Shown here piece after piece: positions 1 through 42,896 of a stretch of DNA of 42,896 bases. Numbering within the stretch: the first letter of the stretch is position 1; each line of letters starts with the position of its first letter. A program made the translations under genes and the position numbers. Origin of the DNA: Fusicatenibacter sp. (lineage in GTDB: Bacteria; Bacillota; Clostridia; Lachnospirales; Lachnospiraceae). The stretch lies in contig JAGHIA010000128.1 in NCBI GenBank assembly GCA_017887445.1, positions 1-42,896 of the forward strand. Reading direction: 5' to 3'. Under the pieces are notes generated by a model. It had not been told where the DNA came from. It saw nothing but the letters and a program-made list of their open reading frames with translations, and searched no databases.

Positions 1-2
1 AA

Positions 3-332
3 CGGGAATACAAGCCGCATCTGGAGTACGGCGGCCTGAAGTTTTTCGAAAAGGGATGCTTCTGGCAGAAACAGCACCATATTTACAGCTATCCGCTGTA
101 TTATATCGACTATGTGATCGCCCAGCTGTGCGCCTTTGAGTTCAAGGCATGGATGGATCGGGATTACCAGGAGGCGTGGAGCCATTATCTGAAGCTCTGC
201 CGTCTGTCCGCGTCCAGGTTCCATACAGAACTGCTGGAAGAAGCAGGGCTGAAATCGCCGTTTGCGGACGGCACCATCCGGGAGATTGTAAGGCAGCTGG
301 AGCAGACGGTGAACGCGGCGGCGAATGAATGA
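3..332 (+). CDS. M3-family oligoendopeptidase, C-terminal end (partial)
   Basis: The window opens inside this gene; only the last 109 codons are present, reading in frame from base 3 to the TGA at 330-332. The residues YKPHLEYGGLKFFEKG, the following SYPLYYIDYVIAQ and an aromatic, helix-rich end match the C-terminal helices of PepF-like M3 zinc metallopeptidases, which cleave short peptides in the cytosol. The catalytic HExxH motif lies upstream of the window and cannot be checked. The next gene points the other way, and a family E hairpin lies between them. Family assignment rests on recognising the tail only. Confidence 0.75.
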   Translation, partial: REYKPHLEYGGLKFFEKGCFWQKQHHIYSYPLYYIDYVIAQLCAFEFKAWMDRDYQEAWSHYLKLCRLSASRFHTELLEEAGLKSPFADGTIREIVRQLEQTVNAAANE

Positions 333-342
333 TCGGAACCGT

Positions 343-450
343 TTTGTCAGGTCTGTGCGTTTACTGAACAGATTGTATGAAAACGTAGTGCCTGTGGGGC
401 ATCCGGCTCATTGCGAAGCGATTTATAGTGGCCGGATGCCGCAACCGTTC
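343..450. repeat. Family E palindromic repeat, copy 1
   Basis: This gene-free spacer holds GGTCTG...GTATGAAAACG, then CCTGTGGGGCATCCGGC and a perfect 10-bp hairpin GGCATCCGGC (398-407) / GCCGGATGCC (431-440). The same order of blocks recurs at 1388-1478 and, without the first block, at 6181-6240. It lies downstream of both converging genes, so it may serve as a terminator, but no T-run is seen. Confidence 0.7.
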
Positions 451-464
451 CGCTGGCTGAAAGG

Positions 465-1337
465 TTATTGCTGGGGAGCAATCACCATCTCGTGATACTG
501 TGTCTCTTCGCGGCGGGTGAAGCCGCAGGACTCATACAGGGGCATGGCTGCCATGTTGCTGCGGTCCACGGCCAGTGCGATTCCCCGGCTGCTGCTGGCG
601 CTGAGCCGTGTGATCAGCTGGGCGAGCATACGGCGTCCGAGCCCCTGACGGCGGTAGCTGGTGACGATGCACAGACCAAACAGATATTGCCAGGTGCCCG
701 CCTGATCGACAGAAACGCATCCCACAGGTGTTTCGTGGAGTAGGGCAATGTAAAGATACGTATCTTTTCCGGCAAAGGTTTCGCGGACATATGTTTCCGC
801 TACAGAAGGAGGATTTCCAAACGCGTCGGCCGAAATGGCCGCGAGCGCCGGTAAATCCTCTTTTTGCGCAAGACGCAGGGAAAACGCGCCGTCGGAATCG
901 CAGGGACGACACCTGGAAACGTCACAGACCATAAGATATTCCGAATGAGAATAGACAGCCGGGTAATGAGTAAGAACTTCCTGCTGGAAGAGGAACTCTT
1001 TCTCGGTCTTCAGGAACATGCTGGTGTAATGAAAGCGCTTCAATTCCTCCAGCGCGGCCTGGAACATGCAGGTAAAGATGCCCTGGCGTCTCCGGGCGGG
1101 AAGTACACAGGCGGAAATTTCCGCGCCGTCTGCCTCGTCGGCGTAGATTGTCAGGAATCCGACCAGTCCGGACGTGTCCTGAGCGAGATAAAATACATTC
1201 ATTTCCGGATAGAAAGTATATTCGGAGCCAAGATAAAATTCGTAATACAGGTGATCAAACTTACGGCAACGCTCTGTGAAAGCGCGGATCTGTTCCTTCT
1301 GAAACTCGGATAATCTGGAATAAGAAGTATAGTCCAT
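465..1337 (-). CDS. GNAT-family N-acetyltransferase with two GNAT domains
   Basis: A 290-residue protein. The likely chemistry is acetyl transfer from acetyl-CoA to an amine; the substrate is unknown. Two acetyl-CoA binding loops are visible: RRRQGIFTCMF in the N-terminal half (about residues 82-92) and SYRRQGLGRRML in the C-terminal half (about 228-239). Each follows the predicted beta strand of a GNAT fold, so this is a tandem-GNAT protein, with the second site closer to the canonical Q/RxxGxG/A. The C-terminal end RSNMAAMPLYESCGF is the usual closing motif of the fold. AAGGAGA stands 6 bases before the ATG on the minus strand. It is monocistronic, flanked by family E repeats on both sides. 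Confidence 0.85.
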   Translation of the reverse strand: MDYTSYSRLSEFQKEQIRAFTERCRKFDHLYYEFYLGSEYTFYPEMNVFYLAQDTSGLVGFLTIYADEADGAEISACVLPARRRQGIFTCMFQAALEELKRFHYTSMFLKTEKEFLFQQEVLTHYPAVYSHSEYLMVCDVSRCRPCDSDGAFSLRLAQKEDLPALAAISADAFGNPPSVAETYVRETFAGKDTYLYIALLHETPVGCVSVDQAGTWQYLFGLCIVTSYRRQGLGRRMLAQLITRLSASSSRGIALAVDRSNMAAMPLYESCGFTRREETQYHEMVIAPQQ

Positions 1338-1387
1338 GGCAGTTTCTCCTTAAAGATTTTTAGCAGACATATGTTCGGCAACAGTTT

Positions 1388-1478
1388 GGACGGGTCTGCA
1401 CATTTACAGCGCAGACCGTATGAAAACGCAGCGCCTGTGGGACATCCGTCCCATCGCGAAGCGATTTCATCATAGAAT
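1388..1478. repeat. Family E repeat, copy 2, in the 1338-1669 intergenic gap
   Basis: The block GGGTCTGCAC, GCGCAGACCGTATGAAAACG, GCGCCTGTGGGACATCCG and CGCGAAGCGATTT repeats the order seen at 343-450, but the right half of the GGCATCCGGC hairpin is missing. It lies in the presumed 5' leader of the minus-strand acetyltransferase. A weak minus-strand -10 (TATACT, the complement of 1481-1486) is just beyond it. The rest of the gap holds a hairpin-like stretch at about 1530-1575 and the promoter at 1588-1616. Confidence 0.6.
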
Positions 1479-1587
1479 ACAGTATAGCAGAAAACGGAAC
1501 GTTATGGAATGCGGGATTTTTTTTCCGATGGCGCCGTAGCGCAACCGTTTGGCTGGCTGCGCTGCAAAAACGTTCCCTATTTCTTCC

Positions 1588-1616
1588 TTGTCTCCCGTTC
1601 GTTCCTGTGATAAAAT
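1588..1616 (+). promoter_or_regulatory. Sigma-A type promoter of the nitrilase gene
   Basis: TTGTCT at 1588-1593 and TAAAAT at 1611-1616 are separated by 17 bases, with TGTGA just before the -10. The start codon is 54 bases downstream. No operator is evident. Confidence 0.6.
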
Positions 1617-1669
1617 ACTGAGAGCAGAAGAAAAAACGAGTTTTATGTCAGGAGAAAAGGGGGATTCCT

Positions 1670-2500
1670 GTGGAGAAGTTTAAGGCAGGCATTGTTCAGA
1701 TGGATTCCGGACCGAACGTGGAAGACAACATGCGGGCGGTGCGGGAGTATACGGCGTACGCCGCGGCGGAGGGCGTCCAGTTTCTCATGTTTCCGGAGAC
1801 TGTCGATTATATCGGAAGGCAGATGGGGAAACACGGGGAACGGATCCCTGGTTATGTGACCAGGACCTTTGCGGGGCTGGCCCGGCAGCATGGTATTTAC
1901 CTGCATTGCGGCAGCATCACAGAGGCCGCACCGGGAGGACGGCCGTTCAACACAACCCTGCTGTTCGCGCCGGACGGCAGGATCAAAGCATTCTACCGGA
2001 AGCTCCATCTCTTTGACGTGAACATAGACGGAGGGCCTTCTTACGGAGAGTCCGCCGAGATTGCGCCCGGCGCGGACATCGCGCTTGCAAGCGTGCCGTT
2101 TGCGTCGCTGGGATTTTCCATTTGCTACGATCTCCGCTTTCCGGAGCTGTTCCGCCTGCAGGCGGTCAACGGTGCGGAGGTGTTCTGTGTGGCCGCCAAC
2201 TTTACGAAAGAGACAGGACAGCGCCACTGGGAGACGCTTCTGAAGGCAAGGGCCGTGGAAAATACCTGCTATGTGCTGGCGGCCGGCCAGTGCGGTCAGA
2301 AGGAAGCGTTCGAAGCCTACGGTCATTCCATGGCGGTGGACCCGTTCGGGGAGATTCTTGCGGAAGCGGGCGAGATGCCGGAGGTGCTGATCGTCGAGCT
2401 GGACGGTCAGAGACTGGCGCAGGCCAGGGCGTCGCTGCCCTGTCTGAAGGGACGGCGGACGGACGTTTATCAGCTGGAGGGACACACGATCTCCTATTGA
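1670..2500 (+). CDS. Carbon-nitrogen hydrolase (nitrilase superfamily)
   Basis: A 276-residue protein hydrolysing a C-N bond of an amide or omega-amide; the substrate is not determined by sequence. The Glu-Lys-Cys triad is present: E43 in FPETVDY, K111 in YRKLHLFDV and C152 in SICYDLRFPELFR. The last motif resembles the omega-amidase/NIT2 branch more than true nitrilases. Length is normal for the family. The start is GTG at 1670, preceded by AGGAGAAAAGGGGG; no in-frame ATG is as well placed. It has its own promoter at 1588 and is followed by a 282-base spacer, so it is probably transcribed alone. Confidence 0.88.
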   Translation: MEKFKAGIVQMDSGPNVEDNMRAVREYTAYAAAEGVQFLMFPETVDYIGRQMGKHGERIPGYVTRTFAGLARQHGIYLHCGSITEAAPGGRPFNTTLLFAPDGRIKAFYRKLHLFDVNIDGGPSYGESAEIAPGADIALASVPFASLGFSICYDLRFPELFRLQAVNGAEVFCVAANFTKETGQRHWETLLKARAVENTCYVLAAGQCGQKEAFEAYGHSMAVDPFGEILAEAGEMPEVLIVELDGQRLAQARASLPCLKGRRTDVYQLEGHTISY

Positions 2501-2515
2501 TCGCGGCGTGATGGT

Positions 2516-2620
2516 TCGGACAGGTCTGCGCGTTTTCTGCGCAGACTGTGAAAATCAAAAACCCCGCTGCAAGCAACGGAGTATCCAGCTTGCAGCGCTG
2601 CAGAGCAGCGGGATATTTGC
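2516..2620. repeat. Palindromic spacer: family E fragment and a Lachnospiraceae-type hairpin
   Basis: GGTCTGCGC at about 2522 pairs with GCGCAGAC, a copy of the first block of family E. It is followed by GCTGCAAGC...GCTTGCAGC at about 2568-2600, a perfect 9-bp stem. The rest of the 2501-2782 spacer shows no gene. The transcript end of the nitrilase gene probably lies here, but no classic T-tailed terminator is seen on the plus strand. Confidence 0.5.
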
Positions 2621-2782
2621 TCTATGCTACGGTCGGTGCTTAACGTGTGCCACTGGCACACAGCACCGCCAAATATCCATGCAGGCGCAAGGTGAATTGC
2701 CGCTTGCGGCAAGAGAAGGCAGCCTGGACTGTGGCTACTTGGCTCGTTGCTCGCGGGAATAAATAAGGTAAAGGAGAATATC

Positions 2783-3967
2783 ATGCAGAATTTTGTTCAG
2801 TATACACCCACAGAGGTGATCTTTGGAAAAGGCACAGAAACACAGACCGGCAAAGAAGTGAAGAAGCATGGAGGAAGCAAAGTGCTTCTGGTATACGGCG
2901 GCGGAAGCGCCGTGCGCAGCGGACTGATCGGCAGAGTGGAACAGTCTTTGCAGGAGGAAGGCATCGCATGGGAGGAATTTGGCGGCGTTCAGCCCAATCC
3001 CCGCCTTGCCTTTGCGGAGGAAGGCGTGCAGAAGGCGCTGGCGCTTGGCGCTGATTTCATTCTGGCGGTGGGCGGCGGAAGCGCCATCGACACAGCGAAA
3101 GCCATTGCCCACGGGGCGGCAAATCCCGGTGAGAAGCTGTGGGACATCTGGACCCAGAAGGTGCCGCTGACAAAATCCCTTCCGGTGGCGGCTGTGCTGA
3201 CCATTCCGGCGGCGGGCAGCGAGATGAGCGATTCCGCGGTTCTGACCAACGAGGCCATCGGAAAGAAGGCGGGGATCAACACACCCTTTAACCGCTGCCG
3301 CTTTGCGGTGATGAATCCGGAGCTGGCGGCCACCCTGCCGGCCTACCAGATCGCCTGCGGTGTGACGGATATCATGATGCACACCATGGAGCGGTATTTC
3401 ATTCCGGGCATCCAGTGTGAGATGACCGACTGCATCGCGGAAGGACTGCTGCGCACGGTGATCAGCAATGGACCGAAGGTGCTGACCAATCCCGGAGATT
3501 ACGACGCCATGGCGGAGATCATGTGGTGCGGAAGCCTTTCCCACAACAACCTGACCGAGTGCGGCCGCGGAAAGGATTTCTCCGTTCACAAACTGGGTCA
3601 CGCGCTGAGCGCAAAGTATGATGTGGCCCACGGCGCATCCCTGGCTTCCGTGTGGGGTTCCTGGGCAAGATACCTGTATCAGGATCAGGCGCTTTACCGC
3701 TTTGTTCAGTACGCAGAGAAGGTATGGGGAATTTCCCACGATGGCAAGAGCGACGAAGAGGTGGCTCTGGCAGGAATTGAAAAAACAGAAGAATTTTTCC
3801 GGAGCCTTGGAATGCCGGTAAGCCTTACCCAGCTGGGCGTGCAGCCGGATGAGGAGGCGCTCAGGCATCTTTCGCTGGACGCGACCATGGGCGGCACTGT
3901 GAAGCTGACCAGGATCCGTCCGCTGGGCGCGGAGCAGGTAAACGAGATTTACCGGATGGCAATGTGA
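2783..3967 (+). CDS. Iron-containing alcohol dehydrogenase (BdhA/YqhD-like)
   Basis: A 394-residue NAD(P)H-dependent dehydrogenase of the type III, Fe-dependent family, typically reducing butyraldehyde or other aldehydes to alcohols in clostridial fermentation. The nucleotide-binding loop GGGSAIDTAKAIAHGA sits near residue 100. The metal-site region shows GVTDIMMHTMERYF and KDFSVHKLGHALSAKYDVAHG, which supply the conserved Asp and three His ligands. ATG 2783 is chosen because AAGGAG lies 7 bases upstream; an in-frame TTG 36 bases earlier has no ribosome binding site. The neighbours are unrelated and a family A repeat begins three bases after the stop. Substrate preference is inference. Confidence 0.9.
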   Translation: MQNFVQYTPTEVIFGKGTETQTGKEVKKHGGSKVLLVYGGGSAVRSGLIGRVEQSLQEEGIAWEEFGGVQPNPRLAFAEEGVQKALALGADFILAVGGGSAIDTAKAIAHGAANPGEKLWDIWTQKVPLTKSLPVAAVLTIPAAGSEMSDSAVLTNEAIGKKAGINTPFNRCRFAVMNPELAATLPAYQIACGVTDIMMHTMERYFIPGIQCEMTDCIAEGLLRTVISNGPKVLTNPGDYDAMAEIMWCGSLSHNNLTECGRGKDFSVHKLGHALSAKYDVAHGASLASVWGSWARYLYQDQALYRFVQYAEKVWGISHDGKSDEEVALAGIEKTEEFFRSLGMPVSLTQLGVQPDEEALRHLSLDATMGGTVKLTRIRPLGAEQVNEIYRMAM

Positions 3968-3970
3968 TAG

Positions 3971-4130
3971 AGCGTGTTTGAAAATTCATTTCCGCAATCT
4001 GCACGCCCCACTTTGCGGGGAATTTGCCCCGAAATCAGTCAGCGTAGCCCGCTACGCCTCCTGATTTCGGGGCAAGTTCCCCACAAACTGTGACGCACAT
4101 CTTGCAGAAAGCAATTTTCAAACACACGCT
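3971..4130. repeat. Family A palindromic element, copy A1 (complete, 160 bp)
   Basis: It starts AGCGTGTTTGAAAATT and ends AATTTTCAAACACACGCT, giving near-perfect inverted ends. The arms fold on each other around the core GCGTAGCCCGCTACGC at about 4042-4057, with CCCCACTTTGCGGGGAA and TTCCCCACAAACTG in the arms. Copies are at 12145-12305 (reverse orientation), 42771 to the window end, a deleted copy at 21032 and a remnant at 39591. It has no coding capacity and is MITE-like. It lies between adh and lepA, where no lepA promoter was found. Confidence 0.9.
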
Positions 4131-4174
4131 AGTGGCAGGCTGAATCGTTACGAAATTTACCAGGAGGAATAGAA

Positions 4175-5989
4175 TTGGCAGGAATTGAACAGAGTAAAAT
4201 TCGAAATTTTAGTATTATCGCCCACATCGACCACGGAAAGTCCACCCTTGCGGACCGGATCATCCAGAAGACCGGACTGCTGACCGAGCGGGAGATGCAG
4301 GACCAGGTGCTGGACAATATGGATCTGGAGCGTGAGCGCGGGATTACCATCAAGGCCCAGGCGGTGCGCACCGTCTACAAGGCCAAGGACGGGGAGGAGT
4401 ATATCCTGAACATGATCGATACCCCGGGCCATGTGGATTTTAACTACGAAGTGTCCAGAAGCCTTGCGGCCTGCGACGGGGCCATTCTTGTGGTGGACGC
4501 GTCCCAGGGCATTGAAGCCCAGACTCTTGCAAATGTGTATCTGGCGCTGGACCACGATCTGGACGTGTTTCCGGTGATCAACAAGATCGATCTGCCCAGC
4601 GCGGATCCGGGCCGCGTGATCTCTGAGATTGAAGATGTGATCGGCATTGAGGCGGAGGACGCCCCGCAGATTTCCGCCAAGACCGGCGAGAACGTGGACG
4701 AGGTGCTGGAGCAAATCGTGGCAAAGATCCCGGCGCCCACAGGAAGTCCGGAAAATCCCCTGCAGGCGCTGATTTTTGATTCCGTGTACGACGCTTACCG
4801 CGGCGTCATCGTTTCCTGCCGGGTGATGGAAGGAAGCGTGAAAAAAGGAACAAAGATCCGTATGATGGCCACAGGCGCGGTGGAGGAGGTTGTGGAGGTC
4901 GGCTATTTCGGCGCGGGACAGCTGATCCCCTGCGAGGAGCTGACGGCCGGCATGGTCGGCTACATCACCGCCAGCATCAAAAACGTGCGGGACACCCGGG
5001 TGGGCGACACGATCACAGACGCGGAGAGGCCCTGCGCGGAACCGCTTCCAGGCTACAAAAAGGTTAATCCCATGGTATACTGCGGCATGTATCCGGCGGA
5101 CGGCGCCCAGTACCAGGATCTGAGGGAGGCGCTGGAAAAGCTGCAGCTGAACGACGCGTCCCTGTTCTACGAGCCTGAGACTTCCGCTGCTCTTGGCTTC
5201 GGTTTCCGCTGCGGATTTCTGGGACTGCTGCATCTGGAGATTATCCAGGAGCGTCTGGAGCGGGAATACAATCTGGACCTGGTGACCACAGCGCCCAGCG
5301 TTATCTACAAGGTCCACAAGACAGACGGCACCTGCATCGACCTGACCAACCCGTCCAACCTTCCGGACCCGTCGGAGATCGATTATATGGAGGAGCCTGT
5401 GGTGCGGGCGGAGATTATGGTGACCACCGAGTTCATCGGGCCGATCATGGAACTGTGCCAGCAGCGCCGCGGCCAGTATCAGGGTATGGAGTACATGGAG
5501 ACGACACGGGCCATGCTTCATTACCATCTGCCCCTCAACGAGATCATCTACGACTTCTTCGACGCCCTGAAATCCCGTTCCCGCGGATACGCGTCCTTTG
5601 ATTATGAGCTGTTGGGATATGAGCGCAGTGAGCTGGTGAAGCTGGATATTCTTGTAAACAAAGAGGAAGTGGACGCGCTGTCCTTTATCGTCTTTTCCGG
5701 CTCCGCCTACGAGCGCGGACGGAAAATGTGCGAGAAGCTGAAGGAGGAAATCCCCAGACAGCTGTTTGAGATTCCCATTCAGGCGGCGGTAGGTTCGAAG
5801 ATCATCGCCAGAGAGACCGTGCGGGCGCTGCGAAAAGACGTGCTGGCCAAGTGCTACGGCGGCGATATCACCCGAAAGAAAAAGCTGCTGGAAAAACAGA
5901 AAGAAGGAAAGAAACGAATGCGCCAGGTGGGAAATGTAGAAATCCCGCAGAAGGCGTTTATGAGTGTGCTGAAGCTGGATGAAAACTGA
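4175..5989 (+). CDS. lepA: Elongation factor 4 (LepA), ribosomal back-translocase GTPase
   Basis: A 604-residue translational GTPase, full length for LepA/EF4, which binds stalled or mis-translocated ribosomes. The G1 motif AHIDHGKST (about residues 16-24), G3 DTPGHVDF and G4 NKIDLP are all intact. Domain II, the EF-G-like domains III and V, and the unique C-terminal domain follow, ending in [19 protein letters not shown], the LepA signature. The start is TTG 4175, six bases after AGGAGG; the protein then opens [19 protein letters not shown] as expected. hemW lies downstream on the same strand, as in many Firmicutes lepA-hemW neighbourhoods, but here a gtrA-like gene on the opposite strand and repeats have come between. 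Confidence 0.98.
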
Positions 5990-6026
5990 TCCTCCGGCAG
6001 TTAGCAACGAAAAAAGCGTAATTTTC

Positions 6027-6170
6027 GTAACAGCTCAACCTTTCATTATCCCGCGAGGCGTTTTCGCACAGGATGTGCGAAAATCCCGAGGCTTGCAGCG
6101 CGAAACTGCATGAAATGCAGTTTCTGTGCATCGCGAAGCGTGTAATAGTTCAGCAACGCTGAACTGTTAC
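6027..6170. repeat. Family C palindromic element, copy C1
   Basis: The ends are GTAACAG and CTGTTAC, with internal hairpins TTTTCGCACA/TGTGCGAAAA (about 6060-6085) and AAACTGCAT/ATGCAGTTT (about 6104-6124). The last 29 bases (6142-6170) are a family D hairpin. Related copies are at 36534, 38001 and 40509. It occupies the gene-free stretch 5990-6365 after lepA, together with a family E copy and the gtrA terminator. Confidence 0.75.
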
Positions 6171-6180
6171 TAATTTTCAG

Positions 6181-6240
6181 TGTGCCTGTGGGCATCCGGC
6201 CCATGGAGAAGTGATTTTCAATGGCCGGATGCCGTAACGA
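6181..6240. repeat. Family E palindromic repeat, copy 3
   Basis: GGCATCCGGC at 6191-6200 pairs exactly with GCCGGATGCC at 6224-6233, preceded by GTGCCTGTG as in copy 1. It is followed at once by GTAACGATTCAGCCGGCT, half of a family D hairpin. Confidence 0.7.
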
Positions 6241-6280
6241 TTCAGCCGGCTTAAGTGTTGCGAATATTTTGTTAAAAGTC

Positions 6281-6316
6281 AGAAAAAATGAGGGCCGCCC
6301 GATGGAGGGAGGCCCT
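6281..6316 (-). terminator. Rho-independent terminator of the gtrA-like gene
   Basis: Read on the minus strand, AGGGCCTCCC (complement of 6307-6316) pairs with GGGCGGCCCT (complement of 6291-6300), with one mismatch. It is followed by a T-run from the A tract at 6282-6287. It lies 50 bases past the end of the minus-strand gene. Confidence 0.75.
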
Positions 6317-6365
6317 TGTGCATATATGGTACGGGGATCTGGTGTTTTTGGCGGTGCGTCAGGAA

Positions 6366-6797
6366 TCAGGAATTTTTGCGGAAGACTACCAGCTTGCTGA
6401 GGATATAATTCATAATAATAATCAGAACTGTGACGATGGCCTTCGCCCAGAATCCCTCAATGCCCAGAAACGACCACACGACGCCCAGGCGGAACAGAAG
6501 CGACGGCAGAAAAATCTCAAACAGACCGGTGAAAACTCTCGCGCCGATAAAAAGAAAAAATTCCCGGAGCAGCGCCGCCGGCCCCCGGGCCTGGGACTGG
6601 AACACAAAGGAGCGGTTGGTAACGTAAGCGAACAGCACCGCCGCAAGCCAGGCAAGAAGATTGCACACCGTCATCGGCCACACTGTGAGCAGAGACGCAG
6701 CCGTATAGACCACCCAGTTGACGGCCGTAGCCGCGATTCCCCAGAACAGGTAGGCGGCGGCTTCATTTTTCAGTATCTTTTTTATTTTGCGGATCAT
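6366..6797 (-). CDS. GtrA-family small membrane protein
   Basis: A 143-residue integral membrane protein with four predicted helices. GtrA/DPMS-like proteins are thought to move undecaprenyl-phosphate-linked sugars across the membrane during glycosylation of cell-wall polymers. Visible markers are EAAAYLFWGIAATAVNWVVY in helix 1 and FAYVTNRSFVFQS after helix 2, the hallmark N-R-x-F-V-F motif. GCGTGG-free, it has AAGGAGG five bases before the ATG, its own promoter (6875-6903, minus) and its own terminator. It is divergent from hemW, with no glycosyltransferase partner adjacent. Function is inferred from the family only. Confidence 0.85.
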   Translation of the reverse strand: MIRKIKKILKNEAAAYLFWGIAATAVNWVVYTAASLLTVWPMTVCNLLAWLAAVLFAYVTNRSFVFQSQARGPAALLREFFLFIGARVFTGLFEIFLPSLLFRLGVVWSFLGIEGFWAKAIVTVLIIIMNYILSKLVVFRKNS

Positions 6798-6874
6798 GGG
6801 AATCCTCCTTATTGCGTTTCATGTGGTTCTGTGCCGGTCAAAACAGGGACAGCGGCCGACAAAATTGTTACGCT

Positions 6875-6903
6875 ATTATACCACAAACCCGGCGACGGGT
6901 CAA
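6875..6903 (-). promoter_or_regulatory. Promoter of the gtrA-like gene
   Basis: On the minus strand, TTGACC (complement of 6898-6903) and TATAAT (complement of 6875-6880) are separated by exactly 17 bases. The start codon is about 77 bases downstream. The promoter overlaps the hemW 5' region on the other strand. Confidence 0.8.
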
Positions 6904-6935
6904 AAAACTGCTCAAAAACGAAATCAGAAAGAAGT

Positions 6936-8069
6936 ATGTCAAAGATGAGAAAACCATTAGAACTATACGTCCATATCCCATTCTGCGTCAGGAAATGCGA
7001 TTACTGCGATTTTTTATCGTTTCCGTCATCGGAGGAACAGCAGCGCGGATATATGGAAGCGCTGAGGAAAGAAATTCTTGGAAGCGAGTCACGGCCGGAG
7101 CATTTAGTCACCTCCGTTTTTTTCGGCGGCGGAACGCCGTCGGTGCCGCCGGCAGAGCTGACTGCAGAGATCCTGGAGCTTCTGAGAGAAACATTTACCT
7201 TTGACAGCGGCGCGGAGATCACCCTGGAAGCGAACCCCGGCACACTGACAGAAGAAAAACTGAACATCTACCGGGCCGCCGGCTTCAACCGTCTGAGCAT
7301 TGGCTGCCAGTCAGTACACGACGACGAGCTGCGGCGGCTGGGAAGGATCCATACCCATCAGGAATTTCTGGACAGCTTCGCCATGGCAAGGAACTGCGGG
7401 TTTACGAACATCAACGCAGACCTTATGTCCGGTCTGCCCGGCCAGAGCTTAGAAGCATATGAAACCAGCCTGCGCACCGTGGCGGCGCTTGGCCCGGAGC
7501 ATATATCAGCCTACAGCCTGATCGTGGAGCCGGGCACCCCGTTTGCCAGCCGGGAACTGGAGCTTCCGGATGAGGAGACAGAACGGAAGATGTACGAAAG
7601 AACCGGAGAGATTCTCGGAGAATATGGGTATACTCAATATGAAATCTCCAACTACGCGAAACCAGGATACGAATGCCGCCACAACATCGGCTACTGGAAA
7701 CGCACCGATTATCTCGGCTTCGGTCCGGGAGCCGCATCACTGATGGAAAACCGCCGCTATTCCAACACAACGGAAGTAAAACGGTATCTGGCACAAAGCG
7801 GCCATCCGGAAAACATCCGGGAACAGGTGGAACAGCTTACGGAGCAGGAATGCATGGAAGAATTCATGTTCCTGGGCCTGCGCATGAACCAAGGGATTTC
7901 CGAGCAGGAATTCCAGCGGCAGTTCGGAAAAGAAATAGACGCGGTATACGGAAACGTACTGGCCAAGTACGTCTCTTCCGGATTCCTCTGGAGAGACCGC
8001 GGAGCCGTTGGGCTGACCCGCCAGGGAATCTCCGTCAGCAATACGATCCTGGCTGAGTTTCTTTTTTGA
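6936..8069 (+). CDS. hemW: HemW-like radical SAM heme chaperone (formerly annotated HemN-like)
   Basis: A 377-residue radical SAM protein. HemW family members bind heme and a [4Fe-4S] cluster and are thought to insert heme into respiratory proteins; they lack coproporphyrinogen dehydrogenase activity. The cluster motif is C17-VRK-C21-DY-C24, i.e. CxxxCxxC, within LYVHIPFCVRKCDYCDF. GGGTPS and the SIGCQSVHDDELRRLGR stretch are SAM-fold markers, and the C-terminal HemN_C domain ends with LTRQGISVSNTILAEF. The reading frame stays open far upstream, but that sequence is repeat and antisense gtrA, so ATG 6936 (or ATG 6945) is taken. The ribosome binding site is weak (AGAAAGAAG). The extra CxxC-type fourth Cys of true HemN is absent. 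Confidence 0.92.
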   Translation: MSKMRKPLELYVHIPFCVRKCDYCDFLSFPSSEEQQRGYMEALRKEILGSESRPEHLVTSVFFGGGTPSVPPAELTAEILELLRETFTFDSGAEITLEANPGTLTEEKLNIYRAAGFNRLSIGCQSVHDDELRRLGRIHTHQEFLDSFAMARNCGFTNINADLMSGLPGQSLEAYETSLRTVAALGPEHISAYSLIVEPGTPFASRELELPDEETERKMYERTGEILGEYGYTQYEISNYAKPGYECRHNIGYWKRTDYLGFGPGAASLMENRRYSNTTEVKRYLAQSGHPENIREQVEQLTEQECMEEFMFLGLRMNQGISEQEFQRQFGKEIDAVYGNVLAKYVSSGFLWRDRGAVGLTRQGISVSNTILAEFLF

Positions 8070-8083
8070 GGGGGGCGGACGAA

Positions 8084-8400
8084 GCGGGCGTACACGCCCC
8101 GCCACCCGGCGCCCCGCGGTCTGCGGCTGCGGCCTGGGACGGGACTGGCGGGCGCGATATGGGATGCGTGCTCACTCCGACATTCGGACACGGCCAGGCG
8201 GGATGTCCGCGGCGCTCAGAACGGGATGTTTGTGATGTTGGGCGGTTGTTTTTTTGTTCGTTCTGCGCTCCGCGGACATCCCGCCTGGCCGTGTCCGCCT
8301 GTAGTCGCAAGCACTGCATTCCCATATCGCGCCCGCCAGTCCCGCCCCAGGCCGCAGCCGCAGACCGCGGGACGCCGGACGGCGGGGCGTGTACGCCCGC
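8084..8400. repeat. GC-rich giant palindrome 1
   Basis: The left arm, 8084-8223, and the right arm, 8259-8400, are inverted copies around a 35-base loop with a T-run. The outermost 20 bases (8084-8103 against 8381-8400) match perfectly, and most of the arms match closely, except a 24-26 base window near the middle. There the left arm holds TGCGTGCTCACTCCGACATT (motif X) and the right arm, read inverted, holds TGCAGTGCTTGCGACTACAG (motif Y). It starts 14 bases after the hemW stop. Reading frames inside are by-products of the GC bias. Confidence 0.9.
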
Positions 8401-8430
8401 TTCTGATTGTGGCGGCGGAGGGTAGGGCGG

Positions 8431-8941
8431 GAAGTCAGTATCCATTCGCTTTCATCCGTCGCAAGTCGTCATCCCCACCCGCAGACAAGCCGTCACTCCA
8501 CCCGCAGGTAAGCCGTTTCCACCACGCAAAAGCCAACCCCATCCGCCCTCCCCCATCCGCCGCCAACCCCAGAAACCGTGGGAAGCGTACGACCGGGCGT
8601 CAGAGGCGGAGACGTACGGCGGGCGGGGCGAGCGAGGGGGGAGCCGGGGGGACGATATAGGAATGCAATGCTTGCGACTACAGGCGGACGAGGCCAAGCG
8701 AGAAGTCAGTATCCATTCGCCTTCATCCGTCGCAAGCCGTCACCCCACCCGCAGGCAAGCCGTTCCCACCGCGGCCAACCCCATCCGCCCTCCCCCATCC
8801 GCCGCCAACCCCAGAAACCGTGGGAAGCGTACGGCCGGGCGTCAGAGGCGGAGACGTACGGCGGGCAGGGTGGGCGAGGGGGAGCCGGGGGGACGATATG
8901 GGAATGCAGTGCTTGCGACTACAGGCGGACGGGGCCAGGCG
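8431..8941. repeat. Tandem direct repeat between the two palindromes
   Basis: Unit 1 starts GAAGTCAGTATCCATTCGC at 8431 and unit 2 at 8702 (271 bases apart). Further on the copies run 242 apart (AGAAACCGTGGG at 8571 and 8813), because unit 1 has 29 extra bases, a doubling of a CACCCGCAGrnAAGCCGTCA-like stretch at about 8468-8515. Each unit ends in a left-arm module of palindrome 2, including motif Y, so the first unit carries an unpaired arm (8571-8697). Confidence 0.85.
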
Positions 8942-9150
8942 GGATGTCCGCGGAGCGCAGAACGAACAAAACCACCCGCCCGTCAACTCCCAAAATCCCG
9001 TTCTGAGCACCGCGAACATCCCGCCTGGCCCCGTCCGAATGTCGGAGTGAGCACGCATCCCATATCGTCCCCCCGGCTCCCCCTCGCCCGCCCCGCCCGC
9101 CGAACGCCTCCGTCTCTGACGCCCGGCCGTACGCTTCCCGTGGTTTCGTC
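8811..9150. repeat. GC-rich giant palindrome 2 (inverted relative to palindrome 1)
   Basis: The left arm, 8811-8964, and the right arm, 8999-9150, pair around a 34-base loop. That loop is related to the reverse complement of the loop of palindrome 1. The inner arm sequence (CGATATGGGA, GGCCAGGCGGGATGTCCGCG) is shared with palindrome 1, but the outer arms (CGTACGGCCGGGCGTCAGAG) are different. Here motif Y is in the left arm and motif X in the right arm, the mirror of palindrome 1. It ends just upstream of the uvrA promoter. Confidence 0.9.
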
Positions 9151-9166
9151 CCAAAAGAACAAATGT

Positions 9167-9195
9167 TTGCTTTTGGCGTCATAGTGTGCTACAAT
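9167..9195 (+). promoter_or_regulatory. uvrA promoter
   Basis: TTGCTT at 9167-9172 and TACAAT at 9190-9195 are 17 bases apart. The uvrA ATG is 49 bases beyond the -10. No clear SOS/LexA box (GAACN4GTTC type) was seen around it. Confidence 0.7.
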
Positions 9196-9243
9196 GAGGT
9201 TAATTACCCAAAAACCAAGCAAAAGAATAACAGAGGTCAAAAA

Positions 9244-12078
9244 ATGGTCGATCACACAAAAAAACAATTTATCAAAATCCGCGGCGCCTGCGAAAACAAC
9301 CTGAAGAACCTGGACGTAGACATCCCAAGAAACGAATTCGTCGTCCTGACAGGTCTCAGCGGTTCCGGAAAAAGCTCCCTGGCCTTCGAGACGATCTACG
9401 CGGAAGGCCAGCGAAGATATATGGAAAGCCTCTCCTCCTACGCCCGCCAGTTCCTGGGCCAGATGGAGAAACCAAACGTGGAGAGCATTGAAGGGCTTCC
9501 CCCCGCGATCTCCATCGATCAGAAATCCACAAACCGCAACCCCCGTTCCACCGTTGGTACAGTGACGGAGATCTACGACTACTTCCGTCTTCTCTACGCC
9601 CGCATCGGCAGCCCTCACTGTCCGAAGTGCGGCCGGGTCATCAGCAAACAGACGGTGGACCAGATGGTGGATCATATCATGTCCCTGCCGGAGCGGACGA
9701 AGATCCAGCTTCTGGCCCCGGTGGTGCGCGGCCGGAAGGGACGCCACGAAAAGGTGCTGGACAAGGCGAAAAAAAGCGGCTATGTCCGCGTAATCATCGA
9801 CGGAAACCTGTATGAGCTTTCCGAGGAGATCGCGCTGGACAAAAATATCAAGCACAACATAGAAATCGTGGTAGACCGTCTGGTGGTAAAGCCGGGCATC
9901 GAGAAGCGTCTGGCGGATTCTATCGAGAACGTGCTGAGCCTTGCCGAGGGCCTTCTGATCGTGGATACCATGGACGGAAATACCTTGAGCTTCAGTCAGA
10001 GCTTCTCCTGCCCGGACTGTCAGATCAGTATGGAGGAGATCGAGCCGCGGAGCTTTTCCTTCAATAATCCCTTCGGTGCCTGCCCCAGCTGCTACGGTCT
10101 GGGATATAAAATGGAATTTGACGAACAGCTGATGATTCCCGACCCGTCCCTGAGCATCAATCAGGGAGCCATTGTGGTCATGGGGTGGCAGTCCTGTACG
10201 GATAAAGGCAGTTTTACCCGCGCGATTCTGGACGCGCTGGCGAAAGAGTACCAGTTTTCCCTGGACACCCCGTTCCAGGATTACCCCCAAAAGATCCACG
10301 ACGTGATCATTCACGGAACCGGCGGAAAAAAGGTGGAGGTCCACTATACCGGACAACGGGGCACCGGCGTGTATGACGTGGCCTTTGAGGGGCTGATCAA
10401 AAATGTGGAGCGCCGTTACCGGGAGACGTCCTCGGATTCCATGAAGCAGGAATATGAAACCTTTATGCGCGTCACTCCCTGTCAGGCCTGCCATGGCCAG
10501 CGTCTGAAACCCACCTCTCTGGCGGTGACGGTGGGAGATAAAAATATCGCCGAGGTGACGGATCTGTCCATCGAAAAACTTACCGCGTTCCTGCAGGAGC
10601 TGACCCTTTCCCAGCAGCAGATGCTCATCGGAAAACAGGTGCTGAAGGAGATCCGCGCCCGCGTGGGATTTCTGATGGATGTGGGACTGGATTATCTGAC
10701 CCTTTCCCGCGCCACGGGAACCCTCTCCGGCGGCGAGGCCCAGCGTATCCGCCTGGCTACCCAGATCGGCTCCGGCCTTGTGGGCGTGGCCTATATCCTG
10801 GACGAGCCCAGCATCGGCCTTCATCAGAGAGACAACGACAAGCTTCTGAATACCCTGAAGCATCTGAGAGACCTGGGAAATACGCTGATCGTCGTGGAGC
10901 ATGACGAGGACACCATGCGGGCGGCGGACTGCGTGGTGGATATCGGCCCCGGAGCCGGCGAACACGGCGGACAGCTGGTGGCTATCGGAACCGCCGACGA
11001 GATCATGAAAAACCCGGATTCCATCACAGGAGCTTATCTCAGCGGAAGATTGCAGATTCCGGTTCCCAAGGTCCGGAAAAAGCCTGCCGGCTGGATCAAA
11101 ATCCTCGGAGCAAAGGAGCATAACCTGAAAAATATCAATGTGGCGTTCCCGCTGGGCGTTATGACCTGCGTAACCGGCGTTTCCGGCTCAGGAAAGAGTT
11201 CTCTGGTCAACGAGATCCTGTACAAACGCCTGGCCAGGGACCTGAACCGCGCGCGGACGATCCCGGGAGAGCACCGGGGGATTGAGGGCGAGGAGCTGCT
11301 GGACAAAGTCATCGATATCGACCAGTCGCCCATTGGAAGAACGCCGCGCTCCAACCCCGCCACCTATACCGGTGTCTTTGACCAGATCCGGGACCTGTTC
11401 GCCGCCACCCAGGACGCGAAGGCGCGAGGCTATAAAAAAGGAAGATTCAGCTTCAATGTAAAAGGCGGACGCTGCGAGGCCTGCGGCGGAGACGGAATTA
11501 TCAAGATTGAGATGCACTTCCTTCCGGACGTTTATGTGCCCTGCGAGGTTTGCCGGGGAAAACGGTATAACCGGGAAACCCTTGAGGTAAAATATAAAGG
11601 AAAGAGCATATACGATGTGCTGGATATGACCGTGGAGGAGGCGGTGGAGTTTTTCCGCCCGGTTCCGTCCATCTGCCGGAAGCTGGAAGCGCTGAACGAT
11701 GTGGGACTTTCCTATATCCGCCTGGGGCAGCCGTCCACGACCCTTTCCGGCGGCGAGGCCCAGCGCATCAAGCTGGCGGCGGAGCTTGGAAAGCGCAGCA
11801 CCGGAAAGACCATCTATATTCTGGATGAGCCGACCACCGGCCTTCATTTCGCGGATGTCCACAAGCTGGTGGAGATCCTGCAGCGTCTGTCGGAGGGCGG
11901 AAATACGGTGGTTGTCATCGAACACAATCTGGATGTGATTAAAACCGCGGACTATATCATCGACATCGGTCCGGAGGGCGGCGACCGGGGAGGCACCGTC
12001 ATCGCCAAGGGAACGCCGGAGGAGGTGGCAAAGAATCCCGTGTCCTACACCGGGAAATATGTCGCAAAATATCTATAA
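9244..12078 (+). CDS. uvrA: Excinuclease ABC subunit A (UvrA)
   Basis: A 944-residue DNA damage-recognition ATPase of nucleotide excision repair, which acts as a dimer and loads UvrB. It is a duplicated ABC ATPase: first Walker [13 protein letters not shown] (about residues 37-48), zinc module CPKC, the CPDC...CPSC pair, first signature [19 protein letters not shown], Walker [15 protein letters not shown]. Then come the second Walker [11 protein letters not shown], the C-terminal zinc finger CEACGGDG...CEVCRGKRY, signature [12 protein letters not shown] and [14 protein letters not shown]. Nothing is missing. ATG 9244 matches the usual N-terminus; an upstream in-frame ATG at 9163 precedes the promoter and is rejected. 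uvrB is not adjacent. Confidence 0.98.
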
Positions 12079-12085
12079 AAAACGC

Positions 12086-12114
12086 TTTCCATTTATCTGG
12101 CAATTCGCTATAAT
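12086..12114 (+). promoter_or_regulatory. Possible mreB promoter upstream of the repeats
   Basis: TTTCCA at 12086-12091 and TATAAT at 12109-12114 are 17 bases apart, just after the uvrA stop. If used, the transcript would carry repeats A2 and B1 as a roughly 270-base leader. The -35 is imperfect, and the same TTTCCA hexamer is seen at 16525. Confidence 0.45.
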
Positions 12115-12144
12115 TAGGAAATAGGAATTTTCAAACGCGCTTTA

Positions 12145-12305
12145 GAGTGTGTTTGAAAATTGCTTTCTGCAAGATGTGCGTCACAGTTTGTGGGGAATTT
12201 GTTCCAGAATCAGGAGGCGTAGCGGGCTACGCTGACTGATTCTGGGGCAGATTCCCCACAAAGTGGGGCGTGCAGATTGCAGGAATGAATATTCAAACAC
12301 ACTCT
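12145..12305. repeat. Family A element, copy A2 (reverse orientation)
   Basis: AGAGTGTGTTTGAAAATT to AATATTCAAACACACTCT, about 161 bp, is the reverse complement of A1 with scattered differences; the core GCGTAGCGGGCTACGC is kept. A second, solitary A terminus (AATTTTCAAACGCGCTTT, about 12126-12143) stands head to head just before it. Copy B1 of family B begins at the next base. With B1 it fills the gene-free gap 12079-12395. Confidence 0.9.
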
Positions 12306-12363
12306 AGTACACCGTATATGAAATATCGAGCCAGATGACACCGGATATTTCATATACGGGGTA
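12306..12363. repeat. Family B palindromic element, copy B1 (58 bp)
   Basis: AGTACACCGTATATGAAATA at the left pairs with GATATTTCATATACGG at the right around a short GAGCCAGATGACACC loop. The longer copy at 39618-39780 has the same ends and the words CCAGATGAC. It sits 32 bases before the mreB start and may put structure in the mRNA leader. Confidence 0.85.
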
Positions 12364-12395
12364 CGAGGAATTGCAGAAAAAGAAAGGGGAATTAT

Positions 12396-13394
12396 ATGGC
12401 TGCAGGGACAGATATAGGAATTGACCTTGGAACCTCCAGTATTCTGGTGTATTCCAAAGGAAAAGGAATCGTGCTCAAAGAGCCGTCCGTAGTCGCATAT
12501 GATAAAGACGCCGACAAAGTCAAGGCAATCGGAGAGGAAGCACGACAGATGATCGGGCGCACGCCGGGCAACATTATGGCGATCCGCCCCCTGCGCCAGG
12601 GAGTGATCACGGATTTTCTGATCACGGAGAAAATGCTGAAATACTTTATCCAGAAAGCCATGGGCAGAAAGGCGTTCCGCAAACCGAAGATCAGCATCTG
12701 CGTGCCGTCCGGCGTGACGGAGGTGGAGCGCAAGGCGGTGGAGGAGGCCACCTACCAGGCGGGAGCCAGGGACGTGATGATCGTTCCGGAGCCGGTGGCG
12801 GCGGCCATCGGCGCAGGCATTGATATCACCAAACCCTGCGGAAACATGCTGGTGGATATCGGCGGCGGTACCACAGATATCGCGGTGATCTCGCTGGCCG
12901 GTACCGTAGTGTCCAACTCGGTGAAGCTGGCAGGAGATGATTTCGACGAGGCCATCATCCGCTATGTGCGGAAAAAGCACAACGTGTTTATCGGGGAGCA
13001 GACCGCGGAAGCCATCAAGATCCAGATCGGCTCCGCCTACCCGCGCATTGAGGAGAAAAGCATGGAGGTCAAGGGAAGAAACATCATCACCGGACTTCCA
13101 AAGACGGTAACCCTGACTTCCGAGGAGATCCGCGAGGCGCTTACCACAGCCACCGGGGAGATTGCCGACGCTGTGTGCGCGGTGCTGGAGAAGACGCCGC
13201 CGGAGCTGGCGTCCGACGTGGCGGACCGGGGGATCGTCTTAAGCGGCGGCGGATGTCTTCTGGACGGAATCGAGGAGCTGATCCAGGAGCGGACAGGCAT
13301 CCAGACCATGACGGCCGAAAACCCGTCCTGTGTGGTCGCCCTGGGAACCGGGCAGTACCGGGAAGTAATGACAAAATTTGAAAGCCAGTTTTGA
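12396..13394 (+). CDS. mreB: Rod shape-determining protein MreB/Mbl (bacterial actin)
   Basis: A 332-residue actin-like ATPase that polymerises under the membrane and positions the elongation wall-synthesis machinery. The nucleotide-binding motifs are clear: phosphate 1 GIDLGTSSILVY near the N-terminus, phosphate 2 LVDIGGGTTDIAVISL at about 151-166, and the adenosine motif GIVLSGGGCLLDGI near residue 286. Length is usual. GAAAGGGG lies 6 bases before the ATG. mreC and mreD are absent; recD2 starts one base after the stop, so this is an isolated mreB paralogue. Whether it is MreB, Mbl or MreBH cannot be told here. Confidence 0.95.
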   Translation: MAAGTDIGIDLGTSSILVYSKGKGIVLKEPSVVAYDKDADKVKAIGEEARQMIGRTPGNIMAIRPLRQGVITDFLITEKMLKYFIQKAMGRKAFRKPKISICVPSGVTEVERKAVEEATYQAGARDVMIVPEPVAAAIGAGIDITKPCGNMLVDIGGGTTDIAVISLAGTVVSNSVKLAGDDFDEAIIRYVRKKHNVFIGEQTAEAIKIQIGSAYPRIEEKSMEVKGRNIITGLPKTVTLTSEEIREALTTATGEIADAVCAVLEKTPPELASDVADRGIVLSGGGCLLDGIEELIQERTGIQTMTAENPSCVVALGTGQYREVMTKFESQF

Positions 13395-13395
13395 T

Positions 13396-15642
13396 ATGGA
13401 AAGAAGAACAGTCGAGGGATATGTGGATCACATCATATTCCGCAATGAGGAAAACGGTTATACCGTCTTAAATTTGAAAATGAAAGGTGCGGAGCTGACC
13501 TGCGTGGGTACGCTCCCCTCGGTGGGCGAAGGAGAACTGATCGAGGCGGACGGACTGGAGACGGAGCATTCCGTCTACGGCCGCCAGTTCCGCATTGAAA
13601 CATATAAAACAAAGGTGCCGGAGGACTCCGCGGCGCTGGAGCGGTATCTTGGCTCCGGAGCAATCAAGGGCGTGGGCGCGGCGCTGGCCGGAAGGATCGT
13701 CCGGCGGTTTAAAACAGAAACTTTAAGAATTATCCAGGAAGAGCCGGAGCGGCTTGCGGAGGTCAAAGGGATCAGCGAGCGAAAGGCCAGAGAGATCGCG
13801 GCCCAGGTGGCGGAGAAGGCCGAGATGCAGAACGCGATGATCTTCCTGTCTCAGTATGGAATTTCTCTTGCCCTGGGGGCGAAGATCTATCATCAGTACG
13901 GGGACGGCCTGTACCGTATCTTGAAAGAAAATCCCTATAAATTAGCAGAAGACATACAGGGCGTAGGCTTTAAGATGGCGGACGAGATCGCGGCGAAGAT
14001 CGGGATCGTCGCTGACAGCGAATACCGGGTCCGCAGCGCGCTGCTTTACATATTGAGCCAGGCGTCTGCCCAGGGACACATGTATCTTCCGAAAGAGATC
14101 CTGACGGCCAGAGCCGGAGAGCTTCTTGGCATCCAGGTGGAGGATCTGCAGAAATTCCTCATGGATCTGTCCATCGAGCGGAAGGTTGTGGTGAAAGAGC
14201 GGACGCTGCCGGACGGCCAGAAGCAAAGTCTGGTTTATGCCGGCCAGTATTATTTTCTTGAGCTGAACTGTGCGAGAATGCTCCACGAGCTGAACATTGT
14301 CTGCGAGGACGATAAGGAGAATGTGCGCCGGAAGCTGCAGCAGATTGAAAAGACCACCGGCACGGAGCTGGACCAGGTACAGCGGGAGGCGGTGGTGGAG
14401 GCGGCCAGCAGCGGCCTGATGATCCTCACCGGAGGTCCGGGAACCGGAAAAACGACCACTATCAACGCCATGATCCATTACTTCGCCGACGAGGGACTGG
14501 ATATTTTTCTTGCCGCGCCCACCGGACGGGCGGCCAAGCGCATGACGGAGACCACCGGCTACCAGGCCTGCACCATTCACCGGCTGCTGGAGGTCAGCGG
14601 CGGTATGGACGACGATTCCGCCCATGTACATTTCGAGCGCAACGCTTCCAATCCTCTGGAGGCGGACGTGGTGATCATCGACGAGGTTTCCATGGTGGAC
14701 ATTCATCTGATGCACGCGCTGCTGTGCGCGCTGGTGCCGGGCACCCGGCTGATCCTTGTGGGCGACCAGAACCAGCTGCCAAGCGTCGGACCGGGCAGCG
14801 TTCTGCGGGACCTGATCCGCTCGGAATGTTTTCCCATGGTGCGCCTGACCAGAATCTTCCGCCAGGCGTCCCAGAGTGATATTGTTGTGAACGCCCATAA
14901 GATCAACAATGGAGAGCAGGTGGTCCTGGACAATAAGAGCAGGGATTTCTTTTTCCTGAAACGATACGATGTCAACGTGATCCTGAAGGTTATCGTCCTT
15001 CTGATCTCCCAGAAGCTTCCCAGATATGTGGAGGCGGACCCCAAAGATATCCAGGTGCTGACACCCATGCGAAAAGGTGCGCTGGGGGTGGAAAATCTCA
15101 ATGGGATCCTTCAGAAGTACCTGAATCCGCCCTCACCGGACAAGGAGGAGAAGGAAAACAACAACGGCGTGTTCCGGGAAGGCGACAAGATCATGCAGAT
15201 CAAAAACAATTACCAGCTGGAATGGGAAATCCGGGGCGTCAACGGCGTTGTCGCCGAGCGGGGCATGGGCGTGTTCAACGGGGATCTGGGGATCATCCGA
15301 AAGATCAATCCGTATTCAGAGATCGTGACCGTAGAGTATGAGGAAGGAAGATTCGCCGACTATACATTCAAACAGACAGAGGAACTGGAGCTGGCCTACG
15401 CCACGACCATACACAAGGCCCAGGGAAGCGAGTACCCCGCTGTGATCATCCCGCTGCTTGGCGGTCCCAGGATGCTGATGACCAGAAACCTTCTCTATAC
15501 GGCGGTGACCCGGGCGCGCAAATGTGTGACACTGGTGGGGAGCGACGTGACCTTCCAGGCGATGATCGGCAATCACATCGAGGAAAACCGATATACAACC
15601 CTGGCGGAGAGAATCCGTGAGTGCAGCAGAGAAGACGGTTAA
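13396..15642 (+). CDS. recD2: RecD2-type 5'-3' DNA helicase (SF1B)
   Basis: A 748-residue helicase of the RecBC-independent RecD2 family, linked to replication-fork and mismatch-repair maintenance. The N-terminal OB-like part (RRTVEGYVDHIIFRNEENGY) is followed by helix-hairpin-helix segments (AIKGVGAALAGRIVRRF). Then Walker A LTGGPGTGKTTTINAM, the TGRAAKRM motif, Walker B VVIIDEVSMVD, GDQNQLPSVGPG and the terminal UvrD_C_2 block ELAYATTIHKAQGSEYP. All helicase motifs are intact. ATG 13396 is favoured, one base after the mreB stop; an in-frame TTG at 13378 inside mreB is possible. No strong ribosome binding site precedes it, so translation is probably coupled to mreB. Confidence 0.94.
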   Translation: MERRTVEGYVDHIIFRNEENGYTVLNLKMKGAELTCVGTLPSVGEGELIEADGLETEHSVYGRQFRIETYKTKVPEDSAALERYLGSGAIKGVGAALAGRIVRRFKTETLRIIQEEPERLAEVKGISERKAREIAAQVAEKAEMQNAMIFLSQYGISLALGAKIYHQYGDGLYRILKENPYKLAEDIQGVGFKMADEIAAKIGIVADSEYRVRSALLYILSQASAQGHMYLPKEILTARAGELLGIQVEDLQKFLMDLSIERKVVVKERTLPDGQKQSLVYAGQYYFLELNCARMLHELNIVCEDDKENVRRKLQQIEKTTGTELDQVQREAVVEAASSGLMILTGGPGTGKTTTINAMIHYFADEGLDIFLAAPTGRAAKRMTETTGYQACTIHRLLEVSGGMDDDSAHVHFERNASNPLEADVVIIDEVSMVDIHLMHALLCALVPGTRLILVGDQNQLPSVGPGSVLRDLIRSECFPMVRLTRIFRQASQSDIVVNAHKINNGEQVVLDNKSRDFFFLKRYDVNVILKVIVLLISQKLPRYVEADPKDIQVLTPMRKGALGVENLNGILQKYLNPPSPDKEEKENNNGVFREGDKIMQIKNNYQLEWEIRGVNGVVAERGMGVFNGDLGIIRKINPYSEIVTVEYEEGRFADYTFKQTEELELAYATTIHKAQGSEYPAVIIPLLGGPRMLMTRNLLYTAVTRARKCVTLVGSDVTFQAMIGNHIEENRYTTLAERIRECSREDG

Positions 15643-15650
15643 AAATTTCC

Positions 15651-15680
15651 GTAATGATTCAGCCGGCTGAATCGTTATAC
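15651..15680. repeat. Family D hairpin between recD2 and comF
   Basis: GTAATGATTCAGCC is followed by its near-perfect complement GGCTGAATCGTTATAC. Similar hairpins with GTAAC/GTTAC ends are at 16581, 38001, 38151, 38967 and 41228, and within family C. Confidence 0.75.
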
Positions 15681-15717
15681 GATATGGAAGAGGAAGAAGA
15701 CATCCGAAAGGCGTCAG

Positions 15718-16515
15718 ATGAACAGAACAGTGAAGAACAGGCCGCATAAGGGGCGGAAAGCGGGAATTGTCTCAAATACAAATACTGGGAAGTGGAGGAA
15801 AGCGGCTGCGAAAAAAGCGGCAGGACTTCTGGACTGGATCTATCCCAGGCGGTGTCCGGTCTGCGACGGCCTTCTGGGGAAAAAAGAGCAGTATCTCTGC
15901 CGTCGCTGCGCGGGAAAACTGAAACCGCTGGAGGAACCACGGTGCCGGAAATGCGGCAGGCCGATCCATTCCTGGACGGAGGAATACTGCGGCGAATGTG
16001 GCAAAGAACGCCATGTCTATGACAGCGGTTTTCCGGTGTACCCGTATCACGGGCCGGTCCAGGCGTCACTGATGCGTTTTAAATACTCCGGCAGACAGGA
16101 GTACGCGGCCTTTTATGCCCGTGCCATAAAGATTTACGGCGGGGAACGTCTCCGGAAAATGTCCCCGGAGGTACTTGTGCCGGTGCCGGTCCATAAAAAG
16201 AAGCTGCAGACCAGGGGTTATAACCAGGCGGAAGTCCTGGCAAGACGGCTGGCCAGGGAGATGGGCCTGCCTGTAGACACGGACCTGATCACGCGAAAGA
16301 AAAATACGCTGCCCCAGAAGGAGCTGAGTCCAGAGGAACGGAGAAAAAATCTCCGGGACGCTTTCGCGCTATCTCATCCCGGGAAAAAACTGCGCTACCG
16401 GAGAATCCTTCTGGTGGATGATATTTATACCACCGGCAGCACTGTGGATGTGCTGGCTGCCCTGCTGAAGGAGGCCGGAGCAGAGGAAGTATATTTTGTG
16501 GCAGTGGCCGGGTGA
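15718..16515 (+). CDS. comF: ComF-family phosphoribosyltransferase-like protein
   Basis: A 265-residue protein with an N-terminal double zinc-binding region: C46PVC49, C61RRC64, C76RKC79 and C91GEC94. It is followed by a phosphoribosyltransferase fold with PVPVHKKKLQTRGYNQAE and the PRPP loop RILLVDDIYTTGSTVD near residue 230. ComF proteins are needed for DNA uptake in competent Bacillus and have a helicase-associated role in transformation; in non-competent clostridia the role is open. It follows recD2 by 75 bases with a family D hairpin between them. The ribosome binding site (GAAAGGCG) is modest, and an upstream in-frame start cannot be excluded. Placement after a DNA helicase fits DNA metabolism. 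Confidence 0.9.
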   Translation: MNRTVKNRPHKGRKAGIVSNTNTGKWRKAAAKKAAGLLDWIYPRRCPVCDGLLGKKEQYLCRRCAGKLKPLEEPRCRKCGRPIHSWTEEYCGECGKERHVYDSGFPVYPYHGPVQASLMRFKYSGRQEYAAFYARAIKIYGGERLRKMSPEVLVPVPVHKKKLQTRGYNQAEVLARRLAREMGLPVDTDLITRKKNTLPQKELSPEERRKNLRDAFALSHPGKKLRYRRILLVDDIYTTGSTVDVLAALLKEAGAEEVYFVAVAG

Positions 16516-16524
16516 AATAACTCC

Positions 16525-16553
16525 TTTCCAACTGGCAGATAATATGTTAGAAT
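16525..16553 (+). promoter_or_regulatory. Promoter of the membrane-protein/cdaA operon
   Basis: TTTCCA at 16525-16530 and TAGAAT at 16548-16553 are 17 bases apart, with TGT before the -10 (extended -10). It begins 10 bases after the comF stop and would serve 16640 to about 20986. Confidence 0.55.
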
Positions 16554-16580
16554 AATGAAGGTGTAAACAATTAACGAAAC

Positions 16581-16609
16581 GTAACAGTTCAGCGTTGCAG
16601 AACCGTTAC
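16581..16609. repeat. Family D hairpin in the leader of the 16640 gene
   Basis: GTAACAGTTCAGCG pairs with GCAGAACCGTTAC around a tiny loop. It lies between the promoter and the start codon, so it would be in the mRNA leader. Confidence 0.75.
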
Positions 16610-16639
16610 GATGAAACAACAGTTAAAGAGGAAAAACCT

Positions 16640-17068
16640 ATGCTGAGTAAGGAAAGAATCCGTCAGATGACGGCTCTTGCCCGCTATGAGCAGGAGGAAG
16701 GAAAAAAAGAAATGAAAATCAGCCGGTATTACAAAAATGATTATGTCGGTCTTATGCTGCTGAAAAATTTTTTCCTCACGACGATCGGCTATTTTCTGGT
16801 GCTCGGCCTTCTCGCAGTGTGGAAGATCGAATGGCTGATGGAAGAGATTGATTCCATAGATCTGCGTCTCCTGGTGGTAATCCTTGTAGCAGCCTATGCG
16901 GGAATGCTTGTAGTCTATTCCCTGCTGACCATTTTTCTTTCGCTGAATAAATACAAAAAGGCGTCGAAAAATGTGAAGAAATATACTCAGAGACTGGGAA
17001 TACTGCTGCGGGAATACGACAGAGAGGAACGGCGCGCCAACGCACGGAAACCTGCGCGCAAAATGTAA
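16640..17068 (+). CDS. Unrecognised two-helix membrane protein
   Basis: A 142-residue protein I cannot assign to a named family. It has a charged N-terminal segment (MLSKERIRQMTALARYEQEE), two membrane helices at about 44-61 and 77-100, and a strongly basic C-terminal tail (NKYKKASKNVKKYTQRL ... RRANARKPARKM) likely on the cytoplasmic face. ATG 16640 follows AAAGAGG by 8 bases; an in-frame TTG at 16595 lies within the family D hairpin and is rejected. The next membrane protein starts 15 bases later, then cdaA, so co-transcription with c-di-AMP synthesis is likely. Function unknown. Confidence 0.7.
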   Translation: MLSKERIRQMTALARYEQEEGKKEMKISRYYKNDYVGLMLLKNFFLTTIGYFLVLGLLAVWKIEWLMEEIDSIDLRLLVVILVAAYAGMLVVYSLLTIFLSLNKYKKASKNVKKYTQRLGILLREYDREERRANARKPARKM

Positions 17069-17083
17069 CAGGAGGAATCCCCC

Positions 17084-18382
17084 ATGACAATTTTTCTGGA
17101 ACTGAAGGAGAAGCTGAAAGAGATTTATGCCGAGTACGGCACATACATTCTTCCAGTATTGAAATTTTTTCTGGCGCTGGCGGTATTTCAGAGCATCAAT
17201 CACACCCTGGATTATGTTCCGGCGCTGGGAAATATTTTTATTGTGCTGATCCTTTCGCTGATCTGCGCGATCATTCCGCTGAACGGAATGGTGTTTTTTG
17301 CAATGGTGCTGATCCTGCTGCAGTGTACCGGCGTACACATTCTGGCGGCGGCTTTTGGAGCGGTACTGTTTCTTGCCCTCTGGGTGCTGTATCTGCGCTT
17401 CGCCCCGGGAGAGGCTCTGGCGCTGGTTCTGACGCCTCTCGCCTGCGCGCTGCATATTCCGGCGGCGGTTCCCATCGCTTTTGGTCTGGTGGGCGGGCCG
17501 GTGTCGGCATTGTCGGTGTCCTGCGGTCTGGTTGTGTATTACTTTATGCGGCTGATCGTGGAACGGATCGCGGTACTCGCCGCAGGGGAAGAAATCGACA
17601 TGCTGAATTTCGTGAGAACCCTGGCGGAGGGTGTCTTCCAGAATGAAACGCTTCTGGTGGCGCTGATCTGCTGTGCGGTTACCCTTTTGGTGGTTTACCT
17701 GATCCGCACGCTGGACGCGGATTACGCATGGCAGATTTCTGTGATCGCCGGCGGTATCGCCTACCTTGTGATCCAGCTGGCCGGCGCCCTGTTTCTCGAG
17801 CTGGATGTGTCTGTGCCGACACTTCTGGCGGGAACCGTGGGAAGCTGTCTGATCTGCTTTGTGCTGCAGCTGTTTGTGTTCGGCGGCGATTATTCCAGAA
17901 GCAAAATGTTCCGTTTTCAGGACGATGAGTATTATTATTATGTGAAGGCAATCCCCAAGATGGCCGTGTCGAATCCCAAACGTACCATTAAAACAATCAG
18001 TGAGGAGGAACCGCGGGAAGACGGGGACAGCGACGGAAACGAGACAGCGGATGAGCATGAAACATATGACACGGAAGAAGTTCTGAAAGAGTATACGGTT
18101 GGAAGAGAAGAACCGGACGTGCAGGGCAGCGGGAACATGGACCTGCGGACCGGGGAGATTCCGGAAATCCCGGAAGAGCTTCTTGCAAGATACGGTGCGC
18201 CTGCCGGTTCCGGACAGGACGGGGAAACAGGAAACAAAGCAAAAGACGCCGGCGAGGCAGAGCAGGGACAGCGTCCGGAGCAGGCATCTGGGGAAACCGA
18301 CCCTGAGGAACAGAGAAAAGATGAATATTTTCAGTCCGTCGATTTTGAGGAAAAGCTGACGGATACATTGAAACGCTTATAA
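17084..18382 (+). CDS. Unrecognised polytopic membrane protein with acidic tail
   Basis: A 432-residue protein. The first 270 residues hold about eight membrane helices, for instance IFIVLILSLICAIIPLNGMV and TLLAGTVGSCLICFVLQLFV. A conserved-looking juxtamembrane block DDEYYYYVKAIPKMAV follows, and the last 140 residues are acidic, low-complexity and probably disordered (EEEPREDGDSDGNETADEHE), ending in a short helix FEEKLTDTLKRL. AGGAGG lies 8 bases before the ATG. It is 15 bases after the previous membrane protein and about 90 bases before cdaA. It resembles hypothetical proteins I associate with clostridial cdaA loci, but no function is known to me. Confidence 0.75.
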   Translation: MTIFLELKEKLKEIYAEYGTYILPVLKFFLALAVFQSINHTLDYVPALGNIFIVLILSLICAIIPLNGMVFFAMVLILLQCTGVHILAAAFGAVLFLALWVLYLRFAPGEALALVLTPLACALHIPAAVPIAFGLVGGPVSALSVSCGLVVYYFMRLIVERIAVLAAGEEIDMLNFVRTLAEGVFQNETLLVALICCAVTLLVVYLIRTLDADYAWQISVIAGGIAYLVIQLAGALFLELDVSVPTLLAGTVGSCLICFVLQLFVFGGDYSRSKMFRFQDDEYYYYVKAIPKMAVSNPKRTIKTISEEEPREDGDSDGNETADEHETYDTEEVLKEYTVGREEPDVQGSGNMDLRTGEIPEIPEELLARYGAPAGSGQDGETGNKAKDAGEAEQGQRPEQASGETDPEEQRKDEYFQSVDFEEKLTDTLKRL

Positions 18383-18470
18383 GAGAAGCTGCCGGCCGAA
18401 CAGAGAAACACGCGCTGTCCGGCGGCAAACGGATTACAGAGGAAAAAACAGGAGGAAGGGGAGTGACAGT

Positions 18471-19364
18471 GTGCATGCGGTTTGGAATTGGATAACGCTC
18501 AGGTTATCAGAGGTAACGCTTCCGAAACCCATTGAACTCATAGATATTGTACAGGTACTGCTGATCGCCTATTTTGTGTATCATTTGATCCGATGGGTGC
18601 AGAATACGAAGGCGTATACACTGTTAAAGGGGATTTTGGTAATTATCGCGTTTGCCGTACTGGCAAGCATCTTCCAGATGCAGACGTTTCTGTATCTGCT
18701 GGGCGCTTTGGGCGGCGTGGCCCTGACTGCGCTTGTGATCATCTTCCAGCCGGAATTGAGAAGGGCGGTGGAACAGCTGGGGGAAAAAACGCTGCTGTCC
18801 ACGATCACATTTCCCGGCTCCTCCGAGAAGCAGGAAAGGTTCAGTGACAAGACGGTGAACGAGATCGTGCGGGCGTGCTACGAAATGGGTTCGGTCAAGA
18901 CAGGAGCGCTGATCGTTATTGAGCGGAATATCACGCTGGAAGAGTATGAAAAGACAGGAATCATGGTGGACGGCATTGTGACCAGCCAGCTGCTGATCAA
19001 TATTTTTGAGCACAATACGCCGCTGCATGACGGCGCGGTGATCATACGGGGAGACAGGATCGTGTCGGCTACCTGTTATCTGCCTTTGTCGGACAATATG
19101 TCGCTGAGCAAAGACCTGGGTACCCGTCACAGAGCGGGCGTCGGCGTCAGTGAGGCGACGGATTCCTTCACGATCATCGTATCGGAGGAAACCGGAAACG
19201 TGTCCTACGCTGTGGGCGGCGAGCTGAAAAAAGCAGTGACCGCCGGCGAGCTGAGAGAGCAGCTCCATACCATTCAGGCGCTTCCGCACAAGCAGGAGGG
19301 CGAGGATGGAAAAGGGAAACACCGGATAAAAAAGAAGAAAAAGGAAGGGGCGGGTAAACCATGA
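18471..19364 (+). CDS. cdaA: Membrane diadenylate cyclase CdaA (c-di-AMP synthase)
   Basis: A 297-residue enzyme condensing two ATP into cyclic di-AMP, which controls potassium and osmolyte balance and wall homeostasis. Three membrane helices lie in residues 20-95 (VQVLLIAYFVYHLI; TLLKGILVIIAFAVLASIF; FLYLLGALGGVALTALVIIF). The DAC domain follows with its two catalytic signatures: D187-G-A in LHDGAVII and G217-T-R-H-R in LGTRHRAGVGVSE. The start is GTG 18471, about 13 bases after AGGAGGAAGGGG. The C-terminus is unusually basic (KHRIKKKKKEG). The stop overlaps the cdaR start by ATGA. Confidence 0.96.
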   Translation: MHAVWNWITLRLSEVTLPKPIELIDIVQVLLIAYFVYHLIRWVQNTKAYTLLKGILVIIAFAVLASIFQMQTFLYLLGALGGVALTALVIIFQPELRRAVEQLGEKTLLSTITFPGSSEKQERFSDKTVNEIVRACYEMGSVKTGALIVIERNITLEEYEKTGIMVDGIVTSQLLINIFEHNTPLHDGAVIIRGDRIVSATCYLPLSDNMSLSKDLGTRHRAGVGVSEATDSFTIIVSEETGNVSYAVGGELKKAVTAGELREQLHTIQALPHKQEGEDGKGKHRIKKKKKEGAGKP

Positions 19365-20701
19365 AGGACAAGATTTTGAACAACCTGCCGCTGAAGATTA
19401 TATCCGTTGTCATCGCGGCGGTTATCTGGTATGTGGTAACGGCTGTCAGCGACCCGATCATCACAAAAACTTTTTCGGACGTTCCGGTGCAGATTACCAA
19501 CGAATCTTACCTCGCCGAGGGAAAGAAAACGTATCAGGTGTCCGAGCAGTACCAGTCCATCGCAGTTTCCGTGCGGGGAAACCGGTCGGTGGTCAATGGG
19601 ATCAAAGCCAGCGACATTGCAGTGACTGCCGATCTTACACAGATCGTGACCATGGACACAGATCCGGTGTATGTGCCTGTTACGGCGGTTTGTACGGGAG
19701 CGTCCGCGGAAAAAGGCGTTTCCATACATACGCAGACGACGACCATACCGATTGAGATCGAGGATGTGGACAGCGCCAAATTTCCCATCAGCGTAGACGT
19801 GGGAGATACTCAGCCGGCGAAGGAGTACGAGATTGGGGAAAAAATTGCGGACCCGTCTACGATCACTGTTTCAGGACCGGAATCCCTGATCAAAAAGATC
19901 AGCAGCATTGTGGCCCGGGTGGATGTAAGCGGAATGTCGGAGTCCGGAACCGTCAGGGGAACGTTGGCGGTTATAGACAAAAACCTGGACGCGATGACAG
20001 AAACGCAGATGAACTTTCTGACCTTTGAGACAGGAATCCGTGAGATTGACGTATCGATCGTACTGTGGAGAAGACAGACAGGCGTGAGACTGGAAGCCGC
20101 TTACACCGGAACGCCGGCTCACGGCTATCAGGTGGCGGACGTGACCACGACGCCGGAGGAAATAACAGTGGCGGGTTCTGAGGAAGCATTGAAGAAACTG
20201 GCCGCAAACGGAAACAAGATTACGATTCCCGGCGATATGATCAATATTGACGGACAGAGCAAGGATACGGATATCACAGTCAATATTGACGATCTTCTCA
20301 CCGAAGAGCCGGAGCTGACCATCACAAACTCCGCGGAGACGGTGACGGTGCATGTATCCATTCTTCCAAACGGAAGTAAGGAATTCCAGTTGGATGTGGA
20401 CAATATTTCCGTGATGAATCTGGGAACCAACCTGAGCGTTTCCTATGACCAGACACAGATACCGGTCCGGATCATGGCGTCCGACGCAAACCTGAAGACA
20501 TTCCAGACCTCGCAGATCAAGGCAGCCATCAATCTTGCCGGAAAAGGTGAGGGAGATTATGTGGTTCCGGTGGAAATCGAGCTGCCGAACAACTACGAAC
20601 TGGTAAACGGAGACGACAACAAGACTGACGAGGTAACTGTGACAGTGCATCTGCGGGAAAAGACAGACACTTCTGCAAAAGCCTCTGCAAATGCAAATTA
20701 G
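19361..20701 (+). CDS. cdaR: CdaR (YbbR-domain) regulator of CdaA
   Basis: A 446-residue protein with one N-terminal anchor helix (LPLKIISVVIAAVIWYVVTA) and a long extracytoplasmic part made of repeated YbbR domains, about four by spacing. Each is marked by patterns like VPVQITNESYLAEG and PDPSTITVSGPESLIKKI-type strands. CdaR binds CdaA and tunes its activity. The ATG overlaps the cdaA stop (ATGA), indicating translational coupling. In most Firmicutes glmM follows; here it does not, and an HPr-like gene starts 12 bases downstream. The C-terminus is Ala/Ser/Lys-rich and probably flexible. Confidence 0.93.
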   Translation: MKDKILNNLPLKIISVVIAAVIWYVVTAVSDPIITKTFSDVPVQITNESYLAEGKKTYQVSEQYQSIAVSVRGNRSVVNGIKASDIAVTADLTQIVTMDTDPVYVPVTAVCTGASAEKGVSIHTQTTTIPIEIEDVDSAKFPISVDVGDTQPAKEYEIGEKIADPSTITVSGPESLIKKISSIVARVDVSGMSESGTVRGTLAVIDKNLDAMTETQMNFLTFETGIREIDVSIVLWRRQTGVRLEAAYTGTPAHGYQVADVTTTPEEITVAGSEEALKKLAANGNKITIPGDMINIDGQSKDTDITVNIDDLLTEEPELTITNSAETVTVHVSILPNGSKEFQLDVDNISVMNLGTNLSVSYDQTQIPVRIMASDANLKTFQTSQIKAAINLAGKGEGDYVVPVEIELPNNYELVNGDDNKTDEVTVTVHLREKTDTSAKASANAN

Positions 20702-20713
20702 GAGGAAACGGAA

Positions 20714-20986
20714 ATGGTAAGTAAAAAGGTTACTGTGAATAACCCAACAGGACTGCATCTTCGTCCGGCAGGAAATCTTTGTAAGGAAGCGATGAAATAC
20801 AAATCGATCGTGAAATTTCAGTTCCGCGATACCACGGCAAACGCCAAGAGCGTGCTCAGTGTCCTCGGCGCCTGTGTGAAAAGCGGCGATGAGATTCTGC
20901 TGATCTGCGAAGGCGAGGACGAGCAGGAGGCTCTGGACGCGCTGGTGACGGCGGTGGAGAGCGGTCTGGGCGAACCACAGAGCTGA
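20714..20986 (+). CDS. HPr-family phosphocarrier protein
   Basis: A 90-residue HPr-fold protein. The phosphorylatable His15 lies in NPTGLHLRPAG and a Ser aligns exactly with regulatory Ser46 (NAKSVLSVLG). It could therefore accept phosphate from EI at His15 and from HPr kinase at Ser46, acting in PTS sugar uptake or as a Crh-like regulatory relative. GLHLRPAG and AKSVLSVLG differ from the commonest GLHARPA and KSIMGVM, so a paralogue specialised for regulation is possible. AGGAGG lies 7 bases before the ATG. It sits at the place where glmM is expected after cdaAR. Probably the last gene of that operon. Confidence 0.88.
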   Translation: MVSKKVTVNNPTGLHLRPAGNLCKEAMKYKSIVKFQFRDTTANAKSVLSVLGACVKSGDEILLICEGEDEQEALDALVTAVESGLGEPQS

Positions 20987-21031
20987 TGGAGACGGCTGGG
21001 AGAGGGGTGAAAGGCGGGAAAAAAGCGCCGG

Positions 21032-21116
21032 AGCGTGTTCCCGGATTCCTCCCTGTAATCTGCACGCCCTGCAAACTGTGACGCGCATCTTGCGGAAAGC
21101 AATTTTCAAATACGCT
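21032..21116. repeat. Family A element, internally deleted copy A4
   Basis: GAGCGTGTTCCCGGATTCCT, then CTGTAATCTGCACGCCC joined directly to TGCAAACTGTGACGCGCATC and ending AATTTTCAAATACGCT. The whole core with GCGTAGC is missing. It lies in the 20987-21398 gap. Confidence 0.75.
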
Positions 21117-21206
21117 TTGGAGCGGCAGCAGAAGATTGATGGAAAAGGCAGCGAAAAAGTCCTGTGGATGACTGATGCAGGACACGAACAGGAAGTATGG
21201 ATGAAA

Positions 21207-21248
21207 CAGGCGGTACAGACCTTTCGGGGGAGGTCCGCCTGTTTTTTT
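21207..21248 (+). terminator. Rho-independent terminator after the cdaA-cdaR-HPr operon
   Basis: CAGGCGG...ACCT pairs with AGGT CCGCCTG around TTCGGGGG, followed by seven T. It is 220 bases past the HPr stop and just before the polysaccharide promoter, so it separates the two operons. The 90 bases before it show no gene I can support. Confidence 0.8.
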
Positions 21249-21320
21249 GCGGCCAGAAACATATGGAAGAGAATATGAGTTAACGAAATAGACATAAAAT
21301 TGTTAAATATTTATAAAATA

Positions 21321-21349
21321 TTGCGGTTTAAATGTGGATATGATAAAAT
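21321..21349 (+). promoter_or_regulatory. Promoter of the polysaccharide operon
   Basis: TTGCGG at 21321-21326 and TAAAAT at 21344-21349 are separated by 17 bases within an AT-rich stretch. The first gene starts 50 bases downstream. No inverted operator was recognised, so control may be constitutive or act further upstream. Confidence 0.65.
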
Positions 21350-21398
21350 AAGAAATAAGACTAAAGTAGAAAGTGAACAAAGAGGGGGAGTTTCTGCG

Positions 21399-22817
21399 AT
21401 GTATCAGCAAAAACAGAAATTTCAAAATTTACTTTTAATGATCGTTGATGCGGCGTGTATGATCGTTGGTTATCTGTTCGCAAGTTATGTAAGGCTGAAA
21501 ATCAGACCGAATCCACTGGGGCTTTCCATGAATGACGTTATTGGAAACTTGTGGCTGGTCTTTTTGGCCTATTTTTGTGTGTTTATTTTCTTTAATATGA
21601 ACCAGTACCTGATGCAGAGGGATAAGTATGAGGAATTTGTTTATATTATAAAAGTTAACATTTTTGTTGCGGCTGTTTTGGCTGTTATTTTTTTTCTTGC
21701 CCGTCAAATGGACTATTTGTCCAGAGGCGTTTGGCTGCTGACTGTGCTGAGTAATATTATTTTGATGTATCTGGGGCACATAGCTGTAAAAGAGATCCTG
21801 AAAAAGCAGAACGTCTTGGGAAATAAACAGCATATGTACCTGGTCACGACAGAGGACCGGGTAGAAAACGTACTGCAGCAGCTGAAAAAAAGCGAAGAAT
21901 TTGCGTATTACACCGTGCGTATAGCAATCCTGGATGCGGACCGCAGAGGCGAGAGCATCGGCGGAGTGCCCGTCGTCGCGTCCAGGGAGAATCTCTTTGA
22001 GGATGCGAAAAAGGAAATTGTTGATGTCGCTTATATCAATATATCATATTCGGATGGAAAAGCTCTGGAACAGTTTATCAAAGAATTTGAGGAAATGGGA
22101 ATCACGGTACAGCTGAATATCAATGTGCTGGAAGGCCAGGAAGGTTTCGGAAAGCAGATTGATATGATCGGAGATTATCCGGTGGTCAGTTTTGCGCCAA
22201 GGTTTTTTGATTACAACAAACTGGTGATGAAGCGGATTATCGATATTGCCGGAGCGTTGGTTGGTTTAGTTATTACAGCGGTAGTCACAGTTTTTCTCGC
22301 GCCAATCCTGAAACTGGAATCGCCGGGACCACTCTTCTTCAAACAAAAGCGTGTCGGAAGGAATGGAAGATATTTTTATATTTATAAATTCCGTTCCATG
22401 TACAAGGACGCGGAGGCGCGAAAGGCCGCGCTTATGGAGAAAAATGAAATGAAGGGCCTGATGTTTAAGATGACAGACGACCCGAGAGTGACAAAAGTTG
22501 GAAAATTTATTCGTGCAACGAGCATAGATGAATTGCCGCAGTTCTGGAATATTTTAAAAGGCGACATGAGTCTTGTGGGGACAAGACCCCCGACAGTGGA
22601 TGAGTTTCAGCAGTATGAGGCACGTCATAAACGCCGGCTCAGTATGAAACCGGGCCTGACCGGGATGTGGCAGGTCAGCGGGCGGAGCAATATAGAAGAT
22701 TTCGAAGAGGTCGTCCGCATGGATCTGGACTATATTGATAATTGGTCACTGCAGCTGGATGCCAAAATCATCTTAAAAACCATTGTGGTTATATTTAAAA
22801 AAGTAGGAGCGAAATAA
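21399..22817 (+). CDS. Polyprenyl-phosphate sugar-1-phosphate transferase (initiating phosphoglycosyltransferase)
   Basis: A 472-residue protein of the WcaJ/WbaP/CpsE type, which loads the first sugar phosphate of a repeat unit onto undecaprenyl phosphate. Four N-terminal helices (LLLMIVDAACMIVGYLFASY first) lead to a Rossmann-like CoA-binding-type region, then a re-entrant helix (RIIDIAGALVGLVITAVVTV) and the catalytic domain. That domain shows PLFFKQKRVGRNGRYF, YKFRSMY, TSIDELPQFWNILKGDMSLV and KPGLTGMWQVSGRS. ATG 21399 follows AGAGGGGGA by 8 bases; the open frame reaches further up but crosses the promoter. It heads the polysaccharide operon. The donor sugar (Glc-1-P, Gal-1-P or other) cannot be read off. 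Confidence 0.93.
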   Translation: MYQQKQKFQNLLLMIVDAACMIVGYLFASYVRLKIRPNPLGLSMNDVIGNLWLVFLAYFCVFIFFNMNQYLMQRDKYEEFVYIIKVNIFVAAVLAVIFFLARQMDYLSRGVWLLTVLSNIILMYLGHIAVKEILKKQNVLGNKQHMYLVTTEDRVENVLQQLKKSEEFAYYTVRIAILDADRRGESIGGVPVVASRENLFEDAKKEIVDVAYINISYSDGKALEQFIKEFEEMGITVQLNINVLEGQEGFGKQIDMIGDYPVVSFAPRFFDYNKLVMKRIIDIAGALVGLVITAVVTVFLAPILKLESPGPLFFKQKRVGRNGRYFYIYKFRSMYKDAEARKAALMEKNEMKGLMFKMTDDPRVTKVGKFIRATSIDELPQFWNILKGDMSLVGTRPPTVDEFQQYEARHKRRLSMKPGLTGMWQVSGRSNIEDFEEVVRMDLDYIDNWSLQLDAKIILKTIVVIFKKVGAK

Positions 22818-22838
22818 CGATTGTGAGGAGACAGGGAA

Positions 22839-23936
22839 ATGAAGCATTATGATTATGTATTAGTGGGAAGCGGCCTGTATTCAGGAGTGATCAATTATCT
22901 GGCCCGCCAGGAAGGGAAAAGCTGTCTGGTGATTGAAAAACGGGAGCATATTGGCGGCAATGTATACTGCGAAGATATTGAGGGAATCCATGTACACAAA
23001 TATGGCGCCCACATTTTCCATACCAGTAATAAGAAAGTGTGGAATTTTGTAAACTCCTTGGTGGAGTTTAACCGTTATACCAATTCACCGATTGCAAACT
23101 ATAAGGGCGAGATTTACAACATGCCATTTAATATGAATACGTTCAGTAAGATGTGGGGAGTGCGTACGCCCGCAGAGGCAAAGGCGAAGATTGACGAGCA
23201 GCGCGCAAGTGTTCCGGGCGAGCCAAAGAATCTGGAAGAGCAGGCGATCAAGCTGGTAGGCACAGATATTTACCGCAAACTGGTGAAAGGATACACGGAG
23301 AAGCAATGGGGACGGGACTGCAAAGATCTTCCCAGCTTTATCATCAAGAGACTTCCGGTCCGCTTTACCTATGATAATAACTATTTTAACGATCTCTATC
23401 AGGGGATTCCCATTGGGGGATATAACGTGCTGATAGAGAAACTTTTTGAAGGCGCGGATATCGAAACCGGCGTGGATTTCCTGGAGAATAAAGAAAAGTA
23501 TTCCGCAATGGGGGATGTAGTTGTCTATACCGGCCCTATTGACGCGTATTATGATTTTTGTCTGGGAAAACTGGAGTACCGCACGGTGCGTTTCGAGACG
23601 GAAGTTTTGAATATGGAAAACTACCAGGGGGTTGCGGTTGTCAATTATACAGACAGAGAAACGCCATATACCCGCGTCATCGAGCATAAGCATTTTGAAT
23701 TTGGAACACAGCCCAAGACTGTGATCTCCAAAGAGTATTCCACAGACTGGAAAGAGGGGATGGAACCTTATTATCCGGTGAATGATGAGAAAAATCAGGC
23801 TTTGTATCAGCAATATGCCCAAAAAGCAGCTGGAGAAGAAAAAGTGATTTTTGGCGGCCGCTTGGGTGAATATAAGTATTATGATATGGATAAGGTAATT
23901 GAATCGGCGATGAATATGTGGGAGAAATTAAAATGA
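22839..23936 (+). CDS. glf: UDP-galactopyranose mutase
   Basis: A 365-residue FAD enzyme that interconverts UDP-Galp and UDP-Galf, the donor for galactofuranose in surface glycans. The N-terminal FAD fold is YDYVLVGSGLYSGVINYLAR, followed by LVIEKREHIGGN and YGAHIFHTSNKKVW; KGYTEKQWGRDCKDLPSFII and the C-terminal FGGRLGEYKYYDMD are typical Glf signatures. Length is normal. GAGGAGACAGGGAA precedes the ATG. Base composition is intermediate between the GC-rich chromosome and the AT-rich cassette that begins at its end. The Gtf3/Galf-transferase-like gene at 29496 is the likely user of the product. Confidence 0.96.
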   Translation: MKHYDYVLVGSGLYSGVINYLARQEGKSCLVIEKREHIGGNVYCEDIEGIHVHKYGAHIFHTSNKKVWNFVNSLVEFNRYTNSPIANYKGEIYNMPFNMNTFSKMWGVRTPAEAKAKIDEQRASVPGEPKNLEEQAIKLVGTDIYRKLVKGYTEKQWGRDCKDLPSFIIKRLPVRFTYDNNYFNDLYQGIPIGGYNVLIEKLFEGADIETGVDFLENKEKYSAMGDVVVYTGPIDAYYDFCLGKLEYRTVRFETEVLNMENYQGVAVVNYTDRETPYTRVIEHKHFEFGTQPKTVISKEYSTDWKEGMEPYYPVNDEKNQALYQQYAQKAAGEEKVIFGGRLGEYKYYDMDKVIESAMNMWEKLK

Positions 23937-23989
23937 AAATTTGCAAGGAATACAAGGAATTGCATAAATTCTGGAGATATATCAGATAA
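23933..23989 (+). other. Micro-ORF coupled to the glf stop (possible junction scar)
   Basis: ATG at 23933 overlaps the glf TGA (ATGA) and reads 18 codons, MKICKEYKELHKFWRYIR, to TAA at 23987. The translation-coupled geometry is like that of a real next gene. It may be the start of a lost gene cut off when the AT-rich cassette was exchanged, or chance. I see no homologue. Confidence 0.3.
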
Positions 23990-24012
23990 ATCATAACAAC
24001 GGGAGAATGGGT

Positions 24013-24462
24013 ATGAAAATTTGTTTAGTGGGATCAAGTGGTGGACATTTAACACATTTGTATATGCTAAAGCCCACTTGGAGTCAATATGATCGGATAT
24101 GGGTTACTTTTGATAAGGAAGATGCAAGAAGCATGTTGAAGGATGAAAAAATGTATCCTTGCTATTATCCCACCAACCGTAATTTGAAAAACCTTATTAA
24201 AAATATTTCTGTAGCTTGGAAAGTGTTGAGAAAGGAGAGACCAGATATACTTATATCTTCTGGAGCGGCAGTGGCAGTCCCCTTTTTTTACCTGGGTAAA
24301 ATCTTTGGAAAAAAGCTGATATATATAGAGGTTTTCGATCGTGTTGATAAACCAACATTAACTGGAAAATTAGTTTATCCAATCGTAGATGAATTTATTG
24401 TACAATGGGAAGAACAATTAAAAGTTTATCCCAAGGCTAAAAATCTCGGAAGCATCTTTTAG
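24013..24462 (+). CDS. PssD/Alg14-like glycosyltransferase subunit
   Basis: A 149-residue protein with the Alg14 layout. It opens MKICLVGSSGGHLTHLYML, with the GGH loop, then SGAAVAVPFFYLGKIFGKKLIYIEVFDRVDKPTLTG, the signature where Alg14-type partners contact the catalytic subunit and the acceptor lipid. It would anchor the catalytic partner encoded next (24475) and add the second sugar of the repeat unit at the membrane. ATG 24013 is preferred over ATG 24007, because GGGAG is then 7 bases upstream rather than touching the start. It is the first gene of the clearly AT-rich section. Confidence 0.88.
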   Translation: MKICLVGSSGGHLTHLYMLKPTWSQYDRIWVTFDKEDARSMLKDEKMYPCYYPTNRNLKNLIKNISVAWKVLRKERPDILISSGAAVAVPFFYLGKIFGKKLIYIEVFDRVDKPTLTGKLVYPIVDEFIVQWEEQLKVYPKAKNLGSIF

Positions 24463-24474
24463 GGAGGAGAGAAC

Positions 24475-24981
24475 ATGATTTTTGTTACTGTCGGAACACA
24501 CGAACAGCAGTTTAATAGACTAATCAAGAAAGTTGATGAATTAAAGCGAGATAGTGTCATTCAAGAAGAGGTTTATATGCAAATTGGGTATTCTACATAC
24601 ATACCTAAATGCTGTAAGTGGAAGCGATTTTTAGCATATGATAAAATGAATGATTTGTATACAAGAGCAAATATTATCATTACACATGGTGGACCTGCCA
24701 GTTTCATGAAAGCTTTAGAAATAAAAAAAATGCCAGTTGTTGTTCCTCGACAAGAGAAGTATGGCGAACATGTAAATAATCATCAGATGGAATTTGTAAA
24801 ACTTGTGGAAAAAAGATTTGGGAATATAATTGGAGTGTATGATATTGATGAATTGAAAGAGGCAATTGATAAATCGCACAGTTTTGTTCAAGATGGGCAG
24901 TTTATGGTTAGCAATAACTATGCGTTTAATGAAAACTTCAGTAAAATTATTTCAACTTTGAGTAAGGAATTAAAAAAATGA
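24475..24981 (+). CDS. PssE/Alg13-like glycosyltransferase catalytic subunit
   Basis: A 168-residue GT28 C-terminal-type domain: MIFVTVGTHEQQFNRLIKKV at the N-terminus and IITHGGPASFMKALEIKKMPVVVPRQEKYGEHVNNHQ, the UDP-sugar binding loop of MurG/Alg13. Together with the PssD-like protein it forms a bipartite transferase, as in streptococcal Cps14F/G (a galactosyltransferase pair). GGGAGGAGA precedes the ATG. It starts 12 bases after its partner, and its stop overlaps the next gene by ATGA. The sugar transferred is not determined. Confidence 0.9.
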   Translation: MIFVTVGTHEQQFNRLIKKVDELKRDSVIQEEVYMQIGYSTYIPKCCKWKRFLAYDKMNDLYTRANIIITHGGPASFMKALEIKKMPVVVPRQEKYGEHVNNHQMEFVKLVEKRFGNIIGVYDIDELKEAIDKSHSFVQDGQFMVSNNYAFNENFSKIISTLSKELKK

Positions 24982-26099
24982 AAAAAATTGGAATTATGTC
25001 TATGCAGAGAATATTAAATTATGGTTCGTTCTTACAGGCATATGCATTAAAAACAGTATTGGAAGAGTTGGGGGTGGAAGTGCAGTTTGTTGACTATCAC
25101 GTAGGGAAGACGTTGATAAGCGACAATAGACAAAATACAAAGTTTCAAAGAATATTTATGAAAGTTTCTGAAGCTTTGGGGATAAGGACAAGTTTAAAAA
25201 ACAAGCTGAGTTTTATTAATTATAAAAGAACATACGCAAAAAAGTACTTGCCTATGCTGGAGATAGGACAAAAGTATAATTACTTGCCTGAATTAGATGT
25301 ATTGGTGATTGGCAGCGACGAAGTTTTTAATTGTATTCAGGACAATACGAACGTGGGATTTTCGCCGGAGTTATTTGGTGAAGGATGCAAAACAGATTAT
25401 TTAATCAGTTTTGCTGCTTCATTTGGAAATACTACTTTGGAAAAACTAGAGTTGTATGGAAAAAAGGCAGAGATAAAAAGGTATCTGAGTCATTTTAAGT
25501 CTTTATCGGTGAGAGATGAAAATTCGATATTAATAGTAAAAAGTCTGTTAGGAAAAGAACCTCAGAAACACTTAGATCCGGTGTTGGTGTTTGATTATAT
25601 GCATCAATGCTCGCGCATACCAAATGATTTAAGGCTGGATAAACCATATATCATTTTATATGGTTATTCAGGCAGGATAACAAGAGATGAGGCTAAAAAA
25701 ATAGAAAAATTTGCCCAAAAAAGCAAAAAGGAGATTTTGTTTCTTGGGGGGATACAGCATTGTAAAGGTGTGTTTAAAGATTGCTCTCCCTTTGATGTGT
25801 TAGGATATTTTAAAAATGCAGATTGTGTAATTACAGATACCTTTCATGGAACTATCTTTTCCATTATAAATCATAAACCATTTTTTACAATTGTCAGAAA
25901 AAGTATTAATAACAGTTATGGAAATCAAGAAAAGCTAACAGACTTATTAAATACCCTAAAGCTATCTCACAGAGCAGTGGAAAAAGTTGATCATTTGGAA
26001 CGTATTTATGAAGACATAGATTATTCGAATGTGGAAAAAATTATTATGAAAGAAAGAAAAAAAGCGTATGACTACTTACAAAAAAATATAGTGGGGTAG
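24978..26099 (+). CDS. Polysaccharide pyruvyl transferase family protein
   Basis: A 373-residue protein of the CsaB/PS_pyruv_trans fold, members of which attach pyruvate ketals to sugars of capsules and wall polymers from phosphoenolpyruvate. Visible blocks are IGIMSMQRILNYGSFLQAYAL at the start, VLVIGSDEVFN, YLISFAASFGN, LSVRDENS and near the end DCVITDTFHGTIFSIINHKPF, the nucleotide/PEP-binding region shared with GT-B enzymes. The ATGA overlap with the PssE-like gene indicates coupling. It is paired with the F420-dehydrogenase-beta-like gene 2 bases downstream, an association common in capsule loci. Whether it pyruvylates or does something related is unproven. Confidence 0.88.
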   Translation: MKKIGIMSMQRILNYGSFLQAYALKTVLEELGVEVQFVDYHVGKTLISDNRQNTKFQRIFMKVSEALGIRTSLKNKLSFINYKRTYAKKYLPMLEIGQKYNYLPELDVLVIGSDEVFNCIQDNTNVGFSPELFGEGCKTDYLISFAASFGNTTLEKLELYGKKAEIKRYLSHFKSLSVRDENSILIVKSLLGKEPQKHLDPVLVFDYMHQCSRIPNDLRLDKPYIILYGYSGRITRDEAKKIEKFAQKSKKEILFLGGIQHCKGVFKDCSPFDVLGYFKNADCVITDTFHGTIFSIINHKPFFTIVRKSINNSYGNQEKLTDLLNTLKLSHRAVEKVDHLERIYEDIDYSNVEKIIMKERKKAYDYLQKNIVG

Positions 26100-26100
26100 T

Positions 26101-27285
26101 ATGATGAGAGCCGTTTTCGACGAAAAAAAATATTGTTGTGGTTGTTCTGCTTGTTTTAGCGTTTGCCCTAAAAATGCTATTGCAATGCAGGAGGATACTG
26201 AAGGGTTTGTTTTTCCACAGATAAATCAGAAATTATGTGTGGATTGTGGATTGTGCAGAAAGATTTGCAATTTTCAGAATCGAATAGCGTATAGCGTTGA
26301 CCATCAGGCATATGCTGCAGTTACTAAGGATAAGTTTTTATTGATGAAATCAAGCTCCGGAGGCATATTTGCTACTTTGGCAAAAGAATTTATAAAAAGC
26401 GGTGGATATGTGTCTGGTGCTGTTTATGACCAGAAATTCCGGGTGCAGCATATCGTATCTAATTCGATATCAGATATTTATCGAATGCAGGGATCAAAAT
26501 ATGTACAAAGTATGAGTGGAACTGTGTTTTCACAGGTGAGAGAGCTTTTGGATGCAGGTGAACATGTGATGTTTTCTGGTACACCATGTCAGGTAGATGG
26601 ATTGTATGGATTTTTACAAAAGGACTATGAGAATTTGTATACAATAGATATTGTTTGTCATGGGGTTCCTAGTAATCAGTTGTTTCAAAAGTATCTCGAG
26701 TTTGAAGAGAAAAAACACGGAAAAATTGAAGTCATTAAATTTCGAGATAAACAATATGGTTGGGGCACAAATGGAATAATAAAGTTTAAAAATTATAAAA
26801 AGAAAATTAATTCAGCCTCCAGTGAATATTATTATTTGTTTAATGAGGGAAGTGTGTTCAGAGATGCTTGTTACTCATGTAAATATGCAGGCTTAGATAG
26901 ACCAGCAGATATAACGTTGGGAGATTATTGGGGAATTGAAAAAACAGATTTTGAGTTGTTGAAAACAAATCATCTGGATGAGAAAAAAGGCATTTCACTA
27001 ATTTTATCAAATAGTTTAAAAGGAAGTAAACTTTTAGAATTGTGTCAAGAAAGCATCTGTTTGTATCAATCAACACCTGAAAAAGTTTCTAAGTATAATC
27101 ACAACTTAAATGTTCCTTCTAAAATGCCGGAAAATCGCAGCGATACTTTAGAAATCGCTAACCAATCATTTGATAAAATATCAAAAATCATTTCGGGGAA
27201 GATGAAAAAAAAGAAACTGTCAAATTTAATAAAAAATATTGTGCCATCGAAATTAAAATTACTAATAAAAAGAAAATGTAAATGA
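26101..27285 (+). CDS. F420 hydrogenase/dehydrogenase beta-subunit-like iron-sulfur protein
   Basis: A 394-residue protein with an N-terminal pair of [4Fe-4S] motifs: CCGCSACFSVCP and CVDCGLCRKICN. An FrhB-type domain follows, with SSGGIFATLAKEFIKSGGYV, MFSGTPCQVDGLYGFL, DIVCHGVPSNQLFQKYLE and the Cys-containing CYSCKYAGLDRPADITLGDYWG. Proteins of this type occur beside pyruvyl transferases in capsule and teichuronic-acid loci and probably carry out a redox step on the glycan or its precursor; the reaction is unknown. It starts (ATG 26101 or 26104) right after the preceding stop with a weak GTGGGGTAG site, so translation is likely coupled. Confidence 0.85.
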   Translation: MMRAVFDEKKYCCGCSACFSVCPKNAIAMQEDTEGFVFPQINQKLCVDCGLCRKICNFQNRIAYSVDHQAYAAVTKDKFLLMKSSSGGIFATLAKEFIKSGGYVSGAVYDQKFRVQHIVSNSISDIYRMQGSKYVQSMSGTVFSQVRELLDAGEHVMFSGTPCQVDGLYGFLQKDYENLYTIDIVCHGVPSNQLFQKYLEFEEKKHGKIEVIKFRDKQYGWGTNGIIKFKNYKKKINSASSEYYYLFNEGSVFRDACYSCKYAGLDRPADITLGDYWGIEKTDFELLKTNHLDEKKGISLILSNSLKGSKLLELCQESICLYQSTPEKVSKYNHNLNVPSKMPENRSDTLEIANQSFDKISKIISGKMKKKKLSNLIKNIVPSKLKLLIKRKCK

Positions 27286-27295
27286 GGTTAGGTGT

Positions 27296-28399
27296 ATGAA
27301 TCAGCCAATTAGAGTATTGCATATTTTGCAGCGTATGGAAGCTGGGGGAACTCAAGCGTTATTGATGAATTTATATAGAAACATTGATAGAAGTAGAGTA
27401 CAGTTTGATTTTCTGGTTGTTTACAAGGAAAAACAGTTCTACGAAGAAGAAATCAGATCCTTGGGTGGAAGATTGTATAAATTCTCTTTTCGCGAAGACC
27501 TTAATTTGTTGAAGTTTAAACAAGATTTGAAGCACTTTTTTAGTGAACATAAAGAATATAAGATCGTCCACTGTCATGCATTTACGTTTGGATATTTTTG
27601 TCTAAAAGCAGCAAAAAAGGCAAAAATTCCCGTGAGAATTGCTCATTCTCATAATAATGAGACAGTACATGATATAAAATATATCCCAAAGTTGATTATG
27701 CAGAAACTATTCACTATTAACGCGACTGATTTTTTTGCTTGCTCAGAAGCGGCGGGACGCTATTTATTTAAGCAAAAGGAATTTAAAGTTTTAAATAATG
27801 CAATAGATTCAAAAAAATTTATCGCCAATCAGGAAACACGTCAAGCAATTAAAGAAGAACTTGCTCTTGAAAGAAAATTTGTGGTGGGCCATGTTGGGCG
27901 TTTGCATCCGCAAAAAAATCATATGTTTTTATTGGACATATTTTGGGAAATAAAGCAACTCAAGGAGAATGCCGTTCTATTATTAGTTGGAACAGGGGAA
28001 TTGGAGAAGCAAATACGAGAAAAGGTGAGTCGGTTAGGATTGGAGCAGAATGTGATATTTCTTCGTAATAGAAAAGACATGTATCGTATCTATCAGGCGA
28101 TGGATATTTTTGTGTTTCCGTCTTTGTTCGAAGGTTTGGGTATTGTAGCGATTGAAGCACAGGCTTCAGGAATACCTGCAATTTGTTCGGATGGTCTACC
28201 GAAAGAGGCAAATGTTTCTCCATTGTTTTATCGCTGTTCTCTGAGTAGTTCGGCTAAAACGTGGGCCCAAAGAAGTCTTGAAGCTTCCGAAAGTGAATAT
28301 AAACATTTGGATATGCATGAATATATTGTTGACCATGGATATGATTTGATGAGAACTGCGGATTTTATTCAGCAGTATTATATTAGGAAATACGAATAA
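27296..28399 (+). CDS. GT4-family glycosyltransferase (EpsF-like)
   Basis: A 367-residue GT-B fold transferase. The acceptor-side N-terminus VLHILQRMEAGGTQALLMNLYR contains the GGT loop, HCHAFTFGYFCLKAAKKA follows, and the donor half has VGHVGRLHPQKNHMFLLDIF, LLLVGTGELEKQI, IFVFPSLFEGLGIVAIEAQASGIPAICSD, i.e. the E-x7-E motif of GT4 enzymes. Length is usual. GAGGTTAG precedes the ATG. It adds a sugar to the repeat unit on the cytoplasmic face. Donor and linkage are unknown. Confidence 0.9.
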   Translation: MNQPIRVLHILQRMEAGGTQALLMNLYRNIDRSRVQFDFLVVYKEKQFYEEEIRSLGGRLYKFSFREDLNLLKFKQDLKHFFSEHKEYKIVHCHAFTFGYFCLKAAKKAKIPVRIAHSHNNETVHDIKYIPKLIMQKLFTINATDFFACSEAAGRYLFKQKEFKVLNNAIDSKKFIANQETRQAIKEELALERKFVVGHVGRLHPQKNHMFLLDIFWEIKQLKENAVLLLVGTGELEKQIREKVSRLGLEQNVIFLRNRKDMYRIYQAMDIFVFPSLFEGLGIVAIEAQASGIPAICSDGLPKEANVSPLFYRCSLSSSAKTWAQRSLEASESEYKHLDMHEYIVDHGYDLMRTADFIQQYYIRKYE

Positions 28400-28411
28400 A
28401 AGGGTGTTGAT

Positions 28412-29485
28412 ATGAGTAAGAAAATTGGTTTTTTAATCACTGATTTTTCTGGAAATGGTGGTACTGAGCGTGTGACATCAATTCTTTCCAATGGATTAAG
28501 TGAGAGAAACTATAATGTAACTATTTACAGTATTAGAAATGGAGATATCGGACGATTTTATACAAAGGATAATGTTGAACTGGTTTCTTTGCATGGGGAG
28601 AATGTAAAGAATCCTGTATTGAGAAAAATAGTAATTTATCAAAAATTAAAAAGAGATGTCATAAATAAGAAAATAGACATTATGATAGCAGTAGATGTTG
28701 CATTGTATTTATATCTGTTTTTGTTGCAGAAAAAGAAAATATGCAAATGTATTGGGTGGGAGCATTTTAATTGTCTTACGGATTTTGGGGGATTTGTAAA
28801 TTTTTCCAGAAAATTTGCTGCTAAATTTGCAGATTATATTGTTGTATTAAGTAAATATGATTTATGTAATTATGAAGTGAAATATAAAAAAACAAATCGA
28901 ATAAAGTATATTTACAATCCAGTAACATTTGTTGGGAGGAAAAAAACAGATTTATCAAAAAAAAGAGTATTAGCTGTGGGGAGGCTTACTCCGCAAAAAG
29001 GATTTGATATGCTTTTAGATGCATGGAAAGAAGTAGAGAAGAATAATCAGGAATGGGAATTGGAGATTGTTGGTGAAGGCAGGTTAGAAACTGAATTAAA
29101 TAGACAAATACAAAATAACGATTTGAAGCGGTGCAGGTTGGCAGGATATTCAAAGGATGTAGAGCAGGAGTATTTGAACGCTTCTATATATGTATTATCT
29201 TCTCGTTATGAGGGATTACCATTAGTCGTTATTGAAGCTCTCTCCAAGGGTTTGCCTGTGGTAGCTTTTGATTGTGAGGGAGGAATCCGCGAATTGGTAT
29301 ATAATAATGAGAACGGATATTTGATTGATAATGCTAATATCCATATGTTGGCTGATAAACTGTTAGAATTAATGGAAAATAGAAATGTATTGGAGAAATT
29401 TTCTTCGAACACAGAAAAGTATATTAAAAAACTTAGTTTAGAGTCAATAATGAACGAATGGATTGAACTATTAGATGAAGTTTAA
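28412..29485 (+). CDS. GT4-family glycosyltransferase
   Basis: A 357-residue GT-B transferase: KIGFLITDFSGNGGTERVTSILSN in the N-terminal half, then VLAVGRLTPQKGFDMLLDAW, LEIVGEGRLETEL and IYVLSSRYEGLPLVVIEALSKGLPVVAFDCEGG with the E-x7-E pair. It starts 12 bases after the previous GT with AAAGGG upstream, and ends at a TAA that overlaps the ribosome binding site of the next gene. The sequence is strongly AT-rich, like its neighbours. It adds a second retaining GT4 step to the repeat unit; specificity is unknown. Confidence 0.9.
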   Translation: MSKKIGFLITDFSGNGGTERVTSILSNGLSERNYNVTIYSIRNGDIGRFYTKDNVELVSLHGENVKNPVLRKIVIYQKLKRDVINKKIDIMIAVDVALYLYLFLLQKKKICKCIGWEHFNCLTDFGGFVNFSRKFAAKFADYIVVLSKYDLCNYEVKYKKTNRIKYIYNPVTFVGRKKTDLSKKRVLAVGRLTPQKGFDMLLDAWKEVEKNNQEWELEIVGEGRLETELNRQIQNNDLKRCRLAGYSKDVEQEYLNASIYVLSSRYEGLPLVVIEALSKGLPVVAFDCEGGIRELVYNNENGYLIDNANIHMLADKLLELMENRNVLEKFSSNTEKYIKKLSLESIMNEWIELLDEV

Positions 29486-29495
29486 GGAGTTGTCT

Positions 29496-30488
29496 ATGAG
29501 AGTTGTATCACAGTATGTTAGTACAAGTTTTAATGCGGGGCCCAAAGCAAAGATAGATGTGGAGAAGGTGTTAAAAAAGAATTTTAATGCTAGAATTATG
29601 ACGAATCATGTAAATGATAGAAATAACATTATGACGAAGATAAAAAAAGCTTTGTTTTACTTGACTGCTATGTGCACAAAAGATTTGGTTGTGATACAAT
29701 TTCCTTTTACTGATTCTCAAAAAGTTTTAGATCTTGCCCAAAATAAAGTGGTTCTTATTCACGATATTGAGGGATTGAGGCATTTGAAACAGTCTAAACT
29801 GGCACAGGAGATTTCTATGCTGGATTCTTTTTCGGGGATTATTGCGCATAATAGTATCATGAAAAAGTTTCTGGTAGAACAAGGAATCAATGCAAATAAG
29901 ATATATGTTCTAGAACTATTTGACTATTTATGTGAAGATAATGTAAAATTACGTAATCAAAAATTTGTTCCGAGTAGTTTAAACTTAATATATACTGGAA
30001 ATCTAGATAAGGCTCCTTTTTTACGACAGTTGAACGAAAATGAAATTCATTTCATTATTAATGTTTATGGGATATTGTCAACACCTTTGGAAAATAAAAG
30101 AATAATTTATAAAGGTAGTTTTCCTCCGGATGAACTGCCGCTAAAGCTCGAAGGCGATTTGGGTCTTGTGTGGGATGGAAATTTAGATAGTTCAGATGAA
30201 AATGCGGGATATAAGAATTATACACGTTATAATAATCCGCATAAATTATCCTGTTATATTGCTTCAAATTTACCGGTGATTGTCTGGAAACAATCTGCGA
30301 TAGCAGATTTTGTTAAAAAGCAAAACATAGGATATGTTGTTGATGATTTATATCAAATTAATGATCTGGATTTTTCGGATTATCAAGAAAAAAAATCCAA
30401 TGTAGTAAAATTGGGCGAAAAAGTAAGAAATGGTTTTTTTACAAAAAAAGTATTTAAAGATTTGTTAAATGAAAATTTAGGGGAGTAA
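29496..30488 (+). CDS. Gtf3/galactofuranosyltransferase-like protein
   Basis: A 330-residue protein resembling the Gtf3 and beta-1,6-galactofuranosyltransferase group of Gram-positive polysaccharide loci. Features: SQYVSTSFNAGPKAKIDVEKVL at the N-terminus, a long DLVVIQFPF and VVLIHDIEGLRHL, IIAHNSIMKKFLVEQGI, LNLIYTGNLDKAPFL, and YNNPHKLSCYIASNLPVIVWKQSAIADFV near the end. That last block is the donor-site stretch of this group. ATG 29496 is taken because AAGGAG lies 6 bases before it; the frame is open to 29475 inside the preceding gene. With glf in the operon, transfer of galactofuranose is the natural proposal, but it is inference. Confidence 0.78.
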   Translation: MRVVSQYVSTSFNAGPKAKIDVEKVLKKNFNARIMTNHVNDRNNIMTKIKKALFYLTAMCTKDLVVIQFPFTDSQKVLDLAQNKVVLIHDIEGLRHLKQSKLAQEISMLDSFSGIIAHNSIMKKFLVEQGINANKIYVLELFDYLCEDNVKLRNQKFVPSSLNLIYTGNLDKAPFLRQLNENEIHFIINVYGILSTPLENKRIIYKGSFPPDELPLKLEGDLGLVWDGNLDSSDENAGYKNYTRYNNPHKLSCYIASNLPVIVWKQSAIADFVKKQNIGYVVDDLYQINDLDFSDYQEKKSNVVKLGEKVRNGFFTKKVFKDLLNENLGE

Positions 30489-30491
30489 AAT

Positions 30492-31727
30492 ATGATAGAG
30501 AAAGAAAAGAAATGGAAGAAAGAAACGATATATAACTTAGTTTTTGCAATATATTTTATTTGTTGTTTATCATCTATAACTATGTTTGACAAAATAATTT
30601 TTATTCAAAAAGCAACAAAGCTGGGGAGATATTTTTCCTATGCACTTTTTTCTCTTTTGGGAATCTATTTTATGATAAGTTGGAAAGAAGTTAAAAATTT
30701 AAAAGATATTTTCGGACAGGTTTTTGGGTATATAGAGAAACATATCCTTTTGTGCCTACTCGCATGTGTTACTTTTTTAGTGTTTTGTTTTAGCGGATAT
30801 ACAATGCCATTTCTGTTGCTGATATTAATGTGGTCTTTGAGTTTTACTGACTTAAAGCAAGTTTTAAATGTTGTATTATGGGGTGGCATTTTTTTTATGA
30901 TGGCTTGTTTTTTTGCTCAGTCCTTTGGAATAATTGAAGATGTGACATTTCTTAGATCAGATGGTACTTGGAGATATTCTTTTGGATATATATACCCGTT
31001 GGAAACAGCAGCGCATGTTTTGACGCTGATTATTTTATATTACTATTTATATTATCAAAATTGTAATTTAAAAATATATCTTGTATGTAATTTTATCAAT
31101 TTGTTAGTTTATAAAATTACGGATGCTAGGATGACTTTTATACTTATACTGGCGTTCACAACATTGATGTCACTTTTGAAATTACAGTTTGTAAAGCATA
31201 AGTTTTTGATACTAGTAAAGTATAAGATAATATATGGAATGTTTTTTGTTGCAGTGATATTGCCGATAATTATTTCTGTTTTTTATAATCCTCAAAATGT
31301 ATTTTTACACCGTTTTGATCAAATTTTGAACGGAAGATTTGAGTTAGCAAAGAGAGCTTTTGATTTTTATGGTTTTAATTTTTGGGGACAGAAAATTACA
31401 TGGGTTGGTTCTGGAACAAATTCTGTGGGAGAAATTACTGCTGAACAATACAATTTTGTCGATTGTTCCTATATGAAAAATATTTTTGACTATGGACTGA
31501 TTTTTTTTGTGATTGTCATTATAGGTTTTTTTCTGCTTTTAAAAAAATTTTGCGAAGAAAAAAATATTTGTGGCATTATAGGACTGTTAGTGGTTATGGT
31601 TGTATGCATTATGGAGCCAAGACTGATGCAATTAGAGTTGAATCCGTTTCTTTTGTTTTTGAATTACTATGTAGTTAAGGAAAATCCCTCACCCAGATTA
31701 TTAGTAAAAAGAATCTGTAAATCATAG
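30492..31727 (+). CDS. Wzy-like polysaccharide polymerase
   Basis: A 411-residue integral membrane protein with about ten helices, from YNLVFAIYFICCLSSITMF to FFVIVIIGFFLLLKKF and IIGLLVVMVVCIMEPRLMQ. A long loop at about 270-320 (RFDQILNGRFELAKRAF ... WVGSGTNSVGEIT) matches the pattern of Wzy polymerases, in which an outer loop with Arg residues handles the repeat units. Primary sequence is poorly conserved in this group, so the call rests on topology, the NGR-x-ELA loop motif and position directly before wzx. GGGGAG precedes the ATG; it starts 3 bases after the previous stop. Confidence 0.8.
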   Translation: MIEKEKKWKKETIYNLVFAIYFICCLSSITMFDKIIFIQKATKLGRYFSYALFSLLGIYFMISWKEVKNLKDIFGQVFGYIEKHILLCLLACVTFLVFCFSGYTMPFLLLILMWSLSFTDLKQVLNVVLWGGIFFMMACFFAQSFGIIEDVTFLRSDGTWRYSFGYIYPLETAAHVLTLIILYYYLYYQNCNLKIYLVCNFINLLVYKITDARMTFILILAFTTLMSLLKLQFVKHKFLILVKYKIIYGMFFVAVILPIIISVFYNPQNVFLHRFDQILNGRFELAKRAFDFYGFNFWGQKITWVGSGTNSVGEITAEQYNFVDCSYMKNIFDYGLIFFVIVIIGFFLLLKKFCEEKNICGIIGLLVVMVVCIMEPRLMQLELNPFLLFLNYYVVKENPSPRLLVKRICKS

Positions 31728-31755
31728 TTAATAAAGTATATGAAAGGAAAGAAAG

Positions 31756-31794
31756 GTGTCAGATTATAGTGAACATCTTGTTTCTATATTATGA
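31756..31794 (+). pseudogene. Twelve-codon remnant resembling a GT2 glycosyltransferase start
   Basis: GTG at 31756, preceded by AAAGGAAAGAAAG, reads MSDYSEHLVSIL and stops at a TGA overlapping the wzx ATG (ATGA, 31791-31794). N-termini of the form MS...LVSIIIPVYN open many GT2 glycosyltransferases of polysaccharide operons. The simplest reading is a deleted GT2 gene whose first codons and ribosome binding site now drive wzx by coupling. Chance or a designed leader cannot be excluded. Confidence 0.35.
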
Positions 31795-33272
31795 GTGATC
31801 AAAAAATAAAGATACATTCTGTCAAGTACAATTTAATAATGAATGTTATTTTGAAAATGTCTTCGTTTGTATTTCCTTTGATTACATTCCCATATGTTTC
31901 ACGTATACTTGGGGCAGAAGGAAATGGGAAGGTAGCTTTTGCGTCCTCAGTAATATATTATTTTAGTGTCATTGCTAGTTTGGGCATCCCTACATATGGT
32001 GTAAGAATATGTGCAAAATACAGGGAAGATGTTGAAAAGTTAAGTAAAACAGTAAAAGAGCTTTTAATAATCAGTTCTATAATGATGATTGTATCGTATA
32101 TATTGTTCTTCGTGGCGTTAACATTTATTCCGAGGTTGCAAGAAGAAAAACCATTGATGTTAATAAATTCTGTCACAATTCTATTAACGGTAACAGGGGT
32201 AGAATGGTTTTATCAGGCTATTGAACAATATGACTATATTACATTCAGAAATTTAGCATTTAAGATTTTGTCCATTGTCTTAATGTTTTTGTTTGTGCAT
32301 AAAAGTGAGGATTATATAAAATATGGATTGATTTGTGTAGTGGGTACTAGTGGATCTAATATTTTGAATTTTTTTCGGCTGAATAAATTTGTTAAACTGA
32401 ATAATAAATATCCTTTGGAATTCAGAACGCATCTTAAACCTATTATGATGTTATTTCTGTTAACGGCTTCAACGATTATCTATACAAGTTTAGACACAAC
32501 AATGCTGGGGTTTATTTCAGGAGATAGTGAAGTAGGTTATTACAATGCAGCCGTTAAACTAAAGGGAATTCTCGTAAGTGTAGTGACGGCCTTAGGAACT
32601 GTTTTATTGCCAAGGTTATCATATTATTTAACGAATGGTATGAAAAAAGAGTTTATAGCACTTATTAGAAAATCGTTTAATTTTGTTTTGTTGATTTCGA
32701 TTCCGTTATCTGTTTTTTGCATTGTACAAGCTGCAGACTGCATTTTGTTTTTGGCGGGGGATGGTTATTCGAAATCTATATTACCAATGCAATTTATTAC
32801 ACCATCGATTATTTTTATAGGAATAACAAATATCATAGGAATTCAAATACTAGTCCCTGTTGGCGAGGAGAAGAAAACAGTAATATCGACGATAGCTGGG
32901 GCGATTGTGAATTTGATTTTGAATTCGATATTAATCCCTTTATTTGGGGCAGCCGGAGCAGCTTTAGCCACGATGATTGCTGAGTTCAGTGTATTGGTAG
33001 TACAAATATATATGATTAAAGGAAGTATACTGGAAATGATAAACTTTAAAAACTGCGGCAAAATTGTGGTTGCGAATGTGTTCGCGTTAAGCGTACTAAC
33101 TATTTTAAATATTTTTATTACAGTCGAATCTTTATTTGTCAAGTTGTTGATATTAGCTGTTGTTTATTTTGTGGTATATGGTAGTATTCTCATATTGCTG
33201 AGAGAAGATATTATAATGGAGATAATAGGAAAAGTTTTCAACAGAACACGGAATGGTGCGGCTCCGAAATAA
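31791..33272 (+). CDS. Wzx-type oligosaccharide flippase (MATE/MOP superfamily)
   Basis: A 493-residue transporter with about 12-14 helices. It flips the undecaprenyl-linked repeat unit across the membrane for polymerisation by Wzy. Markers are YNLIMNVILKMSSFVFPLITFPYVSRILGAEGNGKVAFASS at the N-terminus and GDSEVGYYNAAVKLKGIL in the middle, both usual for the polysaccharide biosynthesis family. ATG 31791 has no good ribosome binding site of its own; it overlaps the stop of a 12-codon reading frame. This is the last AT-rich gene: composition returns to GC-rich within about 30 bases of its stop. Confidence 0.93.
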   Translation: MSDQKIKIHSVKYNLIMNVILKMSSFVFPLITFPYVSRILGAEGNGKVAFASSVIYYFSVIASLGIPTYGVRICAKYREDVEKLSKTVKELLIISSIMMIVSYILFFVALTFIPRLQEEKPLMLINSVTILLTVTGVEWFYQAIEQYDYITFRNLAFKILSIVLMFLFVHKSEDYIKYGLICVVGTSGSNILNFFRLNKFVKLNNKYPLEFRTHLKPIMMLFLLTASTIIYTSLDTTMLGFISGDSEVGYYNAAVKLKGILVSVVTALGTVLLPRLSYYLTNGMKKEFIALIRKSFNFVLLISIPLSVFCIVQAADCILFLAGDGYSKSILPMQFITPSIIFIGITNIIGIQILVPVGEEKKTVISTIAGAIVNLILNSILIPLFGAAGAALATMIAEFSVLVVQIYMIKGSILEMINFKNCGKIVVANVFALSVLTILNIFITVESLFVKLLILAVVYFVVYGSILILLREDIIMEIIGKVFNRTRNGAAPK

Positions 33273-33299
33273 TCATCATAAAAAGAAGAAGGAATATTT

Positions 33300-34139
33300 A
33301 TGCCAGTGCGAATGATTGCCCTCGACCTCGACCGCACAACCCTAACCCGGACCGGACATCTGACGCAGGAAAACAAAAGAGTGTTGGAAGCGGCCATAAG
33401 AGCTGGTATCCAGATAGTACCTGCCAGCGGCCGTGCCCTCGATACCTTCCCGAAAGAAATTCTGGAACTTCGTGGTTTGAATTACATAATCACGTCCAAC
33501 GGTGCGGCTATCTATCAACTTTTGGGAAAACAGCCGGTCTGTCTGCGGCGCTTTCTGCTGAAGCCAGAGATGGTGAACAAGATTCTGGAGTTGACGGAAA
33601 AAGAAGCCATTACCTATGAAGCTTTTGTGAATGGAAAAGCGTACGCGGACCCTTCCTATATCCGCACGCCGACAGCATTTGGAGCCGTAAAAGAGGCAGT
33701 TCCTTATATTCAGAGGACGAGAACGCCAGTAGAGGATATTCGAAGTTTTCTGTGCAGGAATAAGGAACGGTTGGACAGTGTGGATCTGATTGTCGGAAAG
33801 CCGCAGAAAAAGCAGCAGTTGATGGCGATGCTGGAGGAGGAGTGTCCAGAGGTTTATCTGACAACTTCGGTGGAGCAGCTGATTGAGGTTTCTGATAGAA
33901 GGGCGGGAAAACATTCCGCGGTAAAGTTTCTCAGAGAACGACTGGGAATTGATCGGGAAGAAACGGTGGCCTTTGGCGATGGGGACAATGATGCGGAAAT
34001 GCTGGCAGACGCCGGAACAGGGATTGCGGTTGCCAATGCTTCTTTGAACTGCATGGAGGCGGCTGACGCAGTGACTTTGTCCTGCGACGAGGATGGGGTT
34101 GCTTATGGAATCAGGGAAATTTTGGGCCTTAGTTTGTAA
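33300..34139 (+). CDS. Cof-type HAD-IIB phosphatase
   Basis: A 279-residue haloacid dehalogenase hydrolase of class IIB. Motif I is LDLDRTTL with nucleophile D9 and acid D11, motif II is the Ser in VPASGRA, motif III Lys lies in RRAGKHSAVKFL, and motif IV is FGDGDNDAEML. These enzymes dephosphorylate sugar phosphates or flavin phosphates; the substrate is unknown. AGAAGGA precedes the ATG by about 8 bases. It starts 28 bases after wzx and returns to the GC-rich codon use of the chromosome, so it probably marks the fixed right flank of the polysaccharide cassette. Confidence 0.92.
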   Translation: MPVRMIALDLDRTTLTRTGHLTQENKRVLEAAIRAGIQIVPASGRALDTFPKEILELRGLNYIITSNGAAIYQLLGKQPVCLRRFLLKPEMVNKILELTEKEAITYEAFVNGKAYADPSYIRTPTAFGAVKEAVPYIQRTRTPVEDIRSFLCRNKERLDSVDLIVGKPQKKQQLMAMLEEECPEVYLTTSVEQLIEVSDRRAGKHSAVKFLRERLGIDREETVAFGDGDNDAEMLADAGTGIAVANASLNCMEAADAVTLSCDEDGVAYGIREILGLSL

Positions 34140-34149
34140 GAATATATAA

Positions 34150-34200
34150 GAAAAACATTGCAGCTATTGCAAGAGCGCAGCTGCAATGTTTTATTTTATC
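34150..34200. terminator. Bidirectional terminator between the HAD gene and the AAA-ATPase gene
   Basis: ACATTGCAGCT and AGCTGCAATGT form a perfect 11-bp stem around an ATTGCAAGAGCGC loop. TTTTATTTTA follows on the plus strand and an A-rich stretch precedes it, giving U-runs for both transcripts. It lies between converging genes. Confidence 0.85.
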
Positions 34201-35890
34201 CCACCACAACCATACATTCCTTCTCCCAAAAAGCAATCCCGTATTTAACCAACTCTTTTGTGCCGCGTCGCATCAACCCTTCCGCGTATTTCTTCTCTTC
34301 TATTTGATTCAAAGCTTCTTCACAGGCTGATTCCAGATTTCCATCCTTCGCATACTTCAGTTCGATCACAATTTCAATCCGATCCGGAGTCTGGATGGAG
34401 ATATCGCTGTAACCTTCCCCTGTCTCCGCATTGGACTTGATCAGCCAGTTTCCCTGGCTTCGAAGCAATCCAAGCAGCATACCGTGGTAAAAATTTTCTT
34501 TCATATTTGTCCGGACAGCGGTATCCCTTACACTGATGGAATCCCACAGATAATCATGGAGCATCTCCTGGATCGTTGCGGCATCTCCCACCGGGAACGC
34601 TGCGCAGAAGCGGTTAATTCTTGCAGAGTCTGCCAAAGTCGTTTCTTCAAACCAGTTTTTTACCAGATCGATGAACAGTTCTTTTACCTCCCGGTTTGGA
34701 AGAACCAGTTGCATTTGCTTGCCCGGCAGGCGGCTTTGCCTGGTCAGGTATCCGGTAGAATAGAGGACGCTCCAGATATTGTCGATGGAATCTTCTACAT
34801 CTCTGTATGTCAATTCCTGACGGATGGTTTTGGTGATAGCTCCTCCGTTTAACAGCTGCTCGATTTCGTTTCGTGCGGTCTGGTTTGCTGTCTTTAACAG
34901 GCGGCGGATGAGGTCGTTCCCGCTTGTGTTGGCCCAGTAATTTTCTGGCTCGGCTTCCGGATCAGCCAGCAGTTCATCACAATAGTTGATCACATCCCAG
35001 GGACTGTACACCTCTGTATCACCAAAGTGGTATCCATCGTACCAATCGCGGATCACTCCTTTGTAAGCGGACAGGCCATAGAAGTTCAATAATTCATCCA
35101 CATCTGCATTGGTAAAACCAAAAAACTCATCATACCGGACATCTGAAATTGTGTGTACTTTCAGGTTGTTAAGACCTGTGAAGATACTTTCTTTGGAAAT
35201 CCGCAGACATCCGGTGAGAACAGCAAAGTAAAGACTGTCATTTGTCTTCAGGGCATTTCCAAGCAGATTACGGATAAGGGTTACCATTTCATCATAGTAA
35301 CCCGACTGGAAGGCTTTATCCATAGGAACGTCATACTCATCGATCAGAAGAATGACTTTCTGGTTATAGTGCTTGGCCAGGAGCTGAGAGAGGGTTTTCA
35401 GGCTGTCGATCAGCGTGGGGTAAGGGATGGAATAGCTTGTGTCTCCATCTTTTTCCACATGGATCAAGCGGCTATATGCGATTTTATCCTTCTGATCAAG
35501 AACCGTGCTTTCCCGGAGAAAGGAGAAGCGGCTGGCCTCATTTCCCATGACTGTCTGCAGCGCCGCAACTGCCGTTTCGTAGTTTAAACCGTCCACGCTT
35601 TTCAGACTTATGGAGATTACAGGAAATTTTCCCATGTATTTCGCACACAGTTCTTTTTCTTGTGTAATCTTTAGGCCATCAAACAGCGCCGGGTCGTTTT
35701 CAATCTCAAAGAAGCATTTCAGCATACTCATGTTCAAAGATTTGCCAAAACGTCTGGGGCGGGTGAATAAATTCACTTTTCCCCAATTTTGTAATAGCGC
35801 TGAAATAAAAGAGGTTTTATCCACATAATAAAAATTTTCAGTTGAGAATTCTTCGAAATTTTCAATTCCAACCGGGAGTTTTTTTCGCAT
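34196..35890 (-). CDS. AAA-ATPase-like protein with PD-(D/E)XK nuclease-like C-terminus
   Basis: A 564-residue protein of the AAA-ATPase_like plus PDDEXK_9 architecture, frequent in gut Clostridia and Bacteroidetes. The N-terminal YYVDKTSFI and RPRRFGKSLNMSML (about residues 44-57) are its P-loop-like region, with VILLIDEYDVPMD as Walker B. The C-terminus shows SDISIQTPDRIEIVIELKYA, i.e. D496 and E510-x-K512 of a PD-(D/E)XK core. Function is not established; genomes often carry several copies, suggesting mobility. It is alone on its strand. AGGAAAGG lies upstream of the ATG, with a possible TATAAT on the minus strand near 35977-35982. Confidence 0.88.
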   Translation of the reverse strand: MRKKLPVGIENFEEFSTENFYYVDKTSFISALLQNWGKVNLFTRPRRFGKSLNMSMLKCFFEIENDPALFDGLKITQEKELCAKYMGKFPVISISLKSVDGLNYETAVAALQTVMGNEASRFSFLRESTVLDQKDKIAYSRLIHVEKDGDTSYSIPYPTLIDSLKTLSQLLAKHYNQKVILLIDEYDVPMDKAFQSGYYDEMVTLIRNLLGNALKTNDSLYFAVLTGCLRISKESIFTGLNNLKVHTISDVRYDEFFGFTNADVDELLNFYGLSAYKGVIRDWYDGYHFGDTEVYSPWDVINYCDELLADPEAEPENYWANTSGNDLIRRLLKTANQTARNEIEQLLNGGAITKTIRQELTYRDVEDSIDNIWSVLYSTGYLTRQSRLPGKQMQLVLPNREVKELFIDLVKNWFEETTLADSARINRFCAAFPVGDAATIQEMLHDYLWDSISVRDTAVRTNMKENFYHGMLLGLLRSQGNWLIKSNAETGEGYSDISIQTPDRIEIVIELKYAKDGNLESACEEALNQIEEKKYAEGLMRRGTKELVKYGIAFWEKECMVVVG

Positions 35891-36026
35891 TATTTACCAA
35901 CATTCCTTTCCTGGTTTTGGCACGGGCGGTGTCAATAAGCTGCTCTTTGCAACAAACCTTCTGAATTCCCCAACGGATTATAAAATATCGTCTGCCTGCG
36001 GAGCACGAAAGCGCCGGCAATCCGTA

Positions 36027-36419
36027 TCAGAACGTGATGATCTCCGGGTCATGGCTGAAAGAGCTGATCGTAGCCGTGGCGTTCCTGAAATAGAATACCT
36101 GTGTGTTACCATCGTCGGCCGCGTACATTTTCTGAAGGCTTGGGTATGCGTCCAGCATCGACTGGCGCGCTTCCATCCGGTCGTCTTCCACTAACTCTCC
36201 CGCGATGCGGATCCATTCGCCTTTTTTGAACGCGCAGATTTCGGCCTTTGGATTTGCGAGCAGTTGTTTGGATACATCTTTGACTTTTCCTGTCTGGATA
36301 TACAGTTTTCCCTCAAAAATATGGGCGGTGCCGAACGGACGCACTCTCGGCTGGTCGCCTTCAACGGTAGCAAGATAATAAACGCCTGCGTCTTTTAAGA
36401 ATTTTGCAACTCGTTCCAT
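36027..36419 (-). CDS. Pyridoxamine 5'-phosphate oxidase-related flavoprotein
   Basis: A 130-residue split-barrel FMN-binding protein. It opens MERVAKFLKDAGVYYLATVEGDQPRVRPFG, the family hallmark where R-V-R-P-F-G contacts flavin phosphate, and continues LYIQTGKVKDVSKQLLANPKAEICAF. Such small homologues are usually not PdxH but FMN- or F420-like reductases or of unknown substrate. AGGAGG lies 9 bases before the ATG and a strong minus-strand promoter lies at 36475-36503. It is monocistronic. Assignment to the fold is solid; reaction unknown. Confidence 0.88.
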   Translation of the reverse strand: MERVAKFLKDAGVYYLATVEGDQPRVRPFGTAHIFEGKLYIQTGKVKDVSKQLLANPKAEICAFKKGEWIRIAGELVEDDRMEARQSMLDAYPSLQKMYAADDGNTQVFYFRNATATISSFSHDPEIITF

Positions 36420-36474
36420 TTGCAGTTCCTCCTACTTATAATTCTTGTTCGCGTGGTCGCACGTTGTTTCTTTC

Positions 36475-36503
36475 ATTATAGCGCAGAAAAATTTTCTTTA
36501 CAA
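36475..36503 (-). promoter_or_regulatory. Promoter of the PNPOx-like gene
   Basis: On the minus strand, TTGTAA (complement of 36498-36503) and TATAAT (complement of 36475-36480) are 17 bases apart, 55 bases before the start codon. Confidence 0.75.
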
Positions 36504-36533
36504 GAAAAGATAGAAACGCTTTTGTTACGGTTG

Positions 36534-36596
36534 GTAACAGTTCAGCCTGCCACTATCCCGCGAGGTGTTTTCCCACAGAATGTGCGAAAATCCCCG
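36534..36596. repeat. Family C element, short copy C2
   Basis: GTAACAGTTCAGCCTGCCAC, TATCCCGCGAGGTGTTTT and TGTGCGAAAATCCCC follow the order of C1, but the second half is lost. A more degenerate stretch with GGTTAC and CGCAGAATGTGTGA follows at about 36660-36745. Together with the two promoters this accounts for the 36420-36781 gap. Confidence 0.65.
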
Positions 36597-36619
36597 TTCG
36601 TGTTATGGAAACAAAGTTC

Positions 36620-36648
36620 TTTACCGAATATGAGAAAAAGGTTATAAT
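36620..36648 (+). promoter_or_regulatory. Possible promoter of the ThrE-type exporter genes
   Basis: TTTACC at 36620-36625 and TATAAT at 36643-36648 are 17 bases apart, 134 bases before the first gene. The leader would carry the degenerate family C sequence. Confidence 0.5.
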
Positions 36649-36781
36649 GAAATAACGGTTTGCAATCGTTCTGCACGGCAAAACGGTTACAGCGGTTCGC
36701 CCTTCTGTGTCACGGGAAGTATTTCAGCGCAGAATGTGTGAACGGATCATTTCAGAGAAAAATCCGTAGGAGGAAGGAACA

Positions 36782-37564
36782 TTGGAGAAACAAGACAACC
36801 GCGAGGCACTGGACGCGGCGTCGCTGGCGGGAGATATCCTGCTGGCCAGCGGGGCGGAAATCTTCCGGGTGGAGGAGACGATCTTCCGCATTGCGCGGGC
36901 CTACGGCGTGGAATCCAGCGACGCGTTTGTTCTCAGCAGCGGCATTTTCCTGACTGCCGGAAGCGAGAGGGAGCAGGATTTTGCCCGGGTCCGCCACATT
37001 CCCCTGAGTGCGGCCCGGCTGGATAAGGTGACGGCGGTGAACCAGCTTTCCCGGGAGATCGAGGAAGGCCGCCACACGCCGGCGGAGGCCAGAAAGCGGC
37101 TGTTGGAGATTCAGCATATGCCGCCGAAGCCGAAAAGCCATCAGGTGCTGGCGTCTGGTGTGGGCAGCGCCTGCTTTTGCTTTCTGTTCGGAGGAGATGT
37201 GGTGGACAGCGCGGCGGCGTTTGCGGCGGGGATTCTTTTATATCTGTATCTTCTGTATCTGGTGCGGGGCCGGCTGTCGAAGATCGCAGCCAATCTGTCC
37301 GGTGGGGCGTTGGTGACGTTGTTTGGGATTCTGCTGTACCAGTGCGGCATCGGTCATCATCTGGGGGAGATGATCATCGGCTCGATCATCCCGCTGGTGC
37401 CTGGTGTGGCGTTTACCACGGCGATCCGCGACATTGCCGACGAGGACTATATCGCCGGGGCTGTGCGGATGCTGGACGCACTGTTGGTAACATTCTGCAT
37501 TGCCATGGGTGTGGGACTGGTGATCATGGCATGGCATCATTTTGCGGGAGGGACGCTGCTGTGA
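36782..37564 (+). CDS. Threonine/serine exporter family protein, N-terminal (ThrE/DUF1212) subunit
   Basis: A 260-residue protein. The cytoplasmic front (ALDAASLAGDILLASGAEIFRVEETIFRIAR) is the signature of DUF1212/ThrE proteins. About five membrane helices follow, with IIGSIIPLVPGVAFTTAIRDI, the conserved P-L-V-P-G segment. ThrE exports threonine and serine in Corynebacterium; in Firmicutes the protein is split into two, as here. The start is TTG 36782, six bases after AGGAGGAAGG. The stop overlaps the start of the partner gene by GTGA. Transported substrate is inferred. Confidence 0.88.
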   Translation: MEKQDNREALDAASLAGDILLASGAEIFRVEETIFRIARAYGVESSDAFVLSSGIFLTAGSEREQDFARVRHIPLSAARLDKVTAVNQLSREIEEGRHTPAEARKRLLEIQHMPPKPKSHQVLASGVGSACFCFLFGGDVVDSAAAFAAGILLYLYLLYLVRGRLSKIAANLSGGALVTLFGILLYQCGIGHHLGEMIIGSIIPLVPGVAFTTAIRDIADEDYIAGAVRMLDALLVTFCIAMGVGLVIMAWHHFAGGTLL

Positions 37565-38004
37565 GTGTGAGGATCCTGTGGGAATTTTTGGCGGCATTCA
37601 TTGGAACCATTGCCTTTGCGCTGTTGTTTCAGGTGCCGAAAAAATATTATGGTCTGTGCGGACTGATCGGGGGCATCGGCTGGGTGTGTTACGAGGTGTT
37701 CCTGCTGTGGTGTTCCGCGCCGGTGTCCACGTTTCTGGCCAATGTGGCGGTGGTGTTTTTGTCCCGGCTGTTTGCGGTAAGGATAAAATGTCCGGTTACA
37801 GTGTTCCTGATTTCGGGAATTTTTCCCCTGGTGCCGGGGGCCGGAATTTACTGGACCGCTTATTATATTGTGACCAACGAGCTGGAGCTGGCAGGCCAGC
37901 GGGGATTTCTGACGTTGAAGATCGCGGTGGCCATCGTGCTGAGCATTCTTCTGGTGTTTGAGTTTCCTCAGGGATTGTTCCGGAAGTTCTGGCTTAAAAA
38001 GTAA
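37561..38004 (+). CDS. Threonine/serine exporter family protein, C-terminal (DUF3815) subunit
   Basis: A 147-residue membrane protein with about four or five helices, equivalent to the C-terminal half of ThrE. VRILWEFLAAFIGTIAFALLFQVPKKYYGLCGLIGGIGW begins it, and PVTVFLISGIFPLVPGAGIYWTAYY repeats the P-L-V-P-G motif of its partner. It begins with GTG 37561, overlapping the partner's TGA, so the two are translationally coupled. A longer open frame reaching to 37177 overlaps the partner entirely and is rejected. The stop codon TAA (38002-38004) is part of the GTAAC end of a family C repeat. Confidence 0.88.
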   Translation: MSVRILWEFLAAFIGTIAFALLFQVPKKYYGLCGLIGGIGWVCYEVFLLWCSAPVSTFLANVAVVFLSRLFAVRIKCPVTVFLISGIFPLVPGAGIYWTAYYIVTNELELAGQRGFLTLKIAVAIVLSILLVFEFPQGLFRKFWLKK

Positions 38005-38145
38005 CAGTTCGGCGCTGCTGAACGGTTACACCCTTCGCGATGTACAGAAACTGCATTTCATGCAGCTTCGCGCTGCAGGACTGGGGATTTTCGAACATTC
38101 TGTGGGAAAACACCTGGCGGGATAGCGGCAGGCTGAACTGCTACA
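38001..38145. repeat. Family C element, copy C3 (begins in the exporter stop codon)
   Basis: It starts with a family D hairpin, GTAACAGTTCGGCG/CTGCTGAACGGTTAC (38001-38029), then CTTCGCGATGTACAGAAACT, the AAACTGCATTTCATGCAG hairpin, GGGATTTTCGAACATTCTGT and GGCGGGATAGCGGCAGGCTG. It is the reverse orientation of C1. The stop TAA of the upstream gene is inside its first five bases. It occupies part of the 38005-38417 gap. Confidence 0.75.
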
Positions 38146-38150
38146 CACCT

Positions 38151-38178
38151 GTAACTATTCAGCAGGCTGAATAGTTAC
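38151..38178. repeat. Family D hairpin before the rplJ promoter
   Basis: GTAACTATTCAGC pairs perfectly with GCTGAATAGTTAC around two bases. It is 30 bases upstream of the rplJ -35. Confidence 0.8.
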
Positions 38179-38207
38179 ACACACCTAAAAAAATTGACCA
38201 AAAATCA

Positions 38208-38236
38208 TTGACAAAATCACGTCAGTGTGCTAGTAT
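38208..38236 (+). promoter_or_regulatory. rplJ-rplL promoter
   Basis: A consensus TTGACA at 38208-38213 and TAGTAT at 38231-38236 are 17 bases apart, with A-rich sequence upstream resembling an UP element. It begins the transcript that carries the L10 leader. Confidence 0.85.
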
Positions 38237-38242
38237 AAAAGC

Positions 38243-38417
38243 TGTATCGCGCAGAAGACAGTGGGTGCCGTAAGGCAGAAGGATGAAAACGCCCGCCGAG
38301 GAGAAGTTACATTCACAGGATAAGTGTGAAAATTCTGACCTCTTCCGTTTCAGGCGGAAGAGTTTTTTTATATTTCCGAAGCGTAGGTACGAAATACTAC
38401 AAGGAGGTGCAAACACA
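38243..38417 (+). promoter_or_regulatory. Ribosomal protein L10 leader with attenuator
   Basis: The 5' untranslated RNA before rplJ has the layout of the L10 leader, including AGACAGTGGGTGC and GCCCGCCGAGGAG, where the L10(L12)4 complex binds to repress its own operon. A stem CTCTTCCG/CGGAAGAG with seven T (38340-38369) is a terminator-like attenuator. AAGGAGG follows just before the rplJ start. Recognised by position and motifs; the fold was not computed. Confidence 0.8.
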
Positions 38418-38921
38418 ATGGCAAAGGTTGAACTGAAAAAGCCTATCGTAGAAGAGATTTCTGCTCAGATTGCAGACGCTGAGTCCATAATTCTGGTAAA
38501 CTACAGCGGTCTGACCGTAGAGCAGGATACACAGCTGCGTAAGGAGTTAAGAGAAGCAGGCGTTCATTACAAAGTATACAAAAATACTATGATGAACTTT
38601 GCATTCCAGGGAACTCCGTGCGAAGAGCTTTGCAAGGATCTGGAAGGAACCAACGCTCTTGCGGTAAGCAAGGACGATGCAACTGCTCCGGCAAGAATCA
38701 TTGCGAAGTTTGCGAAGACCGCTCCGAAGCTGGAGATGGTTTCCGGTATCGTGGAAGGCAACTACTACGATAAGAACGGTGTAGACGCGCTGGCGGCAAT
38801 TCCGTCAAGAGAAGAACTTCTTGGCAAGCTGCTTGGAAGCATCCAGTCACCGATCACAAATCTGGCTCGCGTCCTGAATCAGATCGCAGAGTCCAAGGGC
38901 GGCGAAGCAGCAGAGGCATAA
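38418..38921 (+). CDS. rplJ: Large ribosomal subunit protein uL10
   Basis: A 167-residue stalk base protein that anchors L7/L12 dimers to 23S rRNA. MAKVELKKPIVEEISAQI, then IILVNYSGLTVEQDTQLRKEL and YKVYKNTMMNFAF are the conserved rRNA-binding part; the C-terminal helix (TNLARVLNQIAESK) holds L7/L12. Length is normal. ATG 38418 follows AAGGAGG by 7 bases; the upstream in-frame ATG at 38283 is inside the leader RNA. rplK and rplA do not precede it; a threonine exporter does. Regulation by the L10 leader is expected. Confidence 0.97.
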   Translation: MAKVELKKPIVEEISAQIADAESIILVNYSGLTVEQDTQLRKELREAGVHYKVYKNTMMNFAFQGTPCEELCKDLEGTNALAVSKDDATAPARIIAKFAKTAPKLEMVSGIVEGNYYDKNGVDALAAIPSREELLGKLLGSIQSPITNLARVLNQIAESKGGEAAEA

Positions 38922-38966
38922 GCCGTTTTGACAGAACTGCAAGGTTCTGCTCATGCAGGAACAAAG

Positions 38967-38991
38967 GTAACCGCAGAAGAGAAACGGTTAC
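38967..38991. repeat. Family D-like hairpin between rplJ and rplL
   Basis: GTAACCG pairs with CGGTTAC around an 11-base loop. Only the ends resemble other family D members. It lies in the 105-base spacer of this very highly expressed operon. Confidence 0.55.
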
Positions 38992-39026
38992 AACAGTAAT
39001 TAAAATATCCAAGGAGGAAAATAATA

Positions 39027-39401
39027 ATGGCAAAGTTAACAACCGCTGAATTTATCGAAGCGATCAAAGAGTTATCCGTATTAGAGTTAAACGAACTGGT
39101 AAAAGCATGTGAAGAAGAGTTTGGTGTATCTGCAGCAGCAGGCGTTGTAGTTGCAGCAGCAGGCGCTGGCGATGCAGCAGTTGAAGAGAAAGACGAGTTC
39201 GACGTAGAGCTGACAGAAGTAGGCCCGAACAAAGTTAAAGTTATCAAGGTTGTTCGTGAGGCTACAGGTCTGGGCCTGAAAGAAGCAAAAGAAGTAGTTG
39301 ACGGCGCTCCGAAGGTAGTAAAAGAGGCTGCTTCCAAAGCTGAGGCTGAGGATCTGAAGGCTAAGCTGGAGGCTGAAGGCGCGAAAGTTACTCTGAAGTA
39401 A
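39027..39401 (+). CDS. rplL: Large ribosomal subunit protein bL12 (L7/L12)
   Basis: A 124-residue stalk protein that recruits translational GTPases. The N-terminal dimerisation domain ([30 protein letters not shown]), the Ala/Gly hinge ([15 protein letters not shown]) and the C-terminal factor-binding domain ([25 protein letters not shown]) are all present. AAGGAGG precedes the ATG. A strong terminator follows at 39474, so rpoB, which usually comes next in Clostridia, is not co-transcribed here. Codon use is that of a highly expressed gene. Confidence 0.98.
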
Positions 39402-39473
39402 TAAAAGCTTGAAGAATATTCAGCAGTGAAAAGAATGTGACAATTTAGTTATGCTGAATTGCTGCAAAATAAT

Positions 39474-39519
39474 AGGGATTCCCGGGTGTCCTGTAAAGGA
39501 TGCCTGGGAATCCCTTTTT
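39474..39519 (+). terminator. Terminator of the rplJ-rplL operon
   Basis: AGGGATTCCCGGGTGTCC pairs with GGATGCCTGGGAATCCCT around TGTAAA, followed by TTTTT. It is a very strong stem 72 bases past rplL. Confidence 0.9.
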
Positions 39520-39590
39520 GCGACTGCAGTTTTTTTAAGTGGTTCAGCCAGCTGGATAATTATCATTTTTTGAGGATACTTCCGGCGATA

Positions 39591-39616
39591 ACGCAGAAAG
39601 CAATTTTCAAACACGC
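39591..39616. repeat. Family A remnant A5 (one end only)
   Basis: ACGCAGAAAGCAATTTTCAA followed by ACACGC is the last 26 bases of a family A element. It abuts family B copy B2 directly, the same arrangement as A2-B1 at 12305/12306. It lies in the 39402-39777 gap. Confidence 0.75.
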
Positions 39617-39617
39617 C

Positions 39618-39780
39618 AGTACACCGTATATGAAATATCTAGCCAGATGACGCAGGATATTTTTTTGAGTGTGCATGTTCAAAAACGCAGGCGTAGCGGG
39701 CTACGCCGAGGCTTTTGAACATGTGCAATCGGAAAAATAGACAAGTCAGATGGTCTGGATATTTCATATACGGGGGACTA
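39618..39780. repeat. Family B element, long copy B2 (163 bp)
   Basis: AGTACACCGTATATGAAATA at the left pairs with GATATTTCATATACGG at 39758-39773. Between them is an additional hairpin GTTCAAAA...TTTTGAAC (about 39677-39720) around GGCGTAGCGGGCTACGCC. That palindrome is also the core of family A. Its right end supplies the stop codon of the acetyltransferase on the minus strand. Confidence 0.85.
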
Positions 39781-40380
39781 GTCTTCCGCCTCCGTGAATA
39801 CAGGGTATTTTTTCTTGTCTGCTTCTGTAATCTGTCTGATCACACGACAGGGATTCCCCACGGCGATCACATTTGAGGGAATGTCTCTGTTGACAACGCT
39901 GCCGGCTCCAATGATCGTGTTATCACCGATGGTAACGCCCGGAAGAACGCTGACGTTGGCGCCAAGCCACACATTGTTTCCGATTTTGATGGGTCTGGCA
40001 ATCTCCAGTCCGTTGGCGCGCTGCTCGCTGTCGATGGCGTGTCCGGCGGTGGAAATAACGCAGTTTGGCGCGATAAATACGTTGTCACCAAATGTTACCT
40101 TGGCACCGTCCAGGATTGTACAATTGTGGTTGGTGTAGAAGTTTACTCCTACGGAAATATTGTGCCCGTAATCACAGTAAAAGGGCGCGGTCACGACCAG
40201 GGAACCTTTGATTTCACCCAGCATCTGATGCAGCAATTCAGTCTGGCGTTTCGTGTCTGACGGCCTGCAGTTATTAAATTCATAGCATAAGTCGGCGCAG
40301 CGGGTTCTGGAGTCCACGATTTCTTTGTCGTAATTGGCGTCATACATGTAGCCGGCTTGTGCTTTTTCCCATTCGGTCAT
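39778..40380 (-). CDS. Maltose/galactoside O-acetyltransferase-like enzyme
   Basis: A 200-residue left-handed beta-helix acetyltransferase of the Maa/LacA group, transferring acetyl from acetyl-CoA to a sugar hydroxyl. The N-terminal MAC domain (MTEWEKAQAGYMYDANYDKEI) is followed by hexapeptide repeats (TILDGAKVTFGDNVFIAPNC), the catalytic His in STAGHAIDSEQRANG, and the coil end NVWLGANVSVLPGVTIGDNTIIGAGSVV. GGAGG lies upstream of the ATG. The stop TAG (39778-39780, complement) coincides with the end of family B copy B2, so the original C-terminus may have been changed by insertion. Confidence 0.93.
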   Translation of the reverse strand: MTEWEKAQAGYMYDANYDKEIVDSRTRCADLCYEFNNCRPSDTKRQTELLHQMLGEIKGSLVVTAPFYCDYGHNISVGVNFYTNHNCTILDGAKVTFGDNVFIAPNCVISTAGHAIDSEQRANGLEIARPIKIGNNVWLGANVSVLPGVTIGDNTIIGAGSVVNRDIPSNVIAVGNPCRVIRQITEADKKKYPVFTEAED

Positions 40381-40449
40381 AATTCTTACCTCCGTTTAGC
40401 TATTTTTTACAGTGAGTTTTGTGAATGCTTTTGTTTTATTTCCTTTCAG

Positions 40450-40479
40450 ATTATACCATATGCGTGAAAAAAGGAGCAA
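40450..40479 (-). promoter_or_regulatory. Promoter of the sugar O-acetyltransferase gene
   Basis: On the minus strand, TTGCTC (complement of 40474-40479) and TATAAT (complement of 40450-40455) are 18 bases apart, about 70 bases before the start codon. Confidence 0.6.
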
Positions 40480-40508
40480 ACAGAAAATGAACAAGGCATA
40501 TAAATTGT

Positions 40509-40733
40509 GTAGCAGTTCAGCGTCGCTGAACTATTATATGCTTGGCACTGCAGGCTTCGGGATTTTCGCGCATTCTGTGCGAAAACACCTCGCGGGATGG
40601 CGGCAGGCTGAACTGTTACACGCTTCGCAATGCACAGAAACTGCATTTTATGCAGTTTCGTGCCGCAGACCTCGGTATTTTCGTGCATTCTGCGCGAAAC
40701 ACCTTGCGGAATAGTGGCTGGCTGAATCGTTAC
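40509..40733. repeat. Family C element, double copy C4
   Basis: Two half-units lie in a row. GTAGCAGTTCAGCG/CGCTGAACTATTA opens it, then CGGGATTTTCGCGCATTCTG and GGCGGCAGGCTGAACTGTTA; the second half repeats with CTTCGCAATGCACAGAAACT, an AAACTGCAT hairpin, CGGTATTTTCGTGCATTCTG and GGCTGGCTGAATCGTTAC. It fills most of the spacer upstream of the trpE promoter. Confidence 0.75.
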
Positions 40734-40840
40734 CATAAATTTTCAGCGATACTGAGGGTGTTCGGAATTACGGAATTACAGAAATTATCGAAACAAACAA
40801 AAATATTTCCGGCAAAATAAAAAACAACCCCAAAAAACTG

Positions 40841-40869
40841 TTGACAAATCCCAATCACCGGCATATAAT
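40841..40869 (+). promoter_or_regulatory. trpE promoter
   Basis: A perfect TTGACA (40841-40846) and a perfect TATAAT (40864-40869) are separated by 17 bases. Confidence 0.92.
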
Positions 40870-40879
40870 GCTAACAAAC

Positions 40880-41193
40880 AGCCGTTCACGAGCGGCACAA
40901 TTTCATAATCATGCAAACCGTTGAAGCGGAGATAACGTTACAAGCGCGCTCACAGAGAGTCCGGGCAGGTGGGAGCCGGGCAGAAAGCGGAGTTTCAAAT
41001 GGACCGCGGAGGGCATGGGGAAAGGCTTTGGCCAAGTATTCCATGACGTGAAGGCATACGTTAGTTGCCAGGAATATGATGGTATTCCGGTAAGTGTGCG
41101 GTAAAACCGCAAAAGCAAGGTGGCACCACGGGTGTCTGATTTCAGATGACTCGCCCTTGACAGAACAGATTTGTTCTGTCAGGGGCTTTTTCT
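40880..41193 (+). promoter_or_regulatory. Tryptophan T-box leader of trpE
   Basis: A T-box riboswitch reading uncharged tRNA-Trp. The specifier candidate is TGG at 41000-41002 in TTTCAAATGGACCGCGG. The T-box sequence AAGGTGGCACCACGGGTG lies at about 41117-41134; its UGGC (41121-41124) pairs with the NCCA end and matches the G discriminator of tRNA-Trp. The terminator stem (GACAGAACA/TGTTCTGTC, about 41153-41186) is followed by a T-run. Starvation should favour readthrough into trpE. The fold was read by eye. Confidence 0.9.
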
Positions 41194-41227
41194 TTTGCCC
41201 AAAAGGCGCCAAAATGTGTCTGGAAAT

Positions 41228-41262
41228 GTAACCGTTCTGCTGGCGGAACGCCGAACGGTTAT
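41228..41262. repeat. Family D hairpin between the T-box and trpE
   Basis: GTAACCGTTCTGC is matched by CCGAACGGTTAT, around GGCGGAAC. It lies after the T-box terminator and 41 bases before the trpE start, so it is in the antiterminated mRNA. Confidence 0.7.
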
Positions 41263-41302
41263 CTGGAAATTGTATTTACCGGGAAAACAGAAAGGAGCAG
41301 TT

Positions 41303-42781
41303 ATGAGACAGACAACACTGGAAGAGACAAAGAGACTGAGCGCGTCCGGGGAGTATCAAAGGATCCCGGTGTACCGGGAAATATTTTCGGACATACGCAC
41401 GCCGGTGGAGACCCTGAAGATTCTCAAGGGCGCAAGCAGCCATTGCTTTTTGCTGGAAAGTATTGAGGACCGGGAGCGCTGGGGACGGTACACCTTTCTT
41501 GGCTATGATCCGACCATGGAGCTGACCTGCGTGGACGGCCAGATGACAAGGAAAGAAAAGACAGCGCCGGGAACCGGTTATCAGACGACAACCTGGAACA
41601 CAAAAAAGCCGCAGGAGGAGATCCGGAAGATTCTGGAGGAGAACAGAAGTCCCAAGGTGGAGGGCCTTCCCACCTTTACCGGAGGCCTGGTAGGCTATTT
41701 TTCCTACGATTATCTGAAATACAGTGAGCCGTCTTTGAAATTTACACCGAAGACAGAGGCAGATTTCCGGGACATGGATCTGATGATGTTTGACAAAGTG
41801 ATCGCCTTCGACAATTTCCGCCAGAAAATTTTTCTGATCGTCAACATCCGGACTGAGGATCTGCAGCAGGAATATGAGCGGGCGGTGCATGTGTTGGATG
41901 AGATGGAGCAGCTGCTGGAGCATGGCAGGCCGGCAAAGCTGGAGCCGGGACGGATGCTTTCGAAAATCCGGCAGGCGTTCACCAAAGAAGAGTATTGCCG
42001 GAAAGTGGAGCAGGTGAAGGACCATATCCGGGAGGGAGATATTTTCCAGCTGGTGCTGGCCAATCCCATGGAGGCGGAGTTTGAGGGGAGTCTGCTGAAC
42101 GCCTACCGGGTGCTGCGGACTACAAATCCTTCGCCGTATATGCTGTATTTTTCCGGAGATGATCTGGAGATTGCCGGGGCGTCGCCGGAAACGCTGGTGA
42201 AGGTTACTGGCAGCGAGGTGCGTACCTTCCCGCTGGCGGGCACCAGGCCCCGGGGGAAAACGCCTAAGGAAGACCAGTTGCTGGAGCGGGAGCTGCTGGC
42301 AGACGAAAAAGAGCTGGCAGAGCATAACATGCTTGTGGATTTAGGCAGGAACGATCTGGGGAAAATCAGTGGATTTGGAACGGTGACTGTGGATAAATAT
42401 CTGTCTGTGGAACGGTTCTCCCATGTGATGCATATCGGCTCGGAGGTATGCGGGGAACTGAAGCCGGAGTACACTGCGGTGGACGCGGTGGACGCGGTGC
42501 TTCCGGCGGGAACGCTGTCCGGCGCGCCGAAGATACGGGCCTGTCAGATCATCCATGAGCTGGAAGGACGGAACCGGGGGATTTACGGCGGGGCCGTGGG
42601 ATATCTGGATTTCGCGGGAAATATGGACACCTGCATCGCGATCCGGCTGGCATATAAGAAGAACGGAAAAGTCCATGTCTGCTCCGGCGCCGGGATCGTG
42701 GCGGATTCTGTTCCGGAGAAGGAGTATGAAGAATGCCGCAACAAAGCGCGGGCGGTCATTCAGGCGCTGGAGCGTGTTTGA
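41303..42781 (+). CDS. trpE: Anthranilate synthase component I
   Basis: A 492-residue chorismate-utilising enzyme; with TrpG it makes anthranilate, the first step to tryptophan. The feedback-inhibition motif is present (HCFLLESIEDRERWGRYTF). Catalytic blocks follow: DIFQLVLANPMEAEF, TFPLAGTRPRGKT, LVDLGRNDLGKIS, LPAGTLSGAPKIRACQIIHE, RGIYGGAVGYLDFAG and GAGIVADSVPEKEYEECRNKA. ATG 41303 follows AAAGGAG by 7 bases; the frame is open to 41171 inside the leader RNA. The last codons, E-R-V-stop, are encoded by the terminus of repeat A3. trpG is not seen before the window ends. Confidence 0.97.
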   Translation: MRQTTLEETKRLSASGEYQRIPVYREIFSDIRTPVETLKILKGASSHCFLLESIEDRERWGRYTFLGYDPTMELTCVDGQMTRKEKTAPGTGYQTTTWNTKKPQEEIRKILEENRSPKVEGLPTFTGGLVGYFSYDYLKYSEPSLKFTPKTEADFRDMDLMMFDKVIAFDNFRQKIFLIVNIRTEDLQQEYERAVHVLDEMEQLLEHGRPAKLEPGRMLSKIRQAFTKEEYCRKVEQVKDHIREGDIFQLVLANPMEAEFEGSLLNAYRVLRTTNPSPYMLYFSGDDLEIAGASPETLVKVTGSEVRTFPLAGTRPRGKTPKEDQLLERELLADEKELAEHNMLVDLGRNDLGKISGFGTVTVDKYLSVERFSHVMHIGSEVCGELKPEYTAVDAVDAVLPAGTLSGAPKIRACQIIHELEGRNRGIYGGAVGYLDFAGNMDTCIAIRLAYKKNGKVHVCSGAGIVADSVPEKEYEECRNKARAVIQALERV

Positions 42782-42896
42782 AAATTCATTCCTGCAATCT
42801 GCACGCCCCACTTTGCGGGGAATTTGCCCCAAAATCAGTCAGCGTAGCCCGCTACGCCTCCCGATTTTGGAACAAATTCCCCACAAACTGTGACGC
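42771..42896. repeat. Family A element, copy A3 (runs off the window)
   Basis: AGCGTGTTTGAAAATTCATT onward matches A1 base for base over long stretches, including CACCCCACTTTGCGGGG-like and GCGTAGCCCGCTACGCC blocks; the window ends before its right terminus. Its first bases encode the last residues and the TGA stop of trpE. Confidence 0.92.

Follow-up and report, generated by a model that had tools for sequence, protein, structure and literature searches.

The DNA between hemW and uvrA in the window (the whole 42,896-nucleotide stretch analysed here, which is contig C178 of a 3.88 Mb source genome, G000, assembled in 192 contigs) holds two giant imperfect hairpins that belong to a family of such structures. 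Copies of this family are dispersed, have common ends and a common core, are matched by empty sites in related genomes, stand in convergent pairs, and carry arms that differ between species yet remain paired. The explanation that we hold with about even confidence is that the block is a convergent pair from a dispersed, non-autonomous family resembling REPINs and BIMEs, ancient and now largely inherited vertically.

The genes on either side of the block were named by NCBIfam profiles (HemW and UvrA), and the ORFs inside it are mechanical calls. The two hairpins, each some 320-330 nt long between exact stem limits (Table 1), were placed by the first-pass annotation at 8084-8400 and 8811-9150, within 3 nt of the limits found here, and their mirror placement and loops of 35 and 34 bases are likewise borne out. 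Folded as single-stranded DNA, hairpin 1 reaches -185 kcal/mol against -83 in shuffles and hairpin 2 reaches -179 against -77, none of 100 shuffles folding as well as either. The mirror orientation is apparent as inverted likeness between the hairpins, 8252-8343 matching 8880-8971 (91%) and 8141-8230 matching 8992-9081 (88%). The two terminal loops, described earlier as related by reverse complement, show no more than a loose likeness when one of them is so turned. What had been taken for a tandem repeat between the hairpins is a partial duplication in direct orientation (8532-8650 with 8774-8892, 93%; 8637-8707 with 8878-8948, 92%), the second copy of which falls within hairpin 2 and its tail, so that there is no separate central module. 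The left end of copy 1 lies directly after the hemW stop codon (8067-8069). Elsewhere in the window, at 38234-38377, there is a Ribosomal protein L10 leader (RF00557, 54.2 bits).

Table 1. Features of the paired-hairpin block, in window coordinates
Feature	Position	Strand	Basis
Left end of copy 1, G-run and foot tag GGGGGGCGGAC	8070-8080	+	Sequence; common left end ...GGAC in the 59-copy arm-end listing
Hairpin 1 (copy 1), arms 8081-8164 and 8320-8403	8081-8403	+	95% complementarity; z -20.9; covariance model R1 match 8153-8331 (+)
Conserved internal loop, 5' strand, and start of inner helix, TGCTCACTCCGACATTCGGACA	8169-8190	+	
Inner helix P2, 5' strand (CGGACA-N13-TGTCCG), partner strand 8273-8297	8185-8209	+	
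Hairpin 1 terminal loop, 35 nt, G+T-rich	8224-8258	+	
End of P2 and internal loop, 3' strand, TGTCCGCCTGTAGTCGCAAGCA	8292-8313	+	
Copy 1 G-rich tail TGATTGTGGCGGCGGAGGG..., outer limit approximate	8404-8437	+	
Pair interior, including part of the duplicated stretch (8532-8707, like 8774-8948)	8438-8777	.	
Copy 2 G-rich tail TGGGGTTGGCGGCGG..., outer limit approximate	8778-8813	-	
Hairpin 2 (copy 2), mirror orientation, arms 8814-8903 and 9058-9147	8814-9147	-	92% complementarity; z -24.6; model R1 match 8892-9069 (-)
Copy 2 left end, GGGAC on the minus strand, adjoining the uvrA upstream box, GAACAAATG	9148-9152	-	

Units of the family share a common architecture. When the arms are aligned outward from the core, most of 59 copies have the same feet: GGAC immediately before the stem, a stem that opens with G(A/G) and closes with (T/C)C, and then TGGTTGTGGCGGCGG followed by a G-rich tail. 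These feet are found also in another genus, in copies from G730 and G275 that occupy one locus in two species, have arms 54% alike in a global alignment, and read GGAC, then a stem GG...CC, then TG. The stem is interrupted by bulges and by an asymmetric internal loop (CTCACTCC opposite AGTCGCAAG), beyond which lies an inner helix of 24-25 bp, CGGACA-N12/13-TGTYCG paired with CGGACA-N12/13-TGTYCG, and then a variable loop. This core geometry is kept in AT-rich copies from a second genus and in the G730 copy, and thus extends over three genera, one copy being decayed. The outer arms are hypervariable yet self-complementary. On the A strand the terminal loops of G000 have a composition of A 0.08, C 0.17, G 0.38 and T 0.37 and are thus rich in G+T, like the tails; the 5' arm is rich in G (0.53) and the 3' arm in C.

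The core itself varies in one respect, in that a single G is missing from 6 of 11 distinct G003 loop strands, at five loci. Among the loci compared, this deletion is confined to G003, whose copies carrying it are not in the model alignments A1 and A2. Its occurrence at hemW, trmL and dapB, where the orthologues keep the base, indicates that copies within a single genome have exchanged sequence, which at the level of sequence we regard as demonstrated. G000 and its relatives also carry another dispersed repeat between genes, whose ends are TTTGAAAATT ... AATTTTCAAA (for example L045 ~2212-2380, L040 ~1618-1760 and L047 ~2470-2700). With one mismatch allowed, 13 of 51 hairpin copies have TTTGAAAATT or its complement on the tail side and 5 of 51 have it on the left, against a background of 0.11 per window of that search; since the motif is not constant among copies it is treated as a separate repeat, and we reject it as part of the hairpin unit.

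Hairpin 1, used as a query against its own genome, gave 35 matches across many contigs, and these copies have the core in common and not the arms. In seven genomes of the carrier genus, which is taken to be Fusicatenibacter, a covariance model located at least 39 copies in G000, at least 12 in G001, at least 14 in G003 and at least 13 in G005, making at least 78 places in four of the seven; the counts are lower bounds, obtained by scoring 150 candidates per genome (1078 in G000) and taking the better strand of each place. No copy was found by the model among the best 150 candidates of G002, G004 or G006. Copies are detected through their core, so that decayed copies are under-sampled. A pattern for the core matched 4 of 98 genomes (the source genome included), all from one genus, and a similar pattern matched 21 stretches of GTDB contigs, in three assemblies only: Lacrimispora saccharolytica An817, Candidatus Fusicatenibacter merdavium CHK183-1962 and Ca. 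F. intestinigallinarum CHK185-5351.

Models R1 and R2 were built from 25 and 15 chosen copies. Searches of wider range employed a strict pattern and two covariance models. Among 397 genomes of the family the strict pattern matched G000 alone. The first model, with the best 7-9 candidates scored per genome, matched G000 and one genome of a second genus among 299 genomes of the family, and copies are present in three of nine genomes of that genus. The second model matched 2 of 392 genomes of the order and 3 of 397 of the family (G000 included) and added a third genus, in which two of eight genomes have a copy, one of them decayed, between the same two flanking genes. With 7-9 candidates scored per genome in these large searches, absence from other genera is weak evidence. 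A repeat confined to the window, as the first-pass annotation had considered, is nevertheless ruled out by the copies across the source genome, the other genomes of the genus and the GTDB contigs; homologues and empty-site alleles both exist. An origin from a phage or plasmid is unsupported, since a distant blastn search of plasmids and phages and two patterns run on viral contigs all returned no match.

Close pairs of copies are convergent in 10 cases out of 10, with the GGAC ends outward and the starts of the model matches 422-1320 nt apart; some of these pairs are orthologous, so that the ten are not independent events. In a tree of 61 cores that includes eight pairs, three are sister pairs, two fall within starred sets of three rows and three do not cluster. 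Several copies lie at contig ends (C149, C66, C182, C2, C141 and C78). Two contig-end sequences of G000, L050 and L006, are near-perfect palindromes with arms of 129 and 121 nt, the former running into an AT-rich flank, and these very long palindromes are possibly assembly artefacts.

Comparison of orthologous sites gives the family a history. The hemW-uvrA site is empty in G001, G002 and G006, with 0, 18 and 13 nt from the hemW stop to the uvrA upstream box, and is filled in G000 by the pair, in G003 by hairpin 1 with what remains of the second end, and in G005 by hairpin 1 followed by a fragment of an Rpn nuclease. That fragment (L103 828-1391) is an N-terminally short Rpn/PDDEXK_2 'recombination-promoting nuclease' ORF, seen in G005 only among the filled sites read. 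In G004, where the covariance model found no copy, the hemW end was not located by pattern. No target-site duplication was recognised by eye between filled and empty hemW-uvrA sites, and the insertion is old. At dapL-asnS the hairpin is intact in G000 and decayed in G001, a remnant left by deletion is all that G005 retains, and the site is empty in G003; the plsX hairpin is common to G000, G001 and G003 and absent from the stretches of G002 and G004 that were read. Shared, decayed and empty orthologous sites together imply that several insertions predate these species and were followed by decay. No recent move of any copy was found, and the many sites shared by the carriers suggest that spread may have ended long ago. 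The earlier proposal of a non-autonomous mobile element thus gains from the dispersal, the empty hemW-uvrA sites, the sporadic occurrence in two other genera and the defined common ends; the search for a transposase, a target duplication or a recent move gave it nothing.

How are the arms kept complementary while their sequence changes? In an alignment of 25 of the 61 copies, 96.9% of cells are paired compared with 77.5% in shuffles, two-sided changes are found at 36 of 50 pairs, the cells changed on both sides number 233 (56 in shuffles), and one-sided changes are rare. For five orthologous hairpins, represented by 16 copies, pairing between the arms of a copy reaches 81-95%, and identity between species is 55-82%. 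Seven of 18 arm comparisons between species exceed all 100 shuffles and the other 11 do not; the homology in those seven means that slow compensatory change may still contribute. Mismatches in the outer arms comprise 69 G.T and 71 A.C (counted in 59 of the 61 copies, the other two having short flanks, and without the first 18 columns of the alignment, where constant bulges lie), or 82 and 76 when those columns are included, and this near equality implies no RNA-like preference for wobble pairs; a fold-based count of the outer arms gives 153 G-U pairs on the A strand and 70 on the other, chance pairs included. The first 16 pairs of the inner stem differ, the A strand having 36 G.T against 15 A.C there, and 20 of 25 copies retain a U.G wobble, implying that the core may be under strand-specific constraint. 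The arms are still paired where the core has been lost (G003 at rny) or has decayed (G275). Pairing has probably been restored by template switching of DNA, in which one arm would serve as template for repair of the other. Multi-base paired changes that restore perfect stems by such switching have been described for RNA genes (PMC8794818); those hairpins lie in RNA genes, whereas the present family consists of very long intergenic palindromes whose outer arms have no RNA-like wobble bias.

Many copies abut genes. Where an ORF lies within 400 nt of a left end, it turns its 3' end towards the copy in 35 cases and its 5' end in 22; in 20 of the 35 the stop codon is no more than 11 nt away, or in 15 of 30 once zero distances are removed, the ORF calls near copies being mechanical and the zero distances possibly artefacts. 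In the gap between trmL and a histidine kinase gene that converges on it, a classical bidirectional terminator hairpin is present in G004 and G006, while G000, G001 and G005 have a pair and G003 has at least the trmL-side hairpin. A simple terminator scan found nothing above shuffles at this site in G000, G001 and G005; it missed the terminators of G004 and G006 too, and is therefore a weak scanner. Over the window it gave 2 sites, compared with 1.7 in shuffles. The stems have no U-tract directly after them, being followed by the feet and then TGG..., or by GTCC... on the other strand. A simple scan found no promoter in the block.

Pair interiors are variable. At trmL the interior holds a GNAT gene in G000, and the pair spacing is 422 nt in G001 and 508 nt in G005. 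At an ABC-transporter/AraC locus the G003 pair starts 589 nt apart, and in G000 the two hairpins are on separate contigs. On contig C80 of G000 (L267 6971-14518), type I-C Cas3, Cas5, Csd1, Cas7, Cas4 and Cas1, identified with Pfam, lie on the tail side of one of these hairpins, and the genes flanking this cas set enclose only a close hairpin pair in G003. What may be one enlarged interior in G000 is not general, given that at rny and on C157 apparent core genes, named by eye, flank the hairpins on both sides. No autonomous parent element was seen in the annotated pair interiors, where the GNAT gene is the only one identified within an intact pair.

Among known systems the closest in plan are the REP, BIME and REPIN sequences, which PMC3116915 and PMC3733652 describe as dispersed intergenic imperfect palindromes with a foot tag and conserved mismatches, occurring singly and as inverted doublets. 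The hairpin family shares with those descriptions its many dispersed copies, foot tag, conserved mismatches, single and doubled arrangement and presumed non-autonomy. It departs from them in its units of ~320-330 nt, compared with 20-40 bp for a REP, in arms that are not conserved, and in feet that read GGAC/TGG instead of the REP tag GTAG. The RAYT (Y1) transposase domain, PF01797, was not found in G000, G001, G225, G441 or G275 by a search whose control matched 5 of 14 known genomes, and was found in the remaining four of nine carriers, G003, G005, G440 and G730; RAYT mobilisation is thus unsupported for G000, and no mobilising enzyme was found for the family. We conclude that the family resembles REPINs and BIMEs in plan and differs from REPINs in size, tag and transposase. 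PMC3733652 also describes CGTC-tagged REPs with CGTC at one end, CCA at the other, stems of 8-9 bp and no dedicated transposase known. The complementary strand of the hairpins similarly reads CCA-stem-GTCC; the tags, however, are on opposite sides and CGTC REPs are reported there from other phyla, and the likeness is probably a coincidence of short tags.

Like MITEs, the copies are short and intergenic, lack a transposase gene and have inverted ends, GGAC followed by G pointing outward at both ends of a pair; unlike MITEs, the arms of most copies are not homologous. A target duplication was not recognised, and the loci read showed no transposon with matching ends that could be a parent. Integron attC sites have variable paired stems, conserved bulges and an unpaired stretch, and are recognised as a folded single strand. 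The hairpins have comparable stems, bulges and an unpaired stretch, a likeness that we regard as analogy, but their conserved core is without R and L boxes (by inspection), and they stand at separate loci or as convergent pairs and not in cassette arrays of one direction. Rfam gave no family at gathering score for the block, the best at E values up to 10 being a microRNA precursor family (82.6 bits against 168), and no match at E 0.05 for six loci of other genera, and a known RNA family is rejected on this basis. A literature search at title level recognised no published element as this family of giant paired hairpins.

Several other readings must be weighed against this one. The block and its relatives could be a structured non-coding RNA family, with the A strand transcribed, the internal loop and inner helix binding a protein or ligand, and the whole multiplied in one clade. 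Very strong covariation (36 of 50 pairs, 233 cells against 56), the kept U.G wobble, the G.T excess in the first 16 inner pairs (36 to 15), the retention of the core in three genera and a TATAAT box, noted by eye, just before the left end of the second-genus copy L203 all fit with it. We nevertheless consider an RNA somewhat unlikely, as the outer arms have no G.T bias, the left ends face both 5' (22) and 3' (35) ends of ORFs, implying that in many cases the A strand is antisense or not transcribed, no promoter came out of the simple scan of the block, Rfam yielded nothing at the thresholds above, and the family is both multicopy and sporadic. Unlikely, too, is the idea that these are host-encoded boundary devices, either transcription insulators or mRNA 3' ends, selected locus by locus. 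The proximity to stop codons (20 of 35, or 15 of 30), the pair at the trmL site where G004 and G006 carry a bidirectional terminator, and retention at orthologous sites would be expected of such devices; many copies, however, are decayed or lost at orthologous sites, none was found among the best 150 candidates of each of three sister species, the stems have no U-tract, the window scan (with its weak scanner) is at shuffle level, and a boundary function leaves the conserved core unexplained.

The conserved bulges and asymmetric loop within an otherwise homogenised palindrome, together with the fixed convergent pairing and the interiors that vary between pairs, are what one might expect if the hairpins were sites for recombination or chromosome organisation, extruded as cruciforms that a recombinase or nucleoid protein would recognise, with no transposition involved. 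That the copies are scattered over many unrelated loci and share their ends suggests movement instead, and no recombinase was linked to the copies, making this proposal quite improbable. An assembly artefact, in which the inverted duplications were made by the assembler, is extremely unlikely: several copies do stand at contig ends and two palindromes there may be artefactually extended, but the core and feet recur in three further named assemblies, of which one is entered as a strain, not a MAG, a one-contig genome contains a decayed copy whose arms are paired, the arms carry mismatches, and filled and empty sites agree with the gene order.

Returning to the REPIN-like mobile palindrome, its workings might be envisaged as follows. 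The core, as single-stranded DNA or a cruciform, would have been, or may still be, the recognition site of a trans-acting enzyme; the arms would be kept complementary mainly by arm-templated repair, through template switching in replication, and not by selection on an RNA; and the remaining copies, lying flush with gene ends, may for this reason be tolerated, and sometimes used, as transcription-unit boundaries. Some evidence stands against this reading. The analysis turned up no enzyme, target-site duplication or recent move, and the Y1 transposase was found in only four of nine carriers, G000 not among them. The inner-stem excess of G.T over A.C and the kept U.G wobble would fit RNA or strand-specific DNA as well, and homology beyond shuffles in 7 of 18 arm comparisons leaves room for slow compensatory change. 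Three of eight pairs fail to cluster in the core tree, and boundary use has to contend with the lack of a U-tract after the stems. A bolder proposal, which is possible but doubtful, is that this is a new category of element, defined by its folded-strand core, in which an enzyme, acting on single-stranded or cruciform DNA, would recognise nothing but the internal loop, the helix CGGACA-N12/13-TGTYCG and the feet GGAC/TGG, hairpin-templated synthesis would rewrite the two arms together, and convergent pairs would bound variable bays and become gene boundaries. If this were true, copies at one site would keep their structure while their sequence was replaced.

Finally, the hairpins are real, family-wide and old. 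They most likely represent a non-autonomous, REPIN-like mobile palindrome that is unusually large, has its two arms rewritten together and is often placed at the borders of genes. Known dispersed bacterial palindromes are mostly tiny REPs with a dedicated transposase, whereas these units are about ten times larger, with barely conserved arms and a structural core that has persisted across three genera. They offer a natural test case for how long hairpins arise and persist in bacterial chromosomes, whether by template switching or by selection, and for the possible reading of a folded core, as DNA or as RNA, by some enzyme, and they bear on how mobile palindromes come to occupy gene boundaries. 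They also carry a warning, that strong covariation by itself need not signify RNA.
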